This document shows, in pieces, positions 1-64,000 of a DNA stretch of 64,000 nt. Under the pieces are notes generated by a model, which worked only from the letters and a program-made list of their open reading frames with translations, was not told where the DNA came from and made no database searches. The first letter of the stretch is position 1; every line of letters starts with the position of its first letter. Made by a program: the position numbers and the translations under genes. The DNA comes from Zunongwangia sp. HGR-M22. GTDB lineage: Bacteria; Bacteroidota; Bacteroidia; Flavobacteriales; Flavobacteriaceae. Location of the stretch: assembly GCF_027594425.1 (NCBI RefSeq), contig NZ_CP115159.1, positions 1,167,001-1,231,000 of the forward strand. The letters are read 5' to 3'.

Positions 1-426
1 ATAACATCGATAGCAGGATATATGGGATTACCTTATCGCGGAATCTACTCGGCTTCTAAAGCGGCATTAGAAATTGCTACAGAAGCGTTTAGGATGGAAG
101 TGAAAGGGTTTAATATAAAAATGACGTGTGTTGCTCCTGGAGATTTTGCGACTAATATCGCTTCTGGTCGATATCATGCCCCGGTTTTAGAAGATTCCCC
201 TTATGCTAAATCTTATGGAGATTCTCTTAAATTGATGAATGAGCATGTGGATGAAGGTCAGGACCCAGAAATGATGGCCAAGGCTGTTTTAAAAATTATA
301 GAAGAAAAAGAGCCTAAAGGACATTATAAAGTTGGTGATTTATTACAAAAAGCAAGTATTGTTCTTAAAAAGCTTTTACCAGACAAAGCATACGAGAAGA
401 TGCTAATGAATCATTACAAATTATAA
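1..426 (+). CDS. SDR-family NAD(P)-dependent oxidoreductase, 3' part
   Basis: The reading frame is open from the first base of the window, so the N-terminal Rossmann half with the TGxxxGxG cofactor loop lies upstream and is not seen. What remains is the catalytic end of a short-chain dehydrogenase/reductase: a serine in ITSIAGYMG followed by the YxxxK pair in YSASKAAL, where Tyr and Lys are the catalytic acid and its helper. The following VAPGDFATNI matches the conserved PG turn after the active site. About 142 residues remain of a family usually near 250-270. Substrate cannot be deduced. It ends 68 bases before the aldolase gene on the same strand. Confidence 0.9.
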   Translation: MTSIAGYMGLPYRGIYSASKAALEIATEAFRMEVKGFNIKMTCVAPGDFATNIASGRYHAPVLEDSPYAKSYGDSLKLMNEHVDEGQDPEMMAKAVLKIIEEKEPKGHYKVGDLLQKASIVLKKLLPDKAYEKMLMNHYKL

Positions 427-494
427 ATTGTATAGATAAAGTGTTATTTTTACACTTAAATTGAATTGATAATAAACTTAAAAAAATCTGTAAT

Positions 495-1151
495 ATGAAA
501 TTTTTTATTGATACAGCTAATCTTGATCAAATAAGAGAAGCTCAAGAATTAGGTGTTTTAGATGGTGTAACAACCAACCCTTCTTTGATGGCTAAAGAAG
601 GAATTACTGGAAGAGAAAACATTATTAATCATTATAAAAAAATCTGTGAAATCGTAACTGGTGATGTTAGTGCTGAGGTTATTTCTACAGATTTTGACGG
701 AATTGTAAAAGAAGGTGAGGAGCTTGCTGCACTTCACGATCAGATTATCGTTAAAGTGCCAATGATTAAAGAAGGTATTAAGGCTATTAAATATTTTAGC
801 GATAAAGGGATTAAGACTAACTGTACTTTAGTATTTTCTGTAGGACAAGCGTTATTAGCTGCAAAAGCGGGAGCAACTTATGTGTCTCCTTTCCTTGGTC
901 GCTTAGATGATATTTCTACTAATGGTCTTAACTTGATTGAAGAAATTAGATTGGTTTATGATAACTACGGTTATGAAACAGAAATCTTAGCAGCATCAAT
1001 ACGTCACACCATGCACGTTATTGATTGTGCAAAAATTGGAGCAGATGTAATGACAGGACCACTTTCTTCTATCGAAGGATTATTAAAACACCCTTTAACA
1101 GATATAGGATTGGAGAAATTCTTAGCTGATTATAAAAAAGGAAACGAGTAG
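495..1151 (+). CDS. fsa: Fructose-6-phosphate aldolase / small transaldolase
   Basis: A 218-residue protein of the compact TalC/FSA branch of the transaldolases, cytosolic (beta/alpha)8 barrels that either cleave fructose 6-phosphate to dihydroxyacetone and glyceraldehyde 3-phosphate or act as true transaldolases in the pentose phosphate pathway. The N-terminus [13 protein letters not shown] and the TTNPSL segment are diagnostic. The Schiff-base lysine is in IIVKVPM (about residue 86), and TNCTLVFS and the late SIRH segment are also family features. Length fits the family exactly. Which of the two activities dominates cannot be read from sequence. The gene is monocistronic-looking and ends in a clear hairpin terminator. 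Confidence 0.93.
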
Positions 1152-1174
1152 TATTTACTCAAATATATACATTG

Positions 1175-1202
1175 AAAAAGCTGCCTTTTGGCAGCTTTTT
1201 TT
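1175..1202 (+). terminator. Rho-independent terminator after the aldolase gene
   Basis: The arms AAAAAGCTGCC and GGCAGCTTTTT pair around a TTTT loop and run into a T tract. It lies 24 bases after the stop codon. The A-rich 5' arm may also let it stop transcription coming from the convergent lipoprotein gene. Confidence 0.9.
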
Positions 1203-1275
1203 ATATGCTACTTTTTAATTAATCAGTTTTGTTGTAAGTTAATTAAAAAGTGAAGTTTATAAGTAATTTTCTTTT

Positions 1276-2691
1276 TTAGTTATTTATAAATTCCAGAAGT
1301 TTAGATTCAAATTCAGCTGAGGTGCTTAGTGCTTCATCACCTTTTACGATAACGGCATCTTTGTCTAAGAAGTTAATTCGATATAAATATTTAGTAGCAA
1401 CATGCTCATCAAATGATCTATTTGATAGTTGATATTGGTTGGAGGTATCGTAATTATTTTCTTCCATAACCTGTAGCCATTTTTTATGCTGTCCTATATC
1501 TAGATTTATTCCTATAAAATCTAATTCAGGATATTTTTCTCGCAAATCTTGTATGGTTTTAAATTGCCATAAATAACGTCTCGCATTATTGGTGGACCAA
1601 AAGTATACAATTGTTTTTCTATCTATAATATCCTTATAAGTCATCTCTTTTCCATTATCATCTAGGATAGTGAAATCTGCTATAGATTTTCCTATAAAAT
1701 AATTGGTCTGAATTTCAGCAAGCTTATTTATTTCAGCAAGATTTGCATAATTTATCGATTTAGCAAAATTTAACACCCTTTCCAAGTCTTCTTCATTAGA
1801 AGTCATGGTAACTGCTTTACTCAGAAGTATATCAAGAAATTTATTTTTGATTGAAGGTGTATTCGAAAGTGAATCTATAAGCGTAGCTCTTCGTTTTACA
1901 TTTTGGAAATTAGAAATATTGTAACAATCTCTATCTTTATGTTTTTCTATACAATATTCCAAAGCTCTTGTACGCAGGTAATCATCAATCGTATTGGTAT
2001 AAACGTAGTAATTTTGAAGAAGTTTATTATTGAAATCTATAGAATCTCTATAGCTGTTGAAATCTTCGGGAATAAGATCTGTATAATCTGAATTATATTT
2101 CTTGATAAGATAAGTGTAGCGCTCGCGTAGGTCGTAAAATTCGTAATCGATACTTTGTTTCGCTAATTCTAAAAAGTTTTCGCTTAGATCGTAATCTTTA
2201 ACCTTTTGGTTAAATTCAGTCATTCTGGTTTTATGTATAGAATCGCTAATTTTTTTAAACTTTTCAGGTTTAATTTTATAGTAGTCTAATACCAGATTGT
2301 TGTTCGCTCTATTCCTTAAAAATAAATCAAGTAAAAAAGAGCTTTCTTCGCTTCCTCTACCGCTAAAATTAAGGGATTGGTCAAAATCGTAAGTATTAAC
2401 CCATACAATAATACTATCACCGGGTTCTAGATATACAATCTGATTTTCGGGATTATGCTGAAAAGTGTAAATCCCGGCATCTAGTTTGGGAAGATATTTT
2501 CCGAATTCGTTATTTTCGTTTAGCTGGACGGTATCTACCGGTTTTTGACCCTTAGAAATTATTATATAATTAGTATTTGGATTAATAATTTTACCCCCAA
2601 TATAAATGTTCTCATTACTAGCTCTGTCATTTTTGCAGCTAATGAAAAAGATCACTGAAGAAATAATACTGAAAAGTAAAAATTTTCTCAT
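1276..2691 (-). CDS. TlpA-like thioredoxin-fold lipoprotein without CxxC
   Basis: A 471-residue predicted lipoprotein: the N-terminus ends in a lipobox (FFISC) with the lipidated Cys near residue 19. A beta-rich N-terminal part of the kind common in Bacteroidota TlpA proteins (GGKIINPNTNYIII, LEPGDSIIVW) is followed by a helical middle and a C-terminal thioredoxin-like domain from about residue 340 (IADFTILDDNGKEMTYKDI, then TIVYFWSTNN). In active TlpA/ResA proteins the WCxxC redox motif follows that last strand; here the position reads WSTNNARR with no cysteine. The fold is therefore probably kept without thiol-disulfide activity. It may be a binding protein. The gene stands alone on the minus strand, and its upstream region is shared with the divergent ABC-F gene. 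Confidence 0.7.
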   Translation of the reverse strand: MRKFLLFSIISSVIFFISCKNDRASNENIYIGGKIINPNTNYIIISKGQKPVDTVQLNENNEFGKYLPKLDAGIYTFQHNPENQIVYLEPGDSIIVWVNTYDFDQSLNFSGRGSEESSFLLDLFLRNRANNNLVLDYYKIKPEKFKKISDSIHKTRMTEFNQKVKDYDLSENFLELAKQSIDYEFYDLRERYTYLIKKYNSDYTDLIPEDFNSYRDSIDFNNKLLQNYYVYTNTIDDYLRTRALEYCIEKHKDRDCYNISNFQNVKRRATLIDSLSNTPSIKNKFLDILLSKAVTMTSNEEDLERVLNFAKSINYANLAEINKLAEIQTNYFIGKSIADFTILDDNGKEMTYKDIIDRKTIVYFWSTNNARRYLWQFKTIQDLREKYPELDFIGINLDIGQHKKWLQVMEENNYDTSNQYQLSNRSFDEHVATKYLYRINFLDKDAVIVKGDEALSTSAEFESKLLEFINN

Positions 2692-2804
2692 CCTAAAAAA
2701 TTATATAACCATAGCTAAAACTGATTTCTATTAACAGCAAATATAGATTGTGCCAAAAACCTTGCATGTTAAGTACGAGTTAAAAGGAATTTTATAAACG
2801 TTAA

Positions 2805-4475
<1,671 letters not shown>

Positions 4476-4500
4476 ATTAAGGAATTTGACTATAAAATAT

Positions 4501-4532
4501 AAAAAGCCTGAAGTTCTACTTCAGGCTTTTCT
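4501..4532. terminator. Bidirectional terminator between convergent genes
   Basis: AAAAAGCCTGAAG and CTTCAGGCTTTT pair around a short TTCTA loop. It lies between the stop codons of the plus-strand ABC-F gene and the minus-strand TonB receptor gene, and has A and T tracts on both sides, so it can serve both. Confidence 0.88.
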
Positions 4533-4575
4533 GGCTAAACAAACAAATTTTATCAAATGATATAACTTGTTTTTT

Positions 4576-6930
4576 TTAAAACATTCCGCCGCCTTGGGCT
4601 TCATCGTTATCTCTTTGTTTTCTTTTTAATTTCTTAGCATTATTACCTCCAAAACGATAGCTGAATCCTACATATACGTTTTGAAATTCACTTTTAAAAA
4701 TTCCATTTTGTTCGTAAGGTCTGGTAGTGCTAAACTTATATTCTTGCGTTCCAAAAACATCATTAAAGTTTAAACTAACTGTAGCTTTGTTATCCAAAAA
4801 CGAATAGCGTCCGCCAATATTCGCAAAAAATACATCTTCATTTTTAAACTGAAGTTCCTGGCTTGGGCCTCTGTAAAAACCAAATAACTGCAAAGTCAAA
4901 TCTTCGGTGACAGAAAAGCTATTATTAATTCTGGCAGTGTAAACAGTATTGTCTACTTCAACAAAATCGCTTCCTACGACACCACTTTGGGTTTGTTGGT
5001 ACAATTCGAAACTGCCATTTGCGCTCCACCATTCAGTAAATTTATAGTTAGAAGATAATTCAACACCATAAGCATTCGTGTCATCAAAATTAGCAAAGGA
5101 AATAAATAGGCTTGCAGGATCTGATGGATCTTCTTCAATTAGTTGATTAATATTATCATTAATATTTCTGAAGAAAACACCTCCCGTAAAACTTCCGTTT
5201 TTAAGATTTCTGGTATAATTGAATTCTATCGAATTTGTAAACTGTGGTTGTAAATCTGGATTTCCTAAAACTGTAATTGTAGGAGTACTAATCTGTCTTA
5301 CGGGACTTACCTGGCTCAAACTCGGGCGATCAATCCTTCGACTATAACTTATCTGATAGGTGTTTTTTTCGTTTGGCGTATAGTTGAAAAACCCAGAAGG
5401 ATACAATGTGATATAATCATCCTCAAAGACGTTTTCTCCATATACCTCTGCATCGATATCAAAACTTTCTAAACGCGCTCCTACTTGATAAGAAAATTTC
5501 TCGTAATTCTGGCCAAATGTGCCGTAAAGCGAATAGATATTACGATCGTAGCTATAGTCTGAATCTTGTGCTAATGGATTATTAGTATCATAATCCTGTT
5601 CGTTATTTAGGATTCTTGCTTCAGCGCCTGCTTCAAATTTAGAACGTTCTCCAATAGGTAAGGTGTAATCAATATTAGTGATTAAAGTTCCTCGATCTTC
5701 AATTACATCTTCAGTATAAGAATCAAAAGAAGCGTTTTCGCTGAAATTTGCAGTAAAATCTTCATTACCGTCATAATCATTATAATCTGCTTCAAATAGA
5801 ATTTCGTGACCTTCTTTAGCAAACAAATGCTTATATGCGAAATTGTAAGTAGCATTATTACTTTCAAAATCAATATTTAGAAGCTGGTCAAAACTATTAG
5901 AAGGATTGTTTAGATATATTGCATTAATTGTGGCATCTAGGCCACCATCAAAAATGTTTTGATTGGTATAAAAGCTAAAAGTATTATTATCGTCTAAAAA
6001 ATAATCAACGCCAACTTTGTAGATATAAGAATTGTTATCGTTCAGCATATCCAGGTTTTGCTTCGCGTCTCTTCCTACAAGATTGATATTGTTAATGTTT
6101 TCGCGTTTTCCAAAATTGCTTCCTAGGTTGGCGTAGAAATTAAATTTTCCCTGGCGATAGTTGAGATCCAAAGAACCATTTAAACGTGCATTTTCACCAT
6201 AGGTTAGTCCGGTATTTAAATTTCCATTAAATCCGTTATTCGCATTTTTATGCAGCACAATGTTGATTATTCCGCTCATACCTTCAGGATTATATTTTGC
6301 TGAAGGATTAGTGATTAATTCAATTTTTTTGATTGAAGTAGAAGGGATCTGCTTTAACAACTGGGCAGGATCCATATTTGTTGGTTTGCCATCAATTAAA
6401 ATTCTTACGTTAGAATTTCCCCTAAGTGCAATGTTACCGTCCTGATCTACATTTACAGATGATACATTATTCATTATTTCTGAAGCGGTGGCTCCGGTAG
6501 TGGTTAGATCTTTCCCTACATTAATAATTTTGCGGTCAATTCGCTGTTCGATCGTTGAGCGTTCGCCTACCACGGTTACTTCATCCATTTCAGCAACAGC
6601 AGCTTCAAGGTTAATGATTCCTAAATCTATTGCTCCGGAATTTCGCGTGATTTCAATTTCCTTTGAGAATTTGTTGTAACCGATAAATTGAATCCCCAGC
6701 GTATAATTGCCCGGTTTTACTTTTTTGATGATGAATGACCCGTCTTCCTCTGATGTAGTTCCTGTGATGATTTTTCCTTCGGTATCCTGTAAACTAATTG
6801 TGGCATAAGGAACAGGTTCCTGTAAGTCTAAATCCATAATAGTTCCTGAAATTCTTGCAAATGGATCATTATTTGCAACTGAATGAAAAGAGGATAATGT
6901 AAGGATGATGATTACGAAAAACTGTTTCAT
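4576..6930 (-). CDS. TonB-dependent outer-membrane beta-barrel receptor
   Basis: A 784-residue outer-membrane protein with a cleavable signal peptide (MKQFFVIIILTLSSFHSVAN). Residues about 25-110 form a carboxypeptidase-regulatory-like Ig domain (ISGTIMDLDLQEPVPYATIS, then GNYTLGIQFIGY). A plug follows near 120-230 (NVDQDGNIALRGNSNVRILI, NPSAKYNPEGMSGIINIV), then a barrel of the outer-membrane beta-barrel family common in Flavobacteriia. The barrel ends at SFRYRFGG and has an extra basic/glycine tail (KKLKRKQRDN to QGGGMF). There is no SusD partner, so it is not a SusC. Substrate unknown; such receptors may carry siderophores, peptides or metals. It is monocistronic, with a long (393-base) region between it and the next gene. 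Confidence 0.88.
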   Translation of the reverse strand: MKQFFVIIILTLSSFHSVANNDPFARISGTIMDLDLQEPVPYATISLQDTEGKIITGTTSEEDGSFIIKKVKPGNYTLGIQFIGYNKFSKEIEITRNSGAIDLGIINLEAAVAEMDEVTVVGERSTIEQRIDRKIINVGKDLTTTGATASEIMNNVSSVNVDQDGNIALRGNSNVRILIDGKPTNMDPAQLLKQIPSTSIKKIELITNPSAKYNPEGMSGIINIVLHKNANNGFNGNLNTGLTYGENARLNGSLDLNYRQGKFNFYANLGSNFGKRENINNINLVGRDAKQNLDMLNDNNSYIYKVGVDYFLDDNNTFSFYTNQNIFDGGLDATINAIYLNNPSNSFDQLLNIDFESNNATYNFAYKHLFAKEGHEILFEADYNDYDGNEDFTANFSENASFDSYTEDVIEDRGTLITNIDYTLPIGERSKFEAGAEARILNNEQDYDTNNPLAQDSDYSYDRNIYSLYGTFGQNYEKFSYQVGARLESFDIDAEVYGENVFEDDYITLYPSGFFNYTPNEKNTYQISYSRRIDRPSLSQVSPVRQISTPTITVLGNPDLQPQFTNSIEFNYTRNLKNGSFTGGVFFRNINDNINQLIEEDPSDPASLFISFANFDDTNAYGVELSSNYKFTEWWSANGSFELYQQTQSGVVGSDFVEVDNTVYTARINNSFSVTEDLTLQLFGFYRGPSQELQFKNEDVFFANIGGRYSFLDNKATVSLNFNDVFGTQEYKFSTTRPYEQNGIFKSEFQNVYVGFSYRFGGNNAKKLKRKQRDNDEAQGGGMF

Positions 6931-7230
6931 TTTTTGATTGATGTTTTGATGTTGTTTTGTTATAGATAATACTTTGTATTACATAATACGAACACGTATA
7001 TTTTTATAATATTGATGATTTCTACTATAAAGACGACGCTAAAAAATTAATGTTACAGAAAACCTGAATTAATTTTTAAAAAAAAGTTCGCGCCTTGCAA
7101 CCAGCGCGAACTTTAAAAGCATTGCTATCTTCTAACCATCAAAAAAAGATAGCAACAGCATTTTTAGACTAGTCTTACTATAAAGACTGATAAGTTTTAA
7201 ACTTGTTACAGTAATTTTTAAAAAGTATTT
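6931..7230. other. Intergenic region, no gene seen
   Basis: About 300 AT-rich bases upstream of the TonB receptor with no credible reading frame on either strand. It contains the hairpin at 7084-7115 and is followed by the dispersed repeat at 7231. The receptor promoter should be in its left part, but I could not place a convincing TAnnTTTG box. Confidence 0.6.
7084..7115 (-). terminator. Strong hairpin, minus-strand terminator candidate
   Basis: AAGTTCGCGC and GCGCGAACTT form a perfect 10-bp stem around a 10-base loop. Read on the minus strand it is followed by a run of T (the A tract at 7078-7083). No minus-strand gene ends close by. The nearest upstream minus-strand gene is the symporter, whose stop is at 7657, so a transcript ending here would run antisense across the CoA-binding gene. 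Confidence 0.65.
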
Positions 7231-7317
7231 TTACTCGATAATCGAGATGACATGTTGAGATTTGCCTCGACATAAAAATAAATTACAAAAAAATCATGGG
7301 CTTGCCCTTAGTTAATT
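7231..7317. repeat. Dispersed intergenic repeat, copy A
   Basis: This stretch shares ordered blocks with 23614-23706: an identical 14-mer TTACTCGATAATCG, then TTGCCTCGA 31-32 bases later, then ATGGGxxTGCCxTTAGxTAATT. CTCGATAATCGAG in this copy is a 13-base palindrome. Both copies are intergenic and in the same orientation, and an indel of about 6 bases separates the second and third blocks. Confidence 0.65.
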
Positions 7318-7323
7318 AATAAT

Positions 7324-7686
7324 ATGAAGAAAAAGACTTTAGTAATAGGCGCTTCAACTAATCCAGCCAGATATTCTAATATGGCTATTAAAAAGTTGAA
7401 AAGCAAACAGCAACCTACAGTAGCTCTTGGATTAAGAGAAGGCGAAGTTGATGGAGTAAAGATCGAAAATGAAAAAATAATTTTTTCTGATATTGATACG
7501 GTCACATTATATGTTGGACCAAGAAATCAGCCGGAATATTACGAGTATCTGGTAGCATTAAATCCAAATCGAGTAATTTTTAATCCTGGGACAGAAAATC
7601 CTGAATTATATAAAATTTTGAAACAAAATAATATAGAATTTCAGAATGCCTGTACTTTAGTGATGCTTGGTACGAATCAATACTAA
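7324..7686 (+). CDS. CoA-binding domain protein (YccU-like)
   Basis: A 120-residue single-domain Rossmann protein of the CoA_binding_2 family. The N-terminus [20 protein letters not shown] has the glycine-rich turn that holds the nucleotide, and [17 protein letters not shown] and [12 protein letters not shown] match the later conserved strands and loops. Members bind CoA in crystal structures, but a biological role is not established. The start follows the dispersed repeat directly. Its 3' end overlaps the end of the convergent symporter gene by 30 bases. Confidence 0.85.
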
Positions 7687-9120
7687 ACCTAAGAAAGTTA
7701 TTGCGCCGTTTACAATTAGCAATTCATAATTAAATACATAACCGCCAAGATATTCTGGTGGTATATTACCAATTACAAAAGTTAAGGCTACAGAGATTAT
7801 GGCAACGATCCATACCAGGTGATCTTTGATTTTCATTTTGGTGAAAATCCCAAAGGCAAACAGTCCAAGTAGAGGGCCATAGGTATAACTAGCCGCTTTT
7901 AGCAAAAGATCAATCACGCTACTGTCTAGAAGATATTTAAAAGCCATAATCACAATTACAAGCAGTATGCTTATTAAAATATGTGCTCGCTTTCTAATAC
8001 CGGTTTGGTCACTTACTTCTCGTTTTTCTATATCCAGAAAGTCTACACAAAAGCTGGTGGTTAAACTGGTAAGTGCGCTATCGGCGCTAGAATATGCAGC
8101 TGCAATAAGGCCAAGCAAAAAGATAATGGCCAGTCCTATTCCCATTTCAGCATTTAAAGCAATTTCGGGAAAAAGAAGATCGGTTTTTTCTTTACCATCC
8201 AGCATAGGAATATTAATCCCATTTTGTTCAGCATAAATAAACAATAAGGCTCCTAGAAAAAGAAATAATATGTTAACCGGAATAAATACTAAACTGTAGG
8301 ACATCACGTTTTTCTGAGCATCTTTTAGGCTTTTGCAGGTTAAATTTTTCTGCATCATGTCCTGGTCGAGTCCCGTCATACAAATTGTGATAAACATACC
8401 GCCAAAAAAAGCTTTCCAGAAATAATCCTTTTCAAGGAAGTTATCAAAATGAAAAGTTTCAGTGTAAGGAGCAAGTTCCGGTGCGGTAAAAAAGTCGTTA
8501 AACGTCCAATTTAATTCGGTTGAAATAAAATAGATTGCAATACCTACAGAACCTAGCATAAATAAGGTTTGTAGCGTATCGGTATAAACAATTGTTTTAA
8601 TACCGCCTCGCGATGTATAGATCCAAATAAGTAATATAGAAAGGACTACGGTTACCACAAAAGGAACATTCCATGCTTCAAAAACAAAGTATTGCAATAC
8701 GGTAGCTACCAGAAAAAGTCGAAATGAAGCTCCTAAAACTCTAGATATAAAAAAGAAAAAAGCACCGGTTTTGTAACTTACAATTCCGAATCGGTTATTC
8801 AAATATTGATAAATTGAAGTTACATTGAGGCTGTAGTAAATAGGAAGCAATACAAATGAAATAACCAGATAGCCAAATAAATAACCTGCTACTACCTGCA
8901 TATAACTAAACTGGGAATCTCTAACCCAACCGGGAACCGAGATGAATGTCACGCCAGATAGAGAAGCGCCAACCATACCAAAAGCTACGATGTACCATGG
9001 CGATTTACCTTCAGCCTTAAAAAAAGCTTCATTACTATCTTCCTTACCAGTGAAATAAGAGATGAGCATTAAAACTCCAAAATAAATAACGATAAGCAGG
9101 ACAATGTGTATGGGCTCCAT
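7657..9120 (-). CDS. Sodium:solute symporter (SSS family)
   Basis: A polytopic inner-membrane transporter of 487 residues with about 13 hydrophobic segments, of the SSS family that imports sugars, amino acids or other small solutes with Na+. Conserved parts visible: the N-terminal [20 protein letters not shown], the unwound first helix region [16 protein letters not shown], and [17 protein letters not shown], which carries the SSADS serines of the second sodium site. I chose the ATG at 9120 (MEPIHIV); the frame extends six codons upstream only to a TTG. It is convergent and overlapping with the CoA-binding gene, and divergent from recR. Substrate not predictable. Confidence 0.9.
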
Positions 9121-9190
9121 ATCTATAAATTTAACCAAATGCTTTGCAAACTTAGCATAATCGTAACTATTAGCATCGATTTAAAAATCG

Positions 9191-9198
9191 TAAATTTG
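9191..9198 (+). promoter_or_regulatory. -7 promoter element of recR
   Basis: TAAATTTG fits TAnnTTTG exactly and ends only five bases before the recR ATG at 9204. The mRNA would therefore start within a few bases of the start codon, which makes the transcript nearly leaderless. Confidence 0.65.
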
Positions 9199-9203
9199 TC
9201 GCT

Positions 9204-9821
9204 ATGGATTTTTCTTCGAAATTATTGGAGCAGGCTGTAGATCAAATGTCACAGTTGCCCGGTATAGGAAAACGTACCGCCTTACGGCTGGTATTACATT
9301 TATTACGGCAGCCAGAAACACAAACTGAGCAGTTAACAAAGGCACTATCTAAACTGAAATCGGAAGTAAAACGTTGTCGAAATTGCTTTAATATTAGCGA
9401 TACCGAATTGTGCGATATCTGCGCCAATCCTTCCAGACAGGAAGAAGTAGTTTGCGTGGTAGAAGATATACGTGATGTTATGGCTATAGAAAATACGGGT
9501 CAGTATCGCGGGATGTACCATGTATTAGGCGGAAAAATAAGTCCTATGGATGGGATAGGACCTTCGCAACTTACTATTAAACCTTTGATAGATAAAGTGA
9601 AAGACGGAAAGATAACAGAGATTATCTTCGCCTTAAGTAGTACAATGGAAGGTGATACCACCAATTTTTATATCTACAAACAGCTTGAAGGTACCAACGT
9701 AAAGACGTCCACCATTGCACGGGGAATTAGTGTTGGTGATGAATTGGAGTATGCCGATGAGGTTACACTAGGTAGGAGTATTACTAATCGCATACCTTTT
9801 GAAAATAGTCTAAAAAATTAA
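9204..9821 (+). CDS. recR: Recombination protein RecR
   Basis: A 205-residue RecR of standard length. It acts with RecO (and RecF) to load RecA on gapped single-stranded DNA during recombinational repair. Domains in order: helix-hairpin-helix ([18 protein letters not shown], residues about 17-34), a four-cysteine zinc finger ([16 protein letters not shown], about 57-72), the Toprim domain ([20 protein letters not shown] onward, about 80-175) and a C-terminal Walker-B-like stretch ([20 protein letters not shown]). The gene is monocistronic, with a promoter almost touching its start. Confidence 0.97.
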
Positions 9822-10005
9822 AATGTATAAGTCTATTATTTTTGGGTTGATAGATGAAATTGTAATTTTACACAGCAAATTTTTTAAGATAGACGTAAAA
9901 ATATTTTCAGTGAATTTATATTTTATTGATTTTTTAATATTTAAAAACCTTTATTTTAAGTAAATTCGCAAACAAAATAATAAAAAATAGCTTTCGAATA
10001 TAGAT

Positions 10006-11331
10006 ATGGCAAAATTTGAACTGAAATTACCTAAAATGGGAGAAAGTGTTGCTGAGGCAACCATAACCAGCTGGTTAAAAGAAGTAGGCGATACCGTTGA
10101 AGCTGATGAACCTGTACTTGAAATTGCGACCGATAAGGTTGATAGCGAAGTGCCGAGTGAGGTTGATGGCAAAATATTAGAAATACTTTTTGATACCGAT
10201 GATGTAGTTGAAGTTGGCCAAACCATCGCGATTATTGAAACAGAAAGTGAAATTGAGCAGGAAGAAGACGAATTTGAGATAGATACCAAGGAAGATGAGG
10301 ATTTAGAGCAACACGCAGCACAAGCCGAAAGCGCTGTGGAAACTGCAAAAGAAACAGCAGGCAGTGAAGATTACTCAGATTCAGATCGTTTTTATTCTCC
10401 GCTAGTTAAAAATATAGCTAAAGAAGAAAATATTAGCTTCGAAGAATTAGAGGGTATAGAGGGTACTGGTAAAGATGGACGTGTAACTAAAGACGATATT
10501 TTAGCTTACGTTGAAAATCGATCAAATAAAACAGAGAACAAGAGCGCTGAAAAAGTTTCGTCTTCCTCTTCAAATCAATTAGAACCTGCTTTTAAAAATC
10601 AGGAAAGCGTAGTGGCTTCAGGAGAAGATGAAATTATCGAGATGAGCCGAATGGGTAAAATGATTAGTAAGCACATGATTGATAGTGTGCAAACTTCAGC
10701 CCATGTACAATCTTTTATAGAGGCCGATGTAACAAATATCTGGAATTGGAGAAATAAGCATAAAGATTCTTTTCAGAAAAAAGAAGGGGAGAAGCTAACT
10801 TTCACACCAATCTTTATGGAAGCCGTTGCAAAAGCTATTCGCGATTTCCCACTAATCAATATTTCTGTAGATGGCGACAAAGTAATTAAGAAAAAAGATA
10901 TAAATCTTGGTATGGCCGCAGCGCTTCCAGATGGAAATCTTATAGTTCCGGTTATCAGAAATGCCGATCGATTGAATCTTGTAGGAATGGCAAAAGCAGT
11001 GAATGATCTTGCAAGTAGAGCGCGACAAAATAAACTGAAGCCAGACGATATACAAGGCGGGACTTATACCGTAACCAATGTAGGAACATTTGGAAGCATT
11101 ATGGGGACACCAATTATTAATCAACCTCAGGTAGGAATTTTAGCCTTAGGAGCCATTCGTAAAATGCCGGCAGTGATCGAAACTCCTGAAGGAGATTTTA
11201 TTGGGATTCGATATAAAATGATTTTATCCCATAGCTACGATCACCGTGTAGTAAATGGAGCCCTTGGAGGCCAATTTGTACAAAGAGTAGCACAATATTT
11301 GGAAGGATTCGATAAAAACAGAGAACTATAA
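10006..11331 (+). CDS. 2-oxoacid dehydrogenase E2 (lipoyl acyltransferase)
   Basis: The core acyltransferase subunit (441 residues) of a cytosolic 2-oxoacid dehydrogenase complex. In order: a lipoyl domain (residues 1-80) with the lipoylated lysine in EIATDKVDSEV, an acidic/Ala linker, the peripheral subunit-binding domain (about 128-168; SPLVKNIAKEENISFEELEG), a second flexible linker rich in Ser and Lys, and the catalytic domain from about 205. Its active site DHRVVNG (His with Asp and Gly) is near the C-terminus in SHSYDHRVVNGALGGQF. The TDKVDSEV type of lipoyl site and the overall length fit branched-chain 2-oxoacid dehydrogenase E2 in Bacteroidota better than the pyruvate enzyme, but E1 and E3 are not neighbours, so the substrate is inferred. 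Confidence 0.9.
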   Translation: MAKFELKLPKMGESVAEATITSWLKEVGDTVEADEPVLEIATDKVDSEVPSEVDGKILEILFDTDDVVEVGQTIAIIETESEIEQEEDEFEIDTKEDEDLEQHAAQAESAVETAKETAGSEDYSDSDRFYSPLVKNIAKEENISFEELEGIEGTGKDGRVTKDDILAYVENRSNKTENKSAEKVSSSSSNQLEPAFKNQESVVASGEDEIIEMSRMGKMISKHMIDSVQTSAHVQSFIEADVTNIWNWRNKHKDSFQKKEGEKLTFTPIFMEAVAKAIRDFPLINISVDGDKVIKKKDINLGMAAALPDGNLIVPVIRNADRLNLVGMAKAVNDLASRARQNKLKPDDIQGGTYTVTNVGTFGSIMGTPIINQPQVGILALGAIRKMPAVIETPEGDFIGIRYKMILSHSYDHRVVNGALGGQFVQRVAQYLEGFDKNREL

Positions 11332-11353
11332 TTAATTATTAAGAATTAGATTA

Positions 11354-11397
11354 AAAACCGGAGCTGCTTTTATCAAGTGGTTCCGGTTTTATTTTTA
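11354..11397 (+). terminator. Terminator after the E2 gene
   Basis: AAAACCGGA (11354-11362) pairs with TCCGGTTTT (11382-11390) and is followed by ATTTTTAT. It separates the E2 gene from the exonuclease run. Confidence 0.85.
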
Positions 11398-11426
11398 TCT
11401 TGCTATTAAGAAAACAAAAAAATATC

Positions 11427-12200
11427 ATGGAATTAAACCTTACAAAACCTATCTGTTTTTTCGACCTAGAAACCACAGGAACGAATTTGGCTAAAGATAG
11501 GATTGTAGAAATCGCAATTTTAAAAGTTTTTCCTAACGGAAATAAAGAAAGTAGAACCTGGCTGGTAAACCCTGAGATGGAAATCCCTAAAGAGGTTATC
11601 GATATTCACGGTATTTCAAATGAAAAAGTGGCCAACGAACCTACTTTTAAAGAATTATCTAAGCAAGTTTACGATATGATTAAAGGTTGCGATTTAGGAG
11701 GTTATAACTCGAACCGATTTGATATTCCGCTTCTTGCTGAAGAATTATTACGTGCAGATATCGATTTTGATATGAAGAATATGTTGGCTGTAGACGTTCA
11801 AACCATATTCCATAAAAAAGAACAGCGAACTTTAGCAGCCGCCTTTAAATTTTACTGCGGAAAAGATCTTATCGATGCGCACAGTGCCGCTGCTGATACT
11901 GAAGCTACTTTTGAAGTTTTAAAGTCTCAGCTAGATAGATACGACGATTTAGAAAACGATATCAAATGGTTGTCTAAATATAGTGCTAGAAAAACTTTTG
12001 CAGATTTTGCAGGCTTTATCACGTTCAATAAAAAAGGTCAGGAAGTCTTCTCCTTTGGGAAGTATCGTGGCAAACTGGTAGAAGAAGTTTTAGAAAAAGA
12101 ACCAGGTTATTTTGGCTGGCTTCAAAATGCAGATTTTCCTTTGTACACAAAAAAAGTACTAACGGCGATCAAATTGCGTAAATTAAATACCAAACTTTAA
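11427..12200 (+). CDS. DnaQ-like 3'-5' exonuclease with DUF3820-like tail
   Basis: A 257-residue DEDD-type exonuclease. The catalytic acids are visible in CFFDLETTGT (ExoI), in NSRFDIPLLAEEL (ExoII; written here as NRFD in context) and in DAHSAAADTEAT (ExoIII with the general-base His). The last 60 residues (FSFGKYRGKLVEEVL to LQNADFPLY) match the short domain found alone as DUF3820 and fused to such exonucleases in Bacteroidota. The ATG at 11427 is chosen because the frame upstream reaches only a TTG. It is the first gene of a compact run with a 2-base gap to the next one. It could act in proofreading or repair; it is not joined to a polymerase here. Confidence 0.88.
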   Translation: MELNLTKPICFFDLETTGTNLAKDRIVEIAILKVFPNGNKESRTWLVNPEMEIPKEVIDIHGISNEKVANEPTFKELSKQVYDMIKGCDLGGYNSNRFDIPLLAEELLRADIDFDMKNMLAVDVQTIFHKKEQRTLAAAFKFYCGKDLIDAHSAAADTEATFEVLKSQLDRYDDLENDIKWLSKYSARKTFADFAGFITFNKKGQEVFSFGKYRGKLVEEVLEKEPGYFGWLQNADFPLYTKKVLTAIKLRKLNTKL

Positions 12201-12202
12201 AG

Positions 12203-13147
12203 ATGCGTCCCCTTTTCACTGTATTTTTATTTATTTCTGTTAGCAGTTTTGCGCAGACAATTAGAGCAGTAGGGCAGGTGGTAGATACTAAAACATTAGA
12301 ACCTTTACCTTACGTTAATATTGTTTTGGAAGAAGCAAGAAAAGGAATTTCCACCGACGAAAAAGGAAGGTATACTTTTGTAATAAAGGATATTTCAGAT
12401 AAGACTGAAGCCAAATTTAGTTATGTTGGTTACCAATCTAAATACGTTAAATTAAAAGATTTAAAAGGGAAGATTGTTAAGTTATCGCCATCAATAGATG
12501 GTTTGGCTGAGGTCTATTTATATACGATTCAGAATAAAAAAACAAAGAGGATCAACGATTTTAGAATCGGGGAATCAATAGGTTTGGGAAACTTTAGCGG
12601 CGGTCAATATCCAAGTATCGTGGCCAGATATTATGAGAAACCTGCTAAATTTGAAGAGGGGTGTTTTATAAAACAAATTGAAGTACGATATTTTTCAGTA
12701 GAAGAAACACTTTACGGAAACGCAAAGTATCGTTTGCGAATTATGGCTGTAGATCAAAATGGAAAGCCATCTTATGATCTTTTAAGTGATGGTATAATTA
12801 TAGAAAAAGCACCAAATCAATTTAAGACAAAAATTGATATGCTTCCTTATAAAATTCCTGTTCCGGAAAGTGGTTTTTTTGTAGCTGTAGAGCATCTTTT
12901 TATAAAGGAGAATAGTTATTACGAAAAGAAAGATTATCGTGTAAATGATACGATAATTTATAAAAACGTAGAATTACGAAAATACGGGCCAGTTTTTAAA
13001 GGAGTTTTAGAAGAGTATTCTCCTAATTTTAGCTCATATTACAAAGACACCAGTGGTTGGAGGAAAATGAATACTTTAGATAATTCGAATGATGCATTTT
13101 CAGGCAAATTACCTGTACCAGCATTCAAAATTATATTAACAGATTAA
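12203..13147 (+). CDS. Secreted carboxypeptidase-regulatory-like domain protein
   Basis: A 314-residue exported protein with a signal peptide ending in SSFAQ. Residues about 20-100 form the CarboxypepD_reg-like Ig domain that is ubiquitous at the front of Bacteroidota outer-membrane proteins (VGQVVDTKTLEPLPYVNIVL, then FSYVGYQSKYVKL). The rest is beta-rich with no barrel, plug or catalytic motif that I recognise. Such stand-alone proteins are probably surface or periplasmic, function unknown. It lies 2 bases after the exonuclease and 11 bases before the FAH gene, so it is co-transcribed with cytosolic enzymes. That probably reflects gene packing rather than shared function. Confidence 0.7.
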   Translation: MRPLFTVFLFISVSSFAQTIRAVGQVVDTKTLEPLPYVNIVLEEARKGISTDEKGRYTFVIKDISDKTEAKFSYVGYQSKYVKLKDLKGKIVKLSPSIDGLAEVYLYTIQNKKTKRINDFRIGESIGLGNFSGGQYPSIVARYYEKPAKFEEGCFIKQIEVRYFSVEETLYGNAKYRLRIMAVDQNGKPSYDLLSDGIIIEKAPNQFKTKIDMLPYKIPVPESGFFVAVEHLFIKENSYYEKKDYRVNDTIIYKNVELRKYGPVFKGVLEEYSPNFSSYYKDTSGWRKMNTLDNSNDAFSGKLPVPAFKIILTD

Positions 13148-13158
13148 AAGAATTGTAG

Positions 13159-13773
13159 ATGAAGCTTATTTGCATAGGTAGAAATTACACCGATCATATT
13201 GCTGAATTGGAAAATGAAAAGCCAGATGATCCGGTGGTATTTCAGAAACCAGATACGGCGATATTGTTAAAAAAACAGCCATTTTTTATTCCAGATTTTT
13301 CTAATGATGTGCATTACGAAGTAGAGCTTTTGGTTAAAATTGTACGTGTAGGGAAACATATTCAGCCTAAATTTGCTCATAAATACTATAACGAGATAGG
13401 CTTAGGAATAGATTTTACTGCAAGAGACCTTCAATCTCAATTAAAGGCAAAAGGCCTTCCGTGGGAAAAAGCAAAAGGTTTTGATGGAGCAGCAGTGATA
13501 GGAGAAAAATGGTTGGATAAAAATCAATTTTCAGATTTAAATAATATTAATTTCAGCTTAAAGAAGAACGAAGAAATTGTTCAAAAAGGTAATACTTCGT
13601 TGATGTTGTGGAAGATTGATGAACTAATTTCTTATATTTCAAAATACTTTACCCTTAAGATCGGTGATGTGATCTTTACCGGTACGCCCGCAGGAGTTGG
13701 GCCAGTGGCTCCAGAAGATCAGTTAACAGGTTTTATTGAAAATGAAGAAATTTTCTCTATAAATATCAAATAA
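13159..13773 (+). CDS. Fumarylacetoacetate hydrolase family protein
   Basis: A 204-residue single-domain member of the FAH superfamily, whose members act as metal-dependent hydrolases, isomerases or decarboxylases on 2-oxo acids (for example acylpyruvate hydrolase, oxaloacetate decarboxylase). The metal-binding acids are seen in VHYEVELLVKI (ExE) and GLGIDFTARDLQ (D). The KGLPWEKAKGFD stretch matches the lid/active-site region, and IFTGTPAGVGP is the conserved C-terminal loop. Length is typical of the short acylpyruvase-like group. Substrate not resolved. Confidence 0.9.
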   Translation: MKLICIGRNYTDHIAELENEKPDDPVVFQKPDTAILLKKQPFFIPDFSNDVHYEVELLVKIVRVGKHIQPKFAHKYYNEIGLGIDFTARDLQSQLKAKGLPWEKAKGFDGAAVIGEKWLDKNQFSDLNNINFSLKKNEEIVQKGNTSLMLWKIDELISYISKYFTLKIGDVIFTGTPAGVGPVAPEDQLTGFIENEEIFSINIK

Positions 13774-13787
13774 ACTCTATAATCCTT

Positions 13788-14126
13788 ATGAGTACCTATA
13801 ATCTAAAAGATGTTGAAGAAATGGCAGATGGCGATCAGGATTTTCTACTGGTTGTTGTGCAAACATTTCTTGAAGAAGTTCCGCCAGATGCAGCCGCGAT
13901 GAATGAAGCTATAGCTAACGGTAATGCAACGCTGGCTTATAGATATGCTCACAAAATGAAACCAAACCTTAAATTGTTTGGCTTAGATCTAATGCCACAA
14001 ATCACAACTATAGAGCATTGGTCTAAACAAGGAAAAAATAATGAAGATGTACCAGAGGCAGGTAGCATTATAACTACCAAGGTCGATCAGGTATGTAAAG
14101 AATTAAAAGAAGATTTTAATCTGTAA
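13788..14126 (+). CDS. Hpt-domain phosphotransfer protein
   Basis: A 112-residue four-helix histidine phosphotransfer protein. The phospho-accepting His is in [15 protein letters not shown], matching the Hpt pattern H-K-x-K/x-N/x-x-G region, at about residue 57. It presumably relays phosphoryl groups between a hybrid histidine kinase and a response regulator encoded elsewhere, since none of these is in the run. Its stop codon shares one base with the cinA start (TAATG), suggesting translational coupling. Confidence 0.85.
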
Positions 14127-15376
14127 TGAACGCAGAAATTATAACCATTGGCGATGAAATTCTTATCGGCCAAATTATCGATACTAATTCGGTATATATT
14201 GCCAAATCGCTTAATAAAATAGGCGTAAGTATTCATCAAATAACTTCTATAGAAGATGATTGGGATCATATTTTAGACACACTCAAAGATGCACAACAAA
14301 GAGCAGATATTGTAATTATCACCGGAGGTCTAGGCCCAACAAAAGATGATATTACTAAAAAATGTCTTTGTAAGTTTTTTGATGATGAGTTGGTGCAAGA
14401 TGAGAAAGTTCTTGCTCACGTAGAGGAGCTTTTTGAGAAATATATAGACACTCCAATTTCAGATTTAAATAGAATGCAAGCTTTAGTTCCTTCTAAAGCT
14501 GAAGTGCTTATGAATAGGTTTGGCACTGCTCCAGGAATGTGGCTTAAAAAAGGTGAAACAATCTTTGTATCCATGCCTGGTGTTCCTTACGAGATGAAAT
14601 CTTTAATGGAGGACGAAGTGATTCCACGAATTATAGATCGATTTAAAAGACCGGTGATTTTGCACAAAACCGTACTTACCTACGGAATGGGGGAAAGCGC
14701 AATTGCTGAAAAGATTGAAGCCTGGGAAGATGCTTTGCCTTCGCATATTCGTTTAGCCTATTTGCCAAATCTTGGTAAAGTACGTTTAAGGCTGAGTTCA
14801 AAAGGAAAGGATCTTGCCAAAATGGAGCAAGAGATTGATGAGCAGATAAATTCTTTAAAAAATATTATTGGAGAGATTATAAGAGGAATTGAAGAAGAAG
14901 ATCCAATAGAAGTTCAAATTGGTAATTTACTGAAGAAAAAAAATGCTTTCTTAGCTACTGCTGAAAGTTTTACCGGTGGGAGATTAGCCTCATTATTTAC
15001 AGAGTATCCTGGATCTTCAGCCTTTTTTAAAGGTAGTGTGGTAGCTTACGCAACTTCAGCGAAGGTGAATATTTTAGGAGTTCCCAAAAAACTTATTGAA
15101 GAATATTCCGTAGTTAGTACTCAGGTGGCTTGTGAAATGGCAAAAAGAGTAAAAGCTTTATACCAAACCGATTATGCGATCGCAACCACCGGCAATGCGG
15201 GTCCCGAGAAGGGGGATAGCAATGCTCAGGTAGGTACGGTTTTTATAGCGATAGCCACTCCAGAAACTGTTTACGCAAAAGAATATAGCTTTGGAAACCA
15301 TCGTGAAAAGGTCGTTGGAAAGGCTGTAAATAAAAGCTTAGAGCTCATATTAGATGAAATTTACGCTCTTAAATAA
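14126..15376 (+). CDS. cinA: CinA family protein / NMN amidohydrolase
   Basis: A 416-residue two-domain CinA of full length. Residues 1-170 are the MoCF-like domain ([29 protein letters not shown]), linked to ADP-ribose pyrophosphatase activity. Residues about 255-416 are the PncC-type nicotinamide mononucleotide deamidase domain, with the catalytic serine in [13 protein letters not shown] and the conserved [11 protein letters not shown]. Together they recycle NAD breakdown products in the cytosol; the competence link is historical and not shown for this group. It is coupled to the Hpt gene by a one-base overlap and followed by a promoter region for rpmB. Confidence 0.93.
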
Positions 15377-15448
15377 TTTGGTTTTTAGCCAATAATTTAA
15401 TACTCAATATTGAAGAAATAAAAAATGTAAATTTTTTTCTCAAAATGT

Positions 15449-15480
15449 GTTGTGAATTAGGTAGAAAAACCGTTAATTTG
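15449..15480 (+). promoter_or_regulatory. Candidate promoter of the rpmB operon
   Basis: A TTGTG box at 15449 is followed at about 19 bases by TTAATTTG (15473-15480), close to the TTTG / TAnnTTTG pair of Bacteroidota. It lies 37 bases upstream of the rpmB ATG, after the cinA stop. The first T of the -7 box is right but the second base is T rather than A. Confidence 0.5.
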
Positions 15481-15517
15481 CACCCTGTTTTGAAATAACG
15501 AGATAAAGTATAGAGCA

Positions 15518-15757
15518 ATGTCAAGAGTTTGTGAACTTACAGGTAAAAAAGCGATGGTTGGGAACAATGTTTCTCACGCAATGAATAAAACCAAGCGTAA
15601 ATTTAACGCCAATTTGGTAAAAAAACGTTTTTTTATTCCTGAAGAGGATAAATGGATTACTTTAAAAGTATCTACCTCTGCGCTTAAAAATATTAACAAA
15701 AAAGGAATCTCTGCCGTGATCAAAGAGGCTAGAGCAAAAGGATTTCTTCAGAAATAA
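15518..15757 (+). CDS. rpmB: 50S ribosomal protein bL28
   Basis: A 79-residue bL28. The N-terminus SRVCELTGKKAMVGNNVSHA and the basic KTKRKFNANL stretch are diagnostic. Only one cysteine remains, so this is the zinc-free form. It heads the rpmB-rpmG-DUF4295 run, with 26 bases to rpmG. Confidence 0.97.
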   Translation: MSRVCELTGKKAMVGNNVSHAMNKTKRKFNANLVKKRFFIPEEDKWITLKVSTSALKNINKKGISAVIKEARAKGFLQK

Positions 15758-15783
15758 TCCTTTACCTATAAAAATAAAGTAAG

Positions 15784-15966
15784 ATGGCAAAGAAAGGAAA
15801 CAGAGTACAGGTTATTTTAGAGTGTACTGAGCATAAAGGTTCTGGTAAACCAGGTACATCTAGATATATTACTACTAAGAATAAAAAGAATACGCCGGAT
15901 AGAATGGAGTTAAAGAAATTTAACCCAATCTTGAAAAAAATGACGGTTCATAAAGAGATTAAATAA
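15784..15966 (+). CDS. rpmG: 50S ribosomal protein bL33
   Basis: A 60-residue bL33 ([20 protein letters not shown], then [20 protein letters not shown]). The two CxxC zinc pairs of the C+ form are missing; only one Cys is present, so this is a zinc-independent paralogue type. It lies between rpmB and the DUF4295 gene. Confidence 0.97.
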
Positions 15967-15974
15967 TTTGAGTC

Positions 15975-16124
15975 ATGGCAAAGAAATCAGTAGCAGCATT
16001 ACAAACAGGATCTAAGAGATTAACTAAAGCTATCAAGATGGTTAAATCTCCTAAAACAGGTGCATATACTTTCGTTGAAGCTATTATGGCTCCTGAAGAA
16101 GTTAACGATTACTTGAAAAAGTAA
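15975..16124 (+). CDS. DUF4295 small basic protein
   Basis: A 49-residue basic protein starting MAKKSVAALQTGSKRLTKAI and ending NDYLKK. It belongs to the small DUF4295 family, which as far as I know is limited to Bacteroidota and always sits after rpmG. The start is 8 bases after the rpmG stop. Its size, basic charge, conserved place between rpmG and ftsY and co-transcription with two ribosomal proteins point to a ribosome-associated role; that is inference from context. A terminator follows 27 bases after the stop. Confidence 0.88.
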   Translation: MAKKSVAALQTGSKRLTKAIKMVKSPKTGAYTFVEAIMAPEEVNDYLKK

Positions 16125-16151
16125 TTGGATAAAAAATTATAATTTTTTTAA

Positions 16152-16190
16152 AAGGCCGTTCTGATTTCTTATCGGGACGGCTTTTTCTTT
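16152..16190 (+). terminator. Terminator of the rpmB-rpmG-DUF4295 operon
   Basis: AAAGGCCGTTCTGAT pairs, with G-U pairs, with ATCGGGACGGCTTTTT around a TTCTT loop and ends in a T-rich tract. Confidence 0.85.
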
Positions 16191-16195
16191 TTATG

Positions 16196-16203
16196 TATAT
16201 TTG
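16196..16203 (+). promoter_or_regulatory. -7 promoter element of ftsY
   Basis: TATATTTG is an exact TAnnTTTG match, placed just after the ribosomal-operon terminator and 60 bases before the ftsY ATG. ftsY is therefore transcribed separately from the ribosomal genes. Confidence 0.65.
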
Positions 16204-16263
16204 CCCCTAATTACAAAGTCTTTTGGCTAAAAAGACTATTCTCATTAAAACCAACTTTGAAAA

Positions 16264-17214
16264 ATGAGTTTATTTAAAAAGATATTTTCGAAAGAAAAAA
16301 AAGAAACTCTAGATAAAGGGCTGGAGAAAAGTAAAAGCAGCTTTTTATCTAAAATGAGTAAAGCTGTTGCTGGTAAATCTAAGGTGGATGATGAAGTTTT
16401 AGACGATCTTGAAGATGTTTTAGTAAGCAGTGATGTAGGAGTTGCTACTACGATAAAAATCATAAATCGTATAGAAGATCGTGTTGCCAGAGATAAATAT
16501 TTAGGAACAGAAGAGCTAAATAAAATTCTAAGAGAAGAAATTTCAGGTTTACTTTCTGAAACAAATTCTGGTGAGGCGACTGATTTTGTTATCCCGAATA
16601 AGAAACCTTATGTGATGATGGTTGTGGGGGTAAATGGTGTTGGTAAAACAACTACAATAGGAAAGCTTGCCAATCAATTTAAAAATAGAGGTTTAAAGGT
16701 TGTATTAGGCGCAGCCGATACCTTTAGAGCTGCAGCTATAGATCAATTACAAGTTTGGGCCGATCGTACAGATGTACCGATTATACGTCAGGAAATGGGC
16801 AGTGATCCGGCTTCCGTAGCTTTCGATACCGTGCAAAAAGCTGTGCAAATGGATGCTGATGTTGTTTTAATAGATACTGCTGGAAGGCTGCATAATAAAA
16901 TTAACCTGATGAAAGAACTTTCTAAGGTGAAGCGAGTAATGCAAAAAGTAATTTCAGATGCGCCACACGAAGTTTTATTAGTTTTAGATGGTTCTACTGG
17001 TCAAAATGCTTTTGAGCAGGCTAAGCAATTTACTGCAGCTACCGAAGTTACCTCTTTAGCAGTAACCAAATTAGATGGTACCGCTAAGGGCGGAGTAGTA
17101 ATTGGTATAAGCGATCAATTTCAGATTCCGGTAAAATATATCGGTGTTGGTGAACGTGTAGAAGATCTACAAGTTTTTAATAAAATTGAATTCGTAGACT
17201 CTTTCTTTAAATAA
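16264..17214 (+). CDS. ftsY: Signal recognition particle receptor FtsY
   Basis: A 316-residue SRP receptor GTPase that docks ribosome-SRP complexes at the inner membrane for co-translational insertion. A short basic N-terminal segment (1-40) replaces the long acidic A domain of E. coli. The N domain follows (about 45-105), then the G domain with P-loop GVNGVGKTTTIGKLA, the insertion-box DTFRAAA, DTAGRLHNK (G3) and TKLDGTAKGG (G4). Length is normal for Bacteroidota. It is monocistronic, with its own -7 box. Confidence 0.97.
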   Translation: MSLFKKIFSKEKKETLDKGLEKSKSSFLSKMSKAVAGKSKVDDEVLDDLEDVLVSSDVGVATTIKIINRIEDRVARDKYLGTEELNKILREEISGLLSETNSGEATDFVIPNKKPYVMMVVGVNGVGKTTTIGKLANQFKNRGLKVVLGAADTFRAAAIDQLQVWADRTDVPIIRQEMGSDPASVAFDTVQKAVQMDADVVLIDTAGRLHNKINLMKELSKVKRVMQKVISDAPHEVLLVLDGSTGQNAFEQAKQFTAATEVTSLAVTKLDGTAKGGVVIGISDQFQIPVKYIGVGERVEDLQVFNKIEFVDSFFK

Positions 17215-17300
17215 TATCAGTGATTTTAACTATTTATTCCGTAACGAGAATAAAGATCTAATAATTAGCAAATAACCCAAACAATTTAAGTAAACCCCAT

Positions 17301-18959
17301 ATGAAAAAGATCTTATTCTTATGTATGATATTGGCTATAATAAGCTGCGGAAAGGATAAAAAAAATAGTGAAGATACGCAAGATATCGTTGTCTCAGATT
17401 CAACCGGAACAAGCGATTATCAAGGTGATGTAATTTTACAATTTAAAGTTTTAGATTCTAAATATCTTGAAAAAAATGTAATGTGGTCTCCTTTTGAGAT
17501 TGAATTATATAAGATAACTGAGAAAAAATATGATAGTTTAAAAACAATCATTCTAGAAAAAGATATTGCAGAATTACAAAATAGTATTGCGCAAGACAGT
17601 CTCACCTATGAGGAGTTAACCTTATTCTATCTTTACAGAATGCGTAAGTTGGATAGAGAGAATGAACTGGCATTGAATTCTGTTATAGCATTAAACCCAG
17701 ATGTTTTAAGTAATGCTCGTCTAAGAGATAGAAATTACAAAAATACTAAAGATAAAAGCCCGATTTACGGTATGCCGGTCTTGTTAAAAGATAATATTAA
17801 TACCGCTACCATGGCAACAACTGCCGGTGCCGTTGCATTGCAAGGTAATACCACTCCAGATGCATTCATTGCAGCTCAATTAGAAAAGGAGGGCGCTTTA
17901 ATATTAGGGAAAGCGAACCTTAGTGAATGGGCATATTTTTTCTGTAACGATTGCCCAAGTGGATATTCTGCAATTGGAGGACAAACTTTAAATCCATATG
18001 GTAGGAGACTTTTTGATACCGGAGGATCAAGCTCTGGTAGTGCAGTTGCTGTTGCTGCCAATTTCTCTCCATTGGCTGTAGGAACAGAAACCTCTGGCTC
18101 TATTCTTTCTCCTGCTAGTCAAAATAGTCTTGTAGGATTAAAGCCAACGGTAGGTTTGTTAAGTAGAAGAGGGATTGTTCCAATTTCAAGTACCTTAGAT
18201 ACTCCCGGTCCAATAACCAAAACAGTACGAGATAATGCAGTGCTACTATCCGCAATGGCCGGAAGAGATACCTTGGATAGTAAGGTGTATGCTGATTCTC
18301 TTGAAATCAAAAAAGATTATTATTCAGCTTTAACAGACACTACGAGTCTTAGAGGAGTAAGGTTAGGTGCTATTAAAGAATTGATGAAGGATTCACTTTA
18401 TAGCAAAGCTTTAAATGAACTTAAAAAAATAGGAGCTAAAATCGTTATTTTTAAAGCCGAGAATGTCGAATTATCAGATTTTAAGAGACTTTTAAGTCTG
18501 GATATGAAAAACGACTTATCAGCCTATTTAGAACGCTACGCGAAGAGAGTAGATGTAAAAACTATAGAAGATATTGTTGTTTTTAATACAGAAGATTCTG
18601 TACAGCGCATTCCATATGGACAAGCTTTACTCGAAGGTGTTGTAAAAGATTCAGCTTCAATAGAAGAATTACAGGCAATTAAAGATACGCTAAAGTCAAG
18701 AGGTAGAAAATTTTTCAATGCACCTATGAAAAAGCACCAACTAGATGGTATTGTCTCTATCAATAATTATCATGCCGGTTTTGCAGCAGCAGCAGAATAT
18801 CCTGCAATTACGTTACCGATGGGGTACGATAAGTATGGAGAACCAAAAGGCTTAACGTTTATCTCTGTTCCATATTCAGAGCAGAATTTGCTACGTTGGG
18901 CTTATGCCTATGAAAAGGAATCTAAACAACGTAAACCTCCAAAAGATTATATAAAATAA
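17301..18959 (+). CDS. Amidase-signature lipoprotein
   Basis: A 552-residue exported lipoprotein (MKKILFLCMILAIISCGK; lipidated Cys at about residue 17) of the amidase signature family, which hydrolyses C-N amide bonds with a Ser-cisSer-Lys triad. The Lys is in GMPVLLKDNINT, the cis-Ser in the glycine/serine stretch GGSSSGSAVAV, and the nucleophile in GTETSGSILSPA. A 120-residue N-terminal helical region precedes the catalytic core, as in periplasmic Bacteroidota members. Possible substrates are peptide or cell-wall amides; not deducible. Its stop codon shares one base with the next gene. Confidence 0.9.
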   Translation: MKKILFLCMILAIISCGKDKKNSEDTQDIVVSDSTGTSDYQGDVILQFKVLDSKYLEKNVMWSPFEIELYKITEKKYDSLKTIILEKDIAELQNSIAQDSLTYEELTLFYLYRMRKLDRENELALNSVIALNPDVLSNARLRDRNYKNTKDKSPIYGMPVLLKDNINTATMATTAGAVALQGNTTPDAFIAAQLEKEGALILGKANLSEWAYFFCNDCPSGYSAIGGQTLNPYGRRLFDTGGSSSGSAVAVAANFSPLAVGTETSGSILSPASQNSLVGLKPTVGLLSRRGIVPISSTLDTPGPITKTVRDNAVLLSAMAGRDTLDSKVYADSLEIKKDYYSALTDTTSLRGVRLGAIKELMKDSLYSKALNELKKIGAKIVIFKAENVELSDFKRLLSLDMKNDLSAYLERYAKRVDVKTIEDIVVFNTEDSVQRIPYGQALLEGVVKDSASIEELQAIKDTLKSRGRKFFNAPMKKHQLDGIVSINNYHAGFAAAAEYPAITLPMGYDKYGEPKGLTFISVPYSEQNLLRWAYAYEKESKQRKPPKDYIK

Positions 18960-19237
18960 TGAAAAGAAGATATTTGATAATATTATCCAAATTAATATTT
19001 ATTTACTGTCTTTTTTATGTTTTCATGAAAGTTTTAGCCGTTTTCCAAGGTGCTTGGCTTTATGCAAATCTAATTATGGCTTTTCCGGTGTTAATATTGG
19101 GGCTATTAGGAGCTTATTTTGTAAAGATTAAAAAGTACAATTGGCTATATGTGATCATTTCTGCAATTCTTATAAGTATTATTAGGTATTATGAACAAGG
19201 CTGGTTATTAGGTCTGCATGAATATTTTAGCACTTAA
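18959..19237 (+). CDS. Small membrane protein, unknown function
   Basis: A 92-residue hydrophobic protein with three likely membrane segments (about residues 6-28, 33-55 and 62-80) and no recognisable motif. It starts inside the amidase stop codon (TAATG), so the two are translationally coupled. It may help the amidase lipoprotein or may simply be packed there. Confidence 0.7.
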   Translation: MKRRYLIILSKLIFIYCLFYVFMKVLAVFQGAWLYANLIMAFPVLILGLLGAYFVKIKKYNWLYVIISAILISIIRYYEQGWLLGLHEYFST

Positions 19238-19374
19238 AGCTTAAAATCATATCGTTTTACAAGGAAAACCCATCTTAACGAAAGTTTTGATGGTTTTTTT
19301 TATTACAATTAATTTGCAATAGTTGCTATCTTAGTGCCTCTCTGAAAATTATCTAAATATAATTCAATTACTTT

Positions 19375-22300
19375 ATGAGAAAATTTTACTTGCTGATACT
19401 GCTACTGTTTGTAAGCCTGGCAGTCTCGGCACAAGAAAATGCAAAATGGCTACGATATCCGTCGATTTCGCCGAACGGTAAGACCATCATTTTTGGATAC
19501 ATGGGAAACCTTTATCGCGTTAGTAGCGATGGTGGTGTGGCTATTGCCATAACTACAGGAGATGCTTACGATATGCGTCCTGTTTGGAGTAATGATGGTA
19601 AAAGTATCGCCTTTGCTAGTGATCGCTACGGAAATTTTGATGTGTATACCATGCCGGCAACTGGCGGCACACCAACACGATTAACCTTTAATAGCGCCAA
19701 TGATTTTCCTTATGATTTTACACCACAAGATGATAAAATTCTCTACGGAAGTGGGCGCAACGCACCAGCTTCCAGTGTAAGATTTCCTAATCCGGGATTG
19801 TTTCAAAATTTATATACCATTCCTGTAAAAGGAGGAAGACCAGAATTGCTTACCGCCGCAGGAGCTGAAGAAGCTCATTTCAGTAAAGATGGAGAGCATT
19901 TGGTATTTCAGGATAGAAAAGGTTACGAAGATGCCTGGAGAAAACATCATACTTCAGCAGTGACCAGGGATATTTGGTTGTACGATGTAGAAAATGATTC
20001 GTATAAGCAAATTAGTGATTTTGAAGGTGAAGATCGCGAGCCGGTATTCAGTACAGATGCTTCAAAAGTATTTTATCTGAATGAAAAAGACGGTACACAA
20101 AATCTTTACGTGAAAACCCTAAATTCCGGTTCAGAAGAAAAACTGACAAATTTTAAAGATTTTCCGGTTCGTCATTTAAGTATTTCAGATAATGATAAAC
20201 TGTCTTTTTCTTGGAAAGGAGAGGTTTATACATTGATGCCAGGATCTAAGCCTAAAAAATTGGCGATCAAAGTTTTGGATGATGCTGCTTTTGAAGCTAT
20301 CAAAAATATGGATATAAGCAGCGTAACCGAGTTTGCTGTTAGTCCGAACAATAAAGAGATTGCTTTTGTAAACCGTGGGGAAGTTTTTGTTACGGGTGTA
20401 GATGATTCTCGTACCAAAAGAATTACCAATACCTCTACGCAAGAGCGAATGATCAGTTGGTCTCCAAATGGAAAAGAACTTATTTTTTCCGGAGAGAGGG
20501 ATGGTAGCTGGAATGTGTATAAAGCGACGTTAAATCGACCTCAGGAAGAATATTTTTATGCTTCGACCATTGTAGATATCAAGCCATTAATTAATACTGA
20601 AGCTGAAGAATTTCAGGCAAAAATAGCCCCAGATTCATCCAAAATCGCCTTTGTAGAAGAGCGAAATATCTTGAAGGTAATGGATCTAAAATCGGGTAAG
20701 AAAAGAGTTATTCTTCCTGAAGGTAGAAATCATTCTTACAGCGATGGAGACTGGTCTTTTCAATGGAGTCCAGATAGCCGTTGGTTAATGGTAGACGATC
20801 AAAAAGGCTATTTCTTCCTTAACAATACCGCCTTGGTCAAAGCTGATGGTAGTGGTAAAATTTTTCATCCAGTGAATAGCGGATTTGGAGAATCGAATGC
20901 CAAATGGGCAATGGATGGTAAGATGATGACGTACGCCAGTAGTCGTGAAGGTAGAAAATCTTTAGCACTACAGGGAAGTACAGAGCAGGATATCTATGCG
21001 GTTTTTTTCGACCAAAAAGCTTACGATCGTTACACTTTAAGCGAAGAAGAATTCAAGCTTTTAGAAGAGCGTGAGAAAAAGGAGAAAGAAGAAAAGGAAA
21101 AAGCTGAAGAAGACGATAAAAAGTCTAAAAAGAAGAAAGATAATAAAAAAGACGAGCCTTTAAAGCTCGATTTTGATAATCTGGATATCCGTAAAGTAAA
21201 ACTTACGATCAATTCGGCTAGCATTAGTGATTATGTGCTAAATAAAGATGCGAGTAAGGTTTTTTACCTGGCTTCATTTGAAAAAGGATATGACCTTTGG
21301 GTAACTGAACCTAGAACAAGAGAAACTAAGATCTTGGCTAAAATGGGCGGTTCGCCAAGCGGAATCGAAATTAGCGAAGATGGGAAATCATTATTTTTGA
21401 GTAATAACGGCAGATTGGTAAAAGTGGATGCTGAAAGTGGTAAAGTAGATAATATTGCCATTAACGGAGATATGGTAATAGATGCTGCTGCAGAAAGAGA
21501 ATATATGTTTAAACACATGTGGAGACAAGTAACCAAGAAATTCTATGATCCAGAAATTCATGGTATCGATTGGCAAATGTACCATGATGAATACGCTAAG
21601 TTTTTACCGCATATCAACAATAATTACGATTTTCAGGAATTGTTAAGTGAACTTTTAGGCGAATTGAATGCGTCCCACACCGGTGGGCGTTATTATGCTT
21701 CAGGCGCTAACGGAGATCACACTGCTTCTTTAGGATTGTTATATGACGAATCTTATATGGGCGACGGAATTAAAATTTCCGAAGTTATTTCTGGAGGGCC
21801 ACTAGATAATGCCGATAGTAAAATAAAAGCTGGTGATATTATTACAAAGATCAATGGCAAAACCATCGAATCTGATGAAAACTGGAATAAGTATCTAAAT
21901 AATATTCAGGATAAAAATACACTGCTAACGATTAGGAGTGGCAATTCAACTTTTGAAGAAACTATTAAACCGGTTTCAGAAGGAGCTATTCGTAGTTTAA
22001 TGTATAAACGTTGGGTAAGAACTATGGAGCGCAAAACCGATAGCCTTAGTGATGGTAAATTGGGCTACGTACATATTCAGGGAATGAATGACGGAAGTTT
22101 TAGAGATGTTTTTGAAAATGCACTTGGTAAGAATTTAGAAAAAGAAGGTCTTGTGGTAGATACTCGTTTTAATGGTGGTGGTTGGTTACACGACGATCTT
22201 AATACTTTTTTAAGCGGAGAAGAATATCTAAAATTCGCGCCACAGGGAGAAGTGATTAGCGGTGGTGAACCAATGGCTAGATGGACAAAGCCAAGCATTG

Positions 22301-22611
22301 TTCTAATGAGCGAAGGAAACTATAGTGATGCTTTTATCTTCCCTTATGTGTACAAACAAAACGGAATTGGCAAACTGGTAGGAATGCCTGTTGCCGGCAC
22401 CGGTACGGCAGTTTGGTGGGAGCGACAAATAGATCCTTCGATCGTTTTTGGGATCCCTATGGTGGCCACTATCGGAGCCGAAGGAGAACCAACTGAAAAT
22501 ATGGAATTGCAGCCTGATATCGAAGTAGCTTTACCTTATAACGAATTTTTAAGCGGAGAAGATCCACAGCTGCAAACCGCGGTAAAAGAACTTTTAAAGG
22601 AAACCGAATAA
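19375..22611 (+). CDS. Tricorn-like S41 peptidase, exported
   Basis: A 1078-residue protein with a signal peptide ending in VSAQ. Residues about 25-560 form WD40/tricorn-type beta-propeller repeats (ISPNGKTIIFGYMGNLYRVS, VWSNDGKSIAFASDRYGNFD and others). A highly charged Lys/Glu stretch (about 560-600) links to a C1-like region, a PDZ domain (about 785-860; DGIKISEVISGGPLDNADSK) and the S41 catalytic domain, where the serine nucleophile is likely in SEGNYSDAFIFPY. Archaeal tricorn processes oligopeptides downstream of the proteasome; exported bacterial relatives probably degrade peptides in the periplasm. Transcribed alone and followed by a strong terminator. Confidence 0.92.
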   Translation: MRKFYLLILLLFVSLAVSAQENAKWLRYPSISPNGKTIIFGYMGNLYRVSSDGGVAIAITTGDAYDMRPVWSNDGKSIAFASDRYGNFDVYTMPATGGTPTRLTFNSANDFPYDFTPQDDKILYGSGRNAPASSVRFPNPGLFQNLYTIPVKGGRPELLTAAGAEEAHFSKDGEHLVFQDRKGYEDAWRKHHTSAVTRDIWLYDVENDSYKQISDFEGEDREPVFSTDASKVFYLNEKDGTQNLYVKTLNSGSEEKLTNFKDFPVRHLSISDNDKLSFSWKGEVYTLMPGSKPKKLAIKVLDDAAFEAIKNMDISSVTEFAVSPNNKEIAFVNRGEVFVTGVDDSRTKRITNTSTQERMISWSPNGKELIFSGERDGSWNVYKATLNRPQEEYFYASTIVDIKPLINTEAEEFQAKIAPDSSKIAFVEERNILKVMDLKSGKKRVILPEGRNHSYSDGDWSFQWSPDSRWLMVDDQKGYFFLNNTALVKADGSGKIFHPVNSGFGESNAKWAMDGKMMTYASSREGRKSLALQGSTEQDIYAVFFDQKAYDRYTLSEEEFKLLEEREKKEKEEKEKAEEDDKKSKKKKDNKKDEPLKLDFDNLDIRKVKLTINSASISDYVLNKDASKVFYLASFEKGYDLWVTEPRTRETKILAKMGGSPSGIEISEDGKSLFLSNNGRLVKVDAESGKVDNIAINGDMVIDAAAEREYMFKHMWRQVTKKFYDPEIHGIDWQMYHDEYAKFLPHINNNYDFQELLSELLGELNASHTGGRYYASGANGDHTASLGLLYDESYMGDGIKISEVISGGPLDNADSKIKAGDIITKINGKTIESDENWNKYLNNIQDKNTLLTIRSGNSTFEETIKPVSEGAIRSLMYKRWVRTMERKTDSLSDGKLGYVHIQGMNDGSFRDVFENALGKNLEKEGLVVDTRFNGGGWLHDDLNTFLSGEEYLKFAPQGEVISGGEPMARWTKPSIVLMSEGNYSDAFIFPYVYKQNGIGKLVGMPVAGTGTAVWWERQIDPSIVFGIPMVATIGAEGEPTENMELQPDIEVALPYNEFLSGEDPQLQTAVKELLKETE

Positions 22612-22656
22612 GATTTTTAAAAACTTAGTCGATTTCGATCTAAAATCAAAATTAAG

Positions 22657-22693
22657 AACTGCCTCGTAAAATTTTTTACGGGGCAGTTTTTTT
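22657..22693 (+). terminator. Terminator after the tricorn-like peptidase
   Basis: AACTGCCTCGTAAA pairs with TTTACGGGGCAGTT (one mismatch/G-U) and is followed by TTTTTT. Confidence 0.88.
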
Positions 22694-22733
22694 ATACCCA
22701 ACAATAGTTTATTTTTAGGTTTTGCATTTCAAT

Positions 22734-23612
22734 ATGAAGCTAACTTACCCCAGCAAAGTTTATTTAAATGGAGAATGGCTGAAGCCTGAAGAGGCGAAAA
22801 TCTCTGTTTTTGATCGTGGTTTTTTGTTTGGTGACGGCATTTACGAAGTCATTCCTTTTTACAGCGGAAAGTTGTTTTTGCTGAAGGAACATTTAGACCG
22901 ATTAAAATATTCTCTAAATGAAGTCGAGCTGAAATGCAATATTGGTGATTTTGAAGCACTAATTTTAAAAGGGATCGATCTGGCTGAATTAAACCAGGAA
23001 GACGGCGCAATTTACATTCAGGTGAGCAGGGGAATGGCGCCAAGAACACATTCTTTTCCTGAAAAATACGATGCTACAGTGCTTATGTATGCCTATAAAA
23101 CCAATCTTAAAGGTTTTCAGCAGGAATTTAAGGATGTGGTGGTGTCAAACGACCTGCGTTGGCATCGTTGCGATATAAAATCGGTTTCCTTAATGGCCAA
23201 TATTCTTGCTAATACCGAAGCTAAAAAAGGTGGTTTTGCTGAAAATATAATGATTAGAGACGGTTTTTTTACTGAAGGTTCGCATTCTTCCCTGTTTTTT
23301 GTCAAAAATAAAACGGTCTATACGCATCCAAAAGGACATTTTATTTTACCGGGAATTACCCGAAATTTATTGATAAAATTGTGTAAAGAGAACAATATTG
23401 AAATTGTTGAAAAAGCGCTTTCGGTTTCAGAATTAGATGAAGTAACCGAAGTTTTTATCACCGGAACAACTACTCAGATCACTGCTATTAAGAATCTACA
23501 TTTTCCAGATAAAATTTTGAATTTTGGAGATGAAATTGGGAAAGTAACCAAAAGACTTCAGCAATTATTTTCCGAAGAAGTTAAAAAGCAACTAGGAATA
23601 ACTATTTTATAG
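22734..23612 (+). CDS. Class IV aminotransferase, D-amino-acid type
   Basis: A 292-residue PLP enzyme of fold type IV, the group of branched-chain and D-amino-acid aminotransferases and aminodeoxychorismate lyase. The N-terminal YLNGEWLKPEEAKISVFDRG and GDGIYEVI match D-amino-acid transaminases. The PLP-binding lysine is in RCDIKSVSLMANILA, and the PLP-phosphate loop includes EGSHSSLFFV and TGTTTQITAI. A D-alanine aminotransferase role, supplying D-Glu/D-Ala for cell wall, is most likely but not certain. I chose the ATG at 22734; the frame extends upstream only to a TTG. Confidence 0.88.
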   Translation: MKLTYPSKVYLNGEWLKPEEAKISVFDRGFLFGDGIYEVIPFYSGKLFLLKEHLDRLKYSLNEVELKCNIGDFEALILKGIDLAELNQEDGAIYIQVSRGMAPRTHSFPEKYDATVLMYAYKTNLKGFQQEFKDVVVSNDLRWHRCDIKSVSLMANILANTEAKKGGFAENIMIRDGFFTEGSHSSLFFVKNKTVYTHPKGHFILPGITRNLLIKLCKENNIEIVEKALSVSELDEVTEVFITGTTTQITAIKNLHFPDKILNFGDEIGKVTKRLQQLFSEEVKKQLGITIL

Positions 23613-23613
23613 T

Positions 23614-23706
23614 TTACTCGATAATCGTGATCAAATGCTACGGGGCTTGCCTCGAAATATTGAATAATTTTCTGATAAATGTTTTATGGGTATGCCTTAG
23701 CTAATT
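23614..23706. repeat. Dispersed intergenic repeat, copy B
   Basis: This starts 2 bases after the aminotransferase stop and matches the copy at 7231-7317 in ordered blocks (TTACTCGATAATCG; TTGCCTCGA; ATGGGTATGCCTTAG). The spacing between the first two blocks is 32 here and 31 in copy A. Confidence 0.65.
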
Positions 23707-23825
23707 TAATTTACAATGAGATAGTTAAAATTAGAAGGTTGATAAATTGATTTTTTATTTTCTTAAATAATAATTGAATTTCTGCACCGTTTTAAGAAAC
23801 CAAAATCAAAGATTAGAATTATTTT

Positions 23826-24077
23826 ATGTTAGACCTACTTATCGTTAAAAAGCTAACCCGTAAAGGAAAAACTGCGTACTGGATTATACAACTTACTCTG
23901 GATATACTTTTTATTGGCTATCTATTTCTATTTATGGATTACGATATGGATCGTTTAACAGGAGATGGCTACGGAATTTTAATTGTAGGCATTGTAGTTT
24001 CCTTATTAATTTCAGCAGGTATTTGCTTGAGCCTTTGGAAGAAACCAAAAGAAGAATCCAATACTGAAGAAGATTAA
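23826..24077 (+). CDS. Small two-helix membrane protein, unknown
   Basis: An 83-residue protein with two predicted membrane helices (about residues 17-37 and 48-69), a basic N-terminus and an acidic tail ending NTEED. No family recognised. It stands alone between the dispersed repeat and rimO. Confidence 0.65.
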   Translation: MLDLLIVKKLTRKGKTAYWIIQLTLDILFIGYLFLFMDYDMDRLTGDGYGILIVGIVVSLLISAGICLSLWKKPKEESNTEED

Positions 24078-24142
24078 AAGCTATAAATAGAGTGAAAGCG
24101 CTAATTTTTCCATGAGATCCTTAGTATTTCGTTCATCTTCAC

Positions 24143-24150
24143 TACTTTTG
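24143..24150 (+). promoter_or_regulatory. -7 promoter element of rimO
   Basis: TACTTTTG, an exact TAnnTTTG match, 22 bases before the rimO ATG at 24173. Confidence 0.6.
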
Positions 24151-24172
24151 CACTCCTAAACGAAGATTGTAC

Positions 24173-25522
24173 ATGAGGACTAAATCGCTAAAAAAGAACA
24201 GGATAAATGTAGTAACCCTTGGTTGTAGTAAAAATGTTTACGACAGCGAGGTGTTGATGGGGCAGTTAAAAGCGAATAATAAAGAGGTTGTTCACGAGCA
24301 AGAAGGTAACATCGTAGTAATAAACACTTGCGGATTTATAGACAATGCCAAAGAACAATCGGTAAACACAATTTTAGAGTTTGTAGAGAAAAAAGAGCAG
24401 GGCGATGTAGATAAGGTTTTTGTAACCGGATGCTTAAGTGAGCGTTATAAGCCAGATCTACAAAAGGAAATTCCTAATGTAGATCAATATTTTGGTACTA
24501 CAGAACTTCCTGGTTTGCTAAAAGCCTTGGAAGCCGATTACAAACATGAGCTTATTGGTGAGCGTTTAACTACAACACCAAAAAATTATGCCTATTTAAA
24601 GATTGCTGAAGGTTGTGATCGTCCTTGTAGTTTTTGTGCTATCCCGTTAATGCGCGGTGGTCATAAATCTACGCCAATCGAACATTTGGTGACTGAAGCT
24701 AAAAAACTGGCGGCAAACGGTGTAAAAGAGTTAATTCTTATCGCGCAGGATCTTACTTATTATGGTCTTGATCTTTATAAGAAAAGAAATTTGGCTGAAT
24801 TACTAGAGAATTTGGTGAAAGTTGAAGGTATTGAATGGATTCGTTTACATTATGCTTTCCCAACCGGTTTCCCTATGGATGTATTAGAGATCATGAAGCG
24901 TGAGCCTAAGATCTGTAACTACCTTGATATCCCGTTACAACATATTTCAGATGAGCTATTAAAGTCGATGCGTCGAGGTACTACTCACAAAAAAACCACA
25001 GACCTTCTATATAAATTCCGTGAAATAGTACCAGAGATGGCGATTAGAACAACTCTTATTGTTGGCTATCCGGGAGAAACCGAAGCACATTTTCAGGAAT
25101 TAAAAGAATGGGTTAAAGAAATGCGTTTTGAGCGTTTGGGTTGTTTTACTTATTCTCACGAAGAAAACACACATGCTTATAATCTTGAAGATGATGTTCC
25201 AGACGACGTTAAGCAAGAGCGCGCTAATGAGATCATGGAAATTCAGTCTCAAATTTCCTGGGAATTGAATCAGCAGAAAATTGGGAAAACCTTTAAGGTG
25301 ATCATCGATAGAAAAGAAGGAAATTATTTTATTGGTAGAACCGAATTTGATTCTCCAGATGTAGATAATGAAGTCTTAATTGATGCTACGGAAATTTATC
25401 TGAAAACTGGCGAATATTACGATATTAAAATAACAGATGCTGCCGACTTTGATTTGTACGGAACGCCTCTTAATGCAGAAGCAAAACCAACCCGTAAAGA
25501 ATTAAAAGTAAAAACGGTTTAG
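24173..25522 (+). CDS. rimO: Ribosomal protein S12 methylthiotransferase RimO
   Basis: A 449-residue radical-SAM enzyme that adds a methylthio group to the conserved aspartate of ribosomal protein uS12. The N-terminal UPF0004 domain (VVTLGCSKNVYDSEVLMGQL) has cysteines for the auxiliary Fe-S cluster (also INTCGF and TGCLSERY). The radical-SAM CxxxCxxC triad is in GCDRPCSFCAIPLMRG, and the C-terminal TRAM domain starts near residue 370 (IGKTFKVIIDRKEGNYFIGR). Start: the ATG at 24173, since the upstream extension is a TTG. Length is standard. Confidence 0.96.
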   Translation: MRTKSLKKNRINVVTLGCSKNVYDSEVLMGQLKANNKEVVHEQEGNIVVINTCGFIDNAKEQSVNTILEFVEKKEQGDVDKVFVTGCLSERYKPDLQKEIPNVDQYFGTTELPGLLKALEADYKHELIGERLTTTPKNYAYLKIAEGCDRPCSFCAIPLMRGGHKSTPIEHLVTEAKKLAANGVKELILIAQDLTYYGLDLYKKRNLAELLENLVKVEGIEWIRLHYAFPTGFPMDVLEIMKREPKICNYLDIPLQHISDELLKSMRRGTTHKKTTDLLYKFREIVPEMAIRTTLIVGYPGETEAHFQELKEWVKEMRFERLGCFTYSHEENTHAYNLEDDVPDDVKQERANEIMEIQSQISWELNQQKIGKTFKVIIDRKEGNYFIGRTEFDSPDVDNEVLIDATEIYLKTGEYYDIKITDAADFDLYGTPLNAEAKPTRKELKVKTV

Positions 25523-25545
25523 CGTAAATTATTATAGGAAATATT

Positions 25546-25586
25546 AAAGGATTTCGATTTTTTTAGGTCGGAATCCTTTTTTTTTT
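25546..25586 (+). terminator. Terminator after rimO
   Basis: AAAGGATTTCGA pairs with TCGGAATCCTTT (one mismatch) and ends in a long T run. Confidence 0.85.
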
Positions 25587-25647
25587 ATGCAGTTTCTTTA
25601 ACATTGAGGTGTTTTTTTAATATTTTGGTAGTATACAAAATACTTGC

Positions 25648-27693
25648 ATGTACCAGGAACAATTTGAACATCTAAGTTTTAGAGAGAAATTGATAAATGC
25701 TACCAGAGATTTTTTTTCAATTTCACTAGTTTGGCTTTTGTTGTTATTTCTGCTAAGTATTTTAGAGCTTTTGTACAATGAAGCATTGCATTCTTTACCA
25801 GAAAACTTCTTCGATTTACTGTTTTACAGCTGCTGGATGGATGTTCTACTTTGGCTGAAATTGGGCGTTTTCTGTTATATTTTTTATGCGATTCTTTATG
25901 TAATTCATCCTAAATCGGCTAAAGCTATTTTTAAAACTTTTATTTGTATCGCAGCAGTTATACAAACCGGTTTGGTTTTATATTTTACTACTTCTTTAAA
26001 CTTACTTGGGGCAGATCTTTTTAGTTACTCCTTAGGAGATGTTCAGCAAACATTGGGAGCTTCTGGTGGATTGAGTTTTATAGCGATACTTCAATTTTTA
26101 GTCGTTATTGGTTTTTGTATAGCTATTTTGTGGTGGTTACCAAAATTCATAAAATTACCATTGTTTGTCTCCGTGATCTATCCTTTAGCTTCTGTTATTG
26201 TATTTTTTACACCAGACATTTCAGGATGGGAGCAGATAAGTTTACAAACCACTTATGCTAGTAATCTGGTCACCAATAAATCTGATTATTTTTTTACGAG
26301 CTTCTATTATTACTTTTTCCCAAAAACAGATTACGATGTAGATATTTATGCTGATAATTATATTGGTATTTACGATAATCTTGATAACTCGATTGTCGCA
26401 TTTGAATATTTAGATGAAGTAAATTATCCATTTTATCACATCGAATTAGATAGCGATGTTCTTTCTCCGTTTTTTAATTTGAATGAAAAAAAGCCGAATA
26501 TTATTATTGTTTTGGTCGAAGGTTTAGGACGCGCATTTACAAATAAAGGTGCATATTTAGGAAACTGGACGCCTTTCTTAGATTCGCTTTCTACTAAGAG
26601 TTTGTATTGGAAAAATTTTCTTAGTCAGGGTGGGCGTACTTTTGCTGTACTACCTTCTATTTTGGGATCACTGCCATTTGCGCAAAGTGGTTATTTGGGA
26701 TTGGGAGAACAAATGCCCGATCAGCTTTCGTTACTTAATCTTTTAAAGCATAATGGTTATGAAACCTCTTTTTATTACGGTGGTAATGCGAGTTTCGATA
26801 ATATGGAACTGTATTTAAGAAGAAATAATATTGATGATCTAATCGACAAAGATGAGTTTTCTACAAAAGAAGGATTATTACCAGAAATAAACGGATTTAC
26901 CTGGGGATATGATGATGAAGCACTTTATACAGAATATTTAAAAACAAGACCTTCAGATAGCGCTGCAAAGCCACAATTAGGCGTTTTACTTACAGTATCG
27001 TCCCATAACCCTTTTAAAATTAATCATCAGCAGGAGTATTACGATCGCTTTGAACAGCGTATGGAGCAATTGGAGTTTACCGATTCTCAAAAGCAAGATT
27101 ACCGTTCTTATCGCGATCAATACGCCAGTATTTTGTATACCGATGAAATGCTGAAAGAATTTTTTGATAGCTACAAGAAAAGACCAGATTTTGAGAATAC
27201 TATTTTCTTAATAACAGGCGATCACCGTTTACCCGAAATCCCGATGGCTACTGTTATAGATCGATATCATGTACCTTTAATTATGTATTCTCCAATGCTT
27301 AGCAGAACTTCAGAAATAGCTTCGATATCCTCACACCAAGATGTTACCCCCAGTCTTTTAAATTTGCTGAAATCGAATTATAAAATGGATCTTCCCGAAA
27401 ACTATAGTTGGTTAGGAAAAGGCTTAGACACTGTGGTAAATTTTAGAAATGTTCATCGCATTCCATTAATCCAAACAAAAGTAAATATGAAAGACTACAT
27501 AGTTGGAAAATACCATCTTAATGGTGATCGCCTGTATGAGATTCTTGAAAATATGGGATCGAGACCAGTAAACGATCCCGAGCAGCAACAAAGCATTTTG
27601 GATGCTTACAATGGATTTAAGCAAAAGAACGCGATAATTACCAACGGAGGGAAAATAATTCCGGATTCAGTTTATGCGAAATATGCCAACTAA
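25648..27693 (+). CDS. LTA-synthase-like membrane sulfatase family protein
   Basis: A 681-residue inner-membrane protein with about five N-terminal helices (residues 20-195) and a large periplasmic alkaline-phosphatase/sulfatase domain (about 285-610). Conserved parts: NIIIVLVEGLGRAF (metal Glu of the LtaS group), SQGGRTFAVLPSILGSLPF (region of the catalytic Thr), FLITGDHRLPE (metal D-H) and SSHQDVTPSLLNLL. In Firmicutes such proteins polymerise phosphoglycerol; in Gram-negatives relatives transfer phosphoglycerol or phosphoethanolamine to glycans or lipids. The stop codon overlaps that of the next, convergent gene (bases 27690-27693), and the two convergent genes may belong to the same envelope process. 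Confidence 0.85.
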   Translation: MYQEQFEHLSFREKLINATRDFFSISLVWLLLLFLLSILELLYNEALHSLPENFFDLLFYSCWMDVLLWLKLGVFCYIFYAILYVIHPKSAKAIFKTFICIAAVIQTGLVLYFTTSLNLLGADLFSYSLGDVQQTLGASGGLSFIAILQFLVVIGFCIAILWWLPKFIKLPLFVSVIYPLASVIVFFTPDISGWEQISLQTTYASNLVTNKSDYFFTSFYYYFFPKTDYDVDIYADNYIGIYDNLDNSIVAFEYLDEVNYPFYHIELDSDVLSPFFNLNEKKPNIIIVLVEGLGRAFTNKGAYLGNWTPFLDSLSTKSLYWKNFLSQGGRTFAVLPSILGSLPFAQSGYLGLGEQMPDQLSLLNLLKHNGYETSFYYGGNASFDNMELYLRRNNIDDLIDKDEFSTKEGLLPEINGFTWGYDDEALYTEYLKTRPSDSAAKPQLGVLLTVSSHNPFKINHQQEYYDRFEQRMEQLEFTDSQKQDYRSYRDQYASILYTDEMLKEFFDSYKKRPDFENTIFLITGDHRLPEIPMATVIDRYHVPLIMYSPMLSRTSEIASISSHQDVTPSLLNLLKSNYKMDLPENYSWLGKGLDTVVNFRNVHRIPLIQTKVNMKDYIVGKYHLNGDRLYEILENMGSRPVNDPEQQQSILDAYNGFKQKNAIITNGGKIIPDSVYAKYAN

Positions 27694-28868
27694 GATTCGT
27701 TATTTTTGCTGCTAATTTTTGCTTGGTAATCTTCTAAAATAGTTTGAAGCATTGGGCGGTAAAATTTCCAGAAGAAGCTAGCTCTTTCAGTTTTATCCCT
27801 ATCATTATAAAATAATCGCTTAAAAACACCAATTCCTTTAAAATATGAGGTTCCCATGGTAATTGGATTATCGCAAAAATCTCCGGAAAAATAATAAAAT
27901 TCGTAATCGTTATCTACATGATAAGTTACCGCTGGAAACGAATTTGGAATACCATATTTCTTTAATTCCTGGCTGCCTTTTTCAGTGGTAAAAAGCTTAT
28001 AATTTGCAGCGGTTTTATTGATTGCCGAATTGTTTTGAACAATATCGAACCAAAATGGATATTTCATTTCCTCTGGCAGGGAGAAGCGTTTTCTTCCGTA
28101 GTCATTACTTAAAATCTGCGGGATTTCACGTTCTAAGTGTATACTGTCTTCTAAAATGGTTACCTGGTCACTCTCGTGTACAAAAGCAATTCCCGATTTT
28201 TTAAACGGCCATTTATTACCATGTTGATTTAAGTAATTTTTAATAAGCCAACGCGGTAATTCTTTGTTAACCAAAGTATCCAGATTATCGAAATAACGAC
28301 CAGTCCAGCCTGTCCATTGGATACCAAAAGTCCGTTCAAATTTTCTACGGATATCGAAAGCGGTAGGGGATGCAAACGTATTAAACTCGGTAATAACCAA
28401 TTTGTTTTTATCTTTCATTTTCTGAAGCAACTCCATATCATTCTCCTTCAATCCGCCATACACAATACCCGATCGCTCTGTTTGATTTTTTTGCTCATAC
28501 CACTCGTTGGTATAAATTCCGTAGGTATCAGTAAAATACACCAAATCGGCATCATTGCTTAGTTGTTCAATTTTGTTTGAAGGGAATCGTTCTAGACCTT
28601 TAAGTTCAAATTCTTCATTTTGTTTCGGGAAAAAACCAAAATAATCTGCGCTTCTTTTATAGAATTTGGTTGAAGTTTTGGTGTATTTTTTATAATTAAG
28701 AATCCAGTCTAAAGAAATATGTTCCTGGCCCTCTTTAGTTAAAACAGTTTTATCTATAATGGCTGCAACCATCTTTGTTTTGGGCGTAAAAAACCACGCC
28801 AAAAACATAAAAACCGGAGTTAATAATATTAAAATTAAGATGATGTGTTTTAAACGCTTTTTTAGCAT
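27690..28868 (-). CDS. Membrane-anchored periplasmic protein, unknown
   Basis: A 392-residue protein with one N-terminal membrane anchor (residues about 8-28) and a long soluble, presumably periplasmic, part. No family motif is recognised with confidence. VYFTDTYGIYTNEWYEQKNQ and the repeated Asp/Tyr-rich strands suggest an enzyme-like alpha/beta fold. It sits one base downstream of the YaiO-type gene on the same strand and overlaps the stop of the LTA-synthase-like gene, so a role in the same surface-glycan process is a reasonable guess. Confidence 0.6.
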   Translation of the reverse strand: MLKKRLKHIILILILLTPVFMFLAWFFTPKTKMVAAIIDKTVLTKEGQEHISLDWILNYKKYTKTSTKFYKRSADYFGFFPKQNEEFELKGLERFPSNKIEQLSNDADLVYFTDTYGIYTNEWYEQKNQTERSGIVYGGLKENDMELLQKMKDKNKLVITEFNTFASPTAFDIRRKFERTFGIQWTGWTGRYFDNLDTLVNKELPRWLIKNYLNQHGNKWPFKKSGIAFVHESDQVTILEDSIHLEREIPQILSNDYGRKRFSLPEEMKYPFWFDIVQNNSAINKTAANYKLFTTEKGSQELKKYGIPNSFPAVTYHVDNDYEFYYFSGDFCDNPITMGTSYFKGIGVFKRLFYNDRDKTERASFFWKFYRPMLQTILEDYQAKISSKNNES

Positions 28869-28869
28869 T

Positions 28870-30132
28870 TTAAAAACGTTTTAAATATCCTACTCCAATT
28901 GTAAACTGATTGCCAGTTTCTCCTTGTCTATATTCCTGATTCTCTAGTCCGCCTTCAATAAAAACTACATTTGTAGACCATAATGTCTTACGATAGCCCA
29001 GAAAAATATTATTCGATTTTAAACGATATTGATTTCCGTTATTATATAAAATATTGTTGGTTTGATTATCTGGGGAAAGACCTGTACCAATTCTTAAATT
29101 TAGATAATCATCAGCACCTCCTAAATAATAACGAGTAATTAAACTAAAAGATTGAGATACTGAACTGTTTGAAGGCGTTAAAAAAGTCCTGAAATTAAAC
29201 CAAAAGCTTTTATAGTATTTCCCTACAGAAGCGGTATAAATCCAAGTTTCATCATCGAAGCCAAGGAGTCTAAAGCCAGCCTCTGCTTCCATTGCCCATG
29301 GGAGATTAGCATATAATGAAAATCCCGCGCGATAGTCTGGGAATATTCCTTCTTTATCTGAAATTCCTGCATTTACGTATGCATAAAATGTTTTAGAAAT
29401 ACTGGGATAAGCATCTACTTCAAACTGAAAAGCATTGGTGCGAAATCTGTTTGCATAATTTACTCTTGCAACTACAGACCCTAATTTTGTTTGCCGGCTA
29501 TAATCGATACTGGAAAGATGCCATGGATCATCAAATTGCTCATCAAAATAAACAAAATCGTAAGTTAATCCAATTTGATTTTTTGCTGAAAGAGTCGTTA
29601 AGCGCTGACTTAAAGAACGAGCTTCAGTATTACCGGGATTGATTTTTAAAAGTCGGCTATTTGCTTCCTGAGCTAATTTATATTCTTTTAGATCTTTAAG
29701 TACTTTTGCTTTCAGTAGTAATAAATTTTCAGAATCCGGATGCGCTTCTAAACCATTATTTATAATATTTAAAGCTTTTTTTGAGTCATCATTCCAGTAT
29801 TCTAAACTTCCATAAGCAAAAGATCCATCTTCGTGACCTGGATTGTTTTTTAGGACTTTCTCAAATTCAACACGAGCACTATCTATGTTCTTGCTCCAAG
29901 TATACAATCTACCTAAAAAAACACGAATACCCGTATAATTTGGACTTTGAACTAGAGCTTGCTTAGATAATTTAATTGCTTTTGGATAATTGTCTTCCTC
30001 AAAAGCAGCTTCTCTAGCCATTGTAAACAATTCATCTGAACTATAATTCTGCGAAAATGCATTAGTTTGCAAGCATAAATAAAATAAAATTACTGTTAAG
30101 TAATTGAAGGTAGATTTCTTTAATAGATTCAT
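28870..30132 (-). CDS. YaiO-family outer-membrane protein with TPR repeats
   Basis: A 420-residue outer-membrane protein: signal peptide ending in NAFSQ, then three to four TPR motifs (residues about 25-170; AIKLSKQALVQSPNYTGIRV, AEANSR-like helices) and a C-terminal barrel of about 12 strands (from about 190; TYDFVYFDEQFDDPWHLSSI to FTIGVGYLKRF). This order is that of YaiO proteins, found with exopolysaccharide glycosyltransferases. Start chosen at the ATG at 30132 (MNLLKKS), preceded by CCAAA; an in-frame ATG five codons upstream (30147) is possible. One base separates it from the next gene. Confidence 0.78.
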   Translation of the reverse strand: MNLLKKSTFNYLTVILFYLCLQTNAFSQNYSSDELFTMAREAAFEEDNYPKAIKLSKQALVQSPNYTGIRVFLGRLYTWSKNIDSARVEFEKVLKNNPGHEDGSFAYGSLEYWNDDSKKALNIINNGLEAHPDSENLLLLKAKVLKDLKEYKLAQEANSRLLKINPGNTEARSLSQRLTTLSAKNQIGLTYDFVYFDEQFDDPWHLSSIDYSRQTKLGSVVARVNYANRFRTNAFQFEVDAYPSISKTFYAYVNAGISDKEGIFPDYRAGFSLYANLPWAMEAEAGFRLLGFDDETWIYTASVGKYYKSFWFNFRTFLTPSNSSVSQSFSLITRYYLGGADDYLNLRIGTGLSPDNQTNNILYNNGNQYRLKSNNIFLGYRKTLWSTNVVFIEGGLENQEYRQGETGNQFTIGVGYLKRF

Positions 30133-30265
30133 TTTGGTAGCATACATAGTTTACTCATGAAATTTGGGTACTATGAATATAAAAATTTATAACAATTTAA
30201 TGAGTAAATTTATTAGATAAAGGATTCTAATTAGAGATTTTGAAGGGAATTTTCTGTTAGATTAT

Positions 30266-31261
30266 CTAAATTTCAAAATCTGGATTTGTTTTTGCCGTAA
30301 TTTCATGAATAATTTGATCAAGATCTTCAGCAGATTTGGTTATTTCTTTTAAATAGAAATCGGTATTATCTTCAAAATTCTCGCCAAGCATATACACTAA
30401 AGACATCATTCTTACTAAAGGAGCTCTAACTACGTGGCTTTGGGTCCAAGCAATTTCTTCTAGTTTTTTGTTTTGATTTTCTATGGCTTTAATGTAAGTA
30501 AGTTGTTTTGTTATATCGATCGCAATTACGATTCTTGCTTGTTTTCCTCCGAAAGTGATTATGCTGGTATGCACTTCTACATCTAATAATTCACCATTTT
30601 TAGTACAATGCTTTAAAATGCCACGGTAGCTTTTTCTTAAATACTTATTATTCTCATATGCTTTTTTTACCGTCTCAGTGATTGTATCATCAGATCGAAT
30701 ATCATCCATTGTTTTGGATAAAAACTCCTGATAAGTGTACCCATACTTTCTTAGAACGGCTTCATTAATATCAATAATACGTAAAGTTTCAAGATCGTAA
30801 ACAAATATTGGCTGAGGACACAATTGAAATAATTGATTGTAGCTCGATTTTGCTTCTTCTAAGGCATTAAAATAATTGGGACGATCAATATTTTGTCTCA
30901 GCGCATTGTAAATAGCAAATGAATCTAAATGTTTTTTTACAAGATAGTCTGATGCACCTTTTTCTAAACATAACATTCTAAATTTTTGATTTAGCTTATT
31001 GCTAATAATTATAATCGGAATGGCGGTGGTAAACGAAAAAATGCTTTCCAGTTCTTCTAAACCATCGTCTTTAAAACTATCTAGGTCTATAAAAATTATA
31101 TGTGTTCTAAATTTTTTAATGAAGGAGATCGCTTGCTCGGCATTATATACGCAATTTAATTTAGTAGAGATAATATCACTGTCTAAATAATACCCCAGGT
31201 TTAATGGCTTATTATCGAGATTAGAAATCGAAAGTATTTCGTAGGGCATACTTTTGTTCAT
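30266..31261 (-). CDS. REC-PAS-HisKA protein lacking an ATPase domain
   Basis: A 331-residue signalling protein. Residues 1-125 form a receiver-like domain (phospho-acceptor Asp likely in IIFIDLDSF; conserved Lys in GASDYLVKK). A PAS domain follows (about 143-260; QLFQLCPQPIFVYDLETLRI). The last 60 residues form a HisKA-like helical pair with an H-box, AWTQSHVVRAPLVRMMSLV. The protein ends there: the HATPase domain of a histidine kinase is missing, and no frameshifted ATPase is seen downstream (30148-30265). It may be a phosphotransfer or decoy partner of another kinase. Similar truncated PAS proteins occur in Flavobacteriia. Confidence 0.8.
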   Translation of the reverse strand: MNKSMPYEILSISNLDNKPLNLGYYLDSDIISTKLNCVYNAEQAISFIKKFRTHIIFIDLDSFKDDGLEELESIFSFTTAIPIIIISNKLNQKFRMLCLEKGASDYLVKKHLDSFAIYNALRQNIDRPNYFNALEEAKSSYNQLFQLCPQPIFVYDLETLRIIDINEAVLRKYGYTYQEFLSKTMDDIRSDDTITETVKKAYENNKYLRKSYRGILKHCTKNGELLDVEVHTSIITFGGKQARIVIAIDITKQLTYIKAIENQNKKLEEIAWTQSHVVRAPLVRMMSLVYMLGENFEDNTDFYLKEITKSAEDLDQIIHEITAKTNPDFEI

Positions 31262-31414
31262 AACATCGTTAATGTAGAATAGATAGCAAGAATTGTTTCA
31301 TTTTAAAGCGATAACAAAAAAACGAATAATTACTCGTGTGCGATGCATTTATCTGTTAATATATCATTTTAATTTTCAATCCAAATTTTCGATCTTAGAC
31401 TAAAGAAAAAGTAT

Positions 31415-32263
31415 ATGAAAATTACAGATGTGAATGGGACTGTAAGTCTTAACAATGGTTTAAAAATGCCTTATTTAGGGCTGGGGGTGTATAAAACTAA
31501 AGATGGTGCAGAGGTGAAAAATGCTATAAATTACGCTTTAAATGCTGGATATCGCCATATCGATACAGCTAGTTTTTATAAAAATGAAGATGGTGTAGGA
31601 GAAGCCATTCAAGAAAGCGGATTATATAGGGAGGATGTCTTTATAACAAGTAAAGTCTGGAACGATGATCAAGGTTATGAAGGTACTTTGAAAGCGATTG
31701 ATAAAAGCTTGGCAAAATTGAATTTGGATTATTTGGATCTTTATTTAATCCATTGGCCGGTACCCGATACTTTAACTGAAACTTGGCGCGCAATGGAAGA
31801 AATTTACAAGTCTGGTAAAGTGAAAGCTATTGGTTTATGTAATTGCGTAGAACATCAAATGGATGAAGTTATCGAAAACGGAAGTATAAAACCAATGGTG
31901 CTGCAGAATGAGTTTCATCCAAAATTGCTTCAGCAAAATATGCTTGATTATTGCGCTGAAAAAAACATTCAGTACGAAGGCTGGTCACCATTAATGCGTG
32001 GACAAATTTTAGATAATCAGATTATTAAAAATATTGCTGAAAAACATCGAAAATCGCCTGCCCATATAGTCCTTCGCTGGGATTTGCAAAAAGGAGTGAT
32101 TACTATTCCAAAAAGTGTTCATCAAGATCGAATTGAACAAAATGCTGCTATTTTTGATTTTGAATTATCGGTAGATGAGGTGAAGGAAATTGATTCGTTA
32201 GACAATAATGAAAGAACAGGCGCACATCCCGATCATTTTATGGAGCATTTTGCTAAAAAGTAA
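31415..32263 (+). CDS. Aldo/keto reductase
   Basis: A 282-residue NADPH-dependent aldo/keto reductase of the bacterial 2,5-diketo-gluconate reductase type. The catalytic tetrad is visible: Asp and Tyr in HIDTASFYKNE, Lys in FITSKVWNDD and His in YLIHWPVP. The cofactor segment ITIPKSVHQDRI is near the C-terminus. Standard length. It probably reduces sugar or aromatic aldehydes; substrate not known. Single gene just upstream of tRNA-Pro. Confidence 0.93.
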   Translation: MKITDVNGTVSLNNGLKMPYLGLGVYKTKDGAEVKNAINYALNAGYRHIDTASFYKNEDGVGEAIQESGLYREDVFITSKVWNDDQGYEGTLKAIDKSLAKLNLDYLDLYLIHWPVPDTLTETWRAMEEIYKSGKVKAIGLCNCVEHQMDEVIENGSIKPMVLQNEFHPKLLQQNMLDYCAEKNIQYEGWSPLMRGQILDNQIIKNIAEKHRKSPAHIVLRWDLQKGVITIPKSVHQDRIEQNAAIFDFELSVDEVKEIDSLDNNERTGAHPDHFMEHFAKK

Positions 32264-32350
32264 TAAAATAATTTTAAAATCTTTCAATTATATCTTTATA
32301 AAATATTTTGGAAAATATAAACTATACTATTTAATTTGTGCTTCTTAAAT

Positions 32351-32427
<77 letters not shown>

Positions 32428-32448
32428 AGGCCATATATAAATGGCATC

Positions 32449-32486
32449 AAAAACCTTGTTAATCTATTGATTTTCAAGGTTTTTTT
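32449..32486 (+). terminator. Terminator downstream of tRNA-Pro
   Basis: AAAAACCTTG (32449-32458) pairs with CAAGGTTTTT (from 32475) and runs into T7. It lies 24 bases after the tRNA. Confidence 0.85.
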
Positions 32487-32536
32487 ACTTTTAAGGTACT
32501 TTATCATATCATTTGCAATCATTAAAAATGAGTCCG

Positions 32537-32560
32537 ATTCGGTGACCTATTCGGTGACCT
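32537..32560 (+). repeat. Tandem 12-bp direct repeat upstream of the integrase
   Basis: ATTCGGTGACCT occurs twice back to back with no mismatch, 79 bases before the integrase start. Its place between the tRNA and the recombinase gene fits an arm-type integrase site or an operator; neither is shown. Confidence 0.7.
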
Positions 32561-32638
32561 TTTTTTAAGTATATTGTAGCTCATATTGATTTGACTTTCG
32601 TTTTCACGCCTTTTTGTCTAATTTGAAAACGAAACACT

Positions 32639-33850
32639 ATGAAAAATGCCGTAAGTTTTGGAATTATTTTTACTCCAAAATTGTCAAAAGCAAAAAATGG
32701 TACTGCTCCGTTGTATGCACGGATTACCGTAAATGGAGAACGTATTGAACTCAGTCTTAAACGCAGGATTACTCTAAACCTCTGGAATGAGAAGCGTAGC
32801 CGACTAAAAGGCTATAGCGAAGAGAGTTTACAGGTTAACAAATCCTTAGATCGTATCTTCAATAAAATTTACGAGGCCTTTAGGCAACTTCAGGAAGAAA
32901 ATAAGCATTTAAGCGCTAAAAGCATTAAAGCTCGTTATTTGGGATTAGATGATTCCTATAAGACTTTAGCCGAACTTATGACCTATCATAATACCAAAAT
33001 GACTTCGGTATTAAAACCAGGAACGATGAAAAACTACTATACGACTGAAAAGTACGTATTAGAATTCCTGAACAAGAAGATGAATACCAAAGATATTTAT
33101 CTAAAACAACTTAATTATCGTTTTATCACTGATTTTGAACATTTCCTTCGCAATTATAAACCAAAAACACATCGACGACGACCAACCAATAATGGGGTGA
33201 TGAAACATTTGGAACGCTTAAAAAAGCTAAGCAATCTTGCTTTAAAAATGGAATGGATCGAAAAAGATCCTTTTGCGAGATATTCGTTGCATTTTAAGAA
33301 TAAGGAAAGAGATTATTTGCTTCAAAGAGAAATTGAAACTTTGGCAAACTTAAATCTGGAAAGAGAAACCCTATCCAGAACAAGAGATATTTTTATATTT
33401 TCCTGTTATTCCGGATTATCTTATGGCGATGCTAAATCATTGGAACGAAGACATATTGTAAAAGGTATTGATGGGAATAATTGGATTGTAAAAGAGAGAG
33501 AAAAGACCGGCAAACTTTTTAAAGTACCGATGCTGCCGAGGGTAAAAGCCATTCTCAAAAAATATCAAAGTGAATCTAAAGTCAGTGGGTTTTTACTCCC
33601 TGTATATTCCAATCAGAAAATCAACCAGTATTTAAAAGAGTTAGCAAAGCAATCCAAAATATCAAAGAGGCTTACATTTCATGTAGCTCGTCACACTTTT
33701 GCAACCACGGTAACTTTGTCAAACGGAATCCCAATTGAGACAGTATCTAAACTTCTGGGACATACAAAGCTTTCCACAACTCAAATTTATGCAAGGGTAA
33801 TTGATTCCAAAATTTCGGACGATATGGAGAAGTTGAAAGATATATTATAA
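32639..33850 (+). CDS. Tyrosine recombinase (IntDOT-like integrase) 1
   Basis: A 403-residue site-specific integrase. An N-terminal arm-binding part (RITLNLWNEKRSRLKGYSEE) is followed by the SAM-like core-binding domain (about 105-205) and the catalytic domain (from about 215). Catalytic residues visible: Lys in REKTGKLFKV, HxxR in HVARHTFATT, His in LGHTKLS and nucleophile Tyr in QIYARV. The usual first Arg is replaced: the box reads SCYSGLSYGDA, with Ser where most integrases have RTGxR. That is a known trait of the CTnDOT integrase group. It lies 215 bases from the 3' end of tRNA-Pro in the same direction, as integrative elements often do. Confidence 0.93.
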   Translation: MKNAVSFGIIFTPKLSKAKNGTAPLYARITVNGERIELSLKRRITLNLWNEKRSRLKGYSEESLQVNKSLDRIFNKIYEAFRQLQEENKHLSAKSIKARYLGLDDSYKTLAELMTYHNTKMTSVLKPGTMKNYYTTEKYVLEFLNKKMNTKDIYLKQLNYRFITDFEHFLRNYKPKTHRRRPTNNGVMKHLERLKKLSNLALKMEWIEKDPFARYSLHFKNKERDYLLQREIETLANLNLERETLSRTRDIFIFSCYSGLSYGDAKSLERRHIVKGIDGNNWIVKEREKTGKLFKVPMLPRVKAILKKYQSESKVSGFLLPVYSNQKINQYLKELAKQSKISKRLTFHVARHTFATTVTLSNGIPIETVSKLLGHTKLSTTQIYARVIDSKISDDMEKLKDIL

Positions 33851-33988
33851 ATCCTGATGTTTGTTGATTTAAAATTAAACGGATGATATTTTTTTCAATA
33901 TATGAGGAAGTCCTTTTGTGTTTCTTTTTTTATGATGATTTTTAAATTCATTTGACCTATTTATCTTTAAATGAAATCAAATAATAAA

Positions 33989-34017
33989 GGTTGCAGGTTT
34001 GAATCCTGCGGGGGTCA
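33989..34017 (+). pseudogene. 3' fragment of a tRNA other than tRNA-Pro
   Basis: GCAGG-TTTGAAT-CCTGC is a complete T arm, followed by GGGGGTC (3' half of an acceptor stem) and A as discriminator. No matching 5' half (GACCCCC) or anticodon arm lies upstream, so only the tRNA end is present. The acceptor sequence differs from tRNA-Pro (CATCCCG). This is the usual footprint of an integrase att site. Confidence 0.75.
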
Positions 34018-34041
34018 CTTTTGAAGAAGATAAATGATTAT

Positions 34042-34075
34042 AAAACCACGCAAATCCTAGGAATTGCGTGGTTTT
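34042..34075 (+). terminator. Terminator after the tRNA fragment
   Basis: AAAACCACGCAA and TTGCGTGGTTTT form a perfect 12-bp stem with a 10-base loop. Its spacing after the tRNA fragment (25 bases) is like that of the terminator behind tRNA-Pro, so the fragment and its terminator may have come together. Confidence 0.85.
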
Positions 34076-34151
34076 CGCGTTTTTAGAGGAACATTTAAAA
34101 TGGTATGATTTCATTCTATTTGGTAGCTAAAGTATACCTCTAAATTAAAAG

Positions 34152-34166
34152 TACACCTCAGGTGTA
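34152..34166. promoter_or_regulatory. 15-base palindrome upstream of integrase 2
   Basis: TACACCT-C-AGGTGTA is a perfect palindrome with 7-bp arms, 83 bases before the integrase start. A related AGTATACCTC lies just upstream (from about 34131). It could be an operator or an integrase/excisionase arm site. Confidence 0.45.
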
Positions 34167-34249
34167 TTTTATAGATTTTAGATGTTATAATTTTTAAAGG
34201 TGGATTTGACTTCCAGAAACTGAATTATTCACTTTAAAAATGCATTATT

Positions 34250-35473
34250 ATGCGTACATCAAAAACATTTTCGGTAGTTTTTTGGCTTAATAAAAAGAAA
34301 GTCAAAAATAATCAAAGTCTAATCTATGCCCGTATTACCGTAAATTCGAAACGGGCCAATATTAGTTTAAAGCGATATGCTTCAATAGATCTTTGGAATT
34401 CTAAAACGAAGCGCTTAAAAGGGAATTCTAAGAAAACCCTTGAGATCAATGAATTCCTAGATCAGAATTATGCAAGATTCCATCAAATTTATCAAGATCT
34501 TAAATTCAAAGGAAAGTTGATTACTTCAGATTTGGTTAAAGCTGAATTCAATGGGGAAGGAGGGAGTTCCAAAACCTTAAATGAGCTTATCGAATATCAT
34601 CAGGATAAAATTAGGAATACGCATAGTGCCGGGAGTATTCGGAATTTTAAAGTAAGTGAGAAGTATATTAAGGAATATGTACATCAAAGGCTGCGGACAA
34701 CAAATATTTACCTCTCACAATTAGACTATAAGTTTCTGAGTGATTTTGAAGCTTTTCTTTTTAATTACTATCCCAAAGGTCATCATAAAGCGATGAGCCA
34801 TAATACGGTGATGAAACATATCCAGCGCTTGCGTAAAATGGTAACCTTGGCTTTTCATTTAGAATGGCTCGATAAAGATCCCTTTAGACGATGGAAAATG
34901 ACCTTTGAAAAAAGGGAGCGGGATTTTCTTTCTAAGAACGAATTGTCAAATCTACAACATATGGAGATTCCGCTTGATCGGCTAGATCGCATTCGGGACT
35001 TATTTATCTTTAGTTGCTATACAGGTTTAAGCTACGGAGATTTGATAGAATTATTGGAAGATGAAATAAGTGTAGGAATAGATGGAAAAGCCTGGATTAT
35101 AACAAAACGGAATAAGACGAATAGCGCTGTTAAAGTACCTTTACTAGCACCAGCTCTCAAAATTTTAGAAAAGTATAGAGATCATCCTATTACCCAGGTT
35201 ACTGATACGTTATTACCACAATGCAGCAATCAAAAAGTAAATTTATACCTTAAAGAACTTGCTATTCTTGCCGGCCTTAAAAAGAACTTAACCTTTCATA
35301 TGGCTCGACATACTTTTGCGACCACAGTAACCTTAAGCAACGGAGTGCCTATAGAAACAGTATCGAAACTATTGGGACATACCAAAATAGCAACGACACA
35401 AATTTATGCTCGTGTTTTAGAAGATAAAATAAGTAAGGATATGGAGGATTTGAGAAAGAGGCTTGATAGTTGA
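34250..35473 (+). CDS. Tyrosine recombinase (IntDOT-like integrase) 2
   Basis: A 407-residue paralogue of the upstream integrase, clearly related along its full length (YARITVNSKRANISLKRYAS against YARITVNGERIELSLKRRIT) but well diverged, so it is not a recent duplication. Catalytic residues: HxxR in HMARHTFATT, His in LGHTKIA, Tyr in QIYARV. As in integrase 1, box I reads SCYTGLSYGDL, without the first Arg. It lies 232 bases from a tRNA 3' fragment that differs from tRNA-Pro, which suggests a second element inserted beside the first. Confidence 0.93.
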   Translation: MRTSKTFSVVFWLNKKKVKNNQSLIYARITVNSKRANISLKRYASIDLWNSKTKRLKGNSKKTLEINEFLDQNYARFHQIYQDLKFKGKLITSDLVKAEFNGEGGSSKTLNELIEYHQDKIRNTHSAGSIRNFKVSEKYIKEYVHQRLRTTNIYLSQLDYKFLSDFEAFLFNYYPKGHHKAMSHNTVMKHIQRLRKMVTLAFHLEWLDKDPFRRWKMTFEKRERDFLSKNELSNLQHMEIPLDRLDRIRDLFIFSCYTGLSYGDLIELLEDEISVGIDGKAWIITKRNKTNSAVKVPLLAPALKILEKYRDHPITQVTDTLLPQCSNQKVNLYLKELAILAGLKKNLTFHMARHTFATTVTLSNGVPIETVSKLLGHTKIATTQIYARVLEDKISKDMEDLRKRLDS

Positions 35474-35712
35474 AATTTTAATTGCTAAGCCTCAATGTGT
35501 GAGGCTGAGTGTATTTTAATTTAAGTTAGAACTCAAAGAATTTCAATGATCATTTTTAAAATAGATAGGTATGATGTAGTAAATCATAACTTTTAATTGG
35601 AGCGATAGCTTTTAGGTTTTGGTGATAGCCTGGAAGTATTGGCACCACGGGTTCTTAGAAGAAACATCAAAAGGAAGCTAGAATCGGCTGTTAGTCTTTA
35701 TAAATAGAACAT

Positions 35713-36207
35713 TTACTTTATAATCGAACTAATGGTTTCTATACGTTCTAAAAGTGTGTTTACAAACTCCTCTTTGCTCACTAAATAATTTTTATATTTC
35801 CCGGTGGTTTTGCCACCGGTCATAGACACGCTAATACGCCAATTACCATCTGAAAGTTGACTGCCTAAAGTTGGGATTTCTTCCGAAGAGATAAGTAGTA
35901 TCTTATCACTCATTTTCATTTTGCTTTGATCGAAGCTAAATGCAACGATATAATAGGAATGATGGGGTTTGAAGGTGTTGCCGTTAATGGTTAAGATTAA
36001 ACGGTTACGTTTGTGTACATTAAAGCGTGTTTTTACCTGTAAATAGATTGGTGTGTAGAGCTTTTCTTTTAATACGATGAGATCGATCCCCCTATCATCA
36101 ATTACAGGTTTGTAGACATTGAGCAAGCCCTGGCTGTACAATAAAATGATTTCTTTTGCCCAATCTTCGCCAATATTACCTTTCATTTGGGAGGATAAGC
36201 CCGACAT
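35713..36207 (-). CDS. PD-(D/E)XK-like (DUF4365/Mrr-type) nuclease candidate
   Basis: A 164-residue protein with the core of a restriction-endonuclease fold: a helix with Glu (MKGNIGEDWAKEII), then Asp in DRGIDLIVLKEK, then QVK in PIYLQVKTRFN. The order E-D-QxK matches DUF4365 and Mrr-like nucleases, in which Gln stands in the usual Glu position. The remaining beta strands (NRLILTINGNTFKPHHSYYI) also fit. It is in the same direction as the restriction-type operon but 272 bases away, with a gene remnant and a repeat between them. A nuclease effector or a DNA-binding relic are both possible. Confidence 0.6.
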   Translation of the reverse strand: MSGLSSQMKGNIGEDWAKEIILLYSQGLLNVYKPVIDDRGIDLIVLKEKLYTPIYLQVKTRFNVHKRNRLILTINGNTFKPHHSYYIVAFSFDQSKMKMSDKILLISSEEIPTLGSQLSDGNWRISVSMTGGKTTGKYKNYLVSKEEFVNTLLERIETISSIIK

Positions 36208-36398
36208 ATCGATAAAGTTTCATCGTCCTCTTCTTCCTCGTTCTCTAATACTGGCTCAATGTTGTTTAGTTTAATTTTTATTTGTTCTTGGGATACCTCA
36301 ACTTCTATAATACTACCTGCAATAAGATTATTATCTCTAAAGAAGCTGGTTAAGCCAAAAATGCGGTTATGGTCTAAATTGTAGTTTTGTTTATTTCT
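36183..36398 (-). pseudogene. C-terminal remnant of an unidentified gene
   Basis: An open frame of about 71 codons without a start codon, closed upstream by a stop at 36399-36401. It reads as a credible protein tail (FGLTSFFRDNNLIAGSIIEV, then Glu/Asp-rich, ending RAYPPK) and overlaps the start of the PD-(D/E)XK gene by 25 bases, as neighbouring genes in an operon do. The 5' part is missing, replaced by the repeat-bounded stretch and the HNH gene. I read it as a gene cut by arrival of the methylase-ATPase-HNH module. Confidence 0.5.
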
Positions 36399-36413
36399 TT
36401 AATTTCGTTTCTA

Positions 36414-36480
36414 GCGTTGGCGAGAAAGCTCTTTGCAACCGCAGGAACGAGGAATGCAATGTGCTTGAACTTGCGTTGGC
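36414..36480. repeat. Direct repeats GCGTTGGC bounding a 51-base spacer
   Basis: GCGTTGGC occurs at 36414-36421 and 36473-36480. The second copy touches the HNH stop codon and the first abuts the gene remnant. The spacer is more GC-rich than its surroundings and contains TTGCA/TGCAA pairing. The location at the end of the four-gene operon suggests a recombination boundary. Confidence 0.5.
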
Positions 36481-37547
36481 TAATCATTAATTTTCGAGCT
36501 TCCAGCCACCTCTCCAATCGCTTTTACTAAATGCCTATTAGATTTTAAACTTTCTAAATAAGGTGCTTTTAAGAAGCCCAACTGATCATCAGAATCATCC
36601 TCTATTACGTCATCAAAGGCATTTTCTACTGAGTAATTATTAATCTTTTCTTTATACTTTCTGTAATGTTTGTCAACTTTAGTAAACCAACCAATTCTAT
36701 TACTGCTAATTCTTTCAAAGTATCTTGATTTGATGTCAAATATTCTATCCCACGATTCAGTTTTATCATCTTTCAAATTAAAATCTACTTTGATTTCCGA
36801 TTTGGTGATTTTACTTTTTAGATCGTCTGTTGGTTCAATTAGTTTTTTTAAGGCTTTTTTGTCCACATTAACAGTTACTTCAATACTTGGATGAGTTTTA
36901 GCAAAGGGATAATAAGCTGGTTTGCCCTCCTTGAGTACATCTACTTCTCCTTTTTCATCTGAATTGCAAGTTGTACAGATTGGAACCAGATTGTTAAAAT
37001 TCGTTGAAGAAAAGGGATAGTGTTTTTGTGGAAGGTAATGGTCAAATGCTGACCTCCCTTTTGAGTAAATTGTCTTCAAGTCCCCGAAACCACAGCAAGG
37101 GCAATCAACGAAACCATTCTTCAAGTTCAATTCATCATAGTAGGTTTTCTTTTCTCCATATGTATCCCGAATTACTTTCCAACCTAAAAATCTGGTGTAT
37201 AGCTCTTTGAAGAAAGGTTTTAGGACTTTGATTAGACCTTCATTTAGAGTACTCAGGGCTATAGGAGTAATTGTTCCAGCACATAGTTCTTCAATCCTAT
37301 TATTGTGGGCAAATGCATTTTTAAAATCCTCTTTTTCCTGAATTGTTAGTGATTTACAAACTTTGTAAATAGCCTTAACCTGTTCTTGAAACCAGGGTTG
37401 ATCTTCGTATAAGGCTTTTAGTTCATCATTGAGTTTGCTCTTACATTGCTTTTTATCTGCCTTACACCATACCTCATTAACCAAATACTCGATCAAGTTA
37501 TGAGCTTTGTAAATGTCATGTGATATGGACTTATAGACTCTAAGCAT
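36480..37547 (-). CDS. HNH endonuclease of an HsdM/S-ATPase operon
   Basis: A 355-residue protein with a zinc-braced HNH nuclease near its centre: CPCCGF (about residue 150), then the catalytic SAFDHYLPQKHYPFSS with Asp-His, NNLVPICTTCNSDEKG with Asn and the second CxxC. N-terminal helices (1-130) and a C-terminal helical region flank it. Composition resembles PtuB-type HNH proteins that work with an ATPase. The start overlaps the end of the ATPase gene by 8 bases, so the two are translationally coupled. I infer that it is the cutting subunit of the system, standing in for the absent HsdR. Confidence 0.85.
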   Translation of the reverse strand: MLRVYKSISHDIYKAHNLIEYLVNEVWCKADKKQCKSKLNDELKALYEDQPWFQEQVKAIYKVCKSLTIQEKEDFKNAFAHNNRIEELCAGTITPIALSTLNEGLIKVLKPFFKELYTRFLGWKVIRDTYGEKKTYYDELNLKNGFVDCPCCGFGDLKTIYSKGRSAFDHYLPQKHYPFSSTNFNNLVPICTTCNSDEKGEVDVLKEGKPAYYPFAKTHPSIEVTVNVDKKALKKLIEPTDDLKSKITKSEIKVDFNLKDDKTESWDRIFDIKSRYFERISSNRIGWFTKVDKHYRKYKEKINNYSVENAFDDVIEDDSDDQLGFLKAPYLESLKSNRHLVKAIGEVAGSSKIND

Positions 37548-39210
37548 CAGTATCTTCTAATTCATTTAGTCGTGCGAACAATAGTATTTTTTCCATTGAA
37601 TCACCAAGATGGTTTGTAAGCAATTTATATTCCTGAACTTCTTGAGGGGATAATTTCTTTCTTTTTGCAATATCCTTCTGTATGTCTTCTATTTCTTTTC
37701 TGGAAAGATCACCAATTGTATTTCGCTTTTTGAAAATGTTTTCCATGATGATATCAACGGAAGTACCATACGTTCTAAAGTTCATATCCCTTGCATTTAT
37801 CGGTTGTTTATTCTTTTCAAAAGCAATTACCTTATCAGGATAGCAGTCTGAAATAATGAAAGGCGAATGAGATGTTATCAGAATATCTGTCATAAGGTTG
37901 TTACTTTGTGAGTGATCCAAACTCTTCTTTAGAGTTCGGATAAACTTTGATCGCCAATCAGGATTAAAATGCGTTTCAGGTTCATCTAATAGTAACAAAG
38001 CACTTTTGTCTTTCAGCATCAGACAAATCCCCATTGTATGAAGAAATTGTTGTTCGCCATCTGAAAGATTTTTCATGAGCAATGGAACAGCTTCTTTAGA
38101 ATCAGGATATTTTTTCTTGATATAGTAGTCTAGAAAAAAGAATACTTTTTCCTGAGGTTCAGGATTTGGTACTTTCCCATCCGTGTAAAATCCTTTAGAT
38201 TGATATACATCTGATTTAATTTCAGGTTTTACGGTTCGATAATTTAGGGTATAAAGAATTTGAAAAGCCTGAAATAATTTAAAAGGGTTGTTTGAAAAGT
38301 TGGCTTTGAAAGTCTCTTTACTAGCCGAGTTTATCCAAAAATCTAGAGTCAGTTTATCTTTCTCTTCGTAGCATGTCGTAGCACACCGTTTAAAAGCATC
38401 TATAACTTCTTTGTATTGTTCAAGAATCCTCTTGTTCTCATGGAGATGTAGATTAAGATTCATTCGAAAACGAATAATATCAGCAATTCCCAATTCTTTG
38501 TGCAAAGGTTCTAGGACTTCTTTTTTCTGAAATATTAAATTAGCTAAAAGAACAGCTTGACTCATTTCATAATCAACGTATAGCAAGCTACTTTCGGGCT
38601 CTTTATATTCTGCTTTCTTTTCTAGAGCAACTCGGTATTCATCAAAGTGAAGAAGACGAGTCTTCAAAAACGGAATACTTAAAATTTCATTTTCACCCGA
38701 AGAATACCCAATTACCAAATCTGGTAAATAACGTTTAGCAGGTGCAGGTTTGGAAGCAAACTTTTCTGCAACGACTGAAACGGGTATAGGCTCCTTGTCA
38801 AAGGGAAAGGGCTGATAAGTCATTACCGGAAGACCATCATCCTTTTTTCTTTTTTCTTTCTTGCTAATACAAACCTTGATTAAATTCTCAATTTTATATT
38901 CCTTATCCTGACATATATAATACTCCAATCCAAAAGCATTGGGTTTACAGATTTCAGGCCTAAAATTGTCTTGAAAGTTTTCGGGTTGATTGACATTTGC
39001 ACAACTCTCAATATGATAGAAGATATTAGCAAGTGCTTCTAAAACATTTGATTTGCCGCTTCCATTTAGTCCTGCGAAACAGAAAGGGTGAAAATCAGTC
39101 CAATCTAGTTGACTAGGAATTTGATCTTCATATGGAGTTCTGAATTGTAGTTTAAAGCCTTCTTTAATACTTCCATAATCTGAATTGATATGTAATTTTA
39201 GAAGCTTCAT
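37540..39210 (-). CDS. Restriction-associated AAA ATPase (SMC/OLD-like)
   Basis: A 556-residue ATPase of the ABC/SMC-like AAA_15/AAA_21 group. Walker A GLNGSGKSNVLEAL is at about residue 48. The signature NLSDGEQQFLH is near 390, Walker B with catalytic Glu LLLLDEPETHFNP near 415, and the H-loop ITSHSPFIISD near 450. There is no Toprim domain as in OLD nucleases and no helicase motifs as in HsdR. The middle (150-380) is helical. It overlaps hsdS by 4 bases (ATGA) and the HNH gene by 8. It may sense DNA state or phage entry and drive the HNH partner, as PtuA does for PtuB in Septu; that is inference. Confidence 0.88.
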   Translation of the reverse strand: MKLLKLHINSDYGSIKEGFKLQFRTPYEDQIPSQLDWTDFHPFCFAGLNGSGKSNVLEALANIFYHIESCANVNQPENFQDNFRPEICKPNAFGLEYYICQDKEYKIENLIKVCISKKEKRKKDDGLPVMTYQPFPFDKEPIPVSVVAEKFASKPAPAKRYLPDLVIGYSSGENEILSIPFLKTRLLHFDEYRVALEKKAEYKEPESSLLYVDYEMSQAVLLANLIFQKKEVLEPLHKELGIADIIRFRMNLNLHLHENKRILEQYKEVIDAFKRCATTCYEEKDKLTLDFWINSASKETFKANFSNNPFKLFQAFQILYTLNYRTVKPEIKSDVYQSKGFYTDGKVPNPEPQEKVFFFLDYYIKKKYPDSKEAVPLLMKNLSDGEQQFLHTMGICLMLKDKSALLLLDEPETHFNPDWRSKFIRTLKKSLDHSQSNNLMTDILITSHSPFIISDCYPDKVIAFEKNKQPINARDMNFRTYGTSVDIIMENIFKKRNTIGDLSRKEIEDIQKDIAKRKKLSPQEVQEYKLLTNHLGDSMEKILLFARLNELEDTDA

Positions 39211-40601
39211 TCTACAACTTTGAGTTTTATTTCATTTCCATCCAATACCTGTTCAATGCTTCCATCTTCTAGCAACTCTCTTAACCTGTCCCAAGCAAGA
39301 TCATAAGATTCAAACTCAGAGAATCGAGGTTCTTTACAATCAATCCATTTCAAAAGGTGTTCTAAACGTTCGCCTTGTTTTAAGTCTTCTTTAGTGAATG
39401 TTTGCAAAAGAGATTCAAATACTTCCTCTTCGTTTATTTGACTTTCTTCATTAAAAGAATCTTGAAGTGTTGCTTGAAAAAGGGTTTTTAATGAATTCAG
39501 TGATTGGTTTAATAAACCTTTCATTTTTTCAACTGAATCATTTTTATGTGTAAATCTTTTTTGAAGTTCTAAACTGGGATTTGTGACTTCAAGGTTCTTA
39601 ATTTTTGAAACACTTAATATTTTTTGCCTTGCTCCAATTCTTTTGGTTAAAAAATATTCTTTACCCAAAAGAATAGAATAATAGATGAATTCAGTCGTAC
39701 ATCTGCTAGGATCTAATTTTGAAAAGGCTACATTTTGATTACATGCAGATATAGTTGTAGTTATGCCTAATTTCAAGGCTGCGGTATCAACCATACCAAT
39801 CAATAAACTATTCTTTTGTATATATTTTGCACTTGAGTTTGAAATTGCTTCATCACTAATTCTCTTTAGACTTTCCTTTAAAAAAGTATTATTTAATTCT
39901 CCAGATGTGTACCATGGTACATTTCCTGTGAAAAAGGAAGGAATGTCTTTGGAAGGGGTTCCTCCACTTTTCCATTCACCAAAAAAGGAAAGAGGCTTCT
40001 TTCCGATCTTTTTATTGTCCAAAACAGGGTCACCAAACATCTCTAGGAAAACAGATCGGATATATTTATCAAGTAATTGATTTGTATCTACTCGTTTATC
40101 AATGAGTTCTTGGATTCTATTAAGTCGACCGACAATCTTGTATTGATCTTCAAAGTCTTTTGGGAAAACAACTCTAATTCGTTTGATGAGTTTATTGTTA
40201 AGCATTGACAATACTGAAGTATTGGCCTTGTTTTCCAAAACCCTTTTATTCAATCTAATCCAGTAATAAAATAATTCAGGAAGAATGATTTCTTCATTCA
40301 CTAGTATTCCTGTCAATTGCTGATTTGACGCAACAGGCTTTTTTACAATTGCCGTTTTCCCGATATCTCCTATCGTAGAAATAAGGACTGTTCCTGATTG
40401 GTATAAAAACGCCTTCTTGTCTTCCAAGGCTATTTCAGAAATTTTTCTTTCAGAATCGTTAGCAAGTTTCTGTCCTTTTAAGTCTGATGGACCAATCCAA
40501 GGTCTCTCTCCATCAAAATACTCGGGATTGGAGGTCGGAGGTGTTTTACCTGTTTTCACTTCTAATGCTAGCTCACCGATAGTATATTCTACAAACTCCA
40601 T
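39207..40601 (-). CDS. hsdS: Type I specificity subunit HsdS with C-terminal extension
   Basis: A 464-residue HsdS with two target-recognition domains (residues about 5-160: TGKTPPTSNPEYFDGERPWI; about 195-365: SGGTPSKDIPSFFTGNVPWY) and conserved helical spacers (RLNRIQELIDKRVDTNQLLD; SVEKMKGLLNQSLNSLKTLF). It sets the methylation sequence, likely bipartite. About 75 extra residues follow the second spacer (EEEVFESLLQTFTKEDLKQG, WDRLRELLEDGSIEQVLDGN), with winged-helix-like composition, not part of ordinary HsdS. It lies 4 bases after hsdM and overlaps the ATPase gene by 4. Confidence 0.92.
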   Translation of the reverse strand: MEFVEYTIGELALEVKTGKTPPTSNPEYFDGERPWIGPSDLKGQKLANDSERKISEIALEDKKAFLYQSGTVLISTIGDIGKTAIVKKPVASNQQLTGILVNEEIILPELFYYWIRLNKRVLENKANTSVLSMLNNKLIKRIRVVFPKDFEDQYKIVGRLNRIQELIDKRVDTNQLLDKYIRSVFLEMFGDPVLDNKKIGKKPLSFFGEWKSGGTPSKDIPSFFTGNVPWYTSGELNNTFLKESLKRISDEAISNSSAKYIQKNSLLIGMVDTAALKLGITTTISACNQNVAFSKLDPSRCTTEFIYYSILLGKEYFLTKRIGARQKILSVSKIKNLEVTNPSLELQKRFTHKNDSVEKMKGLLNQSLNSLKTLFQATLQDSFNEESQINEEEVFESLLQTFTKEDLKQGERLEHLLKWIDCKEPRFSEFESYDLAWDRLRELLEDGSIEQVLDGNEIKLKVVE

Positions 40602-40605
40602 AGCA

Positions 40606-42207
40606 CTAAAAATTTCTTAACTCTTCAAGTCCTTGGTTAATCTCTAATTCCAATTCCGTGATCTTCTTTAGAATCTTTTCAGAGGGTTCAAACTCCTGTG
40701 GTTCATAAATAAAGTCCTTGTACAAGTTGAAATTCAATTCGAATCCATTATCCTTAATTTCTTTGAAAGGAATATTAAAATGAATCAATTTTCTATCTGA
40801 TTGATTTTCTCGCGGTTTGTTATTCCAATGCTCTATAACCATGGGTAAAGGAGACTCCTTCAATCTTTTTCTGTTAGAGTCCAAGGTGTAACCATCTGAA
40901 TCCATTCCATAGAACCATACCTCTGTGTTTTGTGGTTTGTCAGAACCGTTTTTCCATTTACGTTTTGTGAATAATAGGATAGAAGTTTTTACCCCAGTAT
41001 AAGGCTGAAAAACTCCACTTGGCATTGAGATTACACCATCTAAATTACAGTCAGTCATTAGAACTTCACGCACCGCTTTGTGTGCTTTTCCTGAATTAAA
41101 CAGAACTCCTTCCGGAACAATAACAGCAGCTCGTCCGCCTTCCTCCAACATGTAAACCATCCTTTCCAAGAATAGCAATTCAGACTGTACTGTTTGTTTT
41201 TTGCGTTTAGTTTCTTCTCTATCTTCATACGCAGGCGGGTAAATACGATCTAAATTTTCGCTTACTCTAGGACTATCAATTTTTCCTGTAAATGGAGGGT
41301 TTGCCATTATGTACTTAAACTGTCCTTGCAAAGCTGGATTTGCTAAAGAACTTTTGTCTCTTATATTTAAAGTAATGGATAGACGATCGGCTTCCCATTT
41401 TTCGTAAGCAGTAGATAGAGAATCTAAGTAAACAATATGAGGTTTTGAGATGCCGTGCATCATTAAATTCATCACACCAATACGAACCATAGTTCGGTCA
41501 ATATCAAAACCGTAAAAAGTCTCTTCCTCTAATTTCTTTCTTTGGTTTTTGGTTAGTTTACTTCCGTCTGTTCCTTTCATTAAACCATCATCATCTGGTT
41601 TAACAGATTTAGAATACTTGGTGATTAGGTACTGAAAAGCTCCAACCAAAAAACCTCCCGAACCAGAAGCTAAATCTAAAATTTTACCATCCAAATCTGG
41701 ATCAAGTAATTCAGCCATCATATGAATGATATGCCGAGGGGTTCGGAATTGCCCATTTTTTCCTGCCTCAGATGTGTGTTTTAAAAGATGCTCATAAACA
41801 TCACCTTGTATATCATGAAAGTGCTGATTCTTGTTATTTATTTCATTATCGATATCCTCGTATATAGAATCGATAAATTCAATAGCATTTCTAAGCAAGT
41901 TTGGATTATCTATGTCAAATGAAGCGTTAGACATTGCTTGAGCAAAAGGTTCATCCTCCTTACTTAATTCAGTTTTAATGAACTGAAAGACATTTTTAAC
42001 TCTACTAACTAACTCATTGTCATTTTTGAGTTTACTGTAATTACTCCATTTATAATTATCACCAACAGAAGAATTGAAATTTTCCAATCGTTTCATGAAT
42101 AACAAATAGGAAATTTGTTCTATGGCTGATATAGGATTCGCAAATCCAGACGACCAGAGACGATCCCATAAGTTTTGAACTTTATTTTGTATTTCTCTTG
42201 AAAGCAT
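40606..42207 (-). CDS. hsdM: Type I methyltransferase subunit HsdM
   Basis: A 533-residue N6-adenine methyltransferase of type I systems. An N-terminal helical HsdM_N domain (IQNKVQNLWDRLWSSGFANP) precedes the SAM motif I (ILDLASGSGGFLVGAF) and motif IV NPPF in YIMANPPFTGKID, the adenine methylation site. Length is standard and all motifs look intact, so methylation is probably functional. It is the first gene of the four-gene operon. No hsdR gene is found anywhere between 32.4 and 54 kb. Confidence 0.95.
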   Translation of the reverse strand: MLSREIQNKVQNLWDRLWSSGFANPISAIEQISYLLFMKRLENFNSSVGDNYKWSNYSKLKNDNELVSRVKNVFQFIKTELSKEDEPFAQAMSNASFDIDNPNLLRNAIEFIDSIYEDIDNEINNKNQHFHDIQGDVYEHLLKHTSEAGKNGQFRTPRHIIHMMAELLDPDLDGKILDLASGSGGFLVGAFQYLITKYSKSVKPDDDGLMKGTDGSKLTKNQRKKLEEETFYGFDIDRTMVRIGVMNLMMHGISKPHIVYLDSLSTAYEKWEADRLSITLNIRDKSSLANPALQGQFKYIMANPPFTGKIDSPRVSENLDRIYPPAYEDREETKRKKQTVQSELLFLERMVYMLEEGGRAAVIVPEGVLFNSGKAHKAVREVLMTDCNLDGVISMPSGVFQPYTGVKTSILLFTKRKWKNGSDKPQNTEVWFYGMDSDGYTLDSNRKRLKESPLPMVIEHWNNKPRENQSDRKLIHFNIPFKEIKDNGFELNFNLYKDFIYEPQEFEPSEKILKKITELELEINQGLEELRNF

Positions 42208-42415
42208 ATATTACAGATTAGAAATAATAAGCCCTTTAGTATTTAAACCTAAAGTTGGTTAAAGGCAAATTTACTAAACTGAACGACTGATCCTAATCTC
42301 GGGAAAGAAAATGAATAATTTAAATGTAATATTTAGTTTTGACAGAAGAATTTTAAAATTTAATAATCAACAAACATGAAAAGTTATTAATTATAAAATC
42401 ATGTAAACGTTTATT

Positions 42416-42640
42416 TTACCGTAATTTTTCAACTAATTTAAAAAAATCGGAAAGGGAAAGATTTCTGGATTCACATATCTTCTGCAGAGTACCAATGGAT
42501 ATTCGATATTCTTTTTCATCTAATAATCGTCTTACTGTTTTTTCATCAATATTATGACTTATTGCAAATTCACGATTTGATTTGGCATTTTTAATCCAAA
42601 CTGAAATACAACTATTAATGTCCCTATAAATCTTTTGCAT
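42416..42640 (-). CDS. Small HTH (XRE-like) regulator
   Basis: A 74-residue protein built around a helix-turn-helix (SNREFAISHNIDEKTVRRLL, then ISIGTLQKICESRNLSLSDF), the size of a restriction-system controller protein. I chose the ATG at 42640 (MQKIYRD); the longer frame to 42691 would run into the operator. A TTCTTTTG box lies 4 bases before this ATG, so the mRNA would be nearly leaderless. It is upstream of hsdM in the same direction (208-base gap) and has a perfect inverted repeat just upstream of its promoter. Control of itself, of hsdM and perhaps of the divergent RNA is inferred. Confidence 0.75.
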   Translation of the reverse strand: MQKIYRDINSCISVWIKNAKSNREFAISHNIDEKTVRRLLDEKEYRISIGTLQKICESRNLSLSDFFKLVEKLR

Positions 42641-42667
42641 AGAACAAAAGAAAAATTTTAACATAAG

Positions 42668-42695
42668 AATTATGCGGACAAAAATCCGCATAATT
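42668..42695. promoter_or_regulatory. Perfect 11-bp inverted-repeat operator
   Basis: AATTATGCGGA (42668-42678) and TCCGCATAATT (42685-42695) are exact inverse complements with a 6-base spacer. The site is 28 bases upstream of the HTH gene and 8 bases before the -33 box of the divergent rod-RNA promoter. It is the natural binding site for the HTH protein. Confidence 0.75.
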
Positions 42696-42702
42696 AATAA
42701 AA

Positions 42703-42732
42703 TTGCTATATTAGCATTGAATTATTAATTTG
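42703..42732 (+). promoter_or_regulatory. Candidate promoter of the rod-shaped RNA
   Basis: TTGC at 42703 and TTAATTTG at 42725-42732 are 18-19 bases apart, like the rpmB promoter. Transcription would start near 42737 and run through the rod-forming region away from the HTH gene. Confidence 0.45.
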
Positions 42733-42965
42733 CGAAACTTCTTAAAGTAAAATATTAGAAGCATTCGCTTTGAATCTCGCTATTGAAAACTGGTAATTTT
42801 TATGTGTACGAGAGGATAAGCATAATGCTCACGACCCGGGCGTGGGCTTGCTTATTGTACACAGGTATACCAGTGCCTCAATAGCATAAGTAAGTCACCA
42901 TGCCCTTTCTTTTTTTAGACTTCATTCAAAGCTTTTCTTCTTATAAATATTAATACTGGTTTTGC
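42732..42965 (+). ncRNA. Candidate rod-shaped structured RNA, unidentified
   Basis: The two halves pair in strict order from outside in: GCGAAAC/GTTTTGC, AGTA/TACT, AATATT/AATATT, AGAAG/CTTCT, GCTTTGAAT/ATTCAAAGC, GCTATTGA/TCAATAGC, ACTGGTA/TACCAGT, TGTGTAC/GTACACA, ATAAGC/GCTTAT and CACG/CGTG, closing on a loop with CCCGGG. One unpaired stretch of 38 bases lies on the 3' side (42886-42923). So many colinear stems cannot be chance. Overall shape recalls 6S RNA or a large palindromic MITE; I cannot assign it. No start codon or conserved frame runs through it. Confidence 0.6.
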
Positions 42966-43184
42966 AGTTTTAAGACCCTACTTTTTTATTGGTAATCCAT
43001 TGGGAGCTTCCTAGTGGTTATTCCGGGAATCGCAGCAAACCCTAAATTTTGCTGTGGTGATGGGTGGGTGAGGTATGCCCTAAAATGATGTAATGATTGT
43101 GTAATCTAAAATAAAATCTATAAGAATAAAAGAAAGCAAAACCACACATTTGAATTAGCCTTAGGCTAGGCTTTAAGCTAAAAA

Positions 43185-43221
43185 AAGCCTTCCCGCGTGT
43201 TGGAAGCATTGGGGAAGGCTT
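43185..43221 (+). promoter_or_regulatory. Leader hairpin upstream of the first susC
   Basis: AAGCCTTCCC and GGGGAAGGCTT form a 10-bp stem around a 16-base loop, 45 bases before the ATG. No T run follows, so it is a leader structure rather than a terminator. Confidence 0.55.
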
Positions 43222-43266
43222 ATGGCTTGATGAACTATTAAAGTAACACAAAACCACAGCGAAATT

Positions 43267-46200
43267 ATGAAAAATAATTACAAGCGCTGCAATATTGCAG
43301 TGCTAATACCCCTTTTATGTTCATTTTTCTTTTTAGGGAAGATGAATGCAAGCCCTTTTTATCATCTTTCTACTTATAAACCTAAACTTTTTGTTCAACA
43401 ACAAATTACCGGAACCGTAACAGATAAGGAAGGTGTTCCTATTCCCGGAGTTAATGTCATTGTCTCGGGATCATCTACCGGTACTATGACCAATCTGGAT
43501 GGTGAATATACCATTACCGCCAGTGTAGGGGATACCCTGGTGTACTCTTATATTGGATTTAAAGCATTTAAAGTTCAGGTAACTGAAACCTTTTCTGGTG
43601 ATATCACTTTAGTAAGTTCTATTGATGCGCTGGAGGAAGTGGTCATCAATGCCGGGTATTATAATACCACCCAGCGGGAACGTACCGGGAATATCGTAAA
43701 AGTAAGTGCTGCTGAGATAGAAAATCAGCCGTTAGTTAATCCCTTGCAGGCCCTACAGGGTAGAATGGCCGGGGTAGAAATTACACCAACTATAGGGATT
43801 CCAGGAGCATCTTCAAGTATTCAAATCCGTGGGACTAATAGTCTTAGGGAAGAGGGGAATCTGCCTCTTTATATAGTTGATGGTATTCCCATTAATTCAG
43901 CGCCAATTGATGGCGTTTCTCTGATAGGCCAATATGGAGGAGGGGCAGATCCATTAAATACCATTGGACTGTCTAATATCGAAAGTATTGAAGTGCTTAA
44001 AGATGCTGATGCTACCGCTATTTACGGTTCCCGGGGTGCTAATGGAGTAATCCTTATAACAACTAAAAAAGGAACGACCGCTAAAGGTCAGCTTGAAGCG
44101 CGTTTTTATACCGGAGCGTCAAGTCTTCCCAATCCTATGGAAATGCTTAATACCCAGGAATATTTAAAGGTGCGAAAGGCTGCTTTTGAAAATGATGGGG
44201 TAGAACCTACCAACTCGAATGCTTACGATCTTTTAGTATGGGAGCAAAATGGGTATACCGATTGGCAGGAATACTTTTTAGGGGGTACCGCCCCGGTTAC
44301 TAATGCGAGTTTGCAATATTCGGGGGGAAGTAGTCAAACTGGTTTTCGCCTTGGAGGAACCTATCTTAACCAGGGAACGATTTATCCTACAGATTTTAAG
44401 TATGAAAAAGTAACAGGGAATTTAAATCTAAATCATAGAAGCAAAGATGATAAACTTCAGCTTAACCTTGCCGTAAATTATGGGATTGACCGTAACGATC
44501 TGGTAGGAGCAACTAGCCTTCTATCTTTTCCTTTTTCGATTCCGCCTAACGCGCCATCAGTATTAAATCAAGATGGTAGTCTTAATTGGGATGACTGGCT
44601 CGCTGTTGGACAAAATAATCCACTATCAGGTTATTTTAATAATACTACAAGCCGTGTGAATAACTTTATGGCTAATCTAAGTATTTCCTATCGACTGCTG
44701 GAAGGATTAAACTTTAAAACCAGTATGGGATATACCGATCTGCAAAGCCGGGAAATTCAAAAAATGCCTTCTTATTCTTACAATCCCAATTATAATAGAG
44801 CACACCAATCAACACATACGAATGTTAACCGATCTTCCTGGATTATTGAGCCTCAGTTATTATATGAAAAGAACATTTTAGGAGGAACAGTAAATGCCAT
44901 TTTAGGAACGACATTCCAGAAGAATGCCGGTCATTCGGAGCAACTAACAGGTGTTGGCTATGTTTCTGATGTTCTTATCGGAAACCTGGCCGCGGCAGAA
45001 TCTATCACAGGAAATTCTTATCTGGATACAGAGTATAAGTACAATGCAATTTTTGGTCGCCTTGGTTTTAAATGGCAGGATAAATATTACCTGAACTTAA
45101 CTGGAAGAAGGGACGGCTCTTCTCGGTTTGGTCCCGGAAAACGTTTTGCTAATTTTGGAGCAATAGGGGCTGCCTGGATTTTTTCAGAAGAGTCATTGAT
45201 TAGAAATAAACTTTCCTGGTTAAGTTTTGGAAAACTTCGAGGAAGTTACGGTACGACAGGGAATGATCAGATTGGGGATTATGGATACCTGGATGCTTAT
45301 GAAGTAACCATGGGCCCTTCGGGATTATATCCTACACAACTTTTTAATCCTAACTATTCCTGGGAAACCAATAAAAAGTTAGAACTGGCAATCGAGCTCG
45401 GTTTTTTAAAAGACCGAATCAATTTGGCCATCAGCTGGTATCGAAATCGATCTTCTAATCAATTGGTAGGGCTTTCACTGCCTGCAATGACGGGATTTAA
45501 TTCTGTTCAGGCCAATTTGCCGGCGACAGTAGAGAATAAGGGATGGGAGATTGAATTGAATACGCGTAATATTCAATCCAAAGGCTTCAATTGGCAAACT
45601 TCCTTTAATATAAGTTTCCCGGAAAACAAGCTTATCGCTTTTCCCGATCTGGAAAATTCCAGCTATCAGAACACCTATCAGATTGGAGAACCTTTAAGTA
45701 TTAGGTGGCTTTACCAATATGAAGGTATAGATCCTGAGACGGGATACTATGCTATTGCAGATATAAATGGTGATGGTCGTTATGATTATAATGACCGTAT
45801 AGAATCTAAAGCACTGGTAAGGGAATATTATGGTGGAATAAACAATTCGATTACCTATAAAAATTTTTCTTTAGACTTTTTGTGGCAGTTTGTAAAGCAG
45901 GAGGGAACGCTCCTTTTTATGGACGCTGGTCGAATTGGTAATCAACGCCAGGAGGCATTGGAAACTTTAAATGCTGACAGCCCATATCAAATGGCCTCAC
46001 AATCGATATTTGGTCTTATTGCTTATGCCAATGTACAGAACAGTCCTTTTTTCTATACAGATGCCTCTTTTCTGAGGCTAAAAACGCTTTCTCTTAATTA
46101 TAAAATACCAAAGAGTATATTGGAGTTTTTGGCCATACAACAAGCGAATCTATTTATTCATGGACAAAATTTAATTACCATCACGCCGTATAAAGGTCTT

Positions 46201-46278
46201 GATCCGGAAAGACCCCAGACAGGGAATTCCTATGGGGGACTTAGAACCGTTACAGCTGGAATTCAACTTAATTTTTAA
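43267..46278 (+). CDS. SusC/RagA-family TonB-linked outer-membrane protein
   Basis: A 1003-residue SusC-type importer. After a signal-like N-terminus (1-35) comes a CarboxypepD_reg-like domain (about 45-120; GTVTDKEGVPIPGVNVIVSG), then the plug (about 130-265; NPLQALQGRMAGVEI, YGSRGANGVILITTKKG) and the 22-strand barrel to a C-terminal aromatic (GIQLNF). It lacks the STN domain present in the second SusC of the window, so it does not signal through an anti-sigma factor. With the SusD that follows 5 bases later it should form an outer-membrane uptake pair for glycans or, as in RagAB, peptides. The following M16 peptidase favours peptides. Confidence 0.95.
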   Translation: MKNNYKRCNIAVLIPLLCSFFFLGKMNASPFYHLSTYKPKLFVQQQITGTVTDKEGVPIPGVNVIVSGSSTGTMTNLDGEYTITASVGDTLVYSYIGFKAFKVQVTETFSGDITLVSSIDALEEVVINAGYYNTTQRERTGNIVKVSAAEIENQPLVNPLQALQGRMAGVEITPTIGIPGASSSIQIRGTNSLREEGNLPLYIVDGIPINSAPIDGVSLIGQYGGGADPLNTIGLSNIESIEVLKDADATAIYGSRGANGVILITTKKGTTAKGQLEARFYTGASSLPNPMEMLNTQEYLKVRKAAFENDGVEPTNSNAYDLLVWEQNGYTDWQEYFLGGTAPVTNASLQYSGGSSQTGFRLGGTYLNQGTIYPTDFKYEKVTGNLNLNHRSKDDKLQLNLAVNYGIDRNDLVGATSLLSFPFSIPPNAPSVLNQDGSLNWDDWLAVGQNNPLSGYFNNTTSRVNNFMANLSISYRLLEGLNFKTSMGYTDLQSREIQKMPSYSYNPNYNRAHQSTHTNVNRSSWIIEPQLLYEKNILGGTVNAILGTTFQKNAGHSEQLTGVGYVSDVLIGNLAAAESITGNSYLDTEYKYNAIFGRLGFKWQDKYYLNLTGRRDGSSRFGPGKRFANFGAIGAAWIFSEESLIRNKLSWLSFGKLRGSYGTTGNDQIGDYGYLDAYEVTMGPSGLYPTQLFNPNYSWETNKKLELAIELGFLKDRINLAISWYRNRSSNQLVGLSLPAMTGFNSVQANLPATVENKGWEIELNTRNIQSKGFNWQTSFNISFPENKLIAFPDLENSSYQNTYQIGEPLSIRWLYQYEGIDPETGYYAIADINGDGRYDYNDRIESKALVREYYGGINNSITYKNFSLDFLWQFVKQEGTLLFMDAGRIGNQRQEALETLNADSPYQMASQSIFGLIAYANVQNSPFFYTDASFLRLKTLSLNYKIPKSILEFLAIQQANLFIHGQNLITITPYKGLDPERPQTGNSYGGLRTVTAGIQLNF

Positions 46279-46283
46279 TAATT

Positions 46284-47678
46284 ATGAATACAAAAAACAT
46301 TGCAAAATATATCGCTATAGTCCTATGTGTAATCCTGGCAGGCTGCGAAGACTTTGTGAGTATCGAGGCACCAAACAACAAAATGGTGCGAGCTGATATT
46401 TTCGAAGATGAAACCGCTGCCGAAAGTGCTATGCAAGGTATATATAATCAACTTTTCGTACTTGCTTTTAGTAATGGATTTGAGAATAGCGTCACCAATC
46501 TCACCGCATTATCCGCTGATAATCTTCGATTAATTCGTGAAAGTAATCCTACTTATTTAGAGTTTCAGGAAAATGAAATTTTACCGGATAATAGCAGAAA
46601 TCTTTCTTTATGGTCGAGTGCATATAATTTGATCTATTTAACTAATTCCTTACTGGAAGGCTTAGAAGAATCCTCCTTAGATGAAAACTTTAAGCAAGCT
46701 GTGGAGGGACAGGCTCTTTTTATTCGAGCGTTCACCTATTTCAATCTGGTGAACCTGTATGGAGATGTACCGTTGCTGTTAACTACAGACTATACTTATA
46801 ATGCTCAAGCTCCAAGAATTTCAGCAACGGAAGTATATGATCAGATTATTAGAGATTTGGAAGATGCAGCGTCTTTGCTTTCCGAGGAATATGTTCAGAA
46901 TCAAAGAACCTACGTTAATCAAAATGTGGTTTATGCTTTGATGGCCAGGGTTTATTTATACCTGGAAAACTGGGAAATGGCATTAGATTACAGTAATCGC
47001 GTGATCTCAAAAACAAGTTCTTATGAATTGTTATCTGATTTAAATGAAGTGTTTCTGATGAATAATAGGGAAGCCATATGGCAAATTTCGCCATTGGGAA
47101 ATGGCGAGGTTACTACACAGACCTATGAGGGAGCGCTATACATTATTGAGCCGGGAGCATCAGCAAGTTATAATCTGGCACTTACCCAGGATTTAATAGA
47201 TACGTTTGCGGAAAATGATTCGCGGCTGATTAAATGGATAGACTTTAGTGAAGTAGAGTCTGTCTATTTCGCACATAAATATAAAGATCGCTACAGCACC
47301 GGGAATGTTACCGAATATTCAATGGTTCTTCGTTTGGCCGAACAATATTTAATTCGTGCCGAAGCCAGGGCAATGAAGAATAAGATCAATCTTGCTATAG
47401 ATGATATTAACAAAATACGAACTAGGGCAGGTATTGAGGCTTTAGATAAGAATAGTTCTTGGAATATGGAAACCCTACAATCCCTAATACTGGAAGAACG
47501 ACGAAGGGAGCTTTTTACCGAATGGGGACATCGATGGTTTGATTTAAAAAGAATGAATAAAACTACCGAGGTGTTATCCCCTAAGAAAACCTCCTGGCAA
47601 TCCACTGATAGTTACTATCCAATTCCTGCTGAAGAACGCCGGATAAATTCCAATTTAACTCAAAATGAGGGATACTAG
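46284..47678 (+). CDS. SusD/RagB-family substrate-binding lipoprotein
   Basis: A 464-residue surface lipoprotein (lipobox ILAGCEDF, Cys at about residue 21) with the SusD helical TPR-like scaffold (EGQALFIRAFTYFNLVNLYG; AEQYLIRAEARAMKNKINLA) and the typical C-terminal part (RRRELFTEWGHRWFDLKRMN). It caps the SusC barrel and captures ligand. Co-transcribed with susC (5-base gap) and with the peptidase gene, whose likely start is 2 bases after the SusD stop. Confidence 0.95.
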   Translation: MNTKNIAKYIAIVLCVILAGCEDFVSIEAPNNKMVRADIFEDETAAESAMQGIYNQLFVLAFSNGFENSVTNLTALSADNLRLIRESNPTYLEFQENEILPDNSRNLSLWSSAYNLIYLTNSLLEGLEESSLDENFKQAVEGQALFIRAFTYFNLVNLYGDVPLLLTTDYTYNAQAPRISATEVYDQIIRDLEDAASLLSEEYVQNQRTYVNQNVVYALMARVYLYLENWEMALDYSNRVISKTSSYELLSDLNEVFLMNNREAIWQISPLGNGEVTTQTYEGALYIIEPGASASYNLALTQDLIDTFAENDSRLIKWIDFSEVESVYFAHKYKDRYSTGNVTEYSMVLRLAEQYLIRAEARAMKNKINLAIDDINKIRTRAGIEALDKNSSWNMETLQSLILEERRRELFTEWGHRWFDLKRMNKTTEVLSPKKTSWQSTDSYYPIPAEERRINSNLTQNEGY

Positions 47679-47679
47679 A

Positions 47680-50529
47680 ATGATGCGCAAAGTAAATAAA
47701 TACATAGGTTGGTTTATTTCAATTTGGATGATACTAGGATTGGTTTTTCCGGTGGAGAGCATAGCCCAGGTGACCAAAGCTAAAGATAACCTTATTCAGG
47801 GAAGTCTATCCAATGGTTTACGGTATTATATAAAATCGATCCCTTCGGAAACTAAATTGCATATGAATCTTATAGTTAAAGCAGGATCGATAGTTCAAGA
47901 TAAAAATCAGTACGAAGTAGCCCACCTTCTTGAACATTTGTCATTAAGGGAAAGTGAACATTTTCCGAATGGCATCGCAAATTCCGATAGTTTACTCACG
48001 GCAATAGGCAATCGAGGTATTGGACGAGATTTTTATGCTTTTACAGGCTATGAAGAGGTTTCCTATACATATAACGCAAATGTCGGAAATTATCAAAGTA
48101 TGGAGACGGGACTCATCTGGTTTAGGGATATCGCAGAGGGATTGAAATTATCCTCAAAAGATATACGAATTGAGAAGGAATTAGTTAAGCAGGAAAATGC
48201 GCTTAAATCCTCCGCTAAATCGGTCAATAAATCTCTTTTGTTTCAGAATGTATTTCCTTGTATGGCCAATAAATATGAATATGATAAGAAAGTAGATGCT
48301 GTACAACTTAGTGACATTAAAAGGTTTTACAAGGATTATTATCAGCCACAAAACCTGGCCATAAGAATCGTAGGGAATGTGGTAGAACCGGAAATCCTTA
48401 TTAACAAGATCAAACTCATGTTTGGGGAATTAAAAAACTCAAATTCCAAAGTAAAATTAGAAGCTTGCAGTGTTATTGATCCATCCGGAGTGTCACAATT
48501 TGAAGTTTTGGAACGCTTGGTACCCTTAGAGGTAGATGATCACAGGGTCAGCATAAACTTGTTTTATCGAGATGAGCCTTATAAGGATAAACCAATATCT
48601 ACTCAGGAAAGGATCGATAGATTAAAACAGAAAATTATACAAGAATTAATGGCCGAAGCCTTCCAAAAGGAAATGGCATCTTTGAGAGAAGTATATAACC
48701 CGAAATTTGACTTTTTAATAAAGGGCTATTCTAATTTTATGAACTCACCATCACTGATCTGGATGGAGATTATGACAGATCCCGAGGATGTAGAATACAC
48801 CTTGGAAACGGTATTTGACAACATAAATATGTTTAGATCTTTTGGGGTTTCAAAGGAAGAGTGGGATGTTCTTAAAAATCGAAAATTATCAATGCTCAAA
48901 AAGAAGGAAAATGCACCACTATATTATTGGGAAAAAGAAATCCTAAATAATTTCTTGCATGAGGAATTGCTTGTCGATGGAAAGGAAACAATGATTAAGT
49001 ACTGGTTGCAAAAATTGTCATACAGGGATTTTAATTCCCAAATAGAAACTTTTTTTGGAAAGAAACCGAAGAATATGATGATTATGGTGGCTAAGGGGCA
49101 CAAGAAATCTATTGCTAAAAATTATATATCAAACCTAATTGACAACACACTGAAAGAACATAAAACTTCAATTAGAAAAAACAATGAAATTTCTGAAGTT
49201 CTAATGTCCGATTCACTGAAACAAAGTTTAGAGCCAAAGGCATATACCCAAATTCAGGATTCCACGAAATATAATCGCTACAGGTTAAATAATGGATTAG
49301 AGGTTATCTTGGTTAACGATACCACGTTAAAAAACAAAGTTGAAATTCATGGCTTTAGCCCTATAGGAGCCTTAAGCTTGCCGGAGCGAGATTTTTACGC
49401 TGCTTCGTATGCCCCCAGATTGGTAAAACATTCCGGGATTGGAAATTTTGATAAATTTCAACTAGAGCATCTTACCAACAAATATAAGGGGTTAAATTAC
49501 TACCAGTATATAAATCCCAATGAGACAGGCATAAAAGTTACAGCAAATAGTAGAGATATTGAAAATTTAATGCAACTGATTTTTTTATCCGTATCCAAAC
49601 CACGTAAGGATAAAGCTGCATTTGACGATTGGAAGAACAGCATAGCAAAAAGCTTATTAGATCCTACATACAACCTGCGTGGAATTAACTTTTCAAATCA
49701 TATTAAGGAATATATGAAAACCCACGATATCGCTTTCCATATGGGAAGTACTTTTGTAGAACAGGTACAAAAACTTAATTTGGGTAGAATGCTAGAAGCG
49801 TACAGCAAATTGTTTTTGCAAAGTGAGCGGTTCACCTACATCATTTACGGGGATTATGATGAAGAAATTATGCTAAAATTGTCACAGAAGTATTTGGGGA
49901 ATTTACCGGTAATTCCTGTAAAATTAAAAGAAATTAATATTTACAATAGAAAGGATGTTATGACATTAAAAAGTCATGAAGTGGAATTTCAGTCCTTCAA
50001 GCCTAGTGATAATATAATATTTTCTACGATATCTTTTACTGAGCCTAAACCCTTCTCCTGGAAAGAAAACTTAAAAGTTCAATTTCTTGGGAATATCCTG
50101 CTAGAAAAGACTTTTGCGCTGAGATTCGATAAAGATTTCGCATTGTATGATCTTATAGGGGGTGGGTTTTATGATGACGTACTACACCGATATAAATTGA
50201 TGACAAAAATGGATTGTACCCAGGAAGAATTTGAGCAGGTTAAAGAAGCTACCGGTATAATTTTTAAGGACTTACGGGCAGGAAAAATAGAAAATCATTT
50301 ATATACGAAAGTATACCAGGAAATTGAAAAAAGAATCAGTTTAGCATCAGAAAGTCCGCGCTCATTAAACGATTTTTATCAGTATTATAACAAGAATTAC
50401 TATCAAGAAGATTTTCTTAAAAAAGCGGAGAAACTTGAATTTCTGCAATCATTGACCATTGATGAAATTAAAAGCTTTGCTGAAGATTTTTTGAAGGAAG
50501 AACACCTATTTAAATTTACTATGTATTAA
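47680..50529 (+). CDS. M16 (insulinase/pitrilysin) zinc peptidase, exported
   Basis: A roughly 949-residue exported peptidase with a signal peptide (KVNKYIGWFISIWMILGLVF to SIAQ). The inverted zinc motif HxxEH is intact in VAHLLEHLSLRES near residue 90, with the third ligand Glu likely in EKELVKQENAL about 76 residues later. A second, non-catalytic M16 half starts near residue 540 (RLNNGLEVILVNDTTLKNKV), giving the clamshell of oligopeptidases. M16 enzymes cut peptides small enough to enter the chamber. Start taken at the first of two adjacent ATGs (47680). An in-frame ATG at 47665 overlaps susD and is less likely. A terminator follows. Confidence 0.9.
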   Translation: MMRKVNKYIGWFISIWMILGLVFPVESIAQVTKAKDNLIQGSLSNGLRYYIKSIPSETKLHMNLIVKAGSIVQDKNQYEVAHLLEHLSLRESEHFPNGIANSDSLLTAIGNRGIGRDFYAFTGYEEVSYTYNANVGNYQSMETGLIWFRDIAEGLKLSSKDIRIEKELVKQENALKSSAKSVNKSLLFQNVFPCMANKYEYDKKVDAVQLSDIKRFYKDYYQPQNLAIRIVGNVVEPEILINKIKLMFGELKNSNSKVKLEACSVIDPSGVSQFEVLERLVPLEVDDHRVSINLFYRDEPYKDKPISTQERIDRLKQKIIQELMAEAFQKEMASLREVYNPKFDFLIKGYSNFMNSPSLIWMEIMTDPEDVEYTLETVFDNINMFRSFGVSKEEWDVLKNRKLSMLKKKENAPLYYWEKEILNNFLHEELLVDGKETMIKYWLQKLSYRDFNSQIETFFGKKPKNMMIMVAKGHKKSIAKNYISNLIDNTLKEHKTSIRKNNEISEVLMSDSLKQSLEPKAYTQIQDSTKYNRYRLNNGLEVILVNDTTLKNKVEIHGFSPIGALSLPERDFYAASYAPRLVKHSGIGNFDKFQLEHLTNKYKGLNYYQYINPNETGIKVTANSRDIENLMQLIFLSVSKPRKDKAAFDDWKNSIAKSLLDPTYNLRGINFSNHIKEYMKTHDIAFHMGSTFVEQVQKLNLGRMLEAYSKLFLQSERFTYIIYGDYDEEIMLKLSQKYLGNLPVIPVKLKEINIYNRKDVMTLKSHEVEFQSFKPSDNIIFSTISFTEPKPFSWKENLKVQFLGNILLEKTFALRFDKDFALYDLIGGGFYDDVLHRYKLMTKMDCTQEEFEQVKEATGIIFKDLRAGKIENHLYTKVYQEIEKRISLASESPRSLNDFYQYYNKNYYQEDFLKKAEKLEFLQSLTIDEIKSFAEDFLKEEHLFKFTMY

Positions 50530-50536
50530 ACAATAA

Positions 50537-50570
50537 GAGGCACACTGTGATGTAGTGTGCCTCATTTTTT
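50537..50570. terminator. Terminator of the SusCD-peptidase operon
   Basis: GAGGCACACT and AGTGTGCCTC form a perfect 10-bp stem with a 7-base loop, followed by ATTTTTT. It separates this operon from the convergent small secreted protein gene. Confidence 0.9.
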
Positions 50571-50587
50571 AGAAAATTAGATTATTA

Positions 50588-50842
50588 TTAAGGTAAAACA
50601 GTAATGCTACCGTCTCCTTCTTTCTTGGAGTTTAAATCCATGGTATCATAAACATCAAATGGTCCTTCACCCCTTCTTGTCACTAAACAATCATTGGATT
50701 GTGGCGAACAATTAATTTCAGGAATAGCTTCCCATTGATCATCAACACGAATATAATCGCTTTCTTGCTGATTCGCTGTTGTAAACGACATTCCGATCGC
50801 ACTAACAAAGGCTAGTGCCGGGATTAAAAATTTGGTTTTCAT
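50588..50842 (-). CDS. Small secreted cysteine-pair protein (DUF6520-like)
   Basis: An 84-residue protein with a signal peptide (MKTKFLIPALAFVSAIGMSF, cleavage near TTANQ) and a mature part of about 60 residues containing exactly two cysteines (INCSPQSNDCLV). This is the layout of the small DUF6520 proteins found beside MauE/DoxX genes in Bacteroidota; the family assignment is from memory of that layout. Function unknown. It could be a secreted peptide precursor with a disulfide, processed or taken up by the opposite peptidase/SusCD operon. A TCACGCGTGA palindrome lies upstream at 50906. Confidence 0.65.
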   Translation of the reverse strand: MKTKFLIPALAFVSAIGMSFTTANQQESDYIRVDDQWEAIPEINCSPQSNDCLVTRRGEGPFDVYDTMDLNSKKEGDGSITVLP

Positions 50843-50937
50843 AACATGTAAGTTTTGAATTTATAAAATAGTCCTAGTTTAAACAGATAGACCTTCTCGC
50901 TGCACTCACGCGTGAAATTCTTTATAGGGTTTTATTT

Positions 50938-51441
50938 TTATGATTGTATTTTTTTGGTAGTCACCTTAACCGGTCGTTTCGTAATATACCAGGCTACTAA
51001 GCTTAGTATAAGATTAACCAGGTTAAATACCACATGTTGCTTCCAACTCAACAAGGAGATCAGTCCCCCGCAACTACAGGGCTTGTTGGGTAAAAACCAG
51101 GTAATCCAGCCGGCATAAAGGCTTAGAAAAATAAATAATAAAGCAATACTTAAATAGCCGATCCTTCGAGTAGTTTTAAAGCTTATACTTATGGCTAGTA
51201 AAATTTCTATGATCGGTATCCACCATTTTAAAAGATCGGCTGCTGCTTTATTAAGATATAATGGAGCATTGATCAGTGCGATATATAGACTGTTACCTTC
51301 AATAAATTTACTGATACCGGCATAACTTAACAAGACAACAAAATAGAATAATAAAACACCACGGAAAATTTGATAAAGCTTTGCTTTCCCAGTCTTAACA
51401 TCTTTGTCATTGTGCTGCAATAGATTGTCGCTCATGATCAT
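50938..51441 (-). CDS. MauE/DoxX-type redox membrane protein
   Basis: A 167-residue inner-membrane protein with four helices. The motif NKPCSCGGLISLLSWKQHVV, with two cysteines between helices, marks the MauE-like group, which helps disulfide formation or cofactor maturation in exported proteins. It is in the same direction as the small two-cysteine protein, 95 bases upstream of it. The natural reading is that it keeps that protein's cysteines in the right redox state. A start two codons downstream (MSDNLL) is equally possible. Confidence 0.78.
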   Translation of the reverse strand: MIMSDNLLQHNDKDVKTGKAKLYQIFRGVLLFYFVVLLSYAGISKFIEGNSLYIALINAPLYLNKAAADLLKWWIPIIEILLAISISFKTTRRIGYLSIALLFIFLSLYAGWITWFLPNKPCSCGGLISLLSWKQHVVFNLVNLILSLVAWYITKRPVKVTTKKIQS

Positions 51442-51589
51442 TTACTTTTATATCAGGTCTATGGATGCTTCTATTGATACTGATGCATTTCCATACTATT
51501 TGTTAGTAAATGTCATGATTTAAACTATTGCGGAGTGGGGTGCGATTGTCCTGATTGGCTTTTAAATTCAATACGAGACTTGTGCAGCT

Positions 51590-52543
51590 TTAATTTCTTC
51601 CGCTGAAGTAATCTTTCCGATATTGAGATGGAGTAACTCCAAAATGTCGTTTAAAGCGCTGAGTGAAATGGGCGGCGGTCTTAAACCCAAAATGATTCCC
51701 TATTTGTTTAATACTCATTCCTCCTCCTTCAAGTATGACCAGGCTTCCTTCTAAACGTTTTTGCATGTCATATTGAAGAATCGATTTACCGTAATGTTCT
51801 TTAAAAACTCGTTTGATTCTACTAAGACTGGCTCCGGCTTTAAATGCTATATCGGGTAGTGAAGGGATGGTATGATGCAATCCATCCATAATAATACGAT
51901 GTAATTTTTGAGCCAACTGGTAGTCATAAATATTCTTAGAATCACTTTCCATGACCTTTAGAGCAAGGGGAGAAGCTAGCGCTTTGGAATGGATGGAATG
52001 TTTTGAATTAATATTGACTTCAGGGATATCCTCTTCAGGATTGTAGCCTGTGATGATATATCGGTTTTTCTGATTCCACATGTTAAGTTTACATACCTGT
52101 ACTTTTAATGGAAGTAGTAGACCAGCTGGGCTTTTGAAATCTAAAATTCCAAAATCAAATCCCTGATTAGTGGATTTCGGAACTCCTTTAAAACAACGTT
52201 TGTATTTTTTCCGGGAGGATTTACTTAAATACTGTGGTAAGTGTGGCGATTCTATATCAGGCTTGGATAAAAAATCTTCATTTCCTATGTACCCTTCAAT
52301 CATATGATTATGGTCAATTTGGATGAGAAGACGTGGTTGTATGAATTGATATGATTTGGTTTGTAAATCTCTAAACATTTTTGCCAGATATAAACTTGCA
52401 TGGTTGAAGAGTAATGATAGTGTATCAATCTCATCTTTCTTTTCTGAAATCGGAAGTCTGTAAGAGAATGTTCCAGAAGAGGCTTTCAGTAGTGCTTCTA
52501 CCAATAGATGATATCTTGGGTCTGAAAATAGTCGCTTTGGCAT
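51590..52543 (-). CDS. AraC-family transcriptional regulator
   Basis: A 317-residue regulator with the two-HTH AraC domain in its last 100 residues (AFKAGASLSRIKRVFKEHYG; MSIKQIGNHFGFKTAAHFTQ; FKRHFGVTPSQYRKDYF). The N-terminal 200 residues do not resemble an arabinose-type cupin or a known sensor. It lies between the redox gene and the STAS-like gene on the same strand and is the best candidate to control the SusCD-M16 and small-protein genes. Confidence 0.85.
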   Translation of the reverse strand: MPKRLFSDPRYHLLVEALLKASSGTFSYRLPISEKKDEIDTLSLLFNHASLYLAKMFRDLQTKSYQFIQPRLLIQIDHNHMIEGYIGNEDFLSKPDIESPHLPQYLSKSSRKKYKRCFKGVPKSTNQGFDFGILDFKSPAGLLLPLKVQVCKLNMWNQKNRYIITGYNPEEDIPEVNINSKHSIHSKALASPLALKVMESDSKNIYDYQLAQKLHRIIMDGLHHTIPSLPDIAFKAGASLSRIKRVFKEHYGKSILQYDMQKRLEGSLVILEGGGMSIKQIGNHFGFKTAAHFTQRFKRHFGVTPSQYRKDYFSGRN

Positions 52544-52578
52544 AGCCTTGATATTTTGCGATTAGAGAAATAAACTTA

Positions 52579-52947
52579 TTACCTAAAAGGCTTAAGAAAT
52601 TCTATTGCTTCATGCTGCTTGAAACATAACTTGGTAGGAATATGGGGGTGATGAAAATCGATAAAAATTTTCCCCATATAATGCTCATAAGAGGAGTGTG
52701 CAATAATGGCTAAAGCTTTTATCATCACAGTGCCATCACTGGCTAAAAATGACATGGCCTCATCGGTGATGTTACCTATTTTGCGCATATCGCATAAAAT
52801 AGGATATAGTTTTTCATTCTGAAACAACAATCTTTGAGCAACAATAACCTTTGCTTTTCGGAGATTAATTTCTGGAATCGGTTTGTATTTAAAATATAAA
52901 ATTCCATCATTAATCCACATTTCCGTATACTTCGTCTCCTTCCGCAT
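52579..52947 (-). CDS. STAS/SpoIIAA-like small protein
   Basis: A 122-residue cytosolic protein with alternating strands and helices (AKVIVAQRLLFQNEKLYPIL, CDMRKIGNITDEAMSFLASD). The layout is that of STAS-like or DUF7793-type proteins common beside regulators in Flavobacteriia. No catalytic motif. It is 35 bases upstream of the AraC gene in the same direction and may pass a signal to it. Confidence 0.55.
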   Translation of the reverse strand: MRKETKYTEMWINDGILYFKYKPIPEINLRKAKVIVAQRLLFQNEKLYPILCDMRKIGNITDEAMSFLASDGTVMIKALAIIAHSSYEHYMGKIFIDFHHPHIPTKLCFKQHEAIEFLKPFR

Positions 52948-53217
52948 AATTCATGGATTTAAAAACAGTATTTAATGTGTTTTAATACCTGGGTGAGAGA
53001 AAATTCCTTCATAAATATATAAATTTTATTTATTTAACCGATTTTGATATCCCTACTTCTTATTATCTGTTAGGTCTAAAAAATATTCTAATTAGGTCAA
53101 TTTATTAGTTCGGACAGGTTATTTTAAACGTTTGCCCAAACTTTTTATATACTTTATGATTTCCTTTTTTTAATGTTAAACAATAGGATGAATGTCTAAT
53201 TTTTAAATGCTTATGTC

Positions 53218-54051
53218 ATGTTTGAAATGATACTGCAGAGATTTCATGATGAGGTGAGGAAAGAACAGCAAGGCACCCAGGATTATTTGAAACACTCCAT
53301 TGAAATGATTCAGTTTTGTCGGGAAATACTGATAGAATTGAAAAGTCAGGTGGAGGAAGAAGACTTCGAAAGTGTACCGGAAGAAATCCATTTCTTTAAA
53401 GAAATCAAACCTCAACCCATGAGCTACTTAATTTATTATACTTACGTCCGTAGCTGTGAGCTCCATAAACCTAAGGCCGGAAAACAATATAAAATCCGAT
53501 TTCTGGAAAAAGAGATGAGAAAAGTCAATAAATTCTTCGCGAAAAATACGGACTTTACTTACTATATGGAACAGGGCTACACGTATTTGGATCATACTTT
53601 CTTTACCCGTCGTGGAATCGAAAAGTTTCCTATGGATCCTACAGAAAACCAGTATTTCGATCCGGATTTTACAACCTCTCATGATCTGCTTTGGGCAAAA
53701 ATTCAAGCAGTATATCGCTATATTCATTACCTGCGGGAACAACTCCAAAAACTCCACGGGAAAGACCTGGAATTTTCGATTGATAAAAAGCATCGGGTGC
53801 TGGTCTGGACCAATAGTAAAACGGCTCTGGTAGAACTCATCTATGCGCTGCATAATAACGAAGCTTTTAATTATGGTAAATCTGATCTCAATACAATCAC
53901 CCATGCCCTGGAAGAGGTGTTCAATATTCGGTTGGATAATATTTCCAAGACGTATATGGAAATTAAAGCTCGTAAAGGAAGTAAAACCAAATATCTGGAT
54001 GAACTGGGAATTAAATTTCAATTAAAGATGGAAGCGGAGGATGGTAGGTGA
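53218..54051 (+). CDS. rteC: RteC-family protein
   Basis: A 277-residue protein of the RteC family, first known as the regulator of CTnDOT excision in Bacteroides. Diagnostic parts: the helical N-terminus (FCREILIELKSQVEEEDFES), EIHFFKEIKPQPMSYLIYYT, EMRKVNKFFAKNTDFTYYM and the C-terminal winged-helix-like region (KTALVELIYALHNNEAFNYG). It is isolated from any excision or transfer gene here. In flavobacteria RteC proteins are often found without a conjugative element, so a mobile origin is only suggested. Confidence 0.88.
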   Translation: MFEMILQRFHDEVRKEQQGTQDYLKHSIEMIQFCREILIELKSQVEEEDFESVPEEIHFFKEIKPQPMSYLIYYTYVRSCELHKPKAGKQYKIRFLEKEMRKVNKFFAKNTDFTYYMEQGYTYLDHTFFTRRGIEKFPMDPTENQYFDPDFTTSHDLLWAKIQAVYRYIHYLREQLQKLHGKDLEFSIDKKHRVLVWTNSKTALVELIYALHNNEAFNYGKSDLNTITHALEEVFNIRLDNISKTYMEIKARKGSKTKYLDELGIKFQLKMEAEDGR

Positions 54052-54173
54052 GGGAACTATAATATTAACTTATTGGTAATCTATATCTCCTTTAGCCCGG
54101 AATGCTAATTCATTACTTGAAGTTTACAAATCCTTAATATGGATTTTGAGAGATTTTATTTTATTTGTTGCCA

Positions 54174-54758
54174 ATGAAATCGATCCAAATAAATGATTTT
54201 AATTTATTAGCCTCCCAGGTAAAAAATGGAAGTACTCTGGCTTATAAGAAATTGTTCGATTCGCTGTGGGAGCCATTATACAGGCATACGCAAAGCATTG
54301 TTATGGATGAACATGCAGCCAAGGATATACTTCAGGAAATTTGGATAGATTATTGGAATCGTAAAACAACGATCTCTCCCATAAATATACGTGCCTATCT
54401 TTTTCAGGCTGCCAAGTACAAATCCCTGAATTACTTGCGAAATACAAAATTCAATAAGGTGCATGTTGAAGCTCTTGATCAATTCATCCAGGAAGACGAA
54501 TTTTCTATAGATGGATTAGAAAAAGATAAATTGTTAGGGAAAATTCTGGAAGATGCTATTAACAATTTACCGGAGCGCTGTAAAGCTATATTTAAAATGA
54601 GTAGGATGGAAGGCTATACAAATGATGAGATAGCGCAGTCCTTAAATATATCCAAAAGAAGTGTTGAAAATCAAATCTCTATTGCTTTAAAAAAATTACG
54701 TGTCGATCTGAAAGGACATGAATTAGCATTTGTTATATTTTCATTATACCTGATTTAA
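54174..54758 (+). CDS. ECF sigma factor (FecI-like)
   Basis: A 194-residue RNA polymerase sigma-70 family protein of the extracytoplasmic-function type. Region 2 is visible in LFDSLWEPLYRHTQSIVMDE and AKDILQEIWIDYWNRK, region 4 in LPERCKAIFKMSRMEGYTND followed by the HTH IAQSLNISKRSVENQISIAL. Start at the ATG at 54174; the frame extends only to a TTG. It is followed 105 bases later by a FecR-type gene and then by an STN-bearing SusC, the standard set for substrate-triggered transcription across two membranes. Confidence 0.95.
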   Translation: MKSIQINDFNLLASQVKNGSTLAYKKLFDSLWEPLYRHTQSIVMDEHAAKDILQEIWIDYWNRKTTISPINIRAYLFQAAKYKSLNYLRNTKFNKVHVEALDQFIQEDEFSIDGLEKDKLLGKILEDAINNLPERCKAIFKMSRMEGYTNDEIAQSLNISKRSVENQISIALKKLRVDLKGHELAFVIFSLYLI

Positions 54759-54863
54759 TTAATTGTTAAGCTATCCTATCTGCTGTTAACAAAATTTTAA
54801 GTGTCAGATTATTGGTGTGAGTTCTATTTACCGAAAGGTATTTAAGAGTAAACGCACCATCGC

Positions 54864-55796
54864 ATGAATGAGAAATCTTTTAAATCAATTATTACTAAGT
54901 TCCTGAAAAAGGAATCTAGTGAAAAGGAATACAAATACATTGAAGACTTTGAAAATTTCCTGTTTGATAGGAATAAATCCAATGTTTTTAAGGATGAAGA
55001 CCATAAAAGCAGGATCAAAAATGAAATTTATCGGGTTGTAAATAGAAATGTTCATAAATCAGGATTCCCATGGCTTAGGATTGCTGCCGTGATAGCGATT
55101 CTGATTGGTACTGCTTTTTTGACACTATACTATTATCCTATATTAAATAATAGCCGGCTAAGCTTTCAGACAAAAGATTCTCCTGAATACTTTATCCTAC
55201 CCGACAGTTCCACAATATGGCTTGATAGCCATTCAAAGCTTTTTTATCATAAAAGTTTTACTACTTCCAGGAAAATAGAACTTGATGGAGCAGCTTTTTT
55301 TAATGTTAAACGCAATGCAAATAAACCGTTTATAGTTGATTTCGATCAGCACGAAGTATTGGTGACCGGTACGAAATTTTCCGTTAGTAATAGGAATAAA
55401 ATACTACAGAAAGTAGCCGTTAAGGAAGGAAGCGTGCGGGTGAGTTCCAATACCGGTTTTGATAATGTGGATCTAAAAGCGAACACCTACCTTGAAATAC
55501 TACCTGGGAAAATAAAAAAAGGAATCAAAGCATTTTCCGATAAAGGATATTGGAGCCCCAAAAAATTGATTTTTGAAAATATAACACTGGATGCAGCTCT
55601 TGACAGTATAAGCGCGCGATATAATCTTACGCTTGTGGTACCAAATGAGACTTCTCTAAATCTTCAGAAAAAAATAACAGCAAGCTATAGTGGAACAACA
55701 AGTATTTATGAAATAGTCGATGGTTTAACCCTTTTAACCCCCTATCAATATGAAATAGACGTGAAATCGCAGGAATTAAAAATTCAAACTCGTTAA
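54864..55796 (+). CDS. FecR-type anti-sigma factor
   Basis: A 310-residue inner-membrane protein: cytosolic N-terminus (1-70) that binds the sigma factor, one membrane helix (about 72-93; LRIAAVIAILIGTAFLTLYY), then the periplasmic FecR domain (about 105-200; YFILPDSSTIWLDSHSKLFY; PFIVDFDQHEVLVTGTKFSV) and a C-terminal DUF4974-like/STN-binding part (LIFENITLDAALDSISARYN). It holds the sigma factor until the STN domain of the SusC signals. Confidence 0.93.
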   Translation: MNEKSFKSIITKFLKKESSEKEYKYIEDFENFLFDRNKSNVFKDEDHKSRIKNEIYRVVNRNVHKSGFPWLRIAAVIAILIGTAFLTLYYYPILNNSRLSFQTKDSPEYFILPDSSTIWLDSHSKLFYHKSFTTSRKIELDGAAFFNVKRNANKPFIVDFDQHEVLVTGTKFSVSNRNKILQKVAVKEGSVRVSSNTGFDNVDLKANTYLEILPGKIKKGIKAFSDKGYWSPKKLIFENITLDAALDSISARYNLTLVVPNETSLNLQKKITASYSGTTSIYEIVDGLTLLTPYQYEIDVKSQELKIQTR

Positions 55797-55815
55797 AATT
55801 AAATTTTAAAAAGAA

Positions 55816-55853
55816 GAGAGGAGTATTATGCTTGGCGGCTTTAAACTCCCCTC
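55816..55853 (+). promoter_or_regulatory. Hairpin between fecR and the second susC
   Basis: GAGAGGAGT and ACTCCCCTC pair with one mismatch around a 20-base loop, between the fecR stop and the susC start, followed by AAAAAA. It may set the ratio of regulator to transporter mRNA. Confidence 0.5.
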
Positions 55854-55875
55854 AAAAAACAATTAAAACAAAATT

Positions 55876-58800
55876 ATGAAGAATTTTGTAATGCAAAAAT
55901 TTATTATCCTTTTTACTGGCCTTGTTCTATGTAACGGGATAAATTATGGCTATGCAAGCCAAACTTTGGATCCGGAAAAATATGAGATTCAAATTTCTAC
56001 AAATAGGCTCCTGGATATTATTGGTGAAATAGAAAAACAAATACCTGCCAGTTTTGCCTATACCGATGAAATTGATTTACAGGGATTGCTCGATCTACCT
56101 GCAGGTAAATATAGATTGGATAAATTTTTAAAGAAAATAAAGGATGAACTTAAGTTAGAAATCAAGATTGTAGGAAGTCAAATTTATCTTTTGCCCGTAA
56201 AAAAAGATAAAAAAACAGAATTAGAACAGAATTCTATTCATGGAAATGTCCTCGATCACCAAAATTTACCACTTCCAGGGGTTACAATTAGAGAAAAAGA
56301 AACTCAAAATGGCGTAGTAACGGACTTTGAAGGTAATTTTAATATTGAGGTTAGTAATCCGAATGCGATTCTTGAATTTTCTTATGTAGGTTATGTCACA
56401 AAAGAAATTGAATTAAAAGGAAGTAACGTGGTAAATGTAAGTCTGACAATTGATCAGAATTCATTGGACGAAGTGTTGGTTGTCGGGTATGGAACGCAAA
56501 AAAAAGCAAATTTAACCGGAGCCGTCTCCCAGGTTACTAAAGAAGATCTTGAAAGTAGACCGATAACCAATATAAATTCAGGCTTACAGGGATTGATGCC
56601 GGGCGTAACCATTACCGGTGCTTCAGGCACCCCCGGAAATAATGCAGGCAGTATTCGAATTCGAGGTATTGGTACCTGGGGAAATTCGAATCCTTTGGTT
56701 GTAATTGATGGTATTCCTGGAGGGAACATGAATATTTTAAATCCTAGAGACATTGAAAGTATTTCAGTATTAAAAGATGCAGCCTCCTCATCGATTTATG
56801 GAGTTCGGGGAGCAAACGGGGTGATTCTTATAACTACAAAAAAAGGAAACACCGGCGCTCCAAACCTGACTTATGACTTTTATTATGGTTTTCAAAATCC
56901 TACCGCATTACCAACTCGTTTGGGTTCTCCAGAGTACATGGAATTACTTAATGAATCCCAGATAAATGTGGGTAGAAATCCAACTTATACCGAGGAGGAA
57001 ATTCAAATTGCAAGGAATGGAAGTGATCCAAATAACTATGCCAATACCAATTGGATCGAAGAGGTCTATGAAGATTACGCACCACAGGAAAACCACAACC
57101 TCACAGTTAATGGAGGAAAGGATAATGTTAACTATTATTTATCCTATGGCTATTTGAAGGAAGGTGGGTTGGTTATTGGTGATAACTTTAAATCTCAACG
57201 TCATAACGTGCGGTTAAAGTTGAATACAACAGTTTTTGACCGTCTTGATATCAATGCCAATATAGGTTATATTGATAGAACATATACAGGCTCTTCCAAT
57301 GGTACGGGGCCACTTTATAATGCGCTCACTATTATACCTTTGGTGCCGGTAAGAAATACTGATGGAGGTTGGGGATATATTGGAGGATCAAGCAATCCGG
57401 TAGCGGTCGCAAATGACGCTGGCACCAATGATTTTGACTCGGAAGAATTTACTGGAAATATAGAAGCTATTCTTAATATCACTGATGATTTTAAATTGAA
57501 AGCAAGATATGGACATGTAAAATATAATTCGAGAAGAAATGTTTTTGAAAAAACCATCAATTATTATAGTCCGGAAACCGGAGACTTATTATGGCAAACG
57601 GGATATCCCAATAGAATTACTACAAGTAGTTATAAGGGAATCTATAAGACCTTAATCGGGACGGCGGAATATGAGAAAACTTTAGAGAAGCACGCAATTA
57701 AGCTGTTAGCAGGGGCTTCCCAGGAGGAAACAATCAATGATGATTTAAATGCTTCCAGAACTAATGTTGCTTCCTCTTCAAATGGACACATAAATCTTGG
57801 TACCGAAAATCAACTGAACAGCGGAGGACATGCCGAAAATGCTTTAAGATCGGTTTTTGGCCGATTCAATTATGGCTTCAATGATAAATACCTTTTAGAA
57901 CTGGATTTTAGATATGACGGCTCTTCAAGATTTTCGGATGATGTTCGTTGGGATTTATTTTCAGCTGCTTCTGCTGGTTGGGTTTTTACAAAGGAAAGCT
58001 TTTTTGAAAACACAAAGGTTTTGGATTTCGGTAAGATAAGATTTTCCTACGGTGCCCAGGGAAATGATCGTATTGCCGATTTGGCTTACCTGGATATTTT
58101 AGGACCGGTTAGTACGATGCCTATTGGGAATCAATTAACCATTGGATACCGTCAGACAAGTGTAGGTAATGAACTCTTAACTTGGGAATCTGCAGAGAAA
58201 TTGGACATTGGAATGGATTTGGCTTTTTTTGATAGAAGGCTTAATATTACCGGTGACTATTTTGTGAATAAAACTGATAATATTCTACTTAGATTACCAA
58301 TACCTGATGTATTTGGCGGTCCGGATTATCCCTATCAAAATGCTGGAGCTGTAGAAAATAAAGGTTGGGAAATACAATTAGGATGGCAGGATCAGATTAA
58401 AGATTTTCATTATAATTTTAATATAAATTTTTCTGATGTAAAAAATCAGGTCACCGATCTGGGGGGAACAGAGCCAACGGTCGGAGATCGTGTTAGAATG
58501 ATAGGCGAACCTCTCGATGCATTTTACGGGTTAGTTGCGGAAAGAATCGCTCAGGAATCTGATTTTACATATGATGCGGCAACCGATACCTATACACCGA
58601 ATTTTCCGGTTATTGAAGGAGATCCTGTTCAGCCCGGAGATTTGATTTACAGTGATCTAAATGGAGATGGAGAAGTGGATCTGGTAAATGATCGTAAGGT
58701 TATTGGTAGTCATATTCCAAGGTTTACTTTCGGGTTTCGCGGCGGAATGAATTATAAAGCGATAGATTTCAGTTTTTTCTTTCAAGGGGTAGGGAAAGTC

Positions 58801-59193
58801 GATGGACTTCTGACAGGTCCCGCGCGTCACGCATTCATTACGGAAAGTGCTATGCCTCAGGATATACATTTAGATCGGTGGACACCTCAAAATACCGGCG
58901 CAAGTTATCCTCGATTAACCTATCAGCAATCTTATAATCAGCGCTTATCAACTCATTGGTTGGAAGATGCATCCTATATACGTTTAAAGAATGTTCAATT
59001 AGGATATACATTACCGGTTTCATTAACTCGAAAATTTAGAATCAATAAGTTAAGGGCATACGTTTCTGCGGATAATTTATTAACCATAACCAATTATTTC
59101 GATGGAAATGATCCTGAATCCCCGGTAAGTAGTGGGAGCTTTTATCCGCAATTAAAAACTTTTGTTTTAGGCCTGAATATTAATTTACAATAA
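55876..59193 (+). CDS. STN-bearing SusC/RagA outer-membrane transducer
   Basis: An 1105-residue SusC-type receptor. After the signal peptide comes an STN (secretin/TonB N-terminal) domain (about 35-115; LLDIIGEIEKQIPASFAYTD, LDKFLKKIKDELKLEIKIVG), the part that touches FecR in the periplasm. A CarboxypepD_reg-like domain (about 125-200), the plug (about 205-320; YGVRGANGVILITTKKG) and the barrel follow. It both imports the ligand and reports its binding. It pairs with the SusD 10 bases downstream. Confidence 0.96.
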   Translation: MKNFVMQKFIILFTGLVLCNGINYGYASQTLDPEKYEIQISTNRLLDIIGEIEKQIPASFAYTDEIDLQGLLDLPAGKYRLDKFLKKIKDELKLEIKIVGSQIYLLPVKKDKKTELEQNSIHGNVLDHQNLPLPGVTIREKETQNGVVTDFEGNFNIEVSNPNAILEFSYVGYVTKEIELKGSNVVNVSLTIDQNSLDEVLVVGYGTQKKANLTGAVSQVTKEDLESRPITNINSGLQGLMPGVTITGASGTPGNNAGSIRIRGIGTWGNSNPLVVIDGIPGGNMNILNPRDIESISVLKDAASSSIYGVRGANGVILITTKKGNTGAPNLTYDFYYGFQNPTALPTRLGSPEYMELLNESQINVGRNPTYTEEEIQIARNGSDPNNYANTNWIEEVYEDYAPQENHNLTVNGGKDNVNYYLSYGYLKEGGLVIGDNFKSQRHNVRLKLNTTVFDRLDINANIGYIDRTYTGSSNGTGPLYNALTIIPLVPVRNTDGGWGYIGGSSNPVAVANDAGTNDFDSEEFTGNIEAILNITDDFKLKARYGHVKYNSRRNVFEKTINYYSPETGDLLWQTGYPNRITTSSYKGIYKTLIGTAEYEKTLEKHAIKLLAGASQEETINDDLNASRTNVASSSNGHINLGTENQLNSGGHAENALRSVFGRFNYGFNDKYLLELDFRYDGSSRFSDDVRWDLFSAASAGWVFTKESFFENTKVLDFGKIRFSYGAQGNDRIADLAYLDILGPVSTMPIGNQLTIGYRQTSVGNELLTWESAEKLDIGMDLAFFDRRLNITGDYFVNKTDNILLRLPIPDVFGGPDYPYQNAGAVENKGWEIQLGWQDQIKDFHYNFNINFSDVKNQVTDLGGTEPTVGDRVRMIGEPLDAFYGLVAERIAQESDFTYDAATDTYTPNFPVIEGDPVQPGDLIYSDLNGDGEVDLVNDRKVIGSHIPRFTFGFRGGMNYKAIDFSFFFQGVGKVDGLLTGPARHAFITESAMPQDIHLDRWTPQNTGASYPRLTYQQSYNQRLSTHWLEDASYIRLKNVQLGYTLPVSLTRKFRINKLRAYVSADNLLTITNYFDGNDPESPVSSGSFYPQLKTFVLGLNINLQ

Positions 59194-59203
59194 CAATATC
59201 GTC

Positions 59204-60844
59204 ATGATTAAAAAAATATTTTTTCTGACTTTCATTTCCTTCTTTGTTTCCTGCAATGATGACTTTTTAGAACGTCCTCCTCAGGATCAATTGACCAATG
59301 CTAATTTTTGGGAGAATGAAGAACAATTGATTTTAGCTGCCAATGCATTATATGCGAATGTAAAAGCGAAGAATACTGTAGATATGGAAAATATGGGTGA
59401 TAATACCTTATGGCCATCAAGTACACAATATCAGCAAATTGGCAGTGGTAACTACGGTCCCGATCAAAATACAATTAATACAGAGTGGACCACTCAATAC
59501 CGCGGAGTACGCCAGGCTAATGCTTTTTTGGAAAATTATCATAAGGCAAATGTCAATCCAGAACTGGCTGAAAGATTGGCCGGAGAGGTTCGTGTAGTAC
59601 GAGCTTTAATGTATAGTTACCTGGTTAATTTCTGGGGAGATGTTCCTCTGGTGACCCAAACCTTGAATATTGATGAATTAATGGTCGCCAGAACTCCGAA
59701 AGAACAGGTTGTTGATTTTCTTATGGAAGATTTAGAAGTAGCTGCAGAAGCGCTACCAATTGAAATTCCAACAGGAGAGAACTTAGGGAGAATGAACCGA
59801 GGTGCTGCTCTTGCTTTAAAAGCGCGTATAGCTTTATATAATGAAAGATATGATGTAGCAGAAGATGCTGCACGTAGAGTGATGGAAATGGGGGTATACG
59901 AATTGTTTGATATCGATAATCCGGAGGAAAATTATAATGCTCTTTTTACCGATCGAGGAAAATTATCTGTCGGTAATAACCGGGAAACTATTATTGCTAG
60001 ATTGGCTTTATCTGACGTTGCGATGCATAATTTAAGTCGTGAAATTCAAGTGCCAGATCAGGTCATTCGATGGAATCCTACCAAATCTTTAATTGATGAT
60101 TACCTTATGGCAGATGGACTGCCTATTGAAAAATCACCACTATATGATATAAGTTCCTACGAAGATGTTTTTGAAAACAGAGATCCCAGGATGACCCAAA
60201 CAATCCTTGAGCCCGGTAGTCTTTGGGGAGGTCGCTATGATGGTCGGGAGGAGAATGATAATCCTGAAATTTTTGAAGTACCTAAATTTCAGTCCGATCG
60301 ACGGGGGGCGGTGACCTTAACAGGTTATTATTTCACTAAGTATGCTGATGTTGATGCTGTAGCTACTTATAACAGGGATGATAATGATATTCATCTTCTA
60401 CGATATGCAGAAGTATTGTTGACTTACGCCGAAGCCAAGCTTGAACTGGGTACCTTAACTCAAAAAGATGTGGATAATACTGTCAACTTGTTGAGAGCAC
60501 GAGTAGGTATGATCCCTATGAATATCCAGAAAATAGAACAGAATGGATTAAACTTAGAGGATGAAATTCGTAGAGAACGCAGAATAGAACTGGCACTTGA
60601 AGGACAACGCTATTTTGATTTAAAACGTTGGAGAATAGCAGATGTTTTAGGAGAGGATGTAAAGGGAACTAATATTAATTGGTTGCCAAACCCGGAAGCA
60701 GCATCCAATCTTCGAACCGATAGTAATGGATTTTTGATAGCTCATACAGGAAGAACTTTCGATCCGGAGAGACATTATTTATGGCCGGTACCGCTACCTC
60801 AATTAGAAAGAAATCCCGATTTGGAACAAAACCCGGGTTGGTAA
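59204..60844 (+). CDS. SusD/RagB-family lipoprotein
   Basis: A 546-residue surface lipoprotein (lipobox FFVSCNDDF) with SusD repeats (ANAFLENYHKANVNPELAER; LARVRALMYSY-type helices; LLTYAEAKLELGTLTQKDVD) and the C-terminal RRERRIELALEGQRYFDLKR signature. It binds the substrate at the mouth of the upstream SusC. Confidence 0.95.
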   Translation: MIKKIFFLTFISFFVSCNDDFLERPPQDQLTNANFWENEEQLILAANALYANVKAKNTVDMENMGDNTLWPSSTQYQQIGSGNYGPDQNTINTEWTTQYRGVRQANAFLENYHKANVNPELAERLAGEVRVVRALMYSYLVNFWGDVPLVTQTLNIDELMVARTPKEQVVDFLMEDLEVAAEALPIEIPTGENLGRMNRGAALALKARIALYNERYDVAEDAARRVMEMGVYELFDIDNPEENYNALFTDRGKLSVGNNRETIIARLALSDVAMHNLSREIQVPDQVIRWNPTKSLIDDYLMADGLPIEKSPLYDISSYEDVFENRDPRMTQTILEPGSLWGGRYDGREENDNPEIFEVPKFQSDRRGAVTLTGYYFTKYADVDAVATYNRDDNDIHLLRYAEVLLTYAEAKLELGTLTQKDVDNTVNLLRARVGMIPMNIQKIEQNGLNLEDEIRRERRIELALEGQRYFDLKRWRIADVLGEDVKGTNINWLPNPEAASNLRTDSNGFLIAHTGRTFDPERHYLWPVPLPQLERNPDLEQNPGW

Positions 60845-60867
60845 GCTAACAATTTAAACTTAATAAA

Positions 60868-62223
60868 ATGAAAAATAATAGACGAAAGTTTATAAGAGAC
60901 TTAGGGGTTTTAGGTGCGGCCGGAGCTTCTACGCAGCTGATCCATTCAAGAGAAAAATCAATGAATCGGCAAACTTTAGTAATTCCAAATCATCAATTCC
61001 GGGTAAAAGGAAAAACACCGATTAAAATTGGCTTAATTGGAGCAGGTGGTATGGGAATATCAGATGTGAGAACGGCTTTAAAGGTTCCGGAAATTAGTTT
61101 GATTGCAGTTTGTGATTTATATCATGAAAGGCTAAAGAAGGCAAAGTCATTGTGGGGAAATACTATCTTGACCACTACAGATTATAATGTGCTTCTGCAA
61201 AATGAGGATATAGATGCCGTAATTATTGCTACACCAGATCACCTTCATAAGAAAATTAGTGTTGATGCTTTAAAAGCCGATAAACATGTGTATTGTGAAA
61301 AGCCCATGCTTCATAGTATAAATGAAGGAAATGAGCTGGTAGAAGCCTGGAAAACATCAGGAAAGATGTATCAGGTGGGAAGCCAGGGATTATCTTCATT
61401 GGGAAATGAAAAAGCTAAGGAATTGCTTGAAGAAGGCGTTATCGGAAATCTGAATTATGCGGAAGGGTTTTGGGCGCGAAATTCTCCTATTGGAGCATGG
61501 CAATACCCTATACCCGAAGATGCTTCACCGGATAATATTGACTGGAAACGGTTTATTGAAGAGGCACCAAATCATTCATTCGACCCCGTTCGTTTCTTTC
61601 GATGGAGAAATTATCTGGACTATGGAACTGGTATGGCGGGAGATCTATTCGTTCATTTGTTTTCAAGCCTTCATTTTATAACAAATTCTTTAGGCCCCAC
61701 CAAAATAGCTGCGATGGGAGGATTACGGTTTTGGAAAGATGGAAGGGAAGTGCCCGATGTATTACTTGGAATGTTTGATTATCCATCAACAAAAAAGCAT
61801 CCAGGATTTAATTTATCATTAAGATGCAATTTTGTAGACGGAACTAGTGGAAATACATATCTACGGCTAGTAGGGGATAAAGGAGCTATGGATATTGAAT
61901 GGGACCGGGTGGTGCTTAGAAAGAACGAGCCGATATCCATGGATGATCCATTTTCAAAAGAAAAATCCGGCCAGGTTGTGACCTCCGAGCAACGAAAAAA
62001 AATGCTTCCGCCACCAGAAATAATTTATGAAGCAGAGAAAGGATATAAGGGAGCACATTATGATCATTTTTCCAATTTCTTTGAGGCCATTAGGAATGGA
62101 AATACTCTTATAGAAGATCCGGAGTTTGGTTTTCGTGCCGCAGCTCCTGCTTTGCTTTGTAATCAAAGTTATTTGGAAAATAAAATTTTAGGCTGGGATC
62201 CTGAAAAAATGAAAATAATATAA
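60868..62223 (+). CDS. Tat-exported Gfo/Idh/MocA oxidoreductase
   Basis: A 451-residue NAD(P)-dependent sugar oxidoreductase with a twin-arginine leader (NNRRKFIRDLGVLGAAGAST), so it folds with cofactor in the cytosol and is exported. The Rossmann motif IKIGLIGAGGMGISDV and the catalytic lysine in YCEKPMLHSI are clear; the C-terminal alpha/beta domain starts near residue 175. Such exported members oxidise the C3 hydroxyl of sugars or glycosides, or act on anhydro or amino sugars. It is followed by a DUF1080 protein, a pairing known from 3-keto-glycoside pathways. Confidence 0.9.
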   Translation: MKNNRRKFIRDLGVLGAAGASTQLIHSREKSMNRQTLVIPNHQFRVKGKTPIKIGLIGAGGMGISDVRTALKVPEISLIAVCDLYHERLKKAKSLWGNTILTTTDYNVLLQNEDIDAVIIATPDHLHKKISVDALKADKHVYCEKPMLHSINEGNELVEAWKTSGKMYQVGSQGLSSLGNEKAKELLEEGVIGNLNYAEGFWARNSPIGAWQYPIPEDASPDNIDWKRFIEEAPNHSFDPVRFFRWRNYLDYGTGMAGDLFVHLFSSLHFITNSLGPTKIAAMGGLRFWKDGREVPDVLLGMFDYPSTKKHPGFNLSLRCNFVDGTSGNTYLRLVGDKGAMDIEWDRVVLRKNEPISMDDPFSKEKSGQVVTSEQRKKMLPPPEIIYEAEKGYKGAHYDHFSNFFEAIRNGNTLIEDPEFGFRAAAPALLCNQSYLENKILGWDPEKMKII

Positions 62224-62233
62224 AAATAAACTA

Positions 62234-63007
62234 ATGAGAATAAGTGGATTAATCATGTGTCTAAGTATCATAACACTAGGTGCATGTAAAAATAATAACG
62301 AAAAGGAACAAAAAAACGGAGTTAAAGCTTCTGCAATAACTAATGATTTTGAAAGTGATACAGCAGATTTAAATGATTCAAAGCAATGGATAAATCTACT
62401 GGATGAAGAACATCAGCACCATTGGAGAGGGTATAATTCTACAGAGAAAAAATTACCCCAGGGATGGTCTATAAAAGACGGAGAGCTTTATTCCAGTGGA
62501 GAAGGAGCGGATATTGGCGGTGATATTGTCTTTGCATCAAAAGAGTTTGATAATTTTGAACTTCAATTAGAATGGAAATTATCCAAAGGTGGAAATAGCG
62601 GTATATTCTATCACATCTTAGAAGCTGATGCTTATAAAGCACCATATTATACTGCTCCTGAATATCAAATTATAGATCAGGTAGGTTTTCCTCAAAAGTT
62701 GGAACCCTGGCAATCGATAGGTGCAGATTATGCCATGTATAATCCTAAATTTGAGGAAAAGGACTTGAAGAAAACGGGTGAGTGGAATACCTCTACAATC
62801 AGATTTACAGCCAATGAAGTTACCTATTGGCTAAATGGAAAGAAAACCCTGAGTTTTAGGCCATGGACGGAAGATTGGAAAAGAAGAAAATCTGAAGGAA
62901 AATGGAAGAACTATCCACATTACGGACAATCCAAAACAGGACTTATAGGTCTACAGGATCATGGAAGCGAAATTTGGTTTCGTAATATTAGGATAAAGGA
63001 ACTTTAG
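62234..63007 (+). CDS. DUF1080 (3-keto-disaccharide hydrolase-like) lipoprotein
   Basis: A 257-residue lipoprotein (lipobox TLGACKNN) with the DUF1080 jelly-roll domain (about 50-255; WSIKDGELYSSGEGADIGGD, ELQLEWKLSKGGNSGIFYHI, EYQIIDQVGF, TGLIGLQDHGSEIWFRNIRI). Some members hydrolyse or lyse 3-keto-glycosides produced by a Gfo/Idh enzyme; others are only carbohydrate binders. Its position one gene after the oxidoreductase supports the enzyme role. Confidence 0.88.
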   Translation: MRISGLIMCLSIITLGACKNNNEKEQKNGVKASAITNDFESDTADLNDSKQWINLLDEEHQHHWRGYNSTEKKLPQGWSIKDGELYSSGEGADIGGDIVFASKEFDNFELQLEWKLSKGGNSGIFYHILEADAYKAPYYTAPEYQIIDQVGFPQKLEPWQSIGADYAMYNPKFEEKDLKKTGEWNTSTIRFTANEVTYWLNGKKTLSFRPWTEDWKRRKSEGKWKNYPHYGQSKTGLIGLQDHGSEIWFRNIRIKEL

Positions 63008-63008
63008 T

Positions 63009-63827
63009 ATGAAATTTGTATCAAAATTGTTGGCATGTATATTACTAGTATATAGTTGTCATGATAGTAGTCCGGATGAGATCAATGAAGATGGAAATCT
63101 TAGCGATATGAACACTGAAATTAAAGTTCTAAGCTATAATATTCATCATTCAAATCCACCTTCTCAATCTGATATTATAAATTTAAATGCCATAGCTGAC
63201 GTTCTAAAACAGAGTAAAGCAGATGTGGTAGGTTTGCAGGAAGTAGATGTTTATACCGAACGTTCGGGGAAGCAATTGCATATGGCGCGCTCTTTGGCAG
63301 AATTGGCTGGATTCACATATTGGTATTTTTCAAAATCTATTGATTTTCAAGGTGGCGCTTATGGAACAGCGATTCTTTCAAAATTTCCTATCTCGGATAC
63401 CCTTACGCTAGCCTTGCCAAATCCTGAAAATGCAGAACCTCGATCTTTATCCCTTGCTACGGTACATTTGAATGATAGTTTAAAGCTGCGCTTTGGAAAT
63501 ACGCACCTGGATTATACCAATGAGACGAATAATCTTGACCAGGTCAAAGCTATTAGAAATCATCTTTCTCAGAATGATATTTCTACGATCTTAACCGGGG
63601 ATTTTAATGTGGTGCCTTCAAGTGCTTCTATGGAGTTTATATTCGAAGAATTTACTTCGACCTGTAAAAATCAATGTGCTTTTACTTCACCCTCAAATTC
63701 TCCTTCAAAAACAATTGATTATATATTGTACGCAGGAAAAGGATTACGAAGTATAAATCATCAGGTATTATTGGAGCCATTTCCATCGGATCATTTACCT
63801 GTTCTGTCCAGATTGTTATTTTATTAG
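63009..63827 (+). CDS. Endonuclease/exonuclease/phosphatase-family lipoprotein
   Basis: A 272-residue exported lipoprotein (lipobox LVYSCHDS) of the EEP superfamily. The metal and catalytic residues are present: KVLSYNIHHS (Asn), VVGLQEVDVYTERSG (Glu), RFGNTHLDY (His), LTGDFNVVPSS (Asp, Asn), and PSDHLPVLSRL (Asp-His). Outside the cell the likely role is removal of a phosphate or phosphodiester from the imported or surface substrate, as in sphingomyelinase- or inositol-phosphatase-like members. It starts one base after the DUF1080 gene and closes the operon. Confidence 0.9.
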   Translation: MKFVSKLLACILLVYSCHDSSPDEINEDGNLSDMNTEIKVLSYNIHHSNPPSQSDIINLNAIADVLKQSKADVVGLQEVDVYTERSGKQLHMARSLAELAGFTYWYFSKSIDFQGGAYGTAILSKFPISDTLTLALPNPENAEPRSLSLATVHLNDSLKLRFGNTHLDYTNETNNLDQVKAIRNHLSQNDISTILTGDFNVVPSSASMEFIFEEFTSTCKNQCAFTSPSNSPSKTIDYILYAGKGLRSINHQVLLEPFPSDHLPVLSRLLFY

Positions 63828-63847
63828 AATTTACTTTTGTGTCACTT

Positions 63848-63885
63848 AGTAAAGCCAGTTTTTTTAACTGGCTTTACTGTTTTTT
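63848..63885 (+). terminator. Terminator of the SusCD-Gfo/Idh operon
   Basis: AGTAAAGCCAGTT and AACTGGCTTTACT form a perfect 13-bp stem around a 5-T loop, then G and T6. The remaining 115 bases to the window end show no gene. Confidence 0.93.
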
Positions 63886-64000
63886 AAAATCTTTATGCAC
63901 GGTAGTTGGAAGTTATGAAAATTTGAAAAGCCTTTGAAGTTATTTCATTTTAAGTCATAAAAAAGGAAATTTGTCAATCAAGATTTACAGCGAACCTGGA

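What the first reader, a model, noticed from the sequence alone, without database searches (positions are those of the whole stretch)
36480..42640. Type I methylase and specificity genes joined to an ATPase-HNH pair, with no HsdR
Seen: four genes overlap or nearly touch (gaps of +4, -4 and -8 bases) in the order hsdM, hsdS, SMC/OLD-like ATPase, HNH nuclease, preceded by a controller-like HTH gene. No reading frame with HsdR helicase motifs lies nearby. Known: type I systems need HsdR to move on DNA and cut; Septu uses an ATPase (PtuA) and an HNH nuclease (PtuB) without a methylase. Inferred: this is a hybrid defence system in which methylation marks self and an ATPase-HNH effector acts on unmarked DNA. 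The single operon argues against chance neighbours.
Basis: partly seen in the sequence, partly recalled or inferred. Interest (0 to 1): 0.87.

Follow-up and report, generated by a model that had tools for sequence, protein, structure and literature searches.

The report
Type I methylase with PtuA-like ATPase-nuclease
A bacterial DNA-marking (type I methylase) gene pair is joined in one operon to an ATPase and an HNH nuclease in place of the usual cutting motor HsdR; the same four genes recur together across many bacteria with HsdR repeatedly missing, which suggests that an ATPase-nuclease pair can act as the weapon of a type I-like self/non-self DNA defence.

Summary
On the minus strand, hsdM-hsdS-ATPase-HNH sit with gaps of +4, -4 and -8 bases and no hsdR nearby. 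The only HsdR in this complete 4.04-Mb genome lies in a separate, complete type I operon. The ATPase belongs to NCBIfam TIGR04435 ('restriction system-associated AAA family ATPase'), so its link to restriction was already noticed; the HNH partner is 'hypothetical protein' in the plasmid records I opened. In 80 relatives the four genes stay together. An EcoEI-type hsdR precedes hsdM in 37; 30 with enough upstream sequence have none, and the tree needs at least 12 changes. The window's own clade lacks hsdR throughout. HsdS carries a C-terminal tail whose profile, over 396 Bacteroidota genomes, hits only beside these ATPases (8 of 8). TRD2 is swapped between near-identical operons while tail, ATPase and HNH are kept; catalytic motifs are intact. 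The ATPase is PtuA-like; the HNH shares only the core motif with PtuB. Best reading: a type I-like system in which the methylase complex directs or restrains a PtuAB-like effector, hsdR being optional. Whether the effector cuts unmethylated DNA or is a PrrC-like guard cannot be settled by sequence. New variant of a known kind.

The parts
40606..42207 (-). hsdM: N6-adenine DNA methylase subunit (533 aa), SAM motif DLASGSGGFL and NPPF intact
   Evidence: Pfam N6_Mtase 198 bits, HsdM_N 32.7; NPPF in 72 of 73 aligned HsdM, the exception a broken ORF
39207..40601 (-). hsdS: DNA specificity subunit (464 aa), two TRDs plus C-terminal tail
   Evidence: Pfam Methylase_S 107 bits, two stretches; PADLOC Specificity_I 180 bits
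39522..40004 (-). TRD2 of HsdS (about residues 200-360), swapped between close operons
   Evidence: 13-38% identity to L036-L038 here, while the ATPase is 90-95% and HsdM 89-96% identical
39210..39401 (-). HsdS C-terminal tail (about residues 401-464), proposed docking element for the ATPase
   Evidence: conserved in relatives; profile A7 hits only the 8 TIGR04435 places in 396 genomes; tail distances follow ATPase distances best, rho 0.48
37540..39210 (-). PtuA-like ABC/SMC-head ATPase (556 aa), TIGR04435
   Evidence: 573 bits, cut-off 300; Walker A, signature SDGEQ, Walker B DE and H-loop His invariant in 60 sequences; fold matches PtuA 8eea and 9kjy at E 3e-11
36480..37547 (-). HNH nuclease (355 aa), helical N-terminal region plus HNH core
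   Evidence: Pfam HNH 22 bits; C149, C152, D169, H170, N186, C194, N195, K199 invariant in 64 sequences; model pLDDT 93.5
36951..37103 (-). HNH catalytic core (residues 149-199: CPCCG...DHYLP...N..NL.P.C..CN...K)
   Evidence: aligned to the PtuB DHxxPK core by hhalign, E 7e-6
42416..42691 (-). small HTH_26 (Cro/C1-type) gene, possible local regulator; not a conserved part
   Evidence: Pfam HTH_26 27.9 bits; no homologue in the relatives' loci

Best explanation
An HsdR-optional, type I-like restriction-modification system. HsdM and HsdS form the sequence-specific methyltransferase that marks the host genome and reads unmarked sites. A PtuA-like ATPase docks on the complex through the HsdS C-terminal tail and carries an HNH nuclease. 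An unmethylated target site, or a block of the methylase complex, triggers ATP-dependent activation of the HNH nuclease. In this genome's clade the ATPase-HNH pair has taken over the role of the HsdR motor-nuclease. Shown by sequence: the conserved quartet, the HsdS tail specific to it, TRD swapping, intact motifs, and repeated hsdR absence. Inferred: physical docking, the trigger, and DNA as the target.
For: Quartet order in the loci: |gap| at most 30 bp in 69 of 72 (M-S), 77 of 77 (S-ATPase) and 68 of 73 (ATPase-HNH) pairs. EcoEI-family HsdR upstream in 37 loci, absent in 30 loci plus the window with more than 3.5 kb inspected; at least 12 changes forced by starred branches; window clade of 12 rows has 10 without R and 2 too short to tell. 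No EcoEI-type HsdR above 62 bits in 23 of 26 hsdR-less genomes. Ten of 29 other hsdR-less relatives have no HSDR_N match in any ORF of 500 aa or more, and elsewhere long HSDR_N ORFs lie within about 10 kb of another N6 methylase or are fused to one (read by hand). HsdS tail profile: 8 hits at E<1e-4 in 396 genomes, exactly the 8 TIGR04435 places, while 284 of the 396 have HsdS. Tail distances follow ATPase distances (rho 0.48) better than the HsdS body (0.29) or the HNH (0.13). TRD2 swapped, rest kept. Catalytic residues invariant with and without hsdR. hsdR-less copy on a Priestia plasmid.
Against: No experiment. Related PtuAB effectors degrade tRNA-Tyr (PMC13096335, PMC11555353), so DNA need not be the target. 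About half of the relatives keep hsdR, so the pair may be an add-on there. HNH similarity to PtuB is confined to the core. The tail profile does not detect the extension of the Priestia HsdS. Several neighbours of hsdR-less loci were not classified. No complex was predicted.
Confidence: 0.55

Rival explanations
1. PrrC-like guard: the methylase complex holds the ATPase-HNH pair inactive, and phage inhibition of the complex (Ocr- or Stp-like) releases it to cut tRNA or DNA and abort infection. In hsdR-less loci the methylase is a decoy.
For: PrrC, an anticodon nuclease inside a type I operon, is sequestered by the R-M complex and released on phage infection (PMC3874165, PMC12707154). PtuAB of retron-Eco7 and of Septu EcB88 degrades tRNA-Tyr (PMC11555353, PMC13096335). 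The ATPase fold also matches AriA of PARIS. Physical coupling through the HsdS tail fits equally well.
Against: Repeated absence of hsdR with TRD2 still diversifying is more natural if site recognition itself is the trigger. PrrC is a single protein, here there are two. Nothing in the sequence shows a tRNA target.
Confidence: 0.22
2. The ATPase-HNH pair is an independent Septu-like module embedded in a type I operon, with no functional link to HsdM/HsdS.
For: Precedents of unrelated modules inside type I operons: TgvAB in Vibrio cholerae VPI-2, protective without HsdR nuclease activity (PMC11411939), and DarTG2 in EPEC (PMC12255303).
Against: No TIGR04435 ATPase was found away from hsdS. An HsdS tail occurs only with this ATPase and co-varies with it. 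M-S would be useless passengers in the many hsdR-less loci, yet TRD2 is exchanged.
Confidence: 0.12
3. A degraded type I system: hsdR lost, the remainder an orphan methylase (epigenetic regulator) with leftover genes.
For: hsdR is absent in many lineages and orphan methylases are common (general knowledge).
Against: All four genes intact with invariant active sites; the hsdR-less clade spans several families and phyla and one copy sits on a plasmid; ATPase and HNH are kept beside hsdM-hsdS (loci were chosen by the ATPase).
Confidence: 0.06
4. An HsdR encoded elsewhere in the genome works in trans with this HsdM/HsdS.
For: One HsdR exists in the genome.
Against: It lies in its own complete type I operon and is of a different family from the EcoEI-type HsdR that accompanies this system. 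Ten of 29 other hsdR-less relatives show no full-length HsdR.
Confidence: 0.05

Closest known systems
NCBIfam TIGR04435 restriction system-associated AAA family ATPase
   Same: The ATPase is a full member (573 bits, cut-off 300). The name already records the association with restriction genes.
   Different: The model covers only the ATPase. The HNH partner is annotated 'hypothetical protein' in the two plasmid records opened. No paper in the library searched names the family.
Septu (PtuA ATPase + PtuB HNH) and type I-A retron PtuAB
   Same: ATPase PtuA-like by profile (PADLOC PtuA1 177 bits; hhalign E 4e-46) and by fold; partner is an HNH nuclease with the DH...N...CN core.
   Different: Linked to hsdM-hsdS in every locus examined; HNH larger (355 aa against 211 for the retron PtuB chain) with only core similarity; scores 50.7 against a cut-off of 500 for NF041760 PtuA.
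Type I restriction-modification (EcoEI-type HsdR2M2S)
   Same: HsdM and HsdS; EcoEI-type HsdR in the same operon in 37 relatives.
   Different: No HsdR here; extra ATPase-HNH pair and HsdS tail.
EcoprrI / PrrC
   Same: An ABC-type ATPase effector encoded inside a type I operon (PMC3874165).
   Different: PrrC is one protein in a complete R-M operon; here two proteins, and hsdR is optional.
MADS (methylation-associated defence system)
   Same: Methylase, HsdS-like subunit and AAA ATPase together.
   Different: All three proteins far below the MADS cut-offs: 163 of 720, 26.7 of 420, 25.9 of 400.

Membership tests
TIGR04435 restriction system-associated AAA ATPase | profile score over the curated cut-off | tested here: met
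   573 bits against 300
Type I restriction-modification | HsdM N6-adenine methylase | tested here: met
   N6_Mtase 198 bits + HsdM_N; NPPF and SAM motif present
Type I restriction-modification | HsdS with two TRDs | tested here: met
   Methylase_S, two stretches
Type I restriction-modification | HsdR translocase-nuclease subunit of the same system | tested here: not met
   none in the operon; the one genomic HsdR belongs to another complete operon; no EcoEI-type HsdR in the genome
Type I restriction-modification | methylates and restricts at a bipartite site | not testable with these tools
   needs long-read methylation data and a restriction assay
Septu (PtuAB) | PtuA-type ATPase | tested here: met
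   PADLOC PtuA1 177 bits full length; hhalign to a PtuA1 set E 4e-46; top fold hits are PtuA
Septu (PtuAB) | PtuB-type HNH nuclease | tested here: inconclusive
   PADLOC PtuB1 24 bits, better to PDC-M01B 56 bits; hhalign only over a 38-column core; top fold hit a chain of a PtuB-containing complex at E 0.32
Septu (PtuAB) | stand-alone two-gene operon without methylase | tested here: not met
   always directly after hsdS in the loci examined
Retron type I-A | reverse transcriptase and ncRNA next to PtuAB; NF041760 cut-off | tested here: not met
   50.7 of 500 bits; no gene recognised as such beside the operon; Rfam finds only a tRNA
MADS | MAD2, MAD3 and MAD5 over cut-off | tested here: not met
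   163/720, 26.7/420, 25.9/400
BREX | PglX over cut-off | tested here: not met
   27.6 of 500 bits
PrrC-type guard | effector inactive until the type I complex is inhibited; tRNA target | not testable with these tools
   needs experiment

The most novel reading that the evidence does not exclude
An undescribed class of restriction-modification in which a type I methylase complex, through a dedicated HsdS tail, directs a PtuAB-like ATPase-HNH effector instead of the HsdR motor: sequence-specific, methylation-gated defence without an HsdR translocase. A similar coupling may have arisen more than once, since PtuA1/PtuB1 pairs whose HsdS does not match this tail also follow hsdM-hsdS without an adjacent hsdR (L138-L141).
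Probability: 0.45. Interest if true: 0.8.

Novelty: new variant of a known kind. Interest (0 to 1): 0.62.

Why it matters
The textbook rule is that type I systems restrict only through HsdR, the motor that translocates DNA before cutting. If an ATPase-HNH pair replaces it, then type I specificity subunits are a general sensing platform for other effectors, and a Septu-type effector gains a defined trigger (a named DNA site and its methylation state). What triggers PtuAB-like effectors would then be directly testable by adding or removing a methylated motif. It would also change annotation: some apparently orphan hsdMS pairs may be active defence systems.

Tried and rejected
Small PD-(D/E)XK-like gene downstream (35713-36207) as a fifth component: no homologue in the 80 loci, rejected. 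HTH gene as a conserved controller: not conserved, rejected. A replacement nuclease common to hsdR-less loci: upstream neighbours are unrelated (MnmE, PLP enzyme, KAP NTPase, YhcG, AbiEii), rejected. Island ends by repeat of the tRNA-Pro 3' end: none in the window (one search used a wrong tRNA end and is void). Phage carriage: no tblastn match in phage records. Literature: no paper on TIGR04435 or on an hsdMS-ATPase-HNH system in the open library; subscription papers and preprints are not covered, and some queries were strict. Sequence search of the HNH against solved structures gave only noise.
Full report
Observation. The window holds, on the minus strand, an HTH gene (42416-42691), hsdM (40606-42207), hsdS (39207-40601), an ATPase (37540-39210) and an HNH gene (36480-37547); gaps in the quartet are +4, -4 and -8 bases. 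Family scans give N6_Mtase/HsdM_N, Methylase_S, HNH and HTH_26. The ATPase is a full member of NCBIfam TIGR04435, 'restriction system-associated AAA family ATPase', 573 bits against a cut-off of 300. So the ATPase's association with restriction genes was already known to annotators.

HsdR in this genome. The genome is one 4.04-Mb contig. TIGR00348 finds one real HsdR, at 2.594-2.596 Mb, plus a weak helicase; HSDR_N finds the same one. It sits in an intact hsdM-hsdS-1477 aa-hsdR operon of its own. A profile of the HsdR that accompanies this system in relatives finds only weak helicase matches (61 bits at most) in the genome; full-length members of that HsdR family score about 1500-1770 bits against a like profile.

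Relatives. A scan of genome contigs with the ATPase alignment found 208 relatives; the 80 best were taken with up to 10 kb on each side. The order hsdM-hsdS-ATPase-HNH recurs, with |gap| at most 30 bp in 69 of 72, 77 of 77 and 68 of 73 measurable pairs. Thirty-seven loci have an about 930-aa ORF upstream of hsdM (two of them partial); the five typical ones scanned have ResIII, EcoEI_R_C and HSDR_N domains, that is, an EcoEI-type HsdR. Thirty loci plus the window have more than 3.5 kb upstream and no HsdR; 12 are too short to tell (two loci with broken ATPase ORFs are outside the tree). On the ATPase tree the HsdR label changes at least 12 times by starred branches; the window's clade of 12 rows has none with HsdR. 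The tree is a quick one, rooted for drawing only, so I do not claim which state is ancestral. In an independent sample of 396 Bacteroidota genomes, 8 have a TIGR04435 ATPase over the cut-off; all 8 have the quartet. Four have HsdR upstream, three do not (the window, G163, G191), and one contig is cut.

Could HsdR act in trans? Reading by hand: of 29 other hsdR-less relatives, 10 have no HSDR_N match in any ORF of 500 aa or more (one of them, L112, has a frame-broken copy of the quartet). In the rest, long HSDR_N ORFs lie within about 10 kb of another N6 methylase or are fused to one. Some assemblies are drafts, and HSDR_N may miss divergent HsdR.

Coupling of the effector to HsdS. HsdS of these loci carries a C-terminal tail with a conserved Y(D/E)..K..(V/L)F..L...G.(I/V).Q.(F/Y)(D/N) pattern. 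A 45-position profile of it, run over 396 genomes, gives 8 matches at E<1e-4: exactly the 8 TIGR04435 places. The next match (E 0.001) lies in an unrelated protein that looks like NAD synthetase. HsdS is present in 284 of the 396 genomes. Two of the 8 were in the profile by construction (the window and G101), so six are independent. Pairwise distances of the tail follow the ATPase best (rho 0.48), then HsdM (0.36), the HsdS body (0.29) and the HNH (0.13, inside the shuffled range). The Priestia HsdS has an extension that this profile does not recognise, and the HsdS of L137-L141 do not match it either. I infer that the tail docks the ATPase; this was not modelled.

The methylase side is alive. 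Against L036-L038 the window's HsdM is 89-96%, the ATPase 90-95% and the HNH 86-93% identical, but HsdS residues 200-360 (TRD2) are only 13-38% identical, while the tail returns to 78-92%. This is the TRD exchange known from active type I systems. SAM and NPPF motifs are present with and without hsdR.

The effector. Walker A, signature, Walker B and H-loop residues are invariant in 60 ATPases; C149, C152, D169, H170, N186, C194, N195 and K199 are invariant in 64 HNH proteins. The ATPase model (pLDDT 88.8) has PtuA of Septu and type I-A retrons as best fold matches, E 3e-11, though TM-scores are low (about 0.35), in keeping with shared domains rather than the same overall shape. By profile it aligns to PtuA1-type ATPases over the full length, E 4e-46. 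The HNH model (pLDDT 93.5) has a chain of a PtuB-containing retron complex as best but not significant match, E 0.32, and aligns to PtuB only over the core. Hence: PtuA-like ATPase, PtuB-like only in the catalytic core.

A wider pattern. More distant loci show PtuA1/PtuB1 pairs directly after hsdM-hsdS with no adjacent hsdR (L138-L141) or with an upstream ORF matching HsdR (L137). So recruitment of PtuAB-type effectors to type I methylases is not confined to TIGR04435. Plasmid copies exist: Priestia without hsdR (L145) and Kovacikia with hsdR (L146); in both records the HNH gene is called 'hypothetical protein'.

Mechanism. The best-supported reading is a methylase-sensing complex that directs a PtuAB-like effector, with HsdR optional. 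Two triggers remain open: an unmethylated site (restriction) or inhibition of the complex (PrrC-like guard). PrrC in EcoprrI is the established precedent for an effector silenced by a type I enzyme (PMC3874165, PMC12707154). Effectors of the PtuAB kind degrade tRNA-Tyr in retron-Eco7 and Septu EcB88 (PMC11555353, PMC13096335), while PMC11555353 states that previously characterised Septu PtuAB degrades DNA. TgvAB and DarTG2 show that unrelated modules can also ride in type I operons (PMC11411939, PMC12255303); the HsdS tail and the repeated hsdR absence argue against that here. I weigh restriction above guard because hsdR-less copies keep exchanging TRD2, but this is judgement, not proof.

Novelty. 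The ATPase family is named; I found no description of the four-gene unit, the HNH partner, the HsdS tail or the hsdR-less clades in the open literature held here. Subscription papers and preprints were not searchable. I file it as a new variant of a known kind.

Noticed in passing
window 32351-35473: tRNA-Pro followed by two tandem tyrosine recombinases (32639-33850 and 34250-35473, + strand; 71% identical DNA in the 3' part); the operon probably lies in an island at tRNA-Pro, but no attachment repeat was found.
   Followed up: partly
window 35713-36207: 164-aa minus-strand gene with a PD-(D/E)XK-like pattern (GEDWAKE...RGIDLIV...IYLQVK), no Pfam match, not conserved with the operon.
   Followed up: partly
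L086 3630-6782: In Chryseobacterium pennae a 1050-aa protein with a SIR2-like domain ends 5 bases before hsdM, in the slot of hsdR: a possible exchange of the effector for an NADase.
   Followed up: no
L116 (G000:2590500-2608500) 5433-9866: The genome's other type I operon carries a 1477-aa protein with a NOV_C domain between hsdS and hsdR.
   Followed up: no
L138, L139, L140, L141: PtuA1/PtuB1 (Septu-type) pairs directly after hsdM-hsdS with no adjacent hsdR: a second, distinct hsdMS-PtuAB arrangement whose HsdS does not match the tail profile.
   Followed up: partly
L053 5963-6943: A YhcG/DUF1016 PDDEXK nuclease gene ends 3 bases before hsdM in an hsdR-less locus.
   Followed up: no
L087 7204-10004: hsdM is missing: a tyrosine recombinase gene lies just upstream and the HsdS N-terminus is replaced, probably a recombined or decaying copy.
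   Followed up: no
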